Positions 1-52,208 of a stretch of 52,208 nucleotides of DNA are shown piece after piece. The position numbers and the translations under genes were made by a program. Positions within the stretch are counted from its first letter, which is position 1; each line of letters begins with the position of its first letter. The notes below the pieces were generated by a model. That model was not told where the DNA came from. It did no database searches and worked only from the letters and a program-made list of their open reading frames with translations. Origin of the DNA: Acidiferrobacteraceae bacterium (GTDB lineage: Bacteria; Pseudomonadota; Gammaproteobacteria; Arenicellales; UBA868); the NCBI GenBank assembly GCA_018698075.1, contig JABINT010000050.1, positions 1 through 52,208 of the forward strand, read 5' to 3'.

Positions 1-465
1 CCGCAAAGAATGGGACTGACACATCCGCTGATTGCGCCTTACGGAGCATACACGGTTAAAGATGGCAGCCACATTCTGATTGCGATCCAGAATGATCGTG
101 AGTGGTGCAGTTTCTGTGATGCCATATTGGGTCAGCCCGAACTCGGCGCTGATGCGCGTTTTATGAATAACACTGAGCGGGTCAAGCATCGTAAAGCAAT
201 GGACGAGATAATCAATGGCATGTTTGGCAGACATTCTGCTGATCAGATGGGCCAGTTGCTGGACGATGCGAAAATAGCCAATGCCTGCTTGAGCAGCGTC
301 GAGGATCTGTCCAGTCATCAACTGATTCGAAACCTTGTCGCCGATTTTGGCGGCACCAAGGTTAATATGGCGGATCTGCCGGTGGTGACGGATGGCGAAC
401 GTCCAACGCTTGTCCCCGCGCTTGACCAGCACGGCGAGTCAGTCCGATCAGAGTTTGCTGCCTAG
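1..465 (+). CDS. CaiB/BaiF family CoA-transferase, C-terminal part (cut by window edge)
   Basis: The frame is open from base 1, so this is the last 154 residues of a longer protein; family III CoA-transferases are usually about 400 residues. The fragment carries the C-terminal pattern of the family: HPLIAPYGAYTVKDG, then ILIAIQNDREWCSFCDAI, a segment on residues modified relative to a threshold (ADARFMNN), and a tail on the active-site cleft (LSSVEDL). The family moves CoA between organic acids without releasing free CoA. The catalytic Asp lies in the missing N-terminal half, so activity cannot be judged here. It is followed 79 bp later by an acyl-CoA dehydrogenase and a CitE-like lyase on the same strand, which suggests activation of an organic acid to its CoA ester. 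The substrate is unknown. Confidence 0.85.
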   Translation, partial: PQRMGLTHPLIAPYGAYTVKDGSHILIAIQNDREWCSFCDAILGQPELGADARFMNNTERVKHRKAMDEIINGMFGRHSADQMGQLLDDAKIANACLSSVEDLSSHQLIRNLVADFGGTKVNMADLPVVTDGERPTLVPALDQHGESVRSEFAA

Positions 466-544
466 TCGACAGGTTCGATTGCAACAGTGCGATAAAGCAA
501 TAACGCTTTGGCCCGCAACATTCGAATATCAGGATTCATGACTC

Positions 545-1717
545 ATGAGTACTAAACCCCCAACCTATATGCTGGATCACCCGGAGATCCGCGATAGCGT
601 AACCCGCCTGTGTGAGGGTTTTCCCGGTGAGTACTGGCGTAAATGCGATCGCGAGCAGGATTATCCCCGCGAGTTTGTCGAGGCCTTGACCCAGGCCGGA
701 TTTTTGAGCGCGCTTATTCCCGAAGAGTTTGATGGCTCTGGCCTGCCTTTGTCAGCCGGCGCGGCGATTCTCGAAGAGGTTCATCGCTCTGGTGGCAATG
801 CCGGAGCCTGTCATGCACAGATGTATACCATGGGCACACTGTTGCGCCATGGCTCGCAGTCGCAAAAACAGCAATATCTGCCAGCCATCTCCTGCGGCGA
901 ACTGCGGCTGCAGGCCTTTGGCGTCACCGAGCCGACCAGCGGGACTGATACCACCGCATTGCGCACCACAGCGCGCCGTGAAGGCGACCACTATGTGGTG
1001 AATGGTCAGAAGATCTGGACTTCCCGTGCCCAGTATTCAGATCTGATGATCCTGTTGTGCCGCACTACACCGCGCGAGCAGGTTGAGAAAAAAACTGACG
1101 GTCTTTCGGTGTTGCTGGTAGATATGCGCGAAGCTCGGGGCAAAACGCTGACTATCCGCCCGATCCGTACCATGATGAATCACGCGACCACCGAGATCTT
1201 CTTTGATGATATGCGCGTGCCGGTCGACAACCTGATTGGCGAAGAAGGCCGAGGGTTTCGTTACATATTATCGGGCATGAATACCGAGCGGATTCTGATC
1301 GCAGCCGAATGTATTGGTGACGCCAAGTGGTTTATTGAAAAAGCCACTGCCTATGCCAGTGAGCGTTCTGTCTTTGGCCGGCCCATTGGTAAAAATCAGG
1401 GGGTACAGTTTCCTATCGCCCGGGCCTATGCCCAGATGCGTGCGGCAGAGCTGGTGCTGCGAGAGGCAATCCGGCTTTACGATGCGGGTGAGAACCCGGG
1501 CGAGGAGGCCAATCTTGCCAAGATGCTGGCTGCAGATGCTTCCTGGGCTGCTGCAGAGATGTGCGTGCAGACTTATGGTGGCTTCGGATTTGCCGAAGAA
1601 TATGACGTGGAGCGCAAGTTTCGCGAGGCCAGGCTATACCAGGTTGCCCCGATCTCGACTAATCTGATCCTGAGTTATCTGGGTGAGCATGTACTGGGTC
1701 TGCCGCGCTCTTACTGA
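545..1717 (+). CDS. Acyl-CoA dehydrogenase family protein
   Basis: This 390-residue protein has the full acyl-CoA dehydrogenase fold: a helical N-terminal domain, a central FAD-binding beta domain (FGVTEPTSGTDTTALRTTA, then VNGQKIWTSRA near residue 150) and a C-terminal helical domain ending YGGFGFAEEYDVERKFREAR. It would oxidise an acyl-CoA at the alpha-beta bond and pass electrons to ETF. The usual medium-chain motif with catalytic Glu (IYEGT) is replaced by YQVAPIST. A Glu within ERILIAAE (around residue 245) is where isovaleryl/long-chain type enzymes keep their base, so catalysis may still be possible. It lies between a CoA-transferase and a CitE-like lyase, so a branched or dicarboxylic acyl-CoA is plausible but not shown. 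Confidence 0.9.
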   Translation: MSTKPPTYMLDHPEIRDSVTRLCEGFPGEYWRKCDREQDYPREFVEALTQAGFLSALIPEEFDGSGLPLSAGAAILEEVHRSGGNAGACHAQMYTMGTLLRHGSQSQKQQYLPAISCGELRLQAFGVTEPTSGTDTTALRTTARREGDHYVVNGQKIWTSRAQYSDLMILLCRTTPREQVEKKTDGLSVLLVDMREARGKTLTIRPIRTMMNHATTEIFFDDMRVPVDNLIGEEGRGFRYILSGMNTERILIAAECIGDAKWFIEKATAYASERSVFGRPIGKNQGVQFPIARAYAQMRAAELVLREAIRLYDAGENPGEEANLAKMLAADASWAAAEMCVQTYGGFGFAEEYDVERKFREARLYQVAPISTNLILSYLGEHVLGLPRSY

Positions 1718-1736
1718 CAAATCGATAGAGAAAAAA

Positions 1737-2606
1737 ATGACAACCCACGACCAGGAGATAGTTCAGTCTCGACGCAGTTTTATCTTCGCTCCAGGATTAA
1801 GACCCGAGTTGTATCCCAAGGCGCTCGCCTGTGGAGCGGACATTGTTTGTGTCGAATTGGAAGATGGTGTTGCGCCTCACGATAAGGACGAGGCGCGTGA
1901 GAAGACCATGGCGCTTTTTGCAGAACCACAGGCAGACGATGGCGTGGAGCGCATCGTGCGCATCAACTGCGTGCGATCAGCCGTGGGTCTGGCTGATGTT
2001 CAGGCAATTCTTGCGACAGACACACCGCCACCGGCTCTGATGCTGCCCAAGGTGGTTTCCCCGGATGAAATTGTCTGGCTGGATGACCTGCTGACTGAGC
2101 GGGGCCACGATACCCGTTTACATATCATCATCGAAATGAATGCAGGGCTTGAGGCTGTCTTTGACATCGCCAGGGCTAGCTCCAGGATTGATGCTTTGTT
2201 TTTTGGCGGCGTTGATATGTCGGCAGATTTACGCTGTAAAAATACGTGGGAGCCCTTGCTCTATGCGCGTTCGCGCGTGGTTCACGCGGCAGCCAGCGTG
2301 GGTATTGATGCTATCGACGTGCCCTACCTGGATCTGGATGATCTGGAAGGCATGAAAGCCCAGGCGCAACTGGCAAAAGAACTTGGATTCAGTGGTAAGG
2401 GCGCGGTGCACCCCAAGCAGATCAGCGCCCTGAATGAAGTGTTTACCCCATCGCCTGAAGAAGTGGCCAAAGCGCAGAAAATCCTGGCGGCGTTCGAGGA
2501 GGCCAATACTGGATTGGTTGTTGTCGATGGCAAGTTGATCGAAAAACCAGTGGTTCGCGAGATGCAGCGGATCGCCTCAGTGGGCAAACGCGCTTACCTG
2601 AAATGA
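1737..2606 (+). CDS. HpcH/HpaI aldolase - CitE-like acyl-CoA lyase
   Basis: This is a 289-residue TIM-barrel protein of the CitE/malyl-CoA lyase group. Visible signatures are RSFIFAPGLRPELYPKAL at the N terminus, the metal-binding VELEDGVAPHDKDEAR (about residues 43-58), IIIEMNAGLEAVFDI, FFGGVDMSADL and GFSGKGAVHPKQ near residue 222. Family members cleave malyl-CoA, citramalyl-CoA or hydroxymethylglutaryl-CoA-like substrates, or hydrolyse the thioester. I chose the ATG at 1737 over the in-frame ATG at 1683 because the homology begins here and the longer form would overlap the dehydrogenase. Together with the two upstream genes it would cleave a CoA-activated, dehydrogenated and hydrated dicarboxylic acid. 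The exact substrate cannot be told. Confidence 0.85.
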   Translation: MTTHDQEIVQSRRSFIFAPGLRPELYPKALACGADIVCVELEDGVAPHDKDEAREKTMALFAEPQADDGVERIVRINCVRSAVGLADVQAILATDTPPPALMLPKVVSPDEIVWLDDLLTERGHDTRLHIIIEMNAGLEAVFDIARASSRIDALFFGGVDMSADLRCKNTWEPLLYARSRVVHAAASVGIDAIDVPYLDLDDLEGMKAQAQLAKELGFSGKGAVHPKQISALNEVFTPSPEEVAKAQKILAAFEEANTGLVVVDGKLIEKPVVREMQRIASVGKRAYLK

Positions 2607-2854
2607 GGTACATGTAGTGCGCGGCAGGTTGAAGCTGTTTCAGCCTGATTTCATGTCAGCACTTGGATTGACTGTTGCCTAACGAGAGGCGGCTGCTTGA
2701 GAAAAATTGTAACAGGACGTTTATGTTTTCTGCCTCGCTGGATAATTAATGTTTAACACTTGGCTCAGTAGAACTATGATTACAAGGTGGGCAAACATCC
2801 CAGAAACGTCACCTGAAAAAACTATGATTAGTTTGAGCTTACCGGCGCCGAACA
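2607..2854. other. Intergenic region with an 11-bp direct repeat
   Basis: These 248 bp separate the CoA-pathway genes from the nitroreductase. The sequence AACTATGATTA occurs twice, at 2772-2782 and 2820-2830, 48 bp apart, just upstream of the nitroreductase start. It could be a binding site used twice or a chance duplication. I found no convincing terminator or promoter. Confidence 0.35.
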
Positions 2855-3589
2855 ATGGAAACTGAGACTGACGCATACACCAGCCTGATGGAGGTTGTTC
2901 GCAACCGCATGACCAATCGGGCCTTTGACCCCGACAGCATGATACCGATCGAGCATTACGAGATGATTCTCGAAGCAGCTCGCCACGCCCCTTCAGGCGC
3001 AAACGCCCAGCCTTGGCATTACATTGTGGTTACTGAACCCGAGACCAAGAGCCTGCTGGCAGATCGCTTCAAGGCTGAACAGATCGCCCGGGCGCGGGCA
3101 AAGATGAAGTTTCCAACACCTAACTACGAAGGTATCCGGTCGGCGCCAGGGGTAATCATCGTGGTCGCGGATTTCCGTTTCGTAAAAGCTTTTCCAGTTC
3201 TTAACGATGGCTCGGACACAGACCGGATGTACAAGCAGAATGCCGAACGGATACTGCTACAGAGCGTTGCGGCTTCAGTTATGTCAGCGCACCTGGCAGC
3301 CTCTGCCCTGGGCTACGCAGTATGGTGGATAACCGCCATAGGCCAGAAGGCCATTCAGGAGGAGCTCAAACCGCTACTCGCCGTTCCCGACGAACTGGAC
3401 ATCATCGACATCATGTGTTTTGGGTCACCGCTTAAATCCTCCTACAAGCGCTGGAAAAAGGATCTCAACCAGATCCTCCACTGGGACCGTTTCGACCCAT
3501 CGCTGTTTCCGACTGACGACGATATCGATACCTGGATCCGGGAACACCGGCATCACGTCATGTACCGGGACGAATCACGAATCGACTGA
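2855..3589 (+). CDS. Nitroreductase family FMN protein
   Basis: This 244-residue protein has nitroreductase-fold features: an N-terminal VVRNRMTNRAFDPDSM segment that contributes Arg residues to FMN phosphate binding, EAARHAPSGANAQPWHYIVV (about residues 43-62, the typical P-S-x-x-N-x-Q-P-W motif), and a later helix LAASALGYAVWWITAIG that packs on the flavin. Family members use NAD(P)H to reduce nitro groups, quinones, enones or halogenated rings, or to remodel flavins. It stands alone, with a 248-bp gap upstream and the repeat array downstream, so context gives no substrate. The ATG at 2855 has no strong ribosome-binding site. Confidence 0.85.
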   Translation: METETDAYTSLMEVVRNRMTNRAFDPDSMIPIEHYEMILEAARHAPSGANAQPWHYIVVTEPETKSLLADRFKAEQIARARAKMKFPTPNYEGIRSAPGVIIVVADFRFVKAFPVLNDGSDTDRMYKQNAERILLQSVAASVMSAHLAASALGYAVWWITAIGQKAIQEELKPLLAVPDELDIIDIMCFGSPLKSSYKRWKKDLNQILHWDRFDPSLFPTDDDIDTWIREHRHHVMYRDESRID

Positions 3590-3900
3590 TCTAATCTGTC
3601 GAGATGTTCACAGGCCCACACGCAGGGCCGGCAAAGACAATTAAAACGATTAAAACGATTAAAACGATTAAAACGATTAAAACGATTAAAACGATTAAAA
3701 CGATTAAAACGATTAAGACGATTTGAACCTAACCGTCTTTCATAACCGTAACTCCGTAGGAGTTCAGCCGTGAGTGCATAGGACTGTACCACACGACAAT
3801 TTCACAGCCAGTGGGTTAGTGAGGCGTGATTAGGCAGATGTGTTTTACGTCAGCATCTCGCCTTACGTAAATTTTATCGAATCAATACGGAGAAAATGTT
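3590..3900. other. 311-bp gene-free stretch between nitroreductase and hydroxyacid dehydrogenase
   Basis: The main content is the 9-bp tandem array at 3640-3720. The remainder, 3721-3888, is unremarkable, with no open frame that looks coding. A GGAG ribosome-binding site lies at 3889-3892, just ahead of the TTG start of the next gene. Confidence 0.6.
3640..3720. repeat. 9-bp tandem repeat array, nine units
   Basis: Eight perfect copies of ATTAAAACG run head to tail from 3640, and a ninth copy at 3712-3720 reads ATTAAGACG. The total is 81 bp. The unit is much more AT-rich than its surroundings. Read on the minus strand it gives an open Asn-Arg-Phe repeat, but that is a by-product of a 9-bp period. 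It lies downstream of the nitroreductase and upstream of a dehydrogenase. The array could be a slippage-prone spacer, a protein-binding array or a neutral microsatellite. Confidence 0.97.
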
Positions 3901-4902
3901 TTGCCAACTGCATTAGTACAAGGTCGGATCGCTGTTCAGTACGAACACCTCTTAAGAGCGGAATTAAACGATGATTGGAAAATACTTGTGTGGGATCCGT
4001 CGTGCAATGGACCCGATGAGTTTATTGCCATGGCGCTTGAGGCAGATGCCATCATCGGCGGAAAAATACCCACACCAAATTGGCCGAACATACCGAAACT
4101 CAAAGTGTTTCAGATTCCGTGGACCGGATATGACTTTTGTTCACCGCAAACGATGCCAAATGGCATTCCTGTGTGTAATTGCTATGAACATGAAACAACG
4201 ATAGCCGAATTTGTCCTTTGTGCCATGCTCGAAACCAAAATTGGATTGCGCCAAATTGACCAACGTTTTCGGGCTGAAGGATGGGGCGGCAGACAGCCAG
4301 GCTCATCTTTGAATCACGGAGAAATTCGCAATCGGACCGTGGGCATCGTGGGTTACGGACATATCGGTAAAGAGGTTGCGCACCGCGCTGCGGCCTTTGG
4401 TATGCGAGTGATCGCGATCCGCCGATCGAAACACAAAACCATACCCCCGCTTGATTGGCTGGGAAGCACCGACCAGCTCGATCAATTACTCGCTGAAAGT
4501 GATTTCGTTGTGGTGGCCTGTGATATGAATAAAGAAACCATAGGCATGATTGGGGCGCCCCAATTGGCCAGGATGAAGCCCGACAGCGTGATCATTAATG
4601 TGGGCCGTGGCCGGGTCATAGACGAAGAGGCTCTTTACCAGGCGCTGAAGGATCGGTCGATTGGCGGTGCTGTCCTCGACGTTTGGTACAACTATATTGG
4701 TAATGACAAAGAAGATGTGTGGCCTTGTAATTACCCATTCCAAGATCTTGACAATGTCATTCTCAGCGCACACGAGAGTGCAGCGTCACCAGAGCAACTG
4801 GAACGACGATGGAAGTTCGTAGCGGATAATCTGCAGCGGGTGGCAAATGGCGGGCAGCCAGAAAATCAGGTTTTTCTGGGAACGGCGACGGCGGGCCTAT
4901 AA
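3901..4902 (+). CDS. D-2-hydroxyacid dehydrogenase (NAD-dependent)
   Basis: This 333-residue protein belongs to the D-isomer-specific 2-hydroxyacid dehydrogenases, which interconvert 2-oxoacids and D-2-hydroxyacids. The Rossmann motif GIVGYGHIGKEVAHRA is near residue 150. The catalytic Arg is in INVGRGRVIDEEAL (about residue 239) and the catalytic His in LSAHESAAS near residue 291. The start is TTG at 3901: it is preceded by GGAG at 3889-3892 at normal spacing, while the nearby ATG at 3896 is out of frame. Downstream genes converge on it, so it is probably monocistronic. The substrate, and whether it acts as reductase or dehydrogenase, is unknown. Confidence 0.88.
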   Translation: MPTALVQGRIAVQYEHLLRAELNDDWKILVWDPSCNGPDEFIAMALEADAIIGGKIPTPNWPNIPKLKVFQIPWTGYDFCSPQTMPNGIPVCNCYEHETTIAEFVLCAMLETKIGLRQIDQRFRAEGWGGRQPGSSLNHGEIRNRTVGIVGYGHIGKEVAHRAAAFGMRVIAIRRSKHKTIPPLDWLGSTDQLDQLLAESDFVVVACDMNKETIGMIGAPQLARMKPDSVIINVGRGRVIDEEALYQALKDRSIGGAVLDVWYNYIGNDKEDVWPCNYPFQDLDNVILSAHESAASPEQLERRWKFVADNLQRVANGGQPENQVFLGTATAGL

Positions 4903-4969
4903 AAAAAGCGTTTGTGCCTGTTTCAGGCTGGCCCATCGGGGCGGGGGCTGATACACCGTAACGCGGGTC

Positions 4970-5920
4970 TCAGCTCAGCGCTTTGGTCAGTGCCTGCGCA
5001 CCGTCGCGCAGGGCCTGCGTTGCTTTATCCAGCAAGCGACTGTAGTGGATAAAACTGTGTAGAACACCGGTGTAGACCTCAAGGTGTGCAGGCCTGTTGG
5101 CCTTTCTCATAGCCTCATGTAAAGCAACAGAGTCGTCGTGCAGCGGATCGCACTCGGCGGCAGCGATAAAGGCCTGCGGCAGGCATGCGATATCTCCGCT
5201 TAACACATTAAAGCGTGAATCTGCATGATCGCTCGAGTTCCCGAGATAACTGTCCAGGTAGAACGCTTTTTCCTCGCGGGTAAACTCGTAGTCGGCATTG
5301 CCGTATTGCTGCCATGACCGCGAGCCTGTCAGGCCATACGCCCCATAATAAAGTAACAGGAACCGTATCGCCTGGTGGTCTCGTTGGTGGTGCAACTGGG
5401 TTACGGCAACAGCCATGTTGGCACCCGCAGAATCACCGCCCAATGCCAGGCGGGTAGGGTCAAGACCGTGGTTGTGGCCCGAGGTTTTAAGCCATTGGAT
5501 AACCGCCAGCGTTTCGTTGATGGCGACCGGGAATTTGTGCTCCGGCGAGAGTGCGTAATCGATGCCAACCACAACTGCACCGGAGAATGTCGCTAAAAGG
5601 CGCATGACACGGTCGTGGGTATCCAGGTTTCCCACGACCCATCCCCCACCGTGCAGGTAAAGCAGGGTAGGGCGCGGATTCTGATTGAAAGGCCGATAGA
5701 TCCGCAGCGCGATATCTCTTAGGGGGCCAGGCACCGACAACGCTTCCACGCTGTCCATCTTCGGCTTTATGGCATTCCACCATGCCCGCTCGTGGTTATA
5801 GTTCTTGCGAATGTCGTCGATCGAAAGATCGCCCAGATCTTGCGGGCCGAGGGTGAGAGTACGGCGCTTTTCCATCACCGCAATCATCTGCGGATCCAGG
5901 GTTATAGGTATGGCGGGCAT
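4970..5920 (-). CDS. Alpha/beta hydrolase of the HSL (hormone-sensitive-lipase-like) family
   Basis: This 316-residue esterase has the family's oxyanion motif HGGGWVVGN (about residues 90-98), the nucleophile elbow GGDSAGAN (Ser near 165), the acid residue in AECDPLHDD and the His in GVLHSFIHY near the C terminus. These enzymes hydrolyse short acyl esters or amides. It is the last gene of the leftward betaine-transport/demethylation run, 38 bp after the dehydrogenase stop, so it may be co-transcribed. A possible job is cleaving an ester or amide of choline or a related amine before or after uptake, but this rests on position only. There is no signal peptide, so it should be cytoplasmic. Confidence 0.87.
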   Translation of the reverse strand: MPAIPITLDPQMIAVMEKRRTLTLGPQDLGDLSIDDIRKNYNHERAWWNAIKPKMDSVEALSVPGPLRDIALRIYRPFNQNPRPTLLYLHGGGWVVGNLDTHDRVMRLLATFSGAVVVGIDYALSPEHKFPVAINETLAVIQWLKTSGHNHGLDPTRLALGGDSAGANMAVAVTQLHHQRDHQAIRFLLLYYGAYGLTGSRSWQQYGNADYEFTREEKAFYLDSYLGNSSDHADSRFNVLSGDIACLPQAFIAAAECDPLHDDSVALHEAMRKANRPAHLEVYTGVLHSFIHYSRLLDKATQALRDGAQALTKALS

Positions 5921-5958
5921 GCTGAATAGTGACTGAAACTTTTTTGATGCCGGGCTAT

Positions 5959-8403
5959 TTAAGCGCGAATCCGGGCCATGGTCGGGTCGTACAGCGGTTG
6001 CAGATGAATTTCACAGGGCACCTGGATTCCAGCTACCTCCAAAGTGTATTCGCCATTTTTTAGAAAATCATGGTCGACACCACTTGCGTTACGCACATAA
6101 CCGTAGCCGATACTGCAGCCAAGCGTATGACCATAGCCGGCACTGGTCAGCCAGCCCACCCGTTCGCCATTACGGTACAGTGTTTCGCGCCCGATCAGAT
6201 TGATCTGCGGGTCTTGCACGGTGAAGCAGGCCATTACTTTTTTAAGCCCATCACGGCGTTGTTGTTGTAGCGCAGCTTTACCCAGAAAATCAGTTTCGCT
6301 TTTCAGTTTGACCGCCCAGCCAAGTCCCGCCTCCAGCGGCGTGTGATCCGGCGAAAGATCAGCGCCCCAGGCGCGGTATCCTTTTTCCAGCCGCAGACTC
6401 TCGATCGCGCGATAGCCGGCGTTGTGTATTCCCAGGTCGTCCCCAGCCGACATCAGCGCCTGGTAGACCTTAAGGGCATTATCCACCGGGATGTGCAGTT
6501 CAAATCCCAGTTCGCCCACATAAGTCAGGCGCAATACGGTGACAGGACTATCGCCTACCCGCAGATGACGCACTCTGGCAAAGGGAAAAGCCTCGTTGTC
6601 GACAGGGTCAGTTGTGACGCGGCTTAGTACTTCCCTGGCTTGGGGGCCCATCAGTGACAATACGCTCAAGGAATCGGTCTCATCGGTGATGCTGGCATCC
6701 AGATGAGTTGGAATGTTGCGTCGAATCCAGTGGTAATCATGGGTCACGAAACCGGTTCCAGTCACCATATAGAAACGGTCGCTGTCGATTCGCGCTACGG
6801 TCAGATCGCTTTCGATTCCGCCGCGGCTGTTAAGCAATTGGGTGTAGATAACAGAGCCGACCGGGCGATCGATACGGTTGGCGCAGATCCACTCAAGGGC
6901 CGCACAGGCATCGGCACCGGTGACCATGAACTTGCCAAAAGAGGTTTGATCAAAGACGGCAACCCGTTCTCTGGCAGCCTCGTGCTCAAGGGCCGAGTAG
7001 CGCAGCCAGTTCTGGTGGTTAAAAGAGTATTCATCTTCAGGTTCTACACCTTCGGGCGCAAACCAGTTAGGTCGCTCCCAGCCCAGTTTTTCGCCAAAGC
7101 AGGCACCCTGCGCTCGCAGTGATTCGTAAAGTGGTGATCGTCGGAAAGGTCGTCCGGAATCGTGCTCCTCAAACGGCCAGGCAATGGTGTAGTGTTTTCC
7201 ATACATTTCGTAGGTGCGATTGCGCACCCAGCCTATATCGTGGTGCGGCTTACCGAAGCGCCGGATGTCCACTGGCCACAGGTCATAGGGTGGTTCACCA
7301 CCGATAATCCACTGCGCAAGTGCCTGTCCGGCACCACCACCAGCGGCGATGCCAAAGGCGTTAAAACCTGCCGCAACAAAATAGCCAGCGAGTTCCGGTG
7401 CTTCGCCGAGAATAAAATTGCCATCGGGGGTAAAACTTTCGGGGCCGTTCAGCAGTTCCTTGATTCCTGTGTGCTGTAGTGCTGGCACGCGCGGCAAGGC
7501 AAGCGTCATAAGCTCTTCAAAGTGATTCCAGTCGGAGTCAAGCAGCGAGAAGGCGAATTGATCGGGAAAGCCCTGTTGTGCCCAGCCGATTGGGTTTGGT
7601 TCGTACCCACCCATAACCAGTCCGCCTACTTCTTCCTTGTAGTAGGTCAGCCGATCAGGATCTCTTAACGTAGGCAGGTCAGGCCGTACCCCTTCAATGG
7701 GCTCGGTAATCAGGTATTGGTGCTGCACCGAAACGAGTGGAATGTTAACGCCCGCCAGACGACCAAACTCGCGCGCCCACTGGCCAGTACAGTTGACCAG
7801 CACTTCGCAGTCGATAACCCCCGAAGTGGTGTCTACCCCTTTTACCCGGCCGTTCTCAGAGCGAACAGCGGTAACGGTCACGCCTTCGACTATGGCCGCT
7901 CCGGCATCACGGGCACCTTTAGCCAGCGCCTGGGTGATATCTGAAGGGCTGGCCTGGCCATCGGTCGGCAGGAAGGCTGCGCCGATCACGTCACTGATAT
8001 CCATTATTGGCCACAGATCCTTGGCTTCACCGGGGGTTAGCAGGTGCATCTCAAGGCCGAAGCTGCGTGCCGTGGTGGCTTGGCGCTGTATCTCAGTCAG
8101 CCGCGCTTCAGTGCAGGCCAGCCGTAGTCCTCCGTTCATCTTCCAGCCGGTTGCGAGCCCGGTCTGGACTTCAAGTTGGTCATACAACGTAATCGAGTGG
8201 CCCAGCAATTGAGTGATCCCGGCCTGACTACGCAACTGGCCGACAAGGCCTGCCGCATGCCAGGTGCTGCCGCTGGTCAACTGATTACGCTCAAGCAACA
8301 GCACGTCCTTGTAGCCCATTTGGGCGAGATGATAGGCGGTGGAGCAGCCGGCAATGCCGCCGCCGACCACAATGGCACGGGTGTGCCTAGGTAATTTACT
8401 CAT
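5959..8403 (-). CDS. Dimethylglycine/sarcosine dehydrogenase-like FAD oxidase fused to a GcvT-type aminomethyltransferase domain
   Basis: This 814-residue two-part protein begins with an FAD-dependent DAO domain: VVGGGIAGCSTAYHLA at residues 12-27, the ADP-binding LLLER, then GSTWHAAG, in which His49 matches the His that holds FAD covalently in dimethylglycine and sarcosine dehydrogenases. The second half (from about residue 430) is a GcvT-like folate-binding domain ending with the glycine-cleavage-T barrel (GRETLYRNGERVGWLTSAGYG). Such proteins remove N-methyl groups and pass them to tetrahydrofolate. The ATG at 8403 fits the conserved N terminus; the ATG at 8445 would add 14 unconserved residues. 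Its place downstream of a betaine-type transporter suggests stepwise demethylation of dimethylglycine or sarcosine. The amine substrate is not proven. Confidence 0.9.
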   Translation of the reverse strand: MSKLPRHTRAIVVGGGIAGCSTAYHLAQMGYKDVLLLERNQLTSGSTWHAAGLVGQLRSQAGITQLLGHSITLYDQLEVQTGLATGWKMNGGLRLACTEARLTEIQRQATTARSFGLEMHLLTPGEAKDLWPIMDISDVIGAAFLPTDGQASPSDITQALAKGARDAGAAIVEGVTVTAVRSENGRVKGVDTTSGVIDCEVLVNCTGQWAREFGRLAGVNIPLVSVQHQYLITEPIEGVRPDLPTLRDPDRLTYYKEEVGGLVMGGYEPNPIGWAQQGFPDQFAFSLLDSDWNHFEELMTLALPRVPALQHTGIKELLNGPESFTPDGNFILGEAPELAGYFVAAGFNAFGIAAGGGAGQALAQWIIGGEPPYDLWPVDIRRFGKPHHDIGWVRNRTYEMYGKHYTIAWPFEEHDSGRPFRRSPLYESLRAQGACFGEKLGWERPNWFAPEGVEPEDEYSFNHQNWLRYSALEHEAARERVAVFDQTSFGKFMVTGADACAALEWICANRIDRPVGSVIYTQLLNSRGGIESDLTVARIDSDRFYMVTGTGFVTHDYHWIRRNIPTHLDASITDETDSLSVLSLMGPQAREVLSRVTTDPVDNEAFPFARVRHLRVGDSPVTVLRLTYVGELGFELHIPVDNALKVYQALMSAGDDLGIHNAGYRAIESLRLEKGYRAWGADLSPDHTPLEAGLGWAVKLKSETDFLGKAALQQQRRDGLKKVMACFTVQDPQINLIGRETLYRNGERVGWLTSAGYGHTLGCSIGYGYVRNASGVDHDFLKNGEYTLEVAGIQVPCEIHLQPLYDPTMARIRA

Positions 8404-8467
8404 ATCAGTCAGTGTTGATGTTGTATGTCCCGCAGCAGATGGCATGCGTTCGGGTCAGCATTGTGTA

Positions 8468-9349
8468 TTAGTGACGGGCCTGGAAGGCAGACCATTGTGC
8501 GGTAAAGCGCTCCAGGTTCTCGTTGGTGTACTGGATAAAATCAAAATCAATAGTCGAGTGAATTTCCGACACCATGCTCCACAGGCTCTCACGTAATAAG
8601 GAAGCGCACTTCATGGCTTCATAGGCGCGGCGAATCTCTGGGGGCACCTTTGAGTTGAAATAGTGGTTAAGAAGCCAGTCTTCCTGCTCTGGGGGCAGGG
8701 CATTGTTGGATGCAAGGTTCGCCAGATCAAACAGCGGGCTGTTGTAGCCGGCATAGTCCCAGTCCACCAGCCAAAGTCTTTGACCGTCGTCCAGAAAATT
8801 GGCTGGCAGCAAATCGTTGTGGCCGTAAACCAGGTTCACGGGGCCCACAGTCTTTTCCAACTGCTGGCTTTTATCGAGCAGGGAAGGCAATTGACCGATC
8901 ATGCGGCTTTTGCCTTCCACCAGCGTGGCTGCGTAATCACGAATGACATGAAACACCCAGAAGATAAGCGCTGGTCCGCGCATGCTTTGCGCCATTTCCT
9001 GGTGACAAGTATGCAACATGGGCACGATTCGCTCGAGCTGGTGTTGCTGCCTGACGTCTTCGTCACTTAAGGTTTTGCCTTCGATAAAATCCAGTACCAG
9101 GATGCCTGGTACCCAGTGCAGTACCTGCGGAGACAGACCCACCTGAGAGGCCGTCCGGCTCGCTTGCAGTTCATTGAACCGCATGACTCCGTGCAGCGGT
9201 ATATCGTTGCCGACGCGTACAAAGTATTTGCGTTCCTGGTCAGCGACCGCAAAATTCTGGTTGGTGATGCCGCCGCTGACCGGCTCGAGAGAGATTTCCC
9301 CTTTCCAGTAGTCAAGGTTCTTTATTGCTTTTGTCGGGTCGCGGCTCAT
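8468..9349 (-). CDS. Choline/ethanolamine-kinase-like phosphotransferase (APH fold)
   Basis: This 293-residue kinase-fold protein has the aminoglycoside-phosphotransferase/choline-kinase catalytic loop YGHNDLLPANF (residues 175-185, His-Asn-Asp with catalytic Asp179) and the metal-binding DWDYAGYNSPLFDLAN (from 196), a form typical of choline and ethanolamine kinases. The N-terminal lobe has a Gly-rich GGITNQNF. It would phosphorylate a small hydroxylated amine with ATP. It lies between the transporter permease gene (24 bp away) and the demethylating dehydrogenase, so a quaternary or methylated amine alcohol is the likely substrate. Because the divergent regulator is of the DeoR family, whose members often sense phosphorylated metabolites, its product may also be the inducer. 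Confidence 0.82.
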   Translation of the reverse strand: MSRDPTKAIKNLDYWKGEISLEPVSGGITNQNFAVADQERKYFVRVGNDIPLHGVMRFNELQASRTASQVGLSPQVLHWVPGILVLDFIEGKTLSDEDVRQQHQLERIVPMLHTCHQEMAQSMRGPALIFWVFHVIRDYAATLVEGKSRMIGQLPSLLDKSQQLEKTVGPVNLVYGHNDLLPANFLDDGQRLWLVDWDYAGYNSPLFDLANLASNNALPPEQEDWLLNHYFNSKVPPEIRRAYEAMKCASLLRESLWSMVSEIHSTIDFDFIQYTNENLERFTAQWSAFQARH

Positions 9350-9373
9350 GTGTATTGTCCTGTCTTGAGAGGT

Positions 9374-11377
9374 TTAGGCTGGCAGTCCGAGTTTCATCTT
9401 CTTTTTATGAGACCACTGGCTGATGAAGCGATCGGCGACGATGGCGATGCAAGCCACGCAAACTCCAGCCACAATACCGCCCCCAGTATCGGCCTTGGTC
9501 AAGGCAATATAGACTTCTTGTCCAAGGTCTCGCGTCCCCACCAGCGCTGTGATCACCAGCATCGACAGGGCCATCATGATGGTCTGGTTGATGCCAAGCA
9601 TTATCTGCGGCAGGGCAATTGGCAGCTGTACTCGCCATCGAATCTGGTTTGGAGTGCAGCCCATGGCTCTGGATGCTTCAATCAGATGGGCAGGCACCTG
9701 CTGTATACCGAGTATGGTGTAACGAATAGCGGGGGCTACCGAGTAGGCAATGACGGCAAGCATTGCCGCAAAGTCTCCTACCCGAAAAAGCATGACAACC
9801 GGTATCAGATAAACGAAGGAAGGCAGCGTCTGCAAGGTATCGATTGCAACTTGAGCTGCTCGGTTAGTTCTGGAATTACTGGCAGCAAGGATGCCAATCG
9901 GGATGCCGATACATGCCGCAAAAAGCACAGACACGCCGCACAGATAGACGGTAATCATTGCCTTACTCCAAAGGCCGACTGCGGCAATAAAGACAGTAAG
10001 CGCCATACCCAAAGCCGCCAGACGGAACCTTCCCAGTCGGTACCCTATCAGGGTGATTACCGCTATAGAAATGACCCAGGGCGTTTTAAGTAAAAAGTGT
10101 TTTACCGGCATCATGATGTGGATCAGAAGGAATGTCTTAATGGCTTCAAGCTGGTCAAAGAAGTTGATATTGATCCACTTGACCAGGTCATCCCAGAAGT
10201 GACTGGTCGTAATTTGCAGGGATTCGGGGTAAACCCCGAGGGCCGGATAGAAGTGACTGGCAGGCCATGAAATCAAGAGTGTGATCAGCACGACCAGGGT
10301 AAATTGGCTATGGCTCAATAAGCGGCGACTTTGTGAGAGTCGGGAAGTCTGTGGCCGGTCCGCGAAAGCCTGACTTAAGCGGTCAAGCGCAATCGCCAGA
10401 AAAGTGATCGCGAGTCCTGCCTCAAGACCGTCACCGATAGCCAGACGTCTGAGAGAACTAAGTACATCAAAACCCAATCCACCAGCACCGATCATCGACG
10501 CGATGATGACCATGTTCAGCGACAGCATGATTACCTGGTTTACGCCGACCATCAGAGATTTCTGGGCCACAGGAACTTGAATCTTACGCAGCAGTTGCCC
10601 ACGCGCGCAGCCTGCCATATTGCCGTATTCCACAAGTTCCACGGGCACTTGTTTTAACGCCAAGATCGTAACTCGGACCATTGGTGGCGTTGCATAAATC
10701 ATGGTGGCGATCATTGCGGCGACCGGCCCAAAACCAAAAAGAAAAAGCACCGGAACGAGATAGGCGAAAATGGGCACCGTCTGCATCAGGTCGAGCACCG
10801 GTGTTAGCCATTTCTCGAATACAGGATGCCGGTACGCAGCAATGCCCAGCACAAAGCCAATGCTGACACCCAAAGGCACCGCAATCACAATCGAGCTGAG
10901 GGTAATCATGGCACTATGCCACTGACCAAAGAGTGCGAGATAGCCAAAGCAGCCAGTAACCAGCACTGCAAGTCTTGTACCGGACAAATGAAAAGCGAGT
11001 AATCCAAAAATGATGATTACAGCTATCCAGGGCGCTGGCGACAGTACAATCGGAGCTCCCGGCTCGGTAGAAAAAGTGAACCCCGTAGCCAGCAGGCTGT
11101 TGGCCGCCGACAGTGGCCATTCAAGTAACCAGGCAATCGAGCGGGTAAGTTCCTTGAATGTGAAAAACCCAAGATCGAATTCCTTTATCAGCCACTGCAT
11201 CCAGTCGCTGATGACGAATCTTAAAGGAATGACCCAATCACGCGGATACTCGACAAGGTAGGGGGCCTGATCCTGGGCAAAGAAAAGAAAGATTCCCAGC
11301 GTAATAATGACCGCGAATATTCCCCAAAACCACGATGGTGTCTGCGCGACATCATCGAAGCCCTGTCGCGCTTCCAT
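9374..11377 (-). CDS. Double-length ABC permease, glycine betaine/proline (ProW) type
   Basis: At 667 residues this is about twice the size of a normal ProW. It contains two membrane-permease domains, each with its own coupling (EAA) loop: one with EYGNMAGCARGQLLRKIQVP (about residue 250) and one with EASRAMGCTPNQIRWRVQLP (about residue 565). One polypeptide could therefore form the whole membrane pore that two subunits form in classical systems. Many hydrophobic helices are visible through both halves. The gene follows the ATPase gene with a gap of only 2 bp, so the two are surely in one operon. The substrate is probably glycine betaine, choline or a related osmolyte. Confidence 0.9.
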   Translation of the reverse strand: MEARQGFDDVAQTPSWFWGIFAVIITLGIFLFFAQDQAPYLVEYPRDWVIPLRFVISDWMQWLIKEFDLGFFTFKELTRSIAWLLEWPLSAANSLLATGFTFSTEPGAPIVLSPAPWIAVIIIFGLLAFHLSGTRLAVLVTGCFGYLALFGQWHSAMITLSSIVIAVPLGVSIGFVLGIAAYRHPVFEKWLTPVLDLMQTVPIFAYLVPVLFLFGFGPVAAMIATMIYATPPMVRVTILALKQVPVELVEYGNMAGCARGQLLRKIQVPVAQKSLMVGVNQVIMLSLNMVIIASMIGAGGLGFDVLSSLRRLAIGDGLEAGLAITFLAIALDRLSQAFADRPQTSRLSQSRRLLSHSQFTLVVLITLLISWPASHFYPALGVYPESLQITTSHFWDDLVKWININFFDQLEAIKTFLLIHIMMPVKHFLLKTPWVISIAVITLIGYRLGRFRLAALGMALTVFIAAVGLWSKAMITVYLCGVSVLFAACIGIPIGILAASNSRTNRAAQVAIDTLQTLPSFVYLIPVVMLFRVGDFAAMLAVIAYSVAPAIRYTILGIQQVPAHLIEASRAMGCTPNQIRWRVQLPIALPQIMLGINQTIMMALSMLVITALVGTRDLGQEVYIALTKADTGGGIVAGVCVACIAIVADRFISQWSHKKKMKLGLPA

Positions 11378-11379
11378 AC

Positions 11380-12432
11380 TCAGTTCGTCCGTGGGGGTTC
11401 GTTCCCAACGAGCACATCAAGCACCGCTTGGTTGTCTACCGCACCGATGATTGCACCATCATCGTCGGTCACGCCCATATGGCGGTCAGAATTTACGGCG
11501 CGGTGGGCCAGGTCTTGAACCTTGGTGTGGTGCGCCAAAGTCTCATCCAGTGATTCTCCTGGTGTGACCGGGCGCATCACGGTTTTTGCAGACAGCACTT
11601 TGGCGCGCGAGACATCCCGTGTAAATTCTGCAACGTAGTCTGTGGCCGGATTCAGTATCAGGTCTTCTGGGGCACCGATCTGGATGATTGCGCCATCTTT
11701 CATGATGGCAATACGATCTGCGAGCCGGATCGCTTCGTCAAAATCGTGGGTAATAAAGACGATAGTTTTGCGGAGCAATCCTTGCAGGCGAAGGAATTCG
11801 TCTTGCATTTCCCGTCGAATCAGGGGATCCAGTGCAGAAAACGGCTCGTCCAGAAACCAGATATCCGGTTCTACTGCCAGAGAACGCGCTATACCGACCC
11901 GCTGCTGTTGGCCACCGGATAATTCGCGGGGGTAGTAATCTTCCCGACCCGAAAGCCCGACTAACTCGATCATGTCGAGCGCGCGCTGCTGCCGTACCGA
12001 TTTTTCAACACCTTGGATCTCAAGAGGAAAAGCAACGTTTCCCAGTACCGAAAGATGTGGCAGCAACGCAAAGTGTTGAAATACCATGCCCATCTTATGT
12101 CGACGCATCTCAGTGAGTTCTTTCTCCGATATCGCCAACAGGTCCTGGCCCTCGAAAAAGAGCTCCCCAGCTGTAGGTTCGATCAGGCGGCTCATGCAGC
12201 GCACCAGAGTTGATTTACCAGAGCCAGACAGGCCCATAATGACAAAGATTTCCCCGCGATGGATATCAAGGTTTGCATCCCGGACTGCCGCAATCAGCCC
12301 GGCCTTTTGAAGATCGGAGTCCGCTGGGGAAGTGCCAAATTTCTGAAGAAACGAGTTGGCATCCTCGCCGAAAATCTTCCAGATACCCTGAAGGTGTAAT
12401 GCGTGTGGAGGGGAGGGCGTTGTCCTGGTCAT
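11380..12432 (-). CDS. ABC transporter ATPase, glycine betaine/proline (ProV) type
   Basis: This is a 350-residue ATPase with Walker A GLSGSGKST (residues 67-75), signature LSGGQQQR (171-178), Walker B IWFLDEP (191-197) and the switch His in FITHDFDEA. The long N-terminal extension before Walker A (GIWKIFGEDA) is characteristic of ProV/OpuAA. The C-terminal 70 residues (VMRPVTPGESLDETL to GAVDNQAVLDVL) look like a CBS-type regulatory domain, which in this family can link transport to ionic strength. The protein energises the double permease encoded immediately downstream. The operon order is binding protein, ATPase, permease. Confidence 0.93.
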   Translation of the reverse strand: MTRTTPSPPHALHLQGIWKIFGEDANSFLQKFGTSPADSDLQKAGLIAAVRDANLDIHRGEIFVIMGLSGSGKSTLVRCMSRLIEPTAGELFFEGQDLLAISEKELTEMRRHKMGMVFQHFALLPHLSVLGNVAFPLEIQGVEKSVRQQRALDMIELVGLSGREDYYPRELSGGQQQRVGIARSLAVEPDIWFLDEPFSALDPLIRREMQDEFLRLQGLLRKTIVFITHDFDEAIRLADRIAIMKDGAIIQIGAPEDLILNPATDYVAEFTRDVSRAKVLSAKTVMRPVTPGESLDETLAHHTKVQDLAHRAVNSDRHMGVTDDDGAIIGAVDNQAVLDVLVGNEPPRTN

Positions 12433-12521
12433 TTTTCTATATAGCGTTGGCTGGCTGGAGGTGATACCTGGGTTGTGGCCGCCCCGTTAAGCCACGAAGA
12501 AGAGTTGGGTTTATAAAGTGA

Positions 12522-12550
12522 GACAGGCGGCCGTTAGCCAGCCGCCTGTC
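12522..12550 (-). terminator. Strong intercistronic hairpin between the binding-protein and ATPase genes
   Basis: A perfect 10-bp stem (GACAGGCGGC at 12522-12531 paired with GCCGCCTGTC at 12541-12550) closes a 9-nt loop, in the 156-bp gap after the binding-protein gene. No run of U follows on the minus strand, so it is more likely a partial terminator or an mRNA-stabilising stem than a full stop. Such structures commonly let the periplasmic binding protein be made in excess over the membrane parts. Confidence 0.7.
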
Positions 12551-12588
12551 GAGTCTTAACTGCTTGGTTGAGATACTACCGAATAATC

Positions 12589-13542
12589 TCAGTTACACTG
12601 AGTCCAGGGCTCCCAGGTAGCCTTATTGGCATCAAGCCACGCATTAACCACGTCCGATATTTTCTTGCCTTCAAGGTCAACTTCAACAATTAATTGTCCT
12701 ACGGTTGCGTTGTCGATGCGGAAATTACGAACTGCCTGGTATGCGCAGGGCCACTTTGCTTCACCACCTTTCCAGCCGACTTTCTTTATCCATCCCCGGG
12801 GTTTGCCGCAGTCATAGGCCATGTTCGGGTTCAGGCCGACCTTTGCGTCTTCATAGCATGCATCGCTGTAACGGGGAAATTCCACAAACTCGCCTTCAAA
12901 TTTGACCGTCGCCCAATGCGGGGTGTAAACCCATCCAAGCCATGGGGCTTTGCGTTGGTAGGCAGATTCAAGTTCAGCAAACAGTGCAGCGTCAGTTCCG
13001 GCGTGAACTACTTCGTAGTCCAACCCCAGAGCTTCTACACGTTCATCGTCAAATCCAGCCCAGGTTACGGGCCCACCCAGATAACGGCCTCGGGGAGCGG
13101 TTTCAGGCGTTGAGAATGCCTCGGCGCAATCGTTCAGCGCTTCCCAATTGGGCAGTCCCGGACATTTTTCCTTCATGTACATCGGGTACCACCATTCCTC
13201 GATAGCATTCATCCCGGTTTCACCGAGGTCTACGGTATCGCCGGTCTTGACACTGGCTTCCATCGCCTGCTTGCCGGTCGTTTCCCACATCTCCATTGCG
13301 ACATGAAGGTCGCCCGATTCAAGTCCCGCGAATTGTGCGATGTAATCAGCTTGCTGGTATTTAATGTTGTAACCCATGTTCTGCAGAATTCGACCCATCA
13401 ATTCGGTATTGATAAGTTGTCCGGTCCAGTCGTGCAGGGTCAGGATGATGGGGTCTTTTGACTCGACGGCCAACGCCGAGTGAGAAAACAGAGCGCTTGC
13501 GAGTAACGCCATGGATACTTTACGTAAACGGGCGGTAAACAT
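12589..13542 (-). CDS. Periplasmic substrate-binding protein, glycine betaine/choline (ProX/OpuAC) type
   Basis: This 317-residue protein starts with a classic signal peptide: MFTARLRKVS, a hydrophobic ALLASALF stretch, then cleavage near SALA-VES (about residue 26). The mature part is an OpuAC-type binding domain: IILTLHDWTGQLINTEL, a periodic set of aromatic residues (EEWWYPMYM, GWVYTPHW) that could form the Trp/Tyr cage for a trimethylammonium group, and paired Cys residues near the C-terminal half. It would deliver a quaternary amine to the permease. It is the first gene of the leftward operon, with AT-rich promoter DNA upstream and a hairpin behind it. Confidence 0.92.
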   Translation of the reverse strand: MFTARLRKVSMALLASALFSHSALAVESKDPIILTLHDWTGQLINTELMGRILQNMGYNIKYQQADYIAQFAGLESGDLHVAMEMWETTGKQAMEASVKTGDTVDLGETGMNAIEEWWYPMYMKEKCPGLPNWEALNDCAEAFSTPETAPRGRYLGGPVTWAGFDDERVEALGLDYEVVHAGTDAALFAELESAYQRKAPWLGWVYTPHWATVKFEGEFVEFPRYSDACYEDAKVGLNPNMAYDCGKPRGWIKKVGWKGGEAKWPCAYQAVRNFRIDNATVGQLIVEVDLEGKKISDVVNAWLDANKATWEPWTQCN

Positions 13543-13723
13543 TGATTATTCTCCTTTAAGGGTTATTGTTTTCAGTTTTGTCAGGCAAAAGCCATGACCA
13601 TAGTAAATTTACACAAAAAACCACAATAATCCAACAAAAAGATTGAATAAAGTGAAAAATTACACAATAATTTGTTCAGATTATGCCATTTCCCCTTTGC
13701 CAATCTGATCTGTATCGGCGCAT
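13543..13723. promoter_or_regulatory. Divergent promoter region of the transport operon and the DeoR regulator, with a direct repeat
   Basis: This 181-bp region is very AT-rich compared with its flanks. The octamer TTACACAA occurs at 13609-13616 and again at 13660-13667, both within AAATTTACACAA/AAATTACACAA contexts, about five helical turns apart. This is the sort of paired direct repeat a DeoR-type repressor could use to loop DNA and control both divergent units. The assignment is inferred from position and repetition only. Confidence 0.45.
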
Positions 13724-14488
13724 ATGATTCGAGCAAGCAAGTATGAAGCGGCCATTCTGGATGCCCTGAACCTGCGCGGCCGGGTCACAATCAATGAGCT
13801 TGCCGGGCAACTGGGTGTATCGGGAGAGACCGCCCGGCGCCATGTTGAACCGTTGGTTAAGAAAGGCTTGGCGATCCGGGTGCATGGCGGTGTTACGGCC
13901 CCTTTTTCGTTGCACGAGGCGCCATTTCATCGTCGCCTTAAAAAAAACCGGGATGCTAAGCGCCGTTTGGCAAAGGTAGCGGCCACGCTCATTGAAGATG
14001 GCGATTCGCTGATCATTGATTGCGGGTCAACGACGGCATATGTTGCACAGGCGTTATGTGATCATAGTGATCTGCACGTCATCACCAATTCTGTCGAAAT
14101 TGCCAGGACTCTGGCCTCAAGAAACGGAAACCGGGTTTATGTTACCGGCGGGGAATTGCGGGCAGATGATGCTGCAGCTTTTGGCAAAGTCGCAGTTGAT
14201 TTTATCCAGCAATTCAATGTGGACTACGCAGTGCTTTCAATTGGGGCCGTTAACAAGAAGAATGAACTCCTTGATTTTTATCTTTGTGAGGCAGAGTTTT
14301 CCAGAGCAGCGATTCAGCAGGCGAGGCAAACCTGTTTTGTGACAGATAGCTCGAAATTCAGCAAGGATGCGTTGATCAAGGTCTGCGGTCTGGATCAGGT
14401 CGATTTCGTTGTGACGGAGGGTGAACCACCGACTCCGTTTAAAAAAGCTTGTACAGAAAATGACACCCGGTTGCTGATTTCAAACTAA
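13724..14488 (+). CDS. DeoR/GlpR family transcriptional regulator
   Basis: This 254-residue regulator has an N-terminal DeoR-type winged helix (EAAILDALNLRGRVTINELAGQLGVSGETARRHVEPL, written here in part: VSGETARRHV at about residues 38-47) and the C-terminal sugar-phosphate-isomerase-like sensor domain (DSLIIDCGSTTAYVAQAL, VYVTGGEL, FVTDSSKF). Members of this family mostly repress catabolic operons and respond to a phosphorylated intermediate. It is read divergently from the betaine-type transport operon, across the AT-rich region that contains the TTACACAA repeats. The most likely target is that operon together with its own gene. The ligand could be the product of the kinase encoded in the operon, which is a guess. 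Confidence 0.88.
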   Translation: MIRASKYEAAILDALNLRGRVTINELAGQLGVSGETARRHVEPLVKKGLAIRVHGGVTAPFSLHEAPFHRRLKKNRDAKRRLAKVAATLIEDGDSLIIDCGSTTAYVAQALCDHSDLHVITNSVEIARTLASRNGNRVYVTGGELRADDAAAFGKVAVDFIQQFNVDYAVLSIGAVNKKNELLDFYLCEAEFSRAAIQQARQTCFVTDSSKFSKDALIKVCGLDQVDFVVTEGEPPTPFKKACTENDTRLLISN

Positions 14489-14502
14489 GCTCGGAGGAGC
14501 TT
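14487..14502. terminator. Short hairpin between two convergent genes
   Basis: AAGCTC (14487-14492) pairs with GAGCTT (14497-14502) around a GGAG loop, overlapping the stop codon of the DeoR-family gene and abutting the LysR-family stop. The stem is only 6 bp and no T-run follows, so it is a weak candidate for a shared terminator. Confidence 0.3.
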
Positions 14503-15444
14503 CTAGGAGCTTACTTGTTGAGCGGGAGTCTGATTCGGTTGAACGGTGTTGGGTAGCACTTTGCATATTATCCGAGCCAATAGGGTCAAAGCGCCCTCGC
14601 GCGGAAAACTGGTGCGGTACACCAGGCGGATCTGACGTACTGCACCCGCGATGCTGGCCTGGCGCAGTATGACCCGGTCGGTCGCAAGTCGACCGCCATG
14701 TACCGAAAGCGCAGGTACCAGTGTAACGCCCAGGCCCATACCGACCAATTGCACCAAGGTCTCCAGACTGGATGCATTGAGGCCGGGCATCCCACCAGCG
14801 TCGGAGCGCTGATTGATTCGGCACGCTGCCATGACCTGGTCGGAAAGGCAGTGCTCTTGAGAAAGCAGCAGCACATTTTCTTTTCTGAGATCATTAAGCG
14901 TGATCTCGTTCTTTGTGTACAGATGGTGATCGCGTGGGTGTGCGAGCCAGAACGGTTCTTGAAAGAGTGGCATCTCGGTGAGGTTGGCCACAGCGGGCGA
15001 GGTCGCGAGCAGAACTGCATCCAGCTGGTGGTCCTGGAGTTTTTGCAACAGCTGTTCGGTTGTGGCCTCAGTCAGTTCCAGCGAAAGTTCCGGGTGCTGC
15101 TGCTGTAGCTCGAGCATAAAAAGTGGCACCAGATACGGGCTGAGGGTGTGGATGGCGCCCACCCGCAAAGGACCGGTCAATGGATCGGTTTCTGAATGAC
15201 CCAGGCTACGGATCGTGTCGGCTTGCTCAAGAATTTGGCGGGCATGGATAGTGATCTGTTGGCCGATGGGCGTGATGTGTACACTGCGGTTGGTGCGTTC
15301 AAACAGCACTACCCCGAGCTCCTGCTCGAGTTTATGGATTTGCCCAGACAAGGTAGGCTGGCTGACAAAACAACGCTGTGCCGCGCGCCCAAAGTGCAAA
15401 GTTTCACTGAGGGCAATCAGGTACTTAAGGTCCTTGAGGTTCAT
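14503..15444 (-). CDS. LysR-type regulator, OxyR-like
   Basis: This 313-residue LysR regulator has an N terminus (MNLKDLKYLIALSETLHFG) and helix-turn-helix (CFVSQPTLSGQIHKLEQELG) close to those of OxyR. In the effector domain, two Cys lie in the region where OxyR keeps its redox pair (HCLSDQVMAACRIN, about residues 198-210), which fits peroxide sensing. I chose the ATG at 15444 over the TTG at 15450. The gene is divergent from a rubrerythrin, Fe-S protein and DUF3501 set, a typical peroxide-defence target. The DNA between them contains a repeated AACGATTA element. Confidence 0.87.
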   Translation of the reverse strand: MNLKDLKYLIALSETLHFGRAAQRCFVSQPTLSGQIHKLEQELGVVLFERTNRSVHITPIGQQITIHARQILEQADTIRSLGHSETDPLTGPLRVGAIHTLSPYLVPLFMLELQQQHPELSLELTEATTEQLLQKLQDHQLDAVLLATSPAVANLTEMPLFQEPFWLAHPRDHHLYTKNEITLNDLRKENVLLLSQEHCLSDQVMAACRINQRSDAGGMPGLNASSLETLVQLVGMGLGVTLVPALSVHGGRLATDRVILRQASIAGAVRQIRLVYRTSFPREGALTLLARIICKVLPNTVQPNQTPAQQVSS

Positions 15445-15589
15445 TGCCAATAATAGGTTATAACGATTAAAACAATAATAACAAACGATTATACATATTG
15501 AAATAATACTTCTATATTGCCCCTGACAGCGCTTTAACAGACGCTACTAAGGAATAGTTTTTACCACCGAACTTCAAACGGAGATCATC
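15445..15589. promoter_or_regulatory. Divergent OxyR-like/rubrerythrin control region with AACGATTA direct repeat
   Basis: In this AT-rich 145-bp region, AACGATTA occurs at 15462-15469 and 15484-15491, a spacing of 22 bp or about two helical turns, consistent with a multi-site LysR-family regulator. It also contains AACGATTAAAAC, the same string found throughout the tandem array at 3640-3720. The GGAG ahead of the rubrerythrin ATG is a normal ribosome-binding site. Confidence 0.45.
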
Positions 15590-16009
15590 ATGTCCCTTAA
15601 AGACTCCCAGACTGAACAAAACCTTAAAGATGCTTTTGCCGGAGAATCCCAGGCTAACCGCCGCTATCTCTATTTTGCTGCCAAGGCGGATGTCGAGGGT
15701 TATAACGATGTGGCTGCAGTGTTTCGTTCCACCGCTGAAGGAGAAACTGGCCACGCTCACGGCCACCTTGAATATCTAGAGGAAACCGGCGACCCCGCTA
15801 CCGGTCTGCCAATCGGCGGCACCGGCGATAACCTCAAGGCGGCTATCGCGGGAGAGACCCACGAATATACCGACATGTATCCTGGCATGACCAAGACCGC
15901 CAGGGATGAAGGCTTTGATGAAATTGCCGATTGGTTCGAAACCTTGGGCAAGGCCGAGCGTTCCCATGCCAACCGTTTCCAAAAGGCGCTTGATTCGTTG
16001 GATGGCTGA
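15590..16009 (+). CDS. Rubrerythrin (short, ferritin-like domain only)
   Basis: This 139-residue protein is a single ferritin-like four-helix bundle. Di-iron ligands are visible as an early Glu in [16 protein letters not shown] (Glu19), GETGHAHGH (residues 51-59), [14 protein letters not shown] and [11 protein letters not shown] (about residues 121-131). Classical rubrerythrins are about 190 residues and end in a rubredoxin domain, which is absent here, so electrons must come from another protein. The Fe-S protein encoded next is the obvious candidate. The family reduces hydrogen peroxide to water. Confidence 0.92.
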
Positions 16010-16018
16010 GACTGCGAC

Positions 16019-16052
16019 GCGGGAGGTGTAAGCCCACCTCCCGCATGATTTT
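16019..16052 (+). terminator. Intercistronic hairpin with T-run after rubrerythrin
   Basis: A perfect 10-bp GC-rich stem (GCGGGAGGTG at 16019-16028 with CACCTCCCGC at 16035-16044) with a 6-nt loop is followed by ATGA and a TTTT run. It lies 10 bp after the rubrerythrin stop and about 20 bp before the next start. This is the form of an intrinsic terminator, and would probably give high rubrerythrin levels with partial read-through into the Fe-S and DUF3501 genes. Confidence 0.75.
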
Positions 16053-16067
16053 GACAAGGATGTCAGC

Positions 16068-17408
16068 ATGAGCTCTTTGCAACAAGAAGGCAGCCTGCAG
16101 GCGCCCATTCGTCATCCAATTGATTGGCAAAGTTCTGAATTCAACGACGAGGACCAACTCTTTTTTGAACTAGAACGGGTCTTCGATCATTGCCACGGTT
16201 GCCGTCGCTGTGTGTCATTGTGCGACAGTTTTCCCACCCTGTTTGATCTTATCGATGAGTCAAAGACGATGGAGATCGACGGGGTCGCCAAGGGCGATTA
16301 CTGGAAAGTGGTCGACCAGTGCTATTTGTGCGACCTGTGTTATATGACCAAGTGTCCTTATGTGCCGCCGCATGAATGGAACATCGATTTCCCGCATCTC
16401 ATGCTCCGAGCCAAAGCGGTTCGTTTTGCCAAGCAGGGTGCGTCGGTACGTGACAAGCTGTTGAGCAGCACCGATGCCGTAGGAAAGGTAGCAGGTCTGC
16501 CGGGCGTGTCGATTGTGGTGAACGCAGCCAATGCCTCAAAGCCTGTCAGGAAAGCCCTTCATAAGATAGCTGGAATTCATTCTGATGCAAGAATTCCGCC
16601 TTATGAGTCGCGCCCGTTACGCAAAAGAATGGCAAGCCTTGCATCGCTAGAGCCGGGCGGGGCCAAGCCCGGGACAAAGACTCGCGGCAAAGTCGCACTG
16701 TTTGCCACTTGTTATGCGAACCACAATGAGCCGGCACTGGGCGAAGACCTCGTCTGCGTGCTGGAACATAACGGTATCCCGGTCACAATAGCGCAAAAAG
16801 AATACTGCTGTGGTATGCCAAAACTGGAGCTGGGCGACCTCGCCTCGGTTCAAAAAGCGAAAGAGCAGAACATTCCCCAATTAGCTCAACTCGTGGACCA
16901 GGGGTGGGATCTCATGGCGCTGATGCCTTCGTGTGTCTTGATGTTCAAGCAGGAACTACCGCTGCTTTTCCCAGACGATGAGAGTGTTCGAAAAGTCGCG
17001 AACGCATTTTTCGATCCTTTTGAATACCTGATGCTGCGCTATGCACAAGGTCTTATGAACACCGAGTTCCGCCAGAGTCTGGGCCGAGTCGTTTACCACG
17101 CCTCGTGTCACCAGCGGGTACAAAATATTGGGCCCAAGACCCGGGACGTGCTGAGTCTTGTGCCGGACACTGCGGTGACCATGATTGAGCGCTGCTCCGG
17201 GCATGACGGCACCTACGGTGTTAAGTCCGAGACTTTTGATAAGGCAATGAAAATCGCTCGACCCGTTATCAGGGGAATACAAAAAATCAGCCCCGATCAT
17301 TACGGCAGCGACTGCCCGATTGCCGGCCACCACCTGGCGAATGGTATCGGCGATGGCAGCACCGCTGAGCATCCGCTAAGCCTGCTACGCCAAGCATATG
17401 GAATCTAA
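16068..17408 (+). CDS. (Fe-S)-binding oxidoreductase, GlpC/heterodisulfide-reductase type
   Basis: This 446-residue protein has two ferredoxin-type cysteine clusters near the N terminus (Cys42, 45, 48, 52 and Cys85, 88, 91, 96), each able to bind a [4Fe-4S] centre. The second half has the CCG-type cysteine-rich domains of GlpC and HdrB (YCCGMPKLELG near residue 246, and the ERCSGHDGTYG/DCPIAGHHLANG pair at the end). Such proteins pass electrons between a dehydrogenase and a membrane or disulfide acceptor. Between rubrerythrin and DUF3501 it probably supplies the electrons that the short rubrerythrin lacks its own rubredoxin domain to receive. The ribosome-binding site AAGGA sits 8-12 bp before the ATG. 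Confidence 0.88.
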   Translation: MSSLQQEGSLQAPIRHPIDWQSSEFNDEDQLFFELERVFDHCHGCRRCVSLCDSFPTLFDLIDESKTMEIDGVAKGDYWKVVDQCYLCDLCYMTKCPYVPPHEWNIDFPHLMLRAKAVRFAKQGASVRDKLLSSTDAVGKVAGLPGVSIVVNAANASKPVRKALHKIAGIHSDARIPPYESRPLRKRMASLASLEPGGAKPGTKTRGKVALFATCYANHNEPALGEDLVCVLEHNGIPVTIAQKEYCCGMPKLELGDLASVQKAKEQNIPQLAQLVDQGWDLMALMPSCVLMFKQELPLLFPDDESVRKVANAFFDPFEYLMLRYAQGLMNTEFRQSLGRVVYHASCHQRVQNIGPKTRDVLSLVPDTAVTMIERCSGHDGTYGVKSETFDKAMKIARPVIRGIQKISPDHYGSDCPIAGHHLANGIGDGSTAEHPLSLLRQAYGI

Positions 17409-17426
17409 ATTTTTGCCTAAAAGCAT

Positions 17427-18008
17427 ATGAAAAAGCTGACCCGTGAAGATCTGTTCTCGCTTGAAACATACTCGGTTGAGCGTGAAGATTTTCGTGCTCG
17501 TGTATTGGCCCACAAAGCCAACAGACGTGTCGCGATCGGCCCAAACGCCATGCTGTATTTTGAGGATGCCTTAACGATGCAATACCAAGTGCAAGAAATG
17601 CTCCGCATAGAGCGCATCTTCGAGGCCGAACAGATCCAGGAAGAACTGGATGCCTACAACCCCCTGATTCCCGATGGCAGTAATCTCAAAGCGACATTCA
17701 TGCTCGAGTATTCTGATGTAGACGAACGGCGCCAGGCGCTGGCACGTCTGATAGGTATTGAACGTGCGCTATGGCTGCAGGCTAATGGCGAAGACCGGAT
17801 TCGACCGGTTGCTAACGAAGACCTGGAGCGGGAAACCGCCGACAAGACCTCGGCTGTGCATTTTGTTCGTTTCGAATTGACACCAGCCGTAGTTCAGTCA
17901 ATTAAAGAGGGAAACGATCTCTCGTTTGGGATTGACCATCCTCAGTACACTTACGACGTTACCATCGCATCGAAGATTCGCAGTTCGCTACTTGGCGATC
18001 TTAAATAG
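17427..18008 (+). CDS. DUF3501 family protein
   Basis: This 193-residue protein matches the DUF3501 pattern: YSVEREDFRARVLAHKANRR, then VAIGPNAMLYFEDALTMQYQ and VQEMLRIERIF in the first half. No known enzymatic motif, membrane segment or signal peptide can be seen. Genes of this family are known to travel with rubrerythrin and a CCG-type Fe-S protein, as here (18 bp behind the Fe-S gene), so it presumably serves the same peroxide-defence electron path. Its biochemical role has not been established to my knowledge. Confidence 0.85.
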   Translation: MKKLTREDLFSLETYSVEREDFRARVLAHKANRRVAIGPNAMLYFEDALTMQYQVQEMLRIERIFEAEQIQEELDAYNPLIPDGSNLKATFMLEYSDVDERRQALARLIGIERALWLQANGEDRIRPVANEDLERETADKTSAVHFVRFELTPAVVQSIKEGNDLSFGIDHPQYTYDVTIASKIRSSLLGDLK

Positions 18009-18059
18009 TAGGTAAGGCGGGGAAACGGCCTGCACTACCGGGTCGCACCAGTAAGCCTA

Positions 18060-18854
18060 TTACCCAAGGCGGCCATAAAAAGTCCTTCTTGCCGACTCAG
18101 ATAGCGAAACCCCTGGTTTTGTGTTGTACGCCAGCACTGCCAGGATACGCGTATGACCTCCCGCCACTGGCGTTACTCGGTGCATTGAGTTTCGTCCACG
18201 AAATAACACCAACGCTCCTGCGTCCATGGCAAGGGTTTTTGTGGGAGTCTCGCCGTTCAAAACCTGTTCCGTCAGTTCGTAGTTCATTTCGCCGTTGTCG
18301 GCATTTCGCACATCCTTGACATACTCAAATGTGCCGCCGCGCTCTGGCCTTTGGATCATCAGTGTGATCGCAAATGAGGAGTTATCGAAATGCCAGCCGA
18401 GTTCCTGCCCCTCGTCAGCATAGTGCAGGTTAATCGATGACAGCGGATCAGCGTATTCATAGACATCTGTAATATCGAGTACGGCGCACAGGAAATCCTG
18501 GAACGCCCCGGCGCGGTAGAGGGTGCGCAGTGCTGAGCCTCCTGGAATCTGGTCGTCAGTGATACAGCCTTTGGATGAGGTGACTTTTCGGTTTCGTGGA
18601 TGCGTCGGCGGCAATTCCGAGTCATTGGGCTTAAGGTAGATGTTGTGGCTGTCTGAGGTGAAATAGGCAAGATGTTGGTGCTCAAGGCCCTCGTCACGGA
18701 TGGTGTCGATTGCACCATCCACCAGGAAGCTCTCCAGTGTCAGGACCCCGCTGCGGTCCAGTTCAGACTTGCACTGGGCGCGAAAGCCCAGCTCCGCCAG
18801 GGGATAGCGCTTGCAATCCACAATCCCGCAAAGCGTTTCGGTGGTGTCGGTCAT
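18060..18854 (-). CDS. 2-oxoglutarate/Fe(II)-dependent oxygenase (HalD/ArpA-like) in the hut operon
   Basis: This 264-residue protein has a double-stranded beta-helix core with the complete iron facial triad: His155 and Asp157 in GWHFDNS, and His225 in NSMHRVTP. Arg236 in HTRILAVLAYN is well placed to bind the 2-oxoglutarate carboxylate. The intact Asp argues for a hydroxylase rather than a halogenase, which would have Gly or Ala there. It is the last gene of the leftward hut operon, 67 bp after hutU, so it may oxidise histidine, urocanate or an N-methylated or otherwise modified imidazole amino acid to feed the pathway. That link is inferred from position only. Confidence 0.85.
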   Translation of the reverse strand: MTDTTETLCGIVDCKRYPLAELGFRAQCKSELDRSGVLTLESFLVDGAIDTIRDEGLEHQHLAYFTSDSHNIYLKPNDSELPPTHPRNRKVTSSKGCITDDQIPGGSALRTLYRAGAFQDFLCAVLDITDVYEYADPLSSINLHYADEGQELGWHFDNSSFAITLMIQRPERGGTFEYVKDVRNADNGEMNYELTEQVLNGETPTKTLAMDAGALVLFRGRNSMHRVTPVAGGHTRILAVLAYNTKPGVSLSESARRTFYGRLG

Positions 18855-18921
18855 GGTCTTTGTCTCGAGGCAGTTGGTTTAAGCCACACGGGCCATGGCT
18901 CGACAGCCTCCTTTCGACGGA

Positions 18922-20610
18922 TCAGGCATCGATACTCGGAAGGTTGAGCTTATGGTCCCGGGCGCAAGCGATGGCGTCGTCATAACCTGCGTCGGCGTGG
19001 CGCATCACTCCTGTCGCGGGATCATTCCACAATACGCGAGCCAGTTTCTGGTCGGCTGATGGTGACCCATCGGCAAGAATAACCAGACCCGCATGCTGTG
19101 AATAACCGATACCAACGCCACCGCCATGATGAAAAGAGACCCAGGTCGCGCCCGATGCCGTGTTAAGTAGTGCGTTTAGAATCGGCCAGTCGGAAACCGC
19201 ATCCGACCCATCTTTCATCTGCTCTGTCTCCCGGTTAGGGCTGGCAACCGAGCCGCTGTCGAGATGATCCCGACCTATGACGATCGGCGCACTCAGTTCG
19301 CCACTGGCTACCATCTGGTTAAAGGCCCGGCCGATCCGATCGCGATCTCCCAGTCCGAGCCAGCAGATACGGCTGGGCATGCCCTGGAAGGCAATCCGGT
19401 TGCGCGCCATGTCCAGCCATTGGTGCAGTTGGGCATTATCTGGAATCAGCTCCTTGACTTTTTCATCGGTGCGAAAGATATCCTCGGGATCCCCTGACAA
19501 CGCTGCCCAGCGAAACGGCCCTATGCCCCGACAGAACAACGGGCGCACATATGCAGGGACAAAGCCGGGGTAGTCGAAGGCGTTATCAACACCGGTTTCC
19601 TGAGCCATCTGGCGAATATTGTTGCCGTAGTCGACAACCGGAATGCCTCGATTCCAAAAATCGAGCATCGCCCGAACCTGGATCGCCATAGAGTCCTTTG
19701 CCGCCGCTGCCACACCCTTGGGATCACTTTGGCGCCGGTCGGTCCATTCCGCCATCGACCAGCCGGACGGCAGATAGCCGTTTTGTGGATCGTGGGCCGA
19801 GGTTTGATCGGTCACGGCGTCTGGCTGGTATCTTGAATCAGTCTGGGAGCGTGCCGCCAGGTCCGGGAAAACATCCGCTGCATTGCCTAGAAGTCCGACC
19901 GAAATCGCGCGCCCCTCGCTGTGGGCGTTTTCGACAAGGTTTAGAGCATCGTCGATGTTGTCAGCCCAGGCGTCCAGGTAGCGGGTTTTTAGTCGAGATT
20001 CAATAGATTGCCTATTACATTCCACCGCGATCATGGAAAACCCGTGCATCGTCGCGGCCAGAGGCTGTGCACCGCCCATACCCCCGAGCCCTGCCGTTAG
20101 AATCCAGCGGCCCTTTGATGAGCCACTGAAGTGCTGGCGCGCCATCTCGGCAAAGGTCTCGTAGGTTCCCTGGACAATGCCCTGCGAGCCAATGTAAATC
20201 CAGGAGCCGGCTGTCATCTGCCCGTACATCATCAGACCACGCTGATCGAGCTCGGAGAAGTGCTCCAGCGTGGCCCAATGCGGCACCAGGTTGGAGTTGG
20301 CAATCAGAACCCGAGGGGCCTGCTCATGGGTCTTGAAAATGCCGACCGGTTTTCCGGACTGCACCAGCAAGGTCTGATCTGTCTCGAGCTCCTTGAGCGA
20401 TGTAATGATCCGGTCGAAACTGTCCCAGTCGCGAGCCGCCCGGCCAACACCGCCATAGACCACAAGCTCAGCCGGATTTTCTGCCACCTCTGGATCAAGG
20501 TTGTTCATCAGCATCCGCATAGGCGCCTCAGTACTCCAGTGTTTGCACTTGAGTTCTGTGCCGGTTGGTGCCTTGATGTGCCTTTCTGGGGCGTATCGGT
20601 TCAGTGTCAT
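18922..20610 (-). CDS. hutU: Urocanate hydratase
   Basis: This 562-residue enzyme is the second in histidine degradation: it adds water to urocanate to give imidazolonepropionate, using tightly bound NAD as an electrophile. Signature segments are [34 protein letters not shown] (NAD-binding, about residues 172-193), the catalytic Cys in [20 protein letters not shown] (about residue 410) and the C-terminal [16 protein letters not shown] chose the ATG at 20610, since the upstream in-frame ATG at 20667 adds 19 residues not typical of the family and runs into the space before the deformylase stop. It is co-directional with hutF, hutH and the deformylase homologue. Confidence 0.97.
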
Positions 20611-20676
20611 ATAACTATCGGGTTCTGTAAGGTTGAAATAACGGCTGCTGTACAGCCAGTTTGGCAAGTCTCGCGT

Positions 20677-21255
20677 TCAACTGCCATATTGGGCGACCAC
20701 CTTACCGACGTTTTCTGCCACCTGCTGCAGATGGTAACGCTCAAAATTCTCCCAGGTGACAAGACTCCTGGAATCCCCAACCCGGTCGAGAAAGAGCAAG
20801 CCATTTAGATGATCTACTTCATGTTGGTATGTGGCCGCGATCATTCCTTTTACCCGGGTCTGTATCGGGGCGCCGTTTCTATCCATTGCGCTTACGTCTA
20901 CTACCGAGTGGCGGTGAACTATGCCGCGCAGATTGGGTACGCTAAGACAGCCTTCGTAATTTTCAAACATGTCCTCGCCCACCGGAGTGAGCACCGGGTT
21001 TACCAATATAGTCAGCGGAATATTGGGACGGTAGGGGTAGCGTGGGTTGTCGCGCACCTCAATGGCGCAAATACGAAGCGATTGATGAACCTGGTTGGCC
21101 GCGAGCCCGGCACCTTTGGCTGCGCGCATGGTCTCTATCAGATCATCAATGAACTGCTGCATTTCGGCCTGTGCTAGCAAGTCCGGCGTTAGTTCGGTGG
21201 TGGGTTCCCGAAGAACAGGATCTCCAATTTGCGCGATATTTAAAAGTCGGTTCAT
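20677..21255 (-). CDS. Peptide deformylase homologue inside the hut operon (candidate hutG substitute)
   Basis: This 192-residue metalloenzyme has all three deformylase motifs: GAGLAANQ (48-55), EGCLS (101-105) with the metal-binding Cys, and QHEVDH (144-149) with the two His ligands and catalytic Glu. By family it removes formyl groups from N-formylated amines. It lies between hutH (24-bp gap) and hutU (66-bp gap), not beside fmt as the housekeeping def usually does. The HutF route yields N-formylglutamate, and no hutG is present in the window, so this enzyme is well placed to release formate and glutamate. That role is an inference; it could simply be a second peptide deformylase. The ATG at 21255 is preferred to the TTG at 21261. 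Confidence 0.88.
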   Translation of the reverse strand: MNRLLNIAQIGDPVLREPTTELTPDLLAQAEMQQFIDDLIETMRAAKGAGLAANQVHQSLRICAIEVRDNPRYPYRPNIPLTILVNPVLTPVGEDMFENYEGCLSVPNLRGIVHRHSVVDVSAMDRNGAPIQTRVKGMIAATYQHEVDHLNGLLFLDRVGDSRSLVTWENFERYHLQQVAENVGKVVAQYGS

Positions 21256-21279
21256 GAGCAAGAGCCGGTTAGGGCGTGG

Positions 21280-22815
21280 TCAGTACAAAATGGTATCCAG
21301 TGGCTGGGCGGGGAGCAACTCGGCGAGCGTACCTTGGTGAATCAAAGAGTTTGCCAGTTCGATATCAGGAGACATGATACGGTCTTCGGTCCATTCGGGA
21401 ACATGATCACGTAATGATTTAATTGCGTTTTCGATAGTGTTCGATGATTTAAGGGGTCGACGTAGAGAAATGCCCTGGGCCGCTGCCAGAAATTCGATTG
21501 CAAGGATGTGCCTTGTGTTCTCATTCATCGCGCGCAATCGCCTCGCAGCGAAAGTCGCCATGCTGACATGATCCTCCTGATTAGCCGAGGTGGGCAGGCT
21601 GTCAACACTGGCGGGGTGTGCCAGGCTTTTATTCTCGGATGTTAGTGCCGCCGCTGTTACGTGGGCAACCATGAATCCGGATTCCAAGCCGGCTCTTAAG
21701 CTAAGAAAAGGCGGCAGCTCACTGATACTTGAATCGATCAACATGGCGACACGCCGCTCGGACAGAGCACCGATCTCGGCGATTGCCAGCGCCATATTGT
21801 CAGCCGCCATGGCGACCGGCTCGGCATGAAAGTTACCGCCAGAGAGAACTTCACCGGTGTCTGGGCAGAGCAGGGGATTGTCGGACACGGCGTTGGCCTC
21901 ACGCAGAAGGATGTCCGCGACGTGGCCGAGCTGGTCGAGGCAGGCACCGAGTATCTGTGGCTGACAGCGAAGACAGTAGGGATCCTGCACCCGGTCACAG
22001 TCAGCGTGCGAGTGGTTGAGCTCGCTGTCCTTTAGCAAGGTGCGGTAAAGACGGGCTATCAGTATCTGCCCTGCTTGCCGGCGGATGTCGTGAATACGTT
22101 TGTCAAAGGGGACATAACTGCCCAGAGCCGCGTCGACGGAAATGGCCCCGGTGACGACAGCACTGGCAAGGTTCTGTTCTGCACTGAACAGCGCATCGAT
22201 GGCCAGCGCGGTGGAGATCTGGGTACCGTTCAGCAGAGCCAGCCCTTCCTTGGCTTCAAGCGTGAGCGCATCCAGCCCTACAGCTTGCAGGGCCTTGGCT
22301 GCCGGCATCGTGCTGCCGTTCCAGAAGACTTCACCTTCTCCGATCAGCGGAAGGCTCATATGGGCCAGCGGTGCAAGATCACCGGATGCCCCGACCGATC
22401 CTTTTTCCGGCACCACCGGCAGTATGTCCTGAGAAACCATCTCGATAAGCCGTTCGACTATCTGAGGTCTGACACCGGAGTACCCCTGAGCCAGGCTCAT
22501 CGTCTTGAGTATCAGCGCCAGACGAACTGTTTGCGGTGCCAGCGAATTGCCAACGCCAGCGGCGTGAGATCGCACAAGGTTGCGTTGCAGTGTAGACAGA
22601 TCTGCCGCGTCGATTCGCGTTCGGGCCATTTTGCCAAACCCGGTATTAATGCCGTAGGCGGGTGCTGCTTGCTGAAGTACCGCTTGGAGTATGGCGTGGC
22701 TCTTTCGTACTTGCTCCCACGCGGTATTGGGTATGTCAATCACGCAGGGGCTCGCCCCCAGGTTCCTCAGATTATCAAGTGTGAGCTTGGCTGGAATGAG
22801 TTTTATTGTCTGCAC
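21280..22815 (-). CDS. hutH: Histidine ammonia-lyase
   Basis: This 511-residue enzyme makes urocanate and ammonia from L-histidine. The Ala-Ser-Gly triad that forms the MIO prosthetic group is at residues 143-145 within GSVGASGDLAPLAH. Other active-site segments are YGINTGFGKM (54-63), NFHAEPVAMAADNMA and the C-terminal TSANQEDHVSMA. The start is GTG at 22815, with AGGAG 7 bp upstream; no ATG fits. It is the second gene of the leftward operon, 29 bp after hutF. A decayed relative lies on the other strand at 25360-25857. Confidence 0.97.
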   Translation of the reverse strand: MQTIKLIPAKLTLDNLRNLGASPCVIDIPNTAWEQVRKSHAILQAVLQQAAPAYGINTGFGKMARTRIDAADLSTLQRNLVRSHAAGVGNSLAPQTVRLALILKTMSLAQGYSGVRPQIVERLIEMVSQDILPVVPEKGSVGASGDLAPLAHMSLPLIGEGEVFWNGSTMPAAKALQAVGLDALTLEAKEGLALLNGTQISTALAIDALFSAEQNLASAVVTGAISVDAALGSYVPFDKRIHDIRRQAGQILIARLYRTLLKDSELNHSHADCDRVQDPYCLRCQPQILGACLDQLGHVADILLREANAVSDNPLLCPDTGEVLSGGNFHAEPVAMAADNMALAIAEIGALSERRVAMLIDSSISELPPFLSLRAGLESGFMVAHVTAAALTSENKSLAHPASVDSLPTSANQEDHVSMATFAARRLRAMNENTRHILAIEFLAAAQGISLRRPLKSSNTIENAIKSLRDHVPEWTEDRIMSPDIELANSLIHQGTLAELLPAQPLDTILY

Positions 22816-22844
22816 CAGGCTCTCCTGAGGACTGCCGACATCGG

Positions 22845-24242
22845 TTAGGCGTTGTTCAGCATTGCGATAACCTGTCGAAACGGACCACTGGCACTTTCGC
22901 GAAGCGGGTGGATGCCGTCGCGCACAACGTGCCGTCCGCCGACGATGACGTTACGCACGGCATTGTTCGGCCCAGAAAAGATCCAGCTGTCGAGAATCTG
23001 ATCCGGTGTGCGCGACGCAAATTCGCTGTGCTCATGGTCAATTTCAATGAGATCGCCGCGGGCCCCTGAAACCAGCCCCGAAGACTTTTCTCCAAGAGCC
23101 CGGGCGCCGCCGGAAATAGCGGTTGTGATCAACGCACGACCGTTACTGCCGGCATCATCTGGAATCATCACTGTTCGTCTTTGCAGGCTGAGCCTCTGAA
23201 CGTACTCTAGCAGTCTTAGCTCTTCTGCCGGGCAAGTACATATCTGGCTGTCGGAGCCCACACCGAGGCGGCCGCCGTCTGTCAGAAACTGAGCTGCCGG
23301 AAAAATACCATCGCCCAGATTCGCTTCTGTTGTCGGACAAAGGCCAACAGTTGCGCCGCTTTTGACAATACAGTCCAGTTCACCGGAGTCGACATGTGTG
23401 GCATGTATCAGACACCACTGGTCAGTTACATCACATTGATCGTATAGCCACGCCACCGGTCGAACCCCATTCAGCGCCAGGCACTCGGCTACTTCGCGGG
23501 CCTGTTCGGCAACATGGATATGTACAGGCGCGTCCTTGATAAGGCTGCCCGCATCCTCAAGGGTCGCCGACAGGACTTCTGGGGCGACGGCGCGCAGCGA
23601 GTGCGCTGCGAAACCGACAGACCGGTCGGGGTTGTCCACGCACAGTGAGTCGCAGGCCTGCAGCAGTTTAAGATAACTCTCGGGCGTGTTGGCAAAGCGG
23701 CGTTGCGTATCTTGTACCGGATCGTTGTTAAAACCACCTCGGCAGTAAAGAACGGGGAGCAGCGTAATAGCGATGCCGACCTCGGATGCGGCTTCGAGAA
23801 GCCTGGCAGATAGCTCACTGCAATCGCGATAAGGATCGCCACCAGGCTGATGGTGCAGATAGTGGAACTCGGCTACCGAGGTATATCCGCTTTGCAGCAT
23901 GCCAGTATAGAGATAACGCGCGACAGTTTGCAGTTGGTCCGGGTCCAGTTGCGCGTTGGCACGGTACATAAGGTCACGCCAGCCCCAGAAGTCATCCTGC
24001 CCGGCAATCCTGTGCTCGGTCAGTCCCGCAATCGCTTTTTGATGGGCGTGGGAGTGCAGATTGGGTAATCCCGCGATGACGATGCCATTTAAGGAAAGGT
24101 CGGTGGCGCCAGCATTATTGCTCGTGATAGCTGCTATCCGACCGGTTTGGTCAAGCTCAATAACGCAGTTATCCTCCCAGCCTGATGGGGTCAGCGCTTT
24201 TGCACAGCGGATGCTGGTCAATCGGGGACCGGGCGAAGTCAT
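22845..24242 (-). CDS. hutF: Formimidoylglutamate deiminase
   Basis: This 465-residue amidohydrolase has the metal-binding LPNLHSHAHQKAI (HxH, about residues 57-69), HIHVAEQ (about 236-242), a later His in IHATHVDSGE, and the Asp in LGVGSDSQ. The size and the WGWRDLMYR segment fit HutF, which converts N-formimidoylglutamate to N-formylglutamate and ammonia, rather than HutI or a guanine deaminase. With HutF the next step requires an N-formylglutamate deformylase (HutG), which is not recognisable in the window. It is the first gene of the leftward operon and diverges from a PhyH-family gene across 258 bp. Confidence 0.92.
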   Translation of the reverse strand: MTSPGPRLTSIRCAKALTPSGWEDNCVIELDQTGRIAAITSNNAGATDLSLNGIVIAGLPNLHSHAHQKAIAGLTEHRIAGQDDFWGWRDLMYRANAQLDPDQLQTVARYLYTGMLQSGYTSVAEFHYLHHQPGGDPYRDCSELSARLLEAASEVGIAITLLPVLYCRGGFNNDPVQDTQRRFANTPESYLKLLQACDSLCVDNPDRSVGFAAHSLRAVAPEVLSATLEDAGSLIKDAPVHIHVAEQAREVAECLALNGVRPVAWLYDQCDVTDQWCLIHATHVDSGELDCIVKSGATVGLCPTTEANLGDGIFPAAQFLTDGGRLGVGSDSQICTCPAEELRLLEYVQRLSLQRRTVMIPDDAGSNGRALITTAISGGARALGEKSSGLVSGARGDLIEIDHEHSEFASRTPDQILDSWIFSGPNNAVRNVIVGGRHVVRDGIHPLRESASGPFRQVIAMLNNA

Positions 24243-24432
24243 GAGTTTTCTCGTTGATTATCTGCGCGGCTACGCTCCGACATGATCCCTCCCGGTCCGG
24301 GTCGGTAACTCATCTGCAATGGCGCCCAGAACTGGCGAACCAATCACACCTGTACGCCCAGGGTATCTGTTGCCTGATGCCATGTATGATTCACAATTAA
24401 CCGGGCTAAGGTAACAAATGGCGAAAGAATAA

Positions 24433-24461
24433 TTGACGATGGTTATCCATACCATTATACC
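24433..24461 (+). promoter_or_regulatory. Candidate sigma-70 promoter with an internal operator-like inverted repeat
   Basis: TTGACG (24433-24438) and TATACC (24456-24461) are separated by 17 bp, about 40 bp ahead of the PhyH-family start at 24501. Inside the spacer, ATGGT (24439-24443) is inverted as ACCAT (24451-24455), where a regulator could sit between -35 and -10. The rest of the 258-bp hutF/PhyH divergent region shows nothing else convincing. Confidence 0.5.
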
Positions 24462-24500
24462 TAGGGCAACAAGCCAGCATAAATCAGGAATAGATCTATC

Positions 24501-25328
24501 ATGACCAGTAAAGAAACGGTGCTCTTGTCGGATCACGCCATAGACAGTTTCCAAAAAGATGGGGTGGTGCTGTTGACCGACCTGTTCAAACCCTGGGTAG
24601 AAGGGGTGCAGACGGCTATCGAAGAGAACAAAGCGAGTCCGAGTTGGCGTGAGCGAACCTATCGTCCGGACCAAGGAGAAGGTGCAGAGTTTTTTCAGGA
24701 CTATTGCGTCTGGTCAAATTTCAGGGGCTACCGCGCCCTGGTTGTTGAATCACCGATGGCCGAGATTGCCGCAAAACTGATGCGCTCAAAAACCGCCCGG
24801 GTTTTTCATGACCATATACTGGTAAAAGAGCCCGGCAATTCAGTAACAACTCCATGGCATCATGATCAGCCGTACTATATTGTTGATGGAGAGCAGTCTG
24901 TCAGTTTCTGGGTGCCCATCGATCCGGTGCCTCGGGAGCGTAGCGTCGAATACGTTGCCACCTCCCACAAATGGGGTAAGGAGTTCAGGCCAAAGCGTTT
25001 TGATGGCACCGATCTGTACACTGAAGATACTTCCGAAACGACACCGGACGTTGAAAAGAATCGGGAAGAGTTCGACATCCGTGGCTGGGACATGCAACCG
25101 GGCGATGCAATAGCCTTTAGCTTCAGAACCCTGCATGGCGCCCCGGCCAACACGTCCAATGATCGTCGCCGGGCCATATCGATCCGCTGGGTGGGAGACG
25201 ATGCGCGATTCGTAGTCCGCCCAGGAAAAACGTCACCTTTTTTCCCAGAACTGGAGTATGAAGATGGGCAACCTTTTGCTGGTGATCAGTTTCCAGTGCT
25301 GTACCCGCGAGGGCAAAGCCACGAATGA
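24501..25328 (+). CDS. Phytanoyl-CoA dioxygenase (PhyH) family 2OG-Fe(II) oxygenase
   Basis: This 275-residue oxygenase has iron ligands His120 and Asp122 in PWHHDQPYY, a distal His212 in RTLHGAP and a 2-oxoglutarate-binding Arg shortly after (NDRRRAISIRW, about residue 223). PhyH-family bacterial proteins hydroxylate many small molecules, not only acyl-CoA. It is divergent from hutF and upstream of a broken ammonia-lyase and hutI. It might open a route for a modified histidine, or be a remnant of a pathway whose lyase has been lost. The substrate cannot be told from sequence. Confidence 0.87.
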   Translation: MTSKETVLLSDHAIDSFQKDGVVLLTDLFKPWVEGVQTAIEENKASPSWRERTYRPDQGEGAEFFQDYCVWSNFRGYRALVVESPMAEIAAKLMRSKTARVFHDHILVKEPGNSVTTPWHHDQPYYIVDGEQSVSFWVPIDPVPRERSVEYVATSHKWGKEFRPKRFDGTDLYTEDTSETTPDVEKNREEFDIRGWDMQPGDAIAFSFRTLHGAPANTSNDRRRAISIRWVGDDARFVVRPGKTSPFFPELEYEDGQPFAGDQFPVLYPRGQSHE

Positions 25329-25359
25329 GAGCGCGAAACTGCTGAGTGTATTTAGATAA

Positions 25360-25857
25360 GTGAAGCGAATGGAAAGTATCACGCCACATTGCCTTAATGC
25401 TCGCGATGTCCAGGCACTGGATATGACCACGCAGGTAATCTGCCTTAGTGAGTGTCGATTGCACCGGCTTATGGGCCAGCACCAAACCGGGCTGAATCCG
25501 CAACTGGTGCCGCGACCCGAACTTGATGTGGACCTGGTGGTGGTACATAAGGCCTGCATCGATCTGGTGGCGCGAGTTCGATTGGCAGCACAACCCATGT
25601 CTTTATTGACATCCGAAACATCAGTGGGCTAAGAAGACTATATGTCTATGGCATTGCCAGTAATTCAGCGCCTTCTTGAAATTGTTGAGCATGGCATCGC
25701 CATTTTTGGTTACGAGGCGCTTGTCGGCTGCATTGCACCTGATCAACACAGCGCAATGCAGCGTACGGGCGAGGTGTATCGCAGTTTCATAGACTCGTGC
25801 GAGAGCATATCGTGCCTCTTGGGCGTGACAGGTCACCCGGACAGGATCTCGAAGTGA
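25360..25857 (+). pseudogene. Broken second aromatic/histidine ammonia-lyase (C-terminal part with in-frame stop)
   Basis: Reading one frame through a TAA at about 25630 gives a continuous ammonia-lyase C-terminal domain: ICLSECRLHRLMGQHQTG, then KACIDLVARVRLAAQPMSLL, then TSETSVG, stop, EDYMSMALPVIQRLLEIVEH. The stop sits exactly where the family has Gln in TSxxQED (compare TSANQEDHVSMA in the intact hutH), so one C-to-T change of CAA to TAA would explain it. The N-terminal two thirds, including the MIO triad, is missing, and the DNA between the PhyH stop and 25360 gives no lyase-like frame. It is a remnant of a paralogue, not a copy of hutH, because the two differ strongly in sequence. It fills the stretch between the PhyH gene and hutI. 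Confidence 0.82.
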
Positions 25858-25879
25858 TGATCAGTCTGATCCAAAGTGA

Positions 25880-27133
25880 ATGCTTTTCGAACCCCCAGTG
25901 AAGAAGGCATCAGTGAGGCTTTGGGAAAATGCGCGGGTAGTCTGTATGGCAGGTACGCTGCCAGGGGCCGATGTCGTCAATAATGGCGCATTGCTGACTC
26001 ACGAAGACAGAATAATCGCAGTAGGTAGCGCAGAAGAGGTTCTCGCACATCCGTCTGCGACAAATGCCAGCATGCTGGATCGCATCGATTGTAAGCATCA
26101 ACTGCTATTACCCGGTTTCATCGATTGCCATACGCATCTGGTATATGCGGGCGACCGTTCGCGCGAATTTGAGCAGCGCCTTGAAGGTGTGAGCTATGAG
26201 GAGATTGCCAGGCAGGGTGGCGGGATACGCTCAACGGTAAAAGACACTCGGAAGAGCGCACAAGAAGATCTGTTAAAGGGGGCGCTAGGTCGGGCAAAGC
26301 GCATGTGCTCGGAAGGGGTAACGACTATTGAAGTTAAAGGAGGCTATGGGCTCACTTTGGAGTGTGAGCAGAAGATGTTACGTGTGGCCCGCTCTTTAGA
26401 GACCGTTTTGCCTGTTTCGGTTCACACCACTTTTCTGGGAGCGCATGCGGTGCCCGAAGAATTTGAGGGACGCAGCGATGATTATATTGATCTGGTGTGT
26501 TCTGTTATGTTGCCGGAAATCGCAAAAGAAGGTCTTGCAGACAGTGTCGATGCATTTTGTGAAAACATTGCATTTAGCGAGCCCCAGGTTCGCGCGGTCT
26601 TCGAAAAAGCACATGCTCTTGGATTGCCGGTACGTCTACATGCGGATCAGTTAAGCAATAGTCACGGCGCCAGATTGGCTGCAGAATTCAGTGCGCTCTC
26701 TGCAGACCACCTGGAATACACCGATGAAGCAGGGGTACGAGCCTTGAAGCAGGCCGGTACGGTAGCCGTACTGTTACCCGGGGCGTTTTATTTTCTTAAA
26801 GAACAACAACGCCCGCCGGTGAATCTTTTTCGAAAGCATCAGGTTCCAATGGCATTGGCGAGCGACTGCAACCCGGGCAGTTCACCGGTGGAGTCACTGT
26901 TACTGATTTTGAATATGGGATGTGTTCTGTTTGGCCTGACGCCGCGCGAAGCGGTAGCCGGGGTCACGGTGCACGCAGCAAAGGCCTTGGGTTATGCTGA
27001 CCGTGGCGTTCTGGCTGCGGGCAAGCGTGCTGATTTTGCCGTATTTGAGGTTGAGTCCCTCGCACAACTTTGTTACCCGGTAGGCACAAGAGAGCCGTCA
27101 ATGGTGGTGCAGGCAGGTAATCTGGTTTCATAA
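25880..27133 (+). CDS. hutI: Imidazolonepropionase
   Basis: This 417-residue amidohydrolase catalyses the third step of histidine breakdown, opening imidazolone-5-propionate to N-formimidoylglutamate. Visible signatures are LWENARVVCM at the N terminus, the metal-binding LLPGFIDCHTHLVYAGDRSREFEQRL (in part: DCHTHLVYAG, about residues 78-87), EVKGGYGL, HTTFLGAHAVPEEF, LHADQLSN and ALASDCNPGSSP. It is on the opposite strand from the other hut genes, behind the lyase remnant. I chose the ATG at 25880; the GTG at 25898 would also keep the conserved part. Neither start has a strong ribosome-binding site. Confidence 0.96.
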   Translation: MLFEPPVKKASVRLWENARVVCMAGTLPGADVVNNGALLTHEDRIIAVGSAEEVLAHPSATNASMLDRIDCKHQLLLPGFIDCHTHLVYAGDRSREFEQRLEGVSYEEIARQGGGIRSTVKDTRKSAQEDLLKGALGRAKRMCSEGVTTIEVKGGYGLTLECEQKMLRVARSLETVLPVSVHTTFLGAHAVPEEFEGRSDDYIDLVCSVMLPEIAKEGLADSVDAFCENIAFSEPQVRAVFEKAHALGLPVRLHADQLSNSHGARLAAEFSALSADHLEYTDEAGVRALKQAGTVAVLLPGAFYFLKEQQRPPVNLFRKHQVPMALASDCNPGSSPVESLLLILNMGCVLFGLTPREAVAGVTVHAAKALGYADRGVLAAGKRADFAVFEVESLAQLCYPVGTREPSMVVQAGNLVS

Positions 27134-27216
27134 AATCCAGAACCCTGAACGACAAATGCCCGGCTGCTGGCGTAATCGGGCCCCATCCGGGTTAACCAGG
27201 AGGTTTCCAGGAACTT

Positions 27217-28470
27217 ATGAGTTCTGCAACCGATGTTATTGTCATTGGCGCTGGCGCGGCAGGCCTTGCTGCTGCCCGAGCGCTTGGCCAAGCGGGTCTT
27301 CAAGTTGTTGTACTGGAGGCCGATAGCCATATTGGTGGTCGAGCCTATACCGAGATCATGTCCGATGGTTCGGCCTTTGATCTTGGATGTCATTGGATGC
27401 ATTCGGCCAGTCTTAATCCTTTTGTGCAAACGGCGGACGCGTTGGGCGCGCGCTACGAGCGACGGGACGGTTACGGACGTTGTGGGTATTTCCGCGATGG
27501 TAAGTGGTTGGGCGACCAAGAGATCGCGATCGGCCAGCGGGCGATGAAATGCCGTGAAGCGGCTATGGCAAAAGCGTGGGAACAAGGCCGCGACCAATCG
27601 GTCATGGAGACAGTCGAGCGAGAGAGTCCCTGGACGGAAGTCCTTGATTATTATGATTCGCTGGATACCTCCTCAGATGTAGACCAGATTTCAATTGGCG
27701 ATATGGTCAGCTATAACGACACAGAAGAGAACTGGCCGGTAGTTGATGGCTACGGTGCCCTGGTTGCCCGTTGGGCTGCCGACGTGCCGGTACAGTTGAA
27801 CACCGCGGCGACTGCTATTCACTGGGGTAACTCTGGGGTAAGTGTAGAAACCCAGCGGGGAACGCTGCACGCGAAGTGCGCAGTGATTGCAGTGTCTACC
27901 GGCGTGCTGGCGTCTGGCGATATTCGGTTCTGGCCGGAGTTGCCCGCGGAAAAAGGACAGGCCATAGAGGCACTGCCTTTGGGAAACTATAATCGGATCC
28001 GCCTTACGGTTGATCGACACCTTTTTGCCGACGATGTGCCTGAGCGTATTGTGACAGAGCAGTCCGATAATCCGCCGATGCAGTTGAGTGTTCGGCCATA
28101 TGGATTTGATTGTGTCATTGGCATTGTGGCTGGCCGATATGCGGACTGGCTCGAGAGGGCAGGCCCAGACGCGGGGCGCGAAGCCGTGACCGGGGCCTTG
28201 TGTGAGATATTCGGTGCAAAACTGCGCAACAAAATCGGATCCGATCGTCAATCCGCCTGGCGCGGTAACGCCTTTGTCCGCGGGGCTTATTCAACAAGCG
28301 CGCCGGGCCAGTTTCACCAACGCGCGATTCTTTCACAGCCAATACAGAGCAAGTTGTTTTTTTGTGGTGAGGCAACGTCAACTGATCATTTTTGTACCTG
28401 CCACGGGGCTCGAATGACCGGAGAGCGGGTGGCCCAAGAGATTCAGTCTGCCATTGGCGTCAAAAGCTAG
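27217..28470 (+). CDS. Flavin-containing amine oxidase
   Basis: This 417-residue FAD protein has an N-terminal dinucleotide fold (VIVIGAGAAGLAAARAL, about residues 8-24), the ADP-ribose contact VVLEADSHIGGRAYTE and the typical FDLGCHWMHS. The C-terminal FAD-binding segment is FFCGEATSTDHFCTCHGARMTGERV. It fits the monoamine/polyamine oxidase family, which oxidises amines to imines and releases peroxide. It follows hutI after 83 bp with a good GGAGG ribosome-binding site, so it may be co-transcribed with it. The amine could be histamine-like, given the neighbours, or a polyamine, given the next cluster; neither is shown. Confidence 0.9.
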   Translation: MSSATDVIVIGAGAAGLAAARALGQAGLQVVVLEADSHIGGRAYTEIMSDGSAFDLGCHWMHSASLNPFVQTADALGARYERRDGYGRCGYFRDGKWLGDQEIAIGQRAMKCREAAMAKAWEQGRDQSVMETVERESPWTEVLDYYDSLDTSSDVDQISIGDMVSYNDTEENWPVVDGYGALVARWAADVPVQLNTAATAIHWGNSGVSVETQRGTLHAKCAVIAVSTGVLASGDIRFWPELPAEKGQAIEALPLGNYNRIRLTVDRHLFADDVPERIVTEQSDNPPMQLSVRPYGFDCVIGIVAGRYADWLERAGPDAGREAVTGALCEIFGAKLRNKIGSDRQSAWRGNAFVRGAYSTSAPGQFHQRAILSQPIQSKLFFCGEATSTDHFCTCHGARMTGERVAQEIQSAIGVKS

Positions 28471-28511
28471 TTGCAGCGGCTTATGCAACACGCCCTGATT
28501 GGCAAGAGCGA

Positions 28512-29216
28512 ATGCCTGTAGGTAACTGGGTTTCTGTTCTGCGGCCTGCCCGTAAGATTCCGCTCACTTTCTGGAGTGCCGACGCCCCATTAACTTTTCG
28601 ACCTCGATGGCAAACCTTAAGTGCGTTGCTCGTAGGATTATGGTTGTTCGGCACCGGAGAGGCGATGTTTATTGCCGCAGGCCTTGGGGTTAGTCCGTGG
28701 ACGGTGCTGGCGCAGGGGGTTTCTGTACAAACAGGCTGGACTGTGGGCTTTTCTACTTTTGCAGTCAGCGTAGCAGTACTGTTGTTGTGGATACCCCTAA
28801 AAGAGATTCCCGGTTTTGGAACACTGTCAAACGTAGTATTGATCGCAATATCTATCGACGTTATGACGCCTTTGTTGATGGGACCTGAGAGCAATATGAT
28901 CCGATGTCTACAGATGATAGCCGGGGTGGCCCTGGTGGGTGCAGGAAGCGGGTTGTATCTGACGGCAAATCTTGGGCCTGGCCCCCGGGATGGCCTGATG
29001 ACGGGTGTACAACGATTAACCGGGTGGTCGATAGGTGCCGTCCGGGCAGGACTGGAGTTGACGGTGCTGTGTGCCGGCTGGATGCTGGGTGGAACTGTTG
29101 GCCTGGGAACAGTTATCTTTGCAGTCGGTGTGGGGTATGCGGTGGCTGTATCACTATCTGTTGTGAGGCTGTTCAGTCCTGATTTGCAGAATCAAAATAC
29201 GCTCGACAGCAACTGA
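28512..29216 (+). CDS. YczE/YitT-type integral membrane protein
   Basis: This 234-residue membrane protein has about five to six hydrophobic helices (LWLFGTGEAMFIAAGLGVSP, AVSVAVLLLWIPL, VVLIAISIDVMTPLL, LGTVIFAVGVGYAVAVSL). The pattern GLGVSPWTVLAQGVS and GPGPRDGLMTGVQ matches the YczE/YyaS/YitT group, whose transport role is undefined. The open frame starts earlier at 28392, inside the amine oxidase gene; I prefer the ATG at 28512, which removes the overlap. Its last 44 bp overlap the end of the convergent LysR gene. Confidence 0.8.
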   Translation: MPVGNWVSVLRPARKIPLTFWSADAPLTFRPRWQTLSALLVGLWLFGTGEAMFIAAGLGVSPWTVLAQGVSVQTGWTVGFSTFAVSVAVLLLWIPLKEIPGFGTLSNVVLIAISIDVMTPLLMGPESNMIRCLQMIAGVALVGAGSGLYLTANLGPGPRDGLMTGVQRLTGWSIGAVRAGLELTVLCAGWMLGGTVGLGTVIFAVGVGYAVAVSLSVVRLFSPDLQNQNTLDSN

Positions 29217-30081
29217 CGAACGCGCTTGCCCGGTGCGTTTGTCTCAACCCCAGGGGTTGCACCAGCACAATCGAAAGCGGTGATACTTTGTCTTTAATCG
29301 GCAGACATTTGACCTCGCCGCCATCATAGGTCTGGTGTGAGGCCGGTTGCAGGTTAAGGATGCTATAGCCTTCACCGCTGGCGACGAGCCCTCGTACCAG
29401 TTCGAAAGATCGACTGCGATGACGTACCTTTGGCTCGAACCCGGCTTTCTGAAAGAACCCTAAGAAGTAGTCTCGACTGTGCGGCAGGTCGAGCAGGATA
29501 AAAGGCTCTTTGCGCAGGGCGCGTAGTGAAACGCTAGCCTGATCTGCCAGACGATGCCCGCTAGGGAGGAGTACATGGGGCTCGACCTGGGCTAGTGTGT
29601 CACATTCCAGATCCCGGCCGAGATCGATGTCATATAACAAGGCCATTTCTATCTGGCCGTTACGCAGCAAAGTCTGCAGTTCATCCAGAGGCCCTTCGGT
29701 AATCTGAATCTGTAGTTCCGGGTGTCGTTGCCGCGCCAGAACCAGTAATCCGGGTAGGAAGAATGGAGACAATGTCCAAAAGCAGCCGGCTTCGAGGACG
29801 CCCTGGGCCGACTCACCGAGGGCTCGACCAGCTGCCGTGACCTCTTCGGCGTGCGCCAGCAGTGAGCGGGCCTGGGCCAGAAAAGTGTTTCCTGCCGGGG
29901 TGAGCGATACCCCTCGTGCATGATGGCGAATCAGCAGTTGCAGGCCTAGCGTCTCTTCCAGTTGAGCAATCGAGGTCGATAGAGCCGGTTGCGAGAGGAA
30001 AAGCGCGCGCGCTGCCCGTGAGATGTTCTGATGCTCAGCAACACAGACCAGGTGAAGGAGCTGACGCAGTGAATATTGCAT
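29173..30081 (-). CDS. LysR-type transcriptional regulator
   Basis: This 302-residue regulator has an N-terminal winged helix (QNISRAARALFLSQPALSTSIAQLEETLG in outline, turn at SQPALSTSI, residues 30-38) and a LysR substrate-binding domain. It is divergent from the HpaB-type monooxygenase gene at 30220 across 138 bp of AT-rich DNA, so that long catabolic run is its likely target. The effector is unknown. The 3' end overlaps the convergent membrane-protein gene by 44 bp. Confidence 0.9.
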   Translation of the reverse strand: MQYSLRQLLHLVCVAEHQNISRAARALFLSQPALSTSIAQLEETLGLQLLIRHHARGVSLTPAGNTFLAQARSLLAHAEEVTAAGRALGESAQGVLEAGCFWTLSPFFLPGLLVLARQRHPELQIQITEGPLDELQTLLRNGQIEMALLYDIDLGRDLECDTLAQVEPHVLLPSGHRLADQASVSLRALRKEPFILLDLPHSRDYFLGFFQKAGFEPKVRHRSRSFELVRGLVASGEGYSILNLQPASHQTYDGGEVKCLPIKDKVSPLSIVLVQPLGLRQTHRASAFVSCCRAYFDSANQD

Positions 30082-30219
30082 ATAAAAAACTGATTCAATT
30101 TATAATTAAATCATATTTTACAATCATCTGCAAACAGTGATGATCTCGCTTTGAGATGCGGTAGACCCAGTGCCTGGGTAGTTGTCCAGATGGAAAACAG
30201 TTAATAAAAGGGGTATGCA
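30082..30219. promoter_or_regulatory. Divergent LysR/monooxygenase control region with three small dyads
   Basis: Three inverted repeats lie in 138 bp: ATTTA-TAAT-TAAAT (30098-30111), ATCTC-GCTTT-GAGAT (30143-30157) and ACCCAG-TGC-CTGGGT (30165-30179). The first is next to the LysR start and fits autoregulation. The last lies about 40 bp before the monooxygenase start and could be an operator or leader hairpin. An AAAAGGGG ribosome-binding site precedes the ATG at 30220. Confidence 0.45.
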
Positions 30220-31689
30220 ATGATCAGAACGGGGAACGAGTATCGCGAGTCGATTCGAGATGGCCGCGAGGTATTCATGAATGGGGAAAAAGTAGCTGAT
30301 GTCACCCACCACCCCATGTTTAAACCGTTGGTGGATATCCGCGCGCGGGTATATGACATGCAACACGATGCGGCAACCCGTTCGGTTATGACCTACCAGG
30401 ATGATTCGGGCGAAGCATTCTCTATTGGGCTGAAGCTGCCTTATACGCCAGCTGACTGGCAGGACAAACGCACCTCGACTGATGCAGTGTTTGATGACAT
30501 CGGTGGGGTGGTGACCCGGGTGGGTGATGAAACCGTTGGTGAGATGTGGTCGCTGTATGACGGCCAGGATGTGTTGAACCAGGTTGATGCTCAGTTCTCA
30601 AAAAATATTGTCAACCACATTGATCGGGTCATCCAGCAGGATCCATTCCACGTGTCAGCCAACACGGATCCAAAAGGCGATCGCTCCAAGGCGCCCCAGG
30701 ATCAGGATCCTGACATGCTGTTGCACGTGGTGAAAGAGACTGATGCAGGCATTGTCGTCCGCGGCGCCAAGTTCGAGACAGCGGCGCCATATGCCAACCA
30801 GGCCTTTACCAAGCCCACAATTGCAAACTGGGGTAACGAGGCTTACTCGGATTACGCCGTTGGTTTTATTTGTGACCTTGGCTCTCCTGGCATCCGCATG
30901 ATTTGCCGTACTGGTTTCACAGGCCGGGCCCCGATTGAAGATTATCCTTTGTCTAATCGCTTTGACGAGATAGACGCATTGGTGATCTTCGATAATGTGC
31001 TGATCCCGTGGGAGGATATTCTTTTTTATCGACATACAAAGGCCGCTGTCTTTATTCGTGCGACCTTGCATCGTTATTCGGCTTTTGCGTTTGTCCAGCG
31101 TATCTTGAAGTATGCCGACATGATGATCGGTGCAGCGCTGTTCAATGTTCGCCAGACCGGGCTGGATAAGCAGCAGGCGGTACAGGAAAAATTGGCACAA
31201 CTGGCTGTTTACCGCGAGGGTATTAACGCACACCTGACAGCCGCCATAGCGCTGGCTGAGAAAAGCCCTAATGGTTTGTTAATGCCCAACCAGTCGCTGC
31301 TTTTTACTGGCCGGGTGCACGCCTGTTCGAACCTACCGGCGATGATGCATCTTGCACGGGAACTGTGCGGCGGCCAGATCTGCGTGACCCCGGATTTTGC
31401 CTGCTTTGCAGACCAGGAAACCGGCCCATGGCTGGATAAGTTTTACTCGATTAATGACGATTGGCAGGCTGAGGATCGGCGCAAACTTCTCGCCTTTGCC
31501 CGGGACCTTCTGAATTCCGATTACGCCGGGCACCGCCTGACTTTTCAGTTGTTTGCGCAGTCCCCGCCTTTTGCTCATCTTGCTGCGGTTTATCGTAATT
31601 TTGACTGGGAAGATTCACTCGATTTTGTTAGGCGGTCGGCCAATTTGTCTGATAGGGTAGTGCCAGCGAAGAAAATCGACACGGCCTGA
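30220..31689 (+). CDS. HpaB-family flavin-dependent monooxygenase/hydroxylase (oxygenase component)
   Basis: This 489-residue protein fits the 4-hydroxyphenylacetate 3-monooxygenase large-component family in length and order: an N-terminal YRESIRDGREVFMNGEKV segment, a middle domain with WGNEAYSDYAVGF, and a C-terminal helical domain (VHACSNLPAMMHLARELCGG and WLDKFYSINDDWQAEDRRKL). These enzymes use FADH2 supplied by a separate reductase to hydroxylate phenols, pyrroles or other rings; some relatives are dehydratases. No reductase component (HpaC) is next to it. The neighbours are RidA, PhyH, DUF1028 and a deacylase, which does not look like aromatic degradation, so the substrate is probably an N-containing ring or conjugate. 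Confidence 0.87.
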   Translation: MIRTGNEYRESIRDGREVFMNGEKVADVTHHPMFKPLVDIRARVYDMQHDAATRSVMTYQDDSGEAFSIGLKLPYTPADWQDKRTSTDAVFDDIGGVVTRVGDETVGEMWSLYDGQDVLNQVDAQFSKNIVNHIDRVIQQDPFHVSANTDPKGDRSKAPQDQDPDMLLHVVKETDAGIVVRGAKFETAAPYANQAFTKPTIANWGNEAYSDYAVGFICDLGSPGIRMICRTGFTGRAPIEDYPLSNRFDEIDALVIFDNVLIPWEDILFYRHTKAAVFIRATLHRYSAFAFVQRILKYADMMIGAALFNVRQTGLDKQQAVQEKLAQLAVYREGINAHLTAAIALAEKSPNGLLMPNQSLLFTGRVHACSNLPAMMHLARELCGGQICVTPDFACFADQETGPWLDKFYSINDDWQAEDRRKLLAFARDLLNSDYAGHRLTFQLFAQSPPFAHLAAVYRNFDWEDSLDFVRRSANLSDRVVPAKKIDTA

Positions 31690-31755
31690 TCCGAGTCGCT
31701 GAAAATAGTTCCCGGCGCACCCCAGGTGCCTCAACAAAAGGAGGAGAGACAAGGC

Positions 31756-32178
31756 ATGGTTCATCAACGGATTCGGTCGTTTAATACACGCGAGACTTAC
31801 CCGGAGCAAGAACTTGATAACGACCTGTGCCAGGCGGTGGTCGCGCGCGGTACGTCGGTATTTTTGCGGGGTCAAGTCGCTCAGGATCTTGATACCCGTG
31901 AGTCCTTGCATTTGGGTGATCCGGGTGCGCAAACAGCAAAAGCGATGGAGAACATCCAGATGCTGCTACACGAATCTGGCAGTCAACTCGATCATATCTG
32001 TCGCATCGTGGTCTATCTGACTGATATACGCTACCGTGACGCGGTCTATCAGGAGATGGGTAAATGGCTTAAGGGCGTGCACCCTTGTTCAACGGGATTA
32101 GTAGTGCCCGCGCTTGCTCGTCCCGAATGGCTGGTCGAAATCGAAGCAACGGCCGTTATCCCAGACAACCCTGCCTGA
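31756..32178 (+). CDS. RidA/YjgF/Rid-family protein
   Basis: This 140-residue protein has the Rid fold: VFLRGQVAQDLDT near residue 38, the middle segment AMENIQMLLHESGSQLDHICRI, and the closing STGLVVPALARPEWLVEIEATAV with an Arg near the C terminus where active RidA proteins keep the residue that binds the substrate carboxylate. Rid proteins hydrolyse reactive enamines and imines. The start ATG at 31756 is set by AAAGGAGGAG at 31737-31746; an in-frame codon at 31726 precedes that site. It ends 1 bp before the PhyH start, so the two are translationally coupled. Confidence 0.9.
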   Translation: MVHQRIRSFNTRETYPEQELDNDLCQAVVARGTSVFLRGQVAQDLDTRESLHLGDPGAQTAKAMENIQMLLHESGSQLDHICRIVVYLTDIRYRDAVYQEMGKWLKGVHPCSTGLVVPALARPEWLVEIEATAVIPDNPA

Positions 32179-32179
32179 T

Positions 32180-33061
32180 ATGCTGAGCGAACTCGATAAA
32201 GCGCAGTTCGATCGCGATGGGTATCTGATGGTTCCCGCTCTGGTATCCGATGACGTGCGTGAATCTCTTTTAAAAGAGATCGACTTGTGGGTAGCCGAGA
32301 GTTGTAATCACAGCGCGAACTACGGGTTTGACACGCCCAATGGCAAGGCACGTTTTGATCTGGAACACGGGCATAGTGCTGCTCGGCCGCGGTTGCGCCG
32401 GGTTGCCAACCCTGTGGATATTTCCCAGCCTTACCAGGCGCTGCTGTTTGAAGGCATGGTACCCGAGGTTGTTGCGGATTTGATTGGCCCGGATGTCTTT
32501 TTTCATCATTGCAAGTTGAACAATAAATTCCCAGGCATGACAGCCCGTGTGGAGTACCATGCAGATCATCCCTTTGATCCGCACACCAACGATGATGGTG
32601 TTACGGTGTTGCTTTTGTTAGATGATATGGATGAAGGTAACGGATGCCTGCGCGTGGTTCCAGGATCACATCAGGAGCGCTACACTCATTTTCGCGATGA
32701 CAAGTTTATTGGCTCTACCGATCCAGATCTTTTTGACAGCTTTGATCAGCGTGCTGACAGCATCATTGGTAAAGCTGGAGATGTATGCCTGATGGATATC
32801 TGGGCACTGCATGGCGGTGGGCCAAATCTATCTCAAGATCGTTCCCGGCGAGTGCTGATTACAGATTATCGCGCCGCTGATGCTTTTGCCCTTGCGCCGC
32901 CCATCGTTCCATCCAGGTTTTATCGCAAGATTGTCGCTGGCAAAGCGACCCACGTGGCACGGCTACGTGAAGGCACTATGGAAATTCTCGAACATTACCC
33001 GGATGACTCCTTTTTCGGGCTGCAGGGTCAACAGACAGCGGGCGAGGCACAATCATCATGA
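32180..33061 (+). CDS. Phytanoyl-CoA dioxygenase (PhyH) family oxygenase, second copy
   Basis: This 293-residue 2OG-Fe(II) oxygenase has iron ligands His127 and Asp129 in YHADHPFDPH, distal His211 in ALHGGGP and an Arg pair shortly after (DRSRRVLITDY). The typical NGCLRVVPGSHQ loop is present at about residues 154-165. It is related to, but clearly distinct from, the PhyH protein at 24501. It starts 1 bp after the RidA stop and overlaps the DUF1028 gene by 4 bp (ATGA), so it is made with both. The likely task is a hydroxylation in the same unknown pathway. Confidence 0.87.
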   Translation: MLSELDKAQFDRDGYLMVPALVSDDVRESLLKEIDLWVAESCNHSANYGFDTPNGKARFDLEHGHSAARPRLRRVANPVDISQPYQALLFEGMVPEVVADLIGPDVFFHHCKLNNKFPGMTARVEYHADHPFDPHTNDDGVTVLLLLDDMDEGNGCLRVVPGSHQERYTHFRDDKFIGSTDPDLFDSFDQRADSIIGKAGDVCLMDIWALHGGGPNLSQDRSRRVLITDYRAADAFALAPPIVPSRFYRKIVAGKATHVARLREGTMEILEHYPDDSFFGLQGQQTAGEAQSS

Positions 33062-33732
33062 CTTTCTCTATTGCTGGCGTCTGCCAGCATACCGCTATGG
33101 CCGGAGTGGCGATTACTACCTCGAGTATCAGTGTAGGCAGTCGCTGTCCCTGGGTGAGAGCAGGAGCAGGCGCAGTAGCGACACAGAATATCACCGACCC
33201 TGCTATCGGTAACCAGGTGCTTGATTTGATGGAGACGGGCATGGACGCAGGGTCAGCTGTGGCCAAGGTGATGGATCAAAGGCCGCATGCGCAATATCGC
33301 CAAGTCACAGCTGTTGATCTGCGAGGCAATATCGCACATCAGACCGGAGATCAGATACTAGGGGCGAACGCCGTTTCACAAGGTGCTTATTGTGTTGCCG
33401 CAGGCAATCTGTTGTCCTCAACCGAGGTGCCGGGTGCGATGACCCGGGTATTTGGCGATCACGCCGATCTGCATCTCGCTGAACGCCTGCTTTGTGCGTT
33501 GGAGGCTGGGGTGAGCGCAGGTGGCGAGGAAGGCCCAACACACTCGGCTGCATTGCTGGTGGCGCAAACACATTCCTGGCCACTGGTGGATCTGCGGGTG
33601 GACTGGTCCGACGATCCGGTCAATGAACTGCGAGCGCTATGGAGTCGTTACCAGCCGCAGATGCAGGATTACCTCGATCGAGCGCTCAACCCTTCAGCGG
33701 CTCCAACTTACGGTGTCCCGGGTGATCTGTGA
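33058..33732 (+). CDS. DUF1028 family (putative Ntn-hydrolase)
   Basis: This 224-residue protein fits DUF1028. It starts MTFSIAGVCQHTAMAGVAITTSS, where the residues after Met would become the N terminus, and it has CPWVRAGAGAVATQN and the ending GGEEGPTHSAALLV. The family is thought to have the Ntn-hydrolase fold and to act as an amidase, but its substrate is not established. The 4-bp overlaps on both sides (ATGA at 33058, GTGA at 33729) tie it tightly to the PhyH and ArgE-like genes. Together they suggest that a C-N bond is cut after oxidation. Confidence 0.87.
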   Translation: MTFSIAGVCQHTAMAGVAITTSSISVGSRCPWVRAGAGAVATQNITDPAIGNQVLDLMETGMDAGSAVAKVMDQRPHAQYRQVTAVDLRGNIAHQTGDQILGANAVSQGAYCVAAGNLLSSTEVPGAMTRVFGDHADLHLAERLLCALEAGVSAGGEEGPTHSAALLVAQTHSWPLVDLRVDWSDDPVNELRALWSRYQPQMQDYLDRALNPSAAPTYGVPGDL

Positions 33733-34934
33733 GTTCTTTAACACCTGAAGCGGGGGCCCTGGATCCAGGCCTGACCAAACTGTTACATGACCTCGTCTCT
33801 TTTGATACGACCAGCCGTAACTCCAATCTTGAACTTATAACTTATGTAGAGGAATATCTCAGTGGTTTTGGGATCGCCAGTCAGCGGGTTCATGACGAAA
33901 CTGGAGGCAAGGCCAACCTGTATGCCACCATTGGACCCCAGGGCTTACCTGGGGTGATGTTGTCGGGGCACACCGACGTCGTCCCGGTCGACGGACAGCC
34001 CTGGTCTACGGATCCTTTTTCGGTTGTGATGAAGGATGGGCGTTTTTTTGGCCGCGGCACCGCCGACATGAAAGGCTTTATTGCCTGCGTACTCGCGCAG
34101 GTGCCTCAAATGCTTGAAATGCCGCTACAGACGCCAATCCATATAGCCCTTTCCTACGATGAAGAAATTGGCTGTATCGGCGTGCACCGACTGCTGGATC
34201 TTTTGAAGACTTTGCCGGTGTGCCCGGCTATGGGGGTTGTCGGCGAGCCTACCAGTATGAAAATTATCAACGCCCATAAAGGCAAACAAGGGTGGCGCGT
34301 TAACGTCCGCGGCCGGGCCGCGCATTCCGCTTATCCGGTCGAGGGTGTCAATGCCGTAGAGATCGCTGCAGAACTGATCTGTCATATACGACGGATCTAT
34401 TCGACAGTGCCCGAGACGGGCCCGATCGATAACGCTTATCGTGTACCTCACAGCACGTTGCATGTGGGGCCGATTCACGGCGGTAGGGCGCTGAATATAG
34501 TGCCAGATGAGTGCGAGTTCAGTTTCGAGGTTCGCCATTTGCCCCAAGAGACCGCGCAGGGATATTTTCAGCAGGTTGTCAGTTATGCCGAGGAAGTACT
34601 TGTGCCATTAATGCGCGCAGTAGACCCACAAACCGGAATCTCCTTTGAAGCGCTGGCCGGATACCCGGGTTTGCGCACAGCAGATGACGCTCCGGTCGTA
34701 CGTTTCATCCAGACGCTTCTGGATGATGCCCAGACGCCAGAAAAAATCAGTTTTGGTTCAGAGGCGGGATTGTTCGGTGAGCAGGTGGGCGTACCTTGTG
34801 TCGTCTGTGGTCCCGGAAGCATTCTGCAGGCTCATCGACCGGATGAGTACGTAGATGTTGGGCAGTTGGCTCATTGCTGGGATTTTCTGGGCCGATTGAT
34901 TAGTCATCTTCAAACAGAGCGCTTGCCTGTTTAA
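33729..34934 (+). CDS. ArgE/M20-family deacylase
   Basis: This 401-residue di-zinc peptidase-fold protein has SGHTDVVPVDG (His and Asp, about residues 78-88), GRGTADMKGF (about 108-117), the catalytic Glu pair in SYDEEIGC, HKGKQGWRVNVRGRAAHSAYP (dimerisation domain) and the late zinc-ligand region GSILQAHRPDEYVDVGQL. It fits the acetylornithine deacetylase group but may well cleave another N-acyl amino acid, because no arginine genes are nearby. It starts at GTG 33729, overlapping the upstream stop as GTGA. It is part of the five-gene HpaB-RidA-PhyH-DUF1028-ArgE set. Confidence 0.9.
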   Translation: MSSLTPEAGALDPGLTKLLHDLVSFDTTSRNSNLELITYVEEYLSGFGIASQRVHDETGGKANLYATIGPQGLPGVMLSGHTDVVPVDGQPWSTDPFSVVMKDGRFFGRGTADMKGFIACVLAQVPQMLEMPLQTPIHIALSYDEEIGCIGVHRLLDLLKTLPVCPAMGVVGEPTSMKIINAHKGKQGWRVNVRGRAAHSAYPVEGVNAVEIAAELICHIRRIYSTVPETGPIDNAYRVPHSTLHVGPIHGGRALNIVPDECEFSFEVRHLPQETAQGYFQQVVSYAEEVLVPLMRAVDPQTGISFEALAGYPGLRTADDAPVVRFIQTLLDDAQTPEKISFGSEAGLFGEQVGVPCVVCGPGSILQAHRPDEYVDVGQLAHCWDFLGRLISHLQTERLPV

Positions 34935-34962
34935 TGGGGTATTTACCAGAAGGGAGGACATC

Positions 34963-35988
34963 ATGAAAACCATATACAGCGAACAGCACCGACTGCGTGA
35001 TGCAAAAACCGAGCTTTACGGGGGTGAACTGGTTAAACCTTTTGAGCGACCCTCGCGGGCCGATATGGTGATCAAGGCGGTACGTCAGTCCAATATTGGG
35101 GAGATCAAAGAGCCCACGTCATATCCGCTGGACCCGGTACTGGCAGTGCACGACGCTGATTTTGTTTCTTTCTTGGAGACTGCCTGGGATGAGTGGCACC
35201 AGGTTGGGTACGCCGGCGAGGCGATGGCGACTGTCTGGCCGGCCAGGCGCATGCAGTGTCGAGTGCCGCGTTTTATCGAGGGCAAGATCGGATATTACGC
35301 GATGGCCGCAGAGACCACGATCACCGAGGGCACCTGGCCTGCGGCGCTGGCCTCCAAGGATGTTGCGTTGACTGGGGCGCAGGGCCTGCTGGCGGGTGAG
35401 CGCGGCATGTTTTCACTGTGCCGCCCTCCTGGCCATCACGCCGCACGCGATATGTTTGGTGGTTATTGTTTTCTGAACAATGCGGCTATCGGGACTCAGT
35501 ATTTACGCGATAACGGTGCTGAGCGCGTCGCTATACTGGACGTCGATTTTCATCATGGTAATGGCACACAGGACATTTTTTACGACCGTGATGACGTACT
35601 TTTCTGTTCATTGCACGGCGATCCCGAAGATGCTTTCCCGCATTTTCTCGGTTACGAAGATGAGATGGGGTTGGGCGCCGGTATGGGTTACAACCGTAAC
35701 TATCCGATGCCGCCAGGCACACCATTCTCAAAATGGGGCGAATCACTATCCAATGCGCTTGAGCACATCGATGGGTTTGCACCACAGTACCTGGTGGTAT
35801 CCCTTGGAGTGGATACTTTTGAAAACGACCCGATCAGTTTCTTTAAGTTGACAACTCCCGATTATCTGACAATGGGTGAGATGATTGGCGCTTCGAAGAT
35901 ACCGACGCTGTTTGTGCTCGAGGGTGGTTATGATATCGACGAAGTCGGTATCAACGCGGTCAATGTGCTAAAGGGCTACGAGAGTTGA
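34963..35988 (+). CDS. Histone-deacetylase-family acetylpolyamine amidohydrolase
   Basis: This 341-residue zinc enzyme has the tandem catalytic His158-His159 in CRPPGHHAARD, zinc ligands Asp195 and His197 in LDVDFHHGNGTQD, a further Asp in SLGVDTFENDP, and the loop LEGGYDIDEVG near the C terminus. The size and the FGGYCFLNNAAI segment match bacterial acetylpolyamine amidohydrolases rather than acetoin-type AcuC. It would remove acetyl groups from N-acetylputrescine or similar compounds. A GGGAGG site precedes the ATG by 9 bp. Downstream lie an aminotransferase and N-carbamoylputrescine amidase, consistent with polyamine breakdown. Confidence 0.87.
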   Translation: MKTIYSEQHRLRDAKTELYGGELVKPFERPSRADMVIKAVRQSNIGEIKEPTSYPLDPVLAVHDADFVSFLETAWDEWHQVGYAGEAMATVWPARRMQCRVPRFIEGKIGYYAMAAETTITEGTWPAALASKDVALTGAQGLLAGERGMFSLCRPPGHHAARDMFGGYCFLNNAAIGTQYLRDNGAERVAILDVDFHHGNGTQDIFYDRDDVLFCSLHGDPEDAFPHFLGYEDEMGLGAGMGYNRNYPMPPGTPFSKWGESLSNALEHIDGFAPQYLVVSLGVDTFENDPISFFKLTTPDYLTMGEMIGASKIPTLFVLEGGYDIDEVGINAVNVLKGYES

Positions 35989-36023
35989 TCAGAGGGTCTG
36001 CAGGTTAAGTTCGGCGACAGATC

Positions 36024-36716
36024 ATGAGTCAGATTAAGTTGATCAGTTCAGCCGTATGTCCTTTTGCCCAACGTAGTCGTATCGTCCTGGCAGAGAAGCG
36101 AATGGATTTCGAACTGATAGAGATTGATCTTCATCAGAAGCCAAAGTGGTTTGAGAAGATTTCCCCATATAGCAAGGTTCCGGTTTTACTGCATGGTGAT
36201 GCTGTGATCTATGAGTCATCGGTGATCAATGAATATCTGGATGAAATAACCCCAAGCCATAGCCTGCTTCCGTCCCCTCCTTTAGAACGCGCTGGCGCAC
36301 GTATATGGATCGATTTTGATAACACTAAGATCACACCCGTGTTCTACAAGGTCTTGCTGTGTCAAGATGAAATAGTACAAGAGCAGCTAAAAAAGCAGAT
36401 GATAGAGCATTTACATTTTCTCGAGCGCGAGGGTTTTTCCAATACTGATGACGGACCATTCTGGTTTGGGCGATCGTTGTCTCTGGTGGATATCGCGCTG
36501 TATCCGCATTTTGAACGCTTTGGGGTCCTGGCTCATTATCGGGATCTCGAGTTACCAACTGATTGCAAAAAGATACGTACATGGCTCAACGCGATGAAAG
36601 AGTTGCCGAGTGTTCGCCAGACCGCAAATGACGATGCCTATCATATCGCGGCCTACGAAACGTATGCATATGGCACTGCATCGGGAACAACAGCGAAAGA
36701 TATGCAGATGGCCTGA
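36024..36716 (+). CDS. Glutathione S-transferase family protein (omega/Cys type)
   Basis: This 230-residue protein has an N-terminal thioredoxin fold with CPFAQRSRIVL (Cys at about residue 13), the cis-Pro SKVPVLL and the glutathione-binding YESSVINEYLDE, followed by an all-helical domain. The Cys-Pro-Phe active site is that of omega-class and related enzymes, which reduce or cleave glutathione conjugates rather than simply adding glutathione. It sits between the acetylpolyamine hydrolase and the aminotransferase, 35 bp behind the first. Its role in that pathway is unclear; it may detoxify an aldehyde or quinone side product. Confidence 0.87.
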   Translation: MSQIKLISSAVCPFAQRSRIVLAEKRMDFELIEIDLHQKPKWFEKISPYSKVPVLLHGDAVIYESSVINEYLDEITPSHSLLPSPPLERAGARIWIDFDNTKITPVFYKVLLCQDEIVQEQLKKQMIEHLHFLEREGFSNTDDGPFWFGRSLSLVDIALYPHFERFGVLAHYRDLELPTDCKKIRTWLNAMKELPSVRQTANDDAYHIAAYETYAYGTASGTTAKDMQMA

Positions 36717-36803
36717 CCTATCTTTGTATGTACTTTGCCTAAAACCAAGCAGATATCTGATAACACCCTATTTAAGATAACCCAGACGACGAAAGGAATC
36801 CCT

Positions 36804-38207
36804 ATGACCACGCCCAGTACGAAATACGATACCCAGTCGATCTGGCGAAAAGATCGCGATCACAATATTCACCCCTGGACCGATTTCGCCTCTTTCAAGG
36901 ATCAAGGCTCTATGGTGATGTCCCATTCAGACGGAGTCTACGTATTCGATTCTGACGGTAATCGCTATATAGATGGCATTGGTGGGTTGTGGTGCGTCAA
37001 CATTGGTTATGGCAATGAGGAGATGGCGCAGGCAATTGCCGACCAGGTACGCCAGATTCCCTACTACTCGACTTTTAATCACCTGACCACGCCGCCTGCG
37101 GCCACACTGGCAGCGAAGCTTGCCGAGTTGACACCGGGATCTTTAAACCATGTTTTTTTGGGTACTGGCGGATCGATGGCGAATGATTCGGCAGTACGCA
37201 TCATTCATTTTTATTTCAATCGTCTTGGCCAAACCAGCAAGAAAAAAATTATTGCCAGAACCGATGGTTATCATGGCAGCACCTATCTTGCGATGTCGAT
37301 GACGGGCGTTACCTTCGATCACCAGGGTTTCGATCTGGCGCCGGACCTGGTGCATCACATTCCCTCACCCAATACCTATCGCCGCCCCGATGGCATGAGC
37401 GAAGAGGAGTTCTGCACTGAAAAGGTAGCGGATCTGGAGAACAAGATCGTCGAATTGGGAGCGGAGAATGTCGCCTGTTTTATTGCCGAGCCGATCATGG
37501 GCGCAGGTGGCGTGATCGTGCCACCGACGGGTTATCACCGGCGTACCCGCGAGGTTTGTGACAAGTACGATGTGCTTTACATATCCGATGAGGTGGTAAC
37601 CGGGTTTGGACGGCTTGGCCATTTTTTTGCTTCCGAGGCGGTTTTTGACCTGGTACCAGATGTGATTACTTGTGCCAAAGGCATCTCCTCTGGCTACCTG
37701 CCACTGTCAGCGACGATCCTCTCTGAGAAGATCTATGACGTCATCAGTGTGCCTCAGGCCGAAGGCGCGATGTTCACACACGGCTTTACCTATTCGGGTC
37801 ACCCGGTGGTCTGTGCGGCTGGGGTCAAGAATATCGAGATCATGGAGCGTGAGAATATCTGCGGGCACGTTCGTGAATGGGGCCCTTACTTTGAGTCCCA
37901 ACTACAGGGTCTGCGTGATTATCCGATTGTGGGTGATGTACGTGGTAGTCACTTCATGATGTGTATCGAGAACGTAGCGGATAAAAAAACCAAGGCCTTG
38001 CTGCCAGACGAGGTGGGCATTGGCGGTCGCATTGCACGACATTGCCAGGAGCGGGGTTTGATCGTGCGACCGATTGCGCATCTCAATGTCATGTCACCTC
38101 CGCTGATTCTGGATCGCGAGCAGATCGATACGATGGTGGGCATTCTGCACGAGAGCATCCAGGCAACCATGGACGAATTGGTTCGTGAGAATCTCTGGAG
38201 CGGCTGA
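36804..38207 (+). CDS. Class III aminotransferase, putrescine/omega-amino acid-pyruvate type
   Basis: This 467-residue PLP enzyme resembles SpuC and other omega-aminotransferases: HPWTDFASFKDQGS near residue 26, DGIGGLWCVNIGYG, TGGSMANDSA, DGYHGSTYLAMSMTG, ISDEVVTGFGRLG with the PLP-ring Asp, and the Schiff-base Lys in CAKGISSGYLPLSA (about residue 293). It would move the amino group of putrescine or a similar amine to pyruvate. The ATG at 36804 has GAAAGGAA upstream and fits the conserved start; the TTG at 36735 does not. The next gene makes putrescine from N-carbamoylputrescine, which supports this substrate. Confidence 0.88.
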   Translation: MTTPSTKYDTQSIWRKDRDHNIHPWTDFASFKDQGSMVMSHSDGVYVFDSDGNRYIDGIGGLWCVNIGYGNEEMAQAIADQVRQIPYYSTFNHLTTPPAATLAAKLAELTPGSLNHVFLGTGGSMANDSAVRIIHFYFNRLGQTSKKKIIARTDGYHGSTYLAMSMTGVTFDHQGFDLAPDLVHHIPSPNTYRRPDGMSEEEFCTEKVADLENKIVELGAENVACFIAEPIMGAGGVIVPPTGYHRRTREVCDKYDVLYISDEVVTGFGRLGHFFASEAVFDLVPDVITCAKGISSGYLPLSATILSEKIYDVISVPQAEGAMFTHGFTYSGHPVVCAAGVKNIEIMERENICGHVREWGPYFESQLQGLRDYPIVGDVRGSHFMMCIENVADKKTKALLPDEVGIGGRIARHCQERGLIVRPIAHLNVMSPPLILDREQIDTMVGILHESIQATMDELVRENLWSG

Positions 38208-38265
38208 CCGCCTCTGGCACGGGCGCCATCATCCTGAGTAAAAGCAACAACCGCACGGCACTATC

Positions 38266-39135
38266 ATGAGAGAAGTTGTTATTGCCGCCACGCAAATGGC
38301 CTGCAGTTGGGACACCGATGCCAATGTGGATCGTGCTGAGGCGCTGGTGCGCCAAGCCGCCAGCCAAGGGGCAAACGTTGTTCTGATACAGGAGCTGTTT
38401 CAAACCCCGTATTTCTGTGCCGAGCAGAAGCACGAGTACCGAGACCTCGCCCAGCCGCTGGAAGGTCATCCGGTAATCGCCCGCATGCAAGATCTTGCCC
38501 GTGAGTTGCAGGTGGTTATGCCGGTCAGTTTTTTTGAAAAGGCAAACACGGCATTATTCAACACAGTGGCTATGGTGGATGCCGATGGCTCGGTGCTTGG
38601 CAAGTACCGCAAGAGCCACATTCCAGATGCCATTGGCTACCAGGAGAAGTTCTATTTCAGCCCGGGTGATACAGGATTTCGGGTTTGGCACACGGCTGCA
38701 GGCTGTATTGGTGTCGGCATTTGCTGGGATCAGTGGTTTCCCGAAGCGGCACGTGCCATGACACTGATGGGCGCCGAGATCCTGCTCTACCCCACCGCTA
38801 TTGGCTGCGAGCCACGGGCGCCAAAGATTAACTCACGCGCCCACTGGACCCGCGTGATGCAGGGGCATGCTGCAGCCAATCTGGTCGCACTCGCTGCCAG
38901 TAATCGTATTGGCAAAGAGATCTGGGATACAGACACCATGAATTTCTACGGGGGTTCTTTTATTGCAGGCCCAGAAGGCGAGATTTGTGTCCAGGCCAGT
39001 GAAGACCGCGAAGAAATCATCACAACCCGTTTTGATCTCGACGTATTGCGCTCACAGCGTCTGGAGTGGGGCATATTTCGTGATCGGCGCCCCGATCTTT
39101 ATCAATCTCTGGGTACGCTCGATGGCGCAGTCTGA
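38266..39135 (+). CDS. aguB: N-carbamoylputrescine amidohydrolase
   Basis: This 289-residue nitrilase-superfamily enzyme has the catalytic triad Glu43 (LIQELFQTPYF), Lys116 (KYRKSHIPD) and Cys153 (GICWDQWFPE). The segment QELFQTPYFC and the length match N-carbamoylputrescine amidases, which yield putrescine, ammonia and CO2 in the agmatine route. No agmatine deiminase gene (aguA) is visible in the window. It lies between the putrescine-type aminotransferase (58-bp gap) and the luciferase-like enzyme (77-bp gap). A related carbamoyl-beta-alanine substrate cannot be excluded. Confidence 0.88.
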   Translation: MREVVIAATQMACSWDTDANVDRAEALVRQAASQGANVVLIQELFQTPYFCAEQKHEYRDLAQPLEGHPVIARMQDLARELQVVMPVSFFEKANTALFNTVAMVDADGSVLGKYRKSHIPDAIGYQEKFYFSPGDTGFRVWHTAAGCIGVGICWDQWFPEAARAMTLMGAEILLYPTAIGCEPRAPKINSRAHWTRVMQGHAAANLVALAASNRIGKEIWDTDTMNFYGGSFIAGPEGEICVQASEDREEIITTRFDLDVLRSQRLEWGIFRDRRPDLYQSLGTLDGAV

Positions 39136-39212
39136 ATTGCGCTGGCTAATTTGCCATCAATGATCCGGCTAAAGAGCGGACTGTAACCCAATAGGCAGCA
39201 GGCCAGAGTCAC

Positions 39213-40250
39213 ATGGATTTCAGTATTCAGCTGTCAGCGGACTATCCGGATAAAAATTACGGCGGCGACAAGGTCTATCAGGACATGCTCGACCAGGCGA
39301 TTCTGGCAGATCAGTACGGCTTCGATGCGGTGTCGATTACCGAGCATCACCTCATCAATTGCCTGATGATGCCGGCACCCCTTCAATTCGCTGTCAAGAT
39401 TGCAGCGCACACTAAGAACATCAAGATCATGACGTCGGTGGTGGTGTTGCCGCTGCACGATATGCGCGTCTACGCCGGAGAAGTGGTGGTTGCCGATATA
39501 TTGACCGAGGGTCGATTATTACTGGGCGTGGGTCGAGGGGCTTTTAAATATGAGATGGAACGCCTTGGGGTACCTATGGGCGAGACCCGAGCTCGGTTCG
39601 ATGAATCATTGGATGTGTTAAAGGCGCTTTTGACCGAAGAAGAAGTCAGTTGGGATGGTGAGTATTATCAATTTGACCCGCTGACCATCATGCCGCGCCC
39701 GGTTCGCCCGGGGGGTCCTCCGATTGTGATTGCGGTGATGAACCCGGAGGGCATATACCACTGTACCCGACGCGGTTTTCATATCCAGACCACCCCGCTG
39801 TCGGGCGATCACCAGTTACTGGTGGATCAGGTGGCCGCATTCAAGCGGGCCAAGGCTGAGATGGGCGGGAAAGGGCAGGGCCTCTCCCTCAGTCTATCGC
39901 GGGTCGGGTTTCTGGCCAGCAGCGAGGCTGAAAAACAGGAGCGAATCCGCGAAGCCTATGACTATTACAGTCGCTTCGATAATGTCTATACGGGCCCGGG
40001 CCTGGTCGATGCCGGAATGATCCGCCCGTTACCGCGCAAGCAAAGTATGAAAGAGCTGGCCGAGAGTTTATTGATATGTACCCGCCAGGAGATGATCGAC
40101 AAACTCGTACCCTATGCCGAGCTGGGTATCGACCGGTTGATCCTGAGCCCTAATTTTGGTTCGGACCCGCAACTGACTCGAGAGGCTTTGCAGTATTTCG
40201 CGCAGGATGTCATGCCATTGTTGGCCGACCCCAGCGGAATCACGGTGTAG
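39213..40250 (+). CDS. Luciferase-like (LLM) flavin-dependent monooxygenase
   Basis: This 345-residue TIM-barrel flavoprotein fits the bacterial-luciferase-like family: DFSIQLSADYPDKNYGG, YGFDAVSITEHHL, MTSVVVLPLHDMRVYAGEVVVADILTEGRLLLGVGRG in outline, and GPPIVIAVMNPEGI. It needs reduced FMN from a reductase. It stands at the end of the polyamine run and 150 bp before phnW. A decayed copy of its last 60 residues lies at 44768-44975, in the same relative position behind a tautomerase and hydrolase pair. This suggests it evolved as a member of the phosphonate cassette rather than the polyamine operon. Confidence 0.88.
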   Translation: MDFSIQLSADYPDKNYGGDKVYQDMLDQAILADQYGFDAVSITEHHLINCLMMPAPLQFAVKIAAHTKNIKIMTSVVVLPLHDMRVYAGEVVVADILTEGRLLLGVGRGAFKYEMERLGVPMGETRARFDESLDVLKALLTEEEVSWDGEYYQFDPLTIMPRPVRPGGPPIVIAVMNPEGIYHCTRRGFHIQTTPLSGDHQLLVDQVAAFKRAKAEMGGKGQGLSLSLSRVGFLASSEAEKQERIREAYDYYSRFDNVYTGPGLVDAGMIRPLPRKQSMKELAESLLICTRQEMIDKLVPYAELGIDRLILSPNFGSDPQLTREALQYFAQDVMPLLADPSGITV

Positions 40251-40320
40251 TGTGACGATCAGATTTACCGGTTATTTCGAGTAATTAGCCGTAAAATGTG
40301 TGACTGTTCCCTGTCATCAT

Positions 40321-40342
40321 GAATCAGGGTCAACCCTGATTC
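40321..40342. promoter_or_regulatory. Perfect 22-bp inverted repeat ahead of phnW
   Basis: GAATCAGGGT (40321-40330) is followed by CA and then its exact complement ACCCTGATTC (40333-40342). It lies 60 bp ahead of the phnW ATG and 71 bp after the luciferase-like stop. No T-run follows, so an operator is more likely than a terminator. A second, looser inverted pair, GGCGT and ACGCC, occurs just downstream around a TATAAC that could be a -10 box. Confidence 0.6.
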
Positions 40343-40400
40343 GATGTTTCAGGCGTGATCAGGTATAACGCCCCGTCTTTTGTAATCGGAGTCATTGCAG

Positions 40401-44304
<3,904 letters not shown>

Positions 44305-44364
44305 AAGGGGCGATAACGCAGACTGTCTGACTCAAACATTCCCTAACAACTAGGAGGTAGCCCT

Positions 44365-44562
44365 ATGCCCCTGATTCAAGTACAGATGTTCGCCGGCCGC
44401 ACACCCGAGCAAAAACGCAATTTGGTGCGCGCCTTGACCGATGCTTTTGTGCAGGCCGCCGGTAGCACACCCGATGCCGTTGACGTAATCCTGACTGATG
44501 TCGATAAAAGTGACTGGGCCCAGGGAGGCGAGCTCTTTTCTGATAAGGCATTAAGTGGTTAG
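44365..44562 (+). CDS. 4-oxalocrotonate tautomerase family protein, intact copy
   Basis: This small 65-residue protein starts MPLIQVQMFAGRTPEQKRNL, with Pro immediately after Met as the catalytic base once Met is removed, and has the usual Arg in GRTPEQKR. Family members are tautomerases, dehalogenases or decarboxylases acting on carbonyl acids. An AGGAGG site precedes the ATG. It is the next gene after phnY, but 4-OT enzymes have no known step in aminoethylphosphonate breakdown, so its role here is open. A broken copy of the same length, short by one base, is at 50477-50673. Confidence 0.9.
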   Translation: MPLIQVQMFAGRTPEQKRNLVRALTDAFVQAAGSTPDAVDVILTDVDKSDWAQGGELFSDKALSG

Positions 44563-44569
44563 CGATCGG

Positions 44570-44767
44570 ATGATTGACAGTATCGCCTGCAGTTTCAGTA
44601 TTACAGGGCAGGGGCCTGCACTGTTTTTGATCCATGGCATCGGTGCGTCGCGCCAGACCTGGCATAAGGCTCTGCCATCGCTCGCTGCATATTTCATAGT
44701 GGTGACTTATGGCCTGCGTGGTCATGGCGAATCGCCTTTGTCAGATGGCGATTTTGTGCTGAATGAT
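44570..44767 (+). pseudogene. 5' fragment of an alpha/beta hydrolase, fused in frame to an LLM fragment
   Basis: The 66 or so residues from MIDSIACSFSITGQGPALFL to SPLSDGDFVLND match the N terminus of the intact hydrolase at 50680 (ACSFSITGQGPPLFLIHGIG), with most residues identical including GIGASRQTWHKA. The match stops at about 44767, before the nucleophile Ser, so the product could not be an active hydrolase. The frame continues without a stop into luciferase-like sequence and ends with TGA at 44894-44896. The resulting open frame of about 109 codons is a deletion chimera. Confidence 0.85.
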
Positions 44768-44975
44768 CTGGCCAAGAGCCTGCTGATATGTACCCGCCAG
44801 GAGATGATAGATAAATTGGCACCCTATGCTGAACTGGGTATTGATCAGCTGATCCTGAGTCCTAATCTTTTAATCGGATCCGAAGTTGACCCGTGATGCT
44901 TTGCATCATTTTGCGCAGGATGTCATGCCGTACTTTGCCGGTTTCAACCCGACCCGCGCCGACGCAGCACTTTAA
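44768..44975 (+). pseudogene. 3' fragment of a luciferase-like monooxygenase gene
   Basis: LAKSLLICTRQEMIDKLAPY then AELGIDQLILSPN is nearly identical to LAESLLICTRQEMIDKLVPY and AELGIDRLILSPN near the C terminus of the intact enzyme (40053 onward). After that the frame shifts, stops at 44894, and similarity resumes in another frame (the DNA for FAQDVMP at about 44915-44935). Only the last 60 or so codons of the gene are represented. Confidence 0.88.
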
Positions 44976-44984
44976 CGTGTGATG

Positions 44985-45143
44985 TTTCTCAAAAAGGCCG
45001 CGGTAAATTTTCGGGAAGTCTCAGGTTATCGAATTGAGCTGCCACCCTTTCTTGGCGTCAAGGATTTGGGCCTCGCGTAAAAAGAGGGCGTTATCGAGGC
45101 CATGAAGAATTACGCCACCGTTAAAAACTATTGTTTGTCCTGA
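44985..45143 (+). pseudogene. 3' fragment of a phnY gene with an in-frame stop
   Basis: Reading from 45000 gives AVNFREVSGYRIELPPFLGV, KDLGLA, a TAA stop, then [20 protein letters not shown] and TGA at 45141-45143. This matches [27 protein letters not shown] and [20 protein letters not shown] at the end of the intact phnY. The TAA falls where the intact gene has TAC for Tyr. About 50 codons survive. Confidence 0.9.
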
Positions 45144-45146
45144 TGG

Positions 45147-45169
45147 AAAAATCCCGGACTATGCTAGTC
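45147..45169 (-). terminator. Weak terminator candidate behind the ArsR-rhodanese gene
   Basis: On the minus strand GACTA-GCA-TAGTC is followed by CGGGA and a run of five T (45151 down to 45147). The stem is only 5 bp, so this is tentative. It lies 11 bp beyond the stop of the regulator gene, where a terminator is expected. Confidence 0.35.
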
Positions 45170-45179
45170 GAAAAGATAT

Positions 45180-45860
45180 TTATACGTGGTTTTCCTGCTC
45201 TATAGGTAACCCCGATGCCCGCCATTCAGGGTAACCATCTTCCAGGCGTTGAGCTTTAAATCCATACTGGCGGAGTTTTGCGATAGCATCAAAAGCAAGG
45301 ACACAGTGGGGGCCACGGCAGTAAGCAACTATTTCCTCGTCTTCGGTAAGATCTTTAAGACGTCTCTCCAGATCTATCAAAGGAATATTAATTGCCCCTG
45401 GTATATGACCTGCAGCAAATTCTTCAGGTGGCCGCACGTCAAGGACTGTGACCAAGCCGTCTCGTGCGCGAGATAACAAGTCCAAACGCCGTACCGGTTC
45501 AAGGTCATCCTTAACGGTCAGATACTTGTTGATAAGAGTTTCAACTTCCGCACTTTGACACTCCGCGACTCTGCGCAAGGCGCTGATCAACCTGACGACG
45601 TCATCATTACTAATCCTATAAAAGACTTTTAGACCAGACTTGCGGTTAGTGACTAACCCTGCTTGCCGGAGGTTTCGTAGGTGTTGCGAGGTATTTGCAA
45701 GAGAAAGTCCTGCAATCTGGCTCAAAGTCTCGACATTACGCTCACCTTGAGCAAGTAACTCAAGTAGTTGCAATCGATTGGCGTTACCTAGAGCTGCGCC
45801 AATTCGCGCAAATTGTTCGAAAAACTGTCTGCCAAAATTGTGATTAGCCATTTCTGACAT
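45180..45860 (-). CDS. ArsR-family regulator fused to a rhodanese domain
   Basis: This 226-residue protein has an N-terminal ArsR winged helix (ALGNANRLQLLELLAQGERN, recognition region LSLANTSQHLRNLRQAGLV) and, from about residue 125, a rhodanese domain with active-site loop CRGPHC (Cys181 to Cys186). The arsenic-binding ELCVCDL-type motif is absent: that helix reads RNVETLSQIAG, and the only Cys in the DNA-binding half is Cys101. A thiol or persulfide signal read through the rhodanese is therefore more plausible than direct As(III) binding. It is divergent from the rest of the island, and palindromes lie in the shared promoter. Confidence 0.92.
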   Translation of the reverse strand: MSEMANHNFGRQFFEQFARIGAALGNANRLQLLELLAQGERNVETLSQIAGLSLANTSQHLRNLRQAGLVTNRKSGLKVFYRISNDDVVRLISALRRVAECQSAEVETLINKYLTVKDDLEPVRRLDLLSRARDGLVTVLDVRPPEEFAAGHIPGAINIPLIDLERRLKDLTEDEEIVAYCRGPHCVLAFDAIAKLRQYGFKAQRLEDGYPEWRASGLPIEQENHV

Positions 45861-45960
45861 TAAGATTCTTACTCTGTAATAAAGTAATCAATTGATTAAT
45901 GTAATATAATATAAGTCGGGTACTCAATTTGAGTCAAATCATCCGTATCTGACTTACATC
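45861..45960. promoter_or_regulatory. Divergent island promoter with two palindromes
   Basis: TAATCAATTGATTA at 45885-45898 is a perfect 14-bp palindrome, of the ATCAA/TTGAT type used by ArsR-family repressors. ACTCAA-T-TTGAGT at 45922-45934 is a second dyad. A TATAAT (45905-45910) lies between them and could be the -10 box of the rightward operon; no clear -35 is seen. A repressor bound at both sites would cover the promoter. Confidence 0.6.
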
Positions 45961-46830
45961 ATGCTGATAATGCAGATCGAGCACTGGGTCATGACCCATG
46001 AAACATATATTCGGCTAGGATTTTTTCTTGGAATTCTGGGCGCTATTGGGCTTCTTGAACTCTTGTATCCTAAGCGCGTCTTGACAGGACGAAAATCCGT
46101 ACGCTGGTTAAATAATCTTGGGCTTGTGGTCCTAAACAGTTTGCTGCTTCGATTAATTTTTCCAGCAGCCGCGGTAGGGATGTCAGTTTTCGTTGTTAAC
46201 CGGGGGGGAGGGCTTCTTAGTTTATTCGATATCCCAGGTTGGTTTGCGATTGGAATATCAATACTGGCTTTGGATCTTGTCATTTACCTGCAGCATGTGC
46301 TGTTCCATGCGGTCCCAATCCTCTGGCGATTGCATAGAGTGCATCACGCGGACCCCGATTTTGATGTCACTACTGGCGCTAGATTTCATCCGCTGGAAAT
46401 TCTTCTTTCAATGGTTATCAAATTCTCAGCTATCATGATTCTTGGACCGCCCGTACTAGCTGTAGTTCTTTTCGAGATAGTGTTAAATGCAACTGCAATG
46501 TTTAATCATGGAAATATTTCGTTACCTAATCGACTAGATCAATTATTACGTTGGGTTGTTGTTACACCTGATATGCATCGTGTTCATCACTCTGTAGAAA
46601 TGGACGAGGCAAATAGCAATTTCGGGTTTAACCTCCCCTGGTGGGATCGACTATTTGGAACTTACCGTGATCAACCACGAGGAGGGCATCATCAGATGAC
46701 TATCGGCATCCATGGCTATCGCCTAGAGAAAGATATTTCGTGGATGCCAGGGCTGCTCTGGCTACCATTTCGTAGCAAATCGGTAGAATATTCGATCAAT
46801 CGTCACAAATCAGATACTATCGATGCGTAG
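45961..46830 (+). CDS. Sterol desaturase/fatty acid hydroxylase family membrane protein
   Basis: This 289-residue membrane di-iron protein has hydrophobic helices (LGFFLGILGAIGLLELLYP, NLGLVVLNSLLLRLIF, ISILALDLVIYLQHVLFHA) and the family's His clusters: LQHVLFH, HRVHHADPDFD, FNHGNIS and HRVHHSVEMDEANSNFG. These oxygenases hydroxylate or desaturate lipids at the membrane face. It is the first gene of the rightward island operon, reading from the divergent ArsR-rhodanese promoter, and overlaps the next gene by 8 bp. In an arsenosugar-like setting it could modify a lipid anchor, but that is a guess. Confidence 0.9.
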   Translation: MLIMQIEHWVMTHETYIRLGFFLGILGAIGLLELLYPKRVLTGRKSVRWLNNLGLVVLNSLLLRLIFPAAAVGMSVFVVNRGGGLLSLFDIPGWFAIGISILALDLVIYLQHVLFHAVPILWRLHRVHHADPDFDVTTGARFHPLEILLSMVIKFSAIMILGPPVLAVVLFEIVLNATAMFNHGNISLPNRLDQLLRWVVVTPDMHRVHHSVEMDEANSNFGFNLPWWDRLFGTYRDQPRGGHHQMTIGIHGYRLEKDISWMPGLLWLPFRSKSVEYSINRHKSDTIDA

Positions 46831-47785
46831 TGGTTGGGGTCGAATCGCGGTTTTGGTGGTGGTAGTCACTGGCCTTACATTATCAATTCGTTATCGGGAA
46901 CATATTAATACAGATGTATTAGAGCAATGGGTTGCCGAACTTGGTGTAGTTGGCCCGGTCGGGTTTTTATTTGTTTACGCAATCGGAGTGCTGTTTTTTT
47001 TTCCCGGATCAATACTCACCCTCACAGGAGGTGCGATGTTTGGACCGGTTCTTGGCACTTTCATTAATCTTACGGGCGCGACGTTAGGCGCAATTGGCGC
47101 TTTTCTCATTTCGCGATACGTAGGGTCACGATGGATCGAAAAAAAAATTGGTGGAAAGCTTGCCAAGCTTCAGAACGGCGTGGAGACACAAGGATGGCGT
47201 TTCGTCGCGTTTGTAAGGCTAGTGCCTTTGTTCCCGTTTAATTTTTTGAACTATGCCTTAGGCTTGACGCGAATTAAACTAGTCCATTACATCACTGCTT
47301 CTTATATATGTATGTTGCCAGGCGCTATTGCTTATACCTATCTTGGTTATGCCGGTCGTGAAGCGATAGCAGGCGCTCAGGATTTAGTTCAAAAAATCTT
47401 GTTCGCCATCGGATTTTTGGGCGCTGTCGTTTTTTTGCCACGGCTGGTTGGCAGGCTGCGTCAGAAAACACGTATCGAAGTATCGGAGGTGAAGCGCCGC
47501 CTCGATAACAACGAGAATCTTCTGCTGTTGGACGTACGTTCACAGGACGAACTCGCTGGGGAACAGGGTCAAATCTCTGGAGCTACCAATATCCCTATCA
47601 ACGAGTTAAAGGATCGCTTGAGTGAGCTTTCGGCGTACCGGAAAAGCCCTATCGCAATCATCTGTCGGACCGATCAACGCTCTAGCTGCGCCGCAGAGTT
47701 ATTGTCCCTAGAAGGCTTCAACGATATTCAAGTCGTAAAGGGGGGCATGATTGATTGGAACAAAAAGGGTTATCAGGTTTTATAA
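46823..47785 (+). CDS. VTT-domain (TVP38/DedA-like) membrane protein fused to a rhodanese domain
   Basis: This 320-residue protein is an N-terminal VTT membrane domain (VGPVGFLFVYAIGVLFFFPG, then SILTLTGGAMFGPVLGT, and RLVPLFPFNFLNYALGLTRI) followed from about residue 220 by a rhodanese domain (LLLLDVRSQDELAGEQGQIS and the active-site loop CRTDQRSS with its Cys at about residue 281). The VTT part may move small solutes or lipids. The rhodanese part handles sulfane sulfur or a related oxyanion. This is the second rhodanese domain in the island, so thiol chemistry seems central to the system. Confidence 0.9.
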   Translation: MRSGWGRIAVLVVVVTGLTLSIRYREHINTDVLEQWVAELGVVGPVGFLFVYAIGVLFFFPGSILTLTGGAMFGPVLGTFINLTGATLGAIGAFLISRYVGSRWIEKKIGGKLAKLQNGVETQGWRFVAFVRLVPLFPFNFLNYALGLTRIKLVHYITASYICMLPGAIAYTYLGYAGREAIAGAQDLVQKILFAIGFLGAVVFLPRLVGRLRQKTRIEVSEVKRRLDNNENLLLLDVRSQDELAGEQGQISGATNIPINELKDRLSELSAYRKSPIAIICRTDQRSSCAAELLSLEGFNDIQVVKGGMIDWNKKGYQVL

Positions 47786-47888
47786 CCTGAGACGAACTCC
47801 ATGGCGACAACGGTATAACACATCACAAGATATGGGATTGAGGTTCGCAAGAAATGTTAACGCAATCAGTAAGGTCAGCTGAGTCTCT

Positions 47889-48848
47889 ATGCATTCAACT
47901 ATAGAGCTGTTAAAAAATACAAGTTTCCCAAAAGTGGTTCGTGAACGTTTAACGACGTTGCAGGTTAACTTAGGATATCAGTGTAATCAAAGCTGTCTCC
48001 ATTGCCATGTAAATGCTGGTCCTAAGCGTACGGAGACTATGTCTCATCAAACTGTTGAGGTGGTTCTTGAATATTTAGGTAAAAACAATATTGCCTGTTT
48101 AGATCTCACAGGGGGAGCGCCTGAGTTAAACAATCATTTTCGAGAACTAGTGGAAACTGCAAGGCATCTGGGCGTTCATGTTATCGATCGTTCTAATTTG
48201 ACTATCTTGACAGAGAAGGGGTGCGAAGATCTGGCCGAGTTTCTTGCAAACCATCAGGTTGAAGTAATTGCTTCTTTGCCATGCCATCTTGAAGAAAACG
48301 TGGATTCTCAGAGGGGTTCCGGCGTATATGAGCGAAGTATCCAAGGGTTGAAACAACTCAATCACTTTGGATATGGCCAGTCAGATAAGCACTTGCCGCT
48401 GCATCTTGTTTTTAATCCAAGCGGACCGAACTTGCCGCCATCGCAAGAAGAACTGGAAAGTACCTATAAGCGTGAACTGGGAAAAAAAGGAATTACATTC
48501 AATCGACTACTGACCCTAGCCAACATGCCAATCGAGCGGTTTGGCAGCACTCTAATTTCCAAGGGGCAGTTTGAACATTATATGGAGCTGTTGAGGAGTG
48601 CCCACGATATCGCGAATTTGAAGCGCGTGATGTGCCGCTCTCTTATCAGCGTTGATTGGCGAGGGTATGTTTATGATTGTGACTTTAATCAGATGTTGGG
48701 ACTGGGCTTGGAGTTTGAAGGTGCCTCACCACCTCATTTGCGCGACATAATGGAGACTGACCTATCTGGCTATCCTGTTACGGTTGCGGATCATTGTTAT
48801 GGTTGCACGGCTGGCCAAGGTAGTAGTTGTGGTGGCGCATTAAGTTGA
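47889..48848 (+). CDS. arsS: ArsS-type radical SAM protein (arsenosugar biosynthesis family)
   Basis: This 319-residue radical SAM enzyme has the CxxxCxxC cluster at Cys32, Cys36 and Cys39 (GYQCNQSCLHCHVNAGP), then DLTGGAPELN for SAM binding. The C-terminal Cys-rich ending CYGCTAGQGSSCGG, with YDCDFNQMLGL before it, is typical of ArsS. In cyanobacteria, ArsS makes deoxyadenosyl-dimethylarsinoyl precursors of arsenosugars. No arsM methyltransferase is in the window, so either it is encoded elsewhere or this enzyme acts on another substrate. Two glycosyltransferases follow. Confidence 0.9.
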   Translation: MHSTIELLKNTSFPKVVRERLTTLQVNLGYQCNQSCLHCHVNAGPKRTETMSHQTVEVVLEYLGKNNIACLDLTGGAPELNNHFRELVETARHLGVHVIDRSNLTILTEKGCEDLAEFLANHQVEVIASLPCHLEENVDSQRGSGVYERSIQGLKQLNHFGYGQSDKHLPLHLVFNPSGPNLPPSQEELESTYKRELGKKGITFNRLLTLANMPIERFGSTLISKGQFEHYMELLRSAHDIANLKRVMCRSLISVDWRGYVYDCDFNQMLGLGLEFEGASPPHLRDIMETDLSGYPVTVADHCYGCTAGQGSSCGGALS

Positions 48849-48980
48849 AAATCAATAATAGATAAGATCATAATTCGGTAGCCTGTCGAAAAATGCCATC
48901 TAAGTACGTCAACAAACCATAGTTGTTTTTGAAGAGTGTCTGAAGAGAAACATAGCAACTCATTGGGGGCATAAGCGACT

Positions 48981-49703
48981 GTGTTTCGGGGTGACGCTAC
49001 GTTCAAGCCCAGCATTGAGAATGGGTTGAAAATATCGATGATCATACCAGTTCTTAATGAAATCGATATGATCGAAGCAACCCTCAGCAGATTGCAACCA
49101 AGTCGTGCCTGTGGTCATGAGGTTATCGTCGTGGATGGTGGCAGTACTGATGACACCGATAGAGTCGCCATGCCGTTAGCCGACAAGGTGATTAAGATTG
49201 AGGCGGGTAGAGCGCGTCAGATGAACGCAGGGGCTCGCGCGAGTGAAGGTAACATTCTATGGTTCCTGCATGCCGATACTTTGGTGCAAACAAGTACCTA
49301 TCAAGTATTGATTGATTCTCTGGTCGAGAGCACGGCACAGTGGGGCCGTTTTGACATCCGCCTATCTGGCAACGGTTCGCTCTTCTACCTGGTAGCTTGG
49401 TCGATTAACCTGAGGTCACGCCTTACGGGTATAGCGACTGGTGATCAGGGGATCTTCGTTCGAAGTGATGTATTTTCACGCAGTTGTGGTTATGAAGATA
49501 TCCCATTGATGGAAGATATAGAACTAAGTCGACGGTTGAAAAAAACTGAAGGCAGGCCGCTTAACTTGACTCATAAGTTAGTGACGTCTAGCCGACGATG
49601 GGAAAGTGGGGGTCCACTTAGAGTTATTGGGTTAATGTGGGCTCTTCGCCTGGCATATGCATTGGGGGTCAGCCCGACCAAACTTGCGAAGCGATATCAG
49701 TGA
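48981..49703 (+). CDS. Family 2 glycosyltransferase, arsenosugar-associated (TIGR04283-like)
   Basis: This is a GT-A fold glycosyltransferase of up to 240 residues: MIIPVLNEIDMIEATL at the catalytic start, VIVVDGGSTDDTDRVA, ARQMNAGARASEGNILWFLHADT in outline with the nucleotide-binding HAD, then GDQGIFVRSDVF and MEDIELSRRLKK. The family is named for its link with ArsS. GTG at 48981 is the first start; ATG at 49038, right before IIPVLNE, is more typical of the family and may be the real one. It overlaps the next gene by 4 bp. Confidence 0.88.
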   Translation: MFRGDATFKPSIENGLKISMIIPVLNEIDMIEATLSRLQPSRACGHEVIVVDGGSTDDTDRVAMPLADKVIKIEAGRARQMNAGARASEGNILWFLHADTLVQTSTYQVLIDSLVESTAQWGRFDIRLSGNGSLFYLVAWSINLRSRLTGIATGDQGIFVRSDVFSRSCGYEDIPLMEDIELSRRLKKTEGRPLNLTHKLVTSSRRWESGGPLRVIGLMWALRLAYALGVSPTKLAKRYQ

Positions 49704-50335
49704 CCAAACAACTTGCTGGGAATGGTGTTGTTATGGTGTTTACCAAGGCGCCAGTGCCAGGATCAACTAAAACCCGCTTGATTCCTGCTCTAGGGTCCCA
49801 AGGTGCTGCTAGATTGCACAAGCGCCTTATCCAGCGAACCCTCTCAACCGTTGCGCAAATTGAAGGCGTGGACGTAGAACTGTGGTGCACACCATCGACT
49901 TTAGACCCATTTCTGATTTCTTGCGGTCGACATGACGATATCCCTCTTGTCGATCAGTGCGGTGATGATTTAGGAGCGCGTATGCACAACGCTTTCAAAG
50001 ACGCTCTGCGTCGAGCGCCCTGGGCCATTTTAATTGGTACGGATGTTCCTGAATTAAAAAAGACAGATATAACGCGAGCGATCCTAGAACTTCAGTCTGG
50101 CACTGATGCAGTGATTGGCCCCGCGGTAGATGGAGGTTACTATCTGTTAGGACTTAGAAAGAGTTCTTCCGAATTGTTTAATGATATACCTTGGGGTACT
50201 TCACGAGTACACGCCACTACGTTATCGCGTTTGCAAACTAGTAATTGGGCATATACAACTATTGATCGACGTCGGGATCTGGATACGCCGGAGGACTTAT
50301 CGTATTTTAATAAGTCGGATATGCTTGTGATCTGA
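49700..50335 (+). CDS. DUF2064/TIGR04282-like glycosyltransferase family A protein
   Basis: This 211-residue nucleotide-sugar-transferase-like protein has VVMVFTKAPVPGSTKTRLIPALG in outline (AKxPxxGxxKTRL motif near residue 12), GDDLGARMHNAFKDAL, LIGTDVPEL with the metal-binding Asp, and AVIGPAVDGGYYLLGL. The family is normally found next to TIGR04283 and ArsS, as here. Its start is probably GTG at 49700, coupled to the previous stop as GTGA, although the frame is open back to 49637. It would complete the assembly of a glycosylated small molecule. Confidence 0.88.
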   Translation: MTKQLAGNGVVMVFTKAPVPGSTKTRLIPALGSQGAARLHKRLIQRTLSTVAQIEGVDVELWCTPSTLDPFLISCGRHDDIPLVDQCGDDLGARMHNAFKDALRRAPWAILIGTDVPELKKTDITRAILELQSGTDAVIGPAVDGGYYLLGLRKSSSELFNDIPWGTSRVHATTLSRLQTSNWAYTTIDRRRDLDTPEDLSYFNKSDMLVI

Positions 50336-50476
50336 TCACCTATTATGAATAAGCATTGGCGGATATCTCTTTATGGTACCGATTCTGATAAAAGATGTTC
50401 TATTGGTTATCACATAGAGTTACCGAAGGTAAAGAGAACAAAAAATCACTCAATTTTCAAAAAAGGCAAAAGTACT
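50336..50476. other. AT-rich spacer at the island's right end
   Basis: These 141 bp precede the broken tautomerase. The sequence is AT-rich like the island. An open frame from 50345 runs into the tautomerase remnant but shows no recognisable domain before it. No transposon end is visible. Confidence 0.5.
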
Positions 50477-50673
50477 ATGCCGTTAATTCACGTCCATATG
50501 TTCTCGGGTCGAACGCCTGAACAAAATGCAATCTGGTGCGCGCTTTGACAGATGCTTTTGTACAAACCACCGGTAGTGCTCCCGATGCGGTTGATGTGAT
50601 TCTGGTCGATGTTTAGCCGAGCGACTGGGCCAGCGGAGGCCAGATGTTTTCGGAAAAAGCGCCAGACAGTTAG
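50477..50673 (+). pseudogene. Broken 4-oxalocrotonate tautomerase (second copy)
   Basis: The sequence starts MPLIHVHMFSGRTPEQ like the intact copy at 44365, then loses one base around 50525, which throws it out of frame (TGA follows at about 50546). In the shifted frame it continues NLVRALTDAFVQTTGS, APDAVDVILVDV, a TAG stop at about 50616, then PSDWASGGQMFSEKA. The length is 197 bp against 198 for the intact copy. It lies 6 bp before the intact hydrolase, the same arrangement as at 44365-44570. Confidence 0.93.
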
Positions 50674-50679
50674 TATCAT

Positions 50680-51489
50680 ATGACGATGGAGAACGCCTGC
50701 AGTTTTAGCATTACCGGGCAGGGGCCACCACTTTTTTTGATTCATGGTATTGGCGCATCGCGTCAGACCTGGCACAAGGCTATTCCAGCACTGACAGCAC
50801 ATTTCACAGTGGTGACCTATGATCTTTGTGGTCATGGCACATCGCCTTTGCCCGTCAGCCGACTCACTCTTGATAGTCTGGTTGAAGACCTCGAGTGGGT
50901 GCGGCAGGAAAGCGGTTTCCCGCAGGCTCATTTCGCAGGCCATTCTCTTGGCGGTATGATTGGCCCAGCTTATGCGCTGAAATACCCGCAGCGGGTGCTT
51001 TCAGTTGGTTTATTGTCAACGGCAGCGTTTCGTACCCCAAACGACAGTGCTAAGGTTGGGGCAGTGGTCAGTGCAATGGAGAAAGACGGTATTGCCGATG
51101 TGCTGCCGACATTGACGGATCGCTGGTTTACGGATGACTTCATCTCTGATTATCCAGATGTCGTGGAGCAGCGTTTGCAGCAGGTAATCGATACCGATCC
51201 TGATGTTTTTCTGAACGTGTTCCGGATTTATGCGACGACAGAAATGGCACCATGGCTGCATAAAGTGATGGCGCCGTGTCTGGTACTCACCGGAGAAAAC
51301 GATGGTGGCTGCAATCCGCGGTTGAACCGTCAGATACATGCAGCATTGACTGATTCTGCGTTGGTGATTCTGCCCGGTTACAAACATTCGCTCCTGCTAG
51401 AGGCGGGAGATATTGTCGCTGACCATCTTATCGGGTTTATTCAGTCGCTCGATACCCTTAAAGGGCCTGGAGAACTTGTAGATAGATGA
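50680..51489 (+). CDS. Alpha/beta hydrolase (3-oxoadipate enol-lactonase-like), intact
   Basis: This 269-residue alpha/beta hydrolase has the oxyanion segment LFLIHGIGASRQTW (about residues 18-31), the nucleophile elbow AGHSLGGM (Ser at about 88), the acid region LTGENDGG and the His in GYKHSLLLEAG near the end. The family includes enol-lactonases and other C-C or ester hydrolases. Together with the tautomerase (broken here, intact at 44365) it forms a pair such as is used in the degradation of ring-cleavage products. A truncated copy of its first 66 codons is at 44570-44767. Confidence 0.88.
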   Translation: MTMENACSFSITGQGPPLFLIHGIGASRQTWHKAIPALTAHFTVVTYDLCGHGTSPLPVSRLTLDSLVEDLEWVRQESGFPQAHFAGHSLGGMIGPAYALKYPQRVLSVGLLSTAAFRTPNDSAKVGAVVSAMEKDGIADVLPTLTDRWFTDDFISDYPDVVEQRLQQVIDTDPDVFLNVFRIYATTEMAPWLHKVMAPCLVLTGENDGGCNPRLNRQIHAALTDSALVILPGYKHSLLLEAGDIVADHLIGFIQSLDTLKGPGELVDR

Positions 51490-51535
51490 CCGGAATCTGC
51501 TGTGCTGGCACGGCGTCCACGATCATCACGAAATT

Positions 51536-51553
51536 AGTGTGACGATTCACACT
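51536..51553. terminator. Hairpin between convergent genes
   Basis: AGTGTGA (51536-51542) pairs perfectly with TCACACT (51547-51553) around a CGAT loop, in the 77-bp space between the hydrolase and the convergent amine oxidase. On the minus strand a short AATTT follows. It is a plausible weak two-way terminator. Confidence 0.4.
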
Positions 51554-51566
51554 CACACCTGCGTCA

Positions 51567-52208
51567 TCAAGCGATCTTCCTTAGGTAGGCAACAGTCTGA
51601 GCTGCTGCCTCTCGGCCACTTTCAAGCCCCCCATTAACGGTACTGGCCTGTATCGTGTGGGTTGCTTCGCCTGAAAAAAAGAGTTTTTCAGCAAGAGTTC
51701 TACCAAGGATTGCGCGAGCTGCAGACCGGCCCGGCCTGACGGTGGAGTATGCGCCATCGAATAACGGGACTTTCCCACAAGCTGTGGCAAAGCCTTTTAC
51801 GAATCTTTTTTCTATGTCATTGCCCAGCATGCTTTTGAGTCCGTCCAACCCATAGTTAACAACTGTCTCCATAGGCTCTTCCTCCAATGCTTTTGCCTGG
51901 CTACCCCCCACATATCCATACGTCAGATTTGAATGGTGGGTGTTGGTGAGATAGCCTACGCCGGTTTCATCGGTCTGTTCCTGATAGACATAAGTATCTG
52001 GGCCAAAGCCAAAAATATCTTCACTGAACAACAGTCCAATGTAGTTCATGACCGCCATATCGATATCATCAATCGCCTCTTGTTTTTCAACCGGCAAAGT
52101 GGGGGTGAACTTAATGCGTTCAGCCGCGAGCACACCGACCGATACCGTCAAAATCGCGGCGCGGGCTATTATTGTTCCGGCTGAGGTTGTTACCTTGATA
52201 CGGTCACC
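51567..52208 (-). CDS. Flavin amine oxidase, C-terminal part (cut by window edge)
   Basis: The frame is open to the last base, so only the C-terminal 213 residues are visible. They carry the substrate-domain strand GTIIARAAILTVSVGVLAAERIKFTPTLP in outline, then VPLFDGAYSTVRPG and the final FAD-binding LFFSGEATHTIQASTVNGGLESGREAA, typical of the monoamine/polyamine oxidase family. It is a different protein from the amine oxidase at 27217. The FAD-binding N terminus is outside the window. Confidence 0.88.
   Translation of the reverse strand, partial: GDRIKVTTSAGTIIARAAILTVSVGVLAAERIKFTPTLPVEKQEAIDDIDMAVMNYIGLLFSEDIFGFGPDTYVYQEQTDETGVGYLTNTHHSNLTYGYVGGSQAKALEEEPMETVVNYGLDGLKSMLGNDIEKRFVKGFATACGKVPLFDGAYSTVRPGRSAARAILGRTLAEKLFFSGEATHTIQASTVNGGLESGREAAAQTVAYLRKIA

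Follow-up and report, generated by a model that had tools for sequence, protein, structure and literature searches.

A peptide deformylase-family protein encoded in hut operons as a predicted N-formylglutamate deformylase in bacteria without HutG

Which enzyme deformylates N-formylglutamate in bacteria that make this compound with HutF and lack HutG? The question is raised by a stretch of 52,208 nucleotides from an Acidiferrobacteraceae bacterium (contig JABINT010000050.1; hereafter the window), in which a gene of the peptide deformylase (PDF) family lies between hutH and hutU in a minus-strand operon with the order hutF-hutH-PDF-hutU. The genes concerned are as follows.

18922–20667, minus strand: hutU, urocanate hydratase (TIGR01228, 931 bits, cut-off 375); ATG at about 20610, upstream TTG at 20667
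20677–21255, minus strand: hut-type PDF-family gene, proposed N-formylglutamate deformylase; 192 amino acids with GAGLAANQ, EGCLS and HEVDH, CD-loop RYPYRP and Thr142
21280–22815, minus strand: hutH, histidine ammonia-lyase (TIGR01225, 671 bits, cut-off 539)
22845–24242, minus strand: hutF, formimidoylglutamate deiminase (TIGR02022, 565 bits, cut-off 413); its product, N-formylglutamate, is the proposed PDF substrate
25880–27133, plus strand: hutI, imidazolonepropionase, divergent from the hutF operon (TIGR01224, 462 bits, cut-off 298)

All four hut genes of the window score above curated NCBIfam equivalog cut-offs. A preliminary description of this DNA had reported a complete deformylase amid hut genes, with operon-like gaps and no hutG in the window, and these points held: the three catalytic motifs are intact, the gaps are 29 bp between hutF and hutH, 24 bp between hutH and the PDF gene, and 66 bp between the PDF gene and the ATG of hutU (9 bp if hutU begins at the upstream TTG), and a whole-genome search placed the single FGase-family match of this genome on another contig. 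The PDF gene was taken to start at the ATG at 21255, an alternative upstream TTG extending it to 21261. In a promoter scan, sites were no commoner than expected by chance, and terminator-like sites numbered 11 against 6.8 expected, so that the operon structure rests on spacing and conservation. The arrangement of hut genes and PDF is not due to chance, since it is seen again in related genomes and, with other gene orders, in another phylum.

The encoded protein is plainly a member of the PDF family. It matches Pfam PF01327 (155.9 bits over positions 5–161, cut-off 22.8) and NCBIfam TIGR00079 (118 bits, cut-off 104), contains the three motifs required of the superfamily (I, GxGLAAxQ; II, EGCLS; III, of HExxDH type, here HEVDH), and its AlphaFold2 model (mean pLDDT 95) adopts the PDF fold, with the Leptospira PDF 1sv2 as the best structural match (TM 0.87/0.97, 0.9 Å rmsd, 38% identity). 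It is not HutG by sequence, as it matches PDF families only and not PF05013 or TIGR02017. Nor is it the housekeeping def, since the def adjoining fmt is a different gene and housekeeping PDFs form a group of their own (SH-aLRT 99), or a class Ib PDF, for which Arg141 and Val142 would be expected; it has A141 and T142 and falls in a separate clade. Its genomic context, with HutF present, a hut operon and no HutG, is the one expected of an N-formylglutamate deformylase (EC 3.5.1.68).

Two observations would have refuted a role as a replacement for HutG, namely that this was the only def in the genome or that a hutG lay elsewhere, and neither was made. The source genome contains another def, a canonical one, on contig 23; it lies immediately upstream of fmt, the usual position of a housekeeping def. 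The sole FGase-family gene of this genome, on contig 160 among unrelated neighbours, encodes a protein that scores 151 bits against Pfam PF05013 and 33 bits against TIGR02017 (cut-off 278.75), indicative of a distant paralogue, and comparable low-scoring FGase paralogues are also carried by HutF-less sister genomes (G004, G005, G007 and G016). On the strength of the score, the neighbours and these sister paralogues, the contig-160 gene was ruled out as the missing HutG. The absence of HutG from the source genome is weak evidence on its own because the assembly is 89% complete; the distribution across relatives does not depend on it.

To establish that distribution, the source genome and 60 relatives were searched for the hut-type PDF (called at E-values of 1e-46 or better, other PDFs being weaker), HutF, HutG and HutU. 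This revealed a complementary pattern. The hut-type PDF was observed in 21 of the 61 genomes, and HutF lies above its cut-off in all 21 (Fisher p = 2e-7, a descriptive value given that the genomes are related). When we considered the 28 genomes that have both HutF and HutU, 19 carry the PDF and 9 carry HutG (8 above the cut-off, together with G045, where it is in fragments), while none has both and none has neither. HutF without PDF or HutG was found in G008, G012, G015, G026, G048 and G034 (where hutF is truncated at a contig end), and HutU is also missing from these genomes, except for a remnant in G015, in which the stretch between the hutU remnant and hutF is partly N. G012 retains a 138-bp piece of hutH after hutF, and this piece directly adjoins the genes found beyond hutU in the window, so that a deletion took out hutH through hutU, and the PDF was lost together with them. 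Within genus g15, G041 and G059 have HutF and the PDF; G049 and G054 have HutU and neither HutF nor the PDF. G049 encodes formimidoylglutamase, an enzyme whose route does without a deformylase. The slot after hutH is occupied by the PDF in G041 and G059, and by hutG in G035. It should be borne in mind that these counts are not independent, as the genomes are mutually related and mostly incomplete metagenome assemblies.

The preliminary description had confined the idea of a replacement to this one locus. The replacement itself is supported by our analysis; the scope was too narrow, since the family is found in several phyla. A scan of GTDB species genomes yielded at least 80 hut-type PDF loci and 468 candidate relatives, and Myxococcota predominate among the matches listed, which also include some Actinomycetota and a single SAR324. 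(Two of the PDF proteins, at L160 and L159, are identical and labelled Phycisphaerales and Myxococcales, respectively; the Phycisphaerales one is probably mislabelled or contaminated.) In Actinomycetota we found the operon order hutU-hutF-PDF-hutI-x-hutH. When 296 genomes were sampled from the class of the Acidimicrobiia-like genome G444, the hut-type PDF was present in 36 genomes at 37 places, of which 36 loci were examined (35 places beyond that of G444 itself and the second place of G742). The PDF lies within a hut cluster in 35 of these 36 loci, L346 being the exception, and in 34 of them it is no more than 80 bp from a hut gene; the clusters show at least five gene orders, and five loci are bare hutF-PDF pairs. 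A HutG query on the loci of this class gave no match. More broadly, none of 25 distant PDF genomes has HutG above its cut-off, while all 25 match HutF with 361 bits or more (above the curated cut-off in 12 and below it in 13). The inference is weaker for Myxococcota, where a search for conserved neighbours of the PDF gene found no link to hut genes, the PDF standing alone, and where FGase-like proteins exist (70–142 bits to TIGR02017).

Several other genes recur in these neighbourhoods. The window encodes a PhyH-family 2-oxoglutarate oxygenase divergent from hutF (24501–25328, plus strand), whose best solved relatives are MysH (131 bits), and PhyH-like genes are found again beside hut or PDF genes in L100–L103, L312 and L321; this recurrence suggests that an oxidative step feeds in a histidine derivative. 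Downstream of hutU lies a gene for a HalD-like 2-oxoglutarate oxygenase (18060–18854, minus strand), related to lysine halogenases/hydroxylases, and in G043 (L051, 6555–7355) a 60% identical HalD-like gene begins at the end of the hut-type PDF gene, and hut genes are absent from its vicinity. Sister genomes carry another HutH-family gene, a distant one with about 30% identity to hutH (L145, 611–2074; also L148, L149 and L150), flanked by hutI and the PhyH gene; the window has no such gene at that place. In G022, contigs 72 and 84 (L098 and L099) contain two hutI-PhyH-hutF-hutH blocks in one assembly, which represent either a duplication or a mixed bin. Finally, a gene for a fatty-acid-desaturase-like membrane protein, recognised by eye, recurs in or beside Acidimicrobiia hut operons (L281, 5001–5945, minus strand; L312, 10794–11711, plus strand). 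In the G444 operon, the gene lying between hutI and hutH was considered as a rival deformylase and rejected, since it likewise reads by eye as such a membrane protein and not as an amidohydrolase.

Turning to the protein itself, all hut-type sequences are observed to form one clade in a tree of 105 PDFs (SH-aLRT 99, stem 0.82), distinct from both class Ib and housekeeping PDFs, with the members from hut operons scattered over three separate parts of it. This tree came from a quick search without bootstrap and does not include the later Acidimicrobiia loci. Comparison of 130 hut-type sequences, many of them near-copies so that percentages are not independent, with 37 class Ib PDFs revealed a set of substitutions, near-invariant at positions 75–77 and 142. 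At CD-loop positions 75–77 the hut type has Y75 (100%), K/R76 (99%) and P77 (100%), where class Ib has mostly D/E, A/V and E/D; residue 142 is Thr in 99% of the hut type versus Val in 97% of class Ib, residue 141 is mostly G, A or C versus Arg in 97%, and residue 97 is Phe in 76% versus Glu in 57%. Q33, D37, R126 and a C-terminal TW..F are further features of the hut type. A clade-specific basic residue had been predicted for such an enzyme, and K/R76, present in 129 of the 130 hut-type sequences where class Ib mostly has A, V, E or M, fulfils this prediction, although a contact between it and the substrate is only an inference. Residues V71, L125, E129, Y167, V171 and H174 make up the S1' pocket of a streptococcal PDF (PMC5071857); by motif offsets, rather than by measured distance, they map to A49, F97, E101, M138, T142 and H145 of the window protein. 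In the Leptospira PDF, the enlarged CD loop is mobile, with open and closed forms (PMC3101196), and the 75–77 signature falls within this loop in the alignment. Judged by sequence, and by loop homology in the case of K/R76, invariant differences of the hut type, RYPY(K/R)P and the change of Val to Thr in the S1' pocket, are thus located near the substrate site.

Taken together, N-formylglutamate hydrolysis is the simplest account of these data, because the hut-type PDF depends on HutF, excludes HutG, is lost jointly with other hut genes, belongs to hut operons in several gene orders and phyla, and has a changed pocket. We are highly confident that the hut-type PDF belongs to the Hut pathway in general. 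That the window protein replaces the non-homologous HutG as an N-formylglutamate deformylase, we hold with a probability of about 0.87; its substrate and kinetics are inferred, without enzymatic data. Very probably, the multi-phylum subfamily as a whole is a dedicated N-formylglutamate deformylase that completes the HutF route in bacteria without HutG, its activity again being an inference.

A metal-dependent deformylase of the PDF fold would, on this model, have been re-specialised to convert free N-formyl-L-glutamate into L-glutamate and formate, a reaction that would conclude histidine degradation by the HutH-HutU-HutI-HutF route and is normally performed by HutG, a member of a different family (PF05013/COG3741). 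The metal would be held by Cys103 of EGCLS and by His145 and His149 of HEVDH, with Glu146 as the general base, and the formyl carbon would be attacked in the manner common to PDFs. For the substrate's glutamate side chain, the predicted site is the S1' pocket, in the usual place of methionine; Thr142, which replaces the Val of class Ib, would make this pocket more polar, and Lys/Arg76, invariant in the CD loop RYPY[K/R]P, may pair with a substrate carboxylate. As deformylation of N-formyl amines is already the chemistry of the fold, change would be needed only in recognition of the side chain and the alpha-carboxylate. To our knowledge, free formyl-amino acids are poor substrates of characterised PDFs, and recognition of a free alpha-carboxylate must therefore have evolved.

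A second peptide deformylase of the ordinary kind, with nascent formyl-Met proteins as substrates (for example a resistant or condition-specific isozyme) and present in the hut operon incidentally, would likewise have all catalytic motifs intact, the PDF fold and a peptide deformylase call from NCBIfam and Pfam, and two PDFs are common among bacteria. A housekeeping spare would, however, have no reason to follow HutF and exclude HutG, and neither the repeated clustering with hut genes across gene orders and phyla nor the near-invariant pocket and loop substitutions speak for an incidental guest, so that we give this explanation little credence. A bifunctional enzyme with useful rates on both N-formylglutamate and formyl-Met proteins is unlikely rather than excluded: the catalytic core is unchanged, and in G009 (assembly 84% complete) the hut-type PDF is the only PDF found, but each of the 25 distant PDF genomes has two or three PDFs, and most relatives also carry at least one besides the hut type.

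It is also conceivable that N-formylglutamate is hydrolysed by another, unrecognised deformylase, for example the contig-160 FGase, and that the PDF acts elsewhere in the pathway, perhaps with a modified histidine or urocanate derivative as its substrate. The source genome does hold that PF05013 protein, and 2-oxoglutarate oxygenase genes recur near PDF or hut genes (HalD-like in G000 and G043; PhyH-like in G028, G058, L312 and L321). Yet the FGase paralogue is shared with HutF-less sisters, a TIGR02017 search of the PDF genomes G028, G032, G041 and G059 gave no match, and a PF05013 protein sought in six Acidimicrobiia-like genomes was absent from all six; moreover, most hut clusters with the PDF have no such oxygenase, whereas hutF is present in nearly all of them. 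We therefore give this possibility even less weight than that of an ordinary second PDF.

If the hut-type PDF does hydrolyse N-formylglutamate, it would represent a new solution for this step of histidine catabolism and would close an apparent gap in the pathway of marine gammaproteobacteria, Acidimicrobiia-like Actinomycetota and, perhaps, Myxococcota. We know of no earlier catabolic role of the PDF fold, of which this would be the first, and it would show that a protein-maturation enzyme targeted by antibiotics can give rise to a catabolic amidohydrolase. K/R76 and T142 would then constitute a natural specificity switch open to mutational testing. The annotation of a subfamily now named peptide deformylase (at least 80 loci and 468 candidate relatives) would be corrected, and counts of def made with Pfam or the tested NCBIfam models would overstate drug-target redundancy in these bacteria. 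The preliminary description had suggested that such an activity in a PDF-fold protein within a hut operon would be new; a literature search limited to open-licence PMC papers found no report linking a PDF to hut genes or a hut operon.

How, then, does the hut-type PDF compare with known systems? Class Ib PDFs (Pseudomonas aeruginosa 6jfa, Burkholderia 5kob and Leptospira interrogans 1sv2) share its fold (38% identity, about 1 Å rmsd), its three catalytic motifs and its enlarged CD loop; the hut type differs in forming a separate clade, in having RYPY(K/R)P for RYP(D/E)(A/V)E, Thr142 for Val and Gly/Ala/Cys141 for Arg, in its longer conserved C-terminus and in tracking hut genes. Three routes to glutamate have been described, a formiminotransferase route among them (PMC3223725), as have two HutG alternatives, COG3741 and COG0010 (PMC5343134). 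The latter, formimidoylglutamase (HutG2, TIGR01227), is similarly an alternative ending of the pathway (PMC5343134), but it acts on formimidoylglutamate, releases formamide and bypasses HutF, and the HutF-less operons of G049 and G054 are without the hut-type PDF. The COG0624 'alternative N-formylglutamate deformylase' (PMC3223725) was an earlier proposal for the same step from an unrelated family, and the Streptomyces avermitilis protein so predicted had no deformylase activity when tested (PMC3223725). HutG itself (TIGR02017, PF05013, COG3741) is predicted to share the reaction and occupies the same slot after hutH (G035 versus G041), while belonging to a different protein family and excluding the hut-type PDF in the genomes tested. 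Set against these systems, the hut-type PDF is a non-homologous replacement in a known pathway, with a known fold and a new predicted activity.
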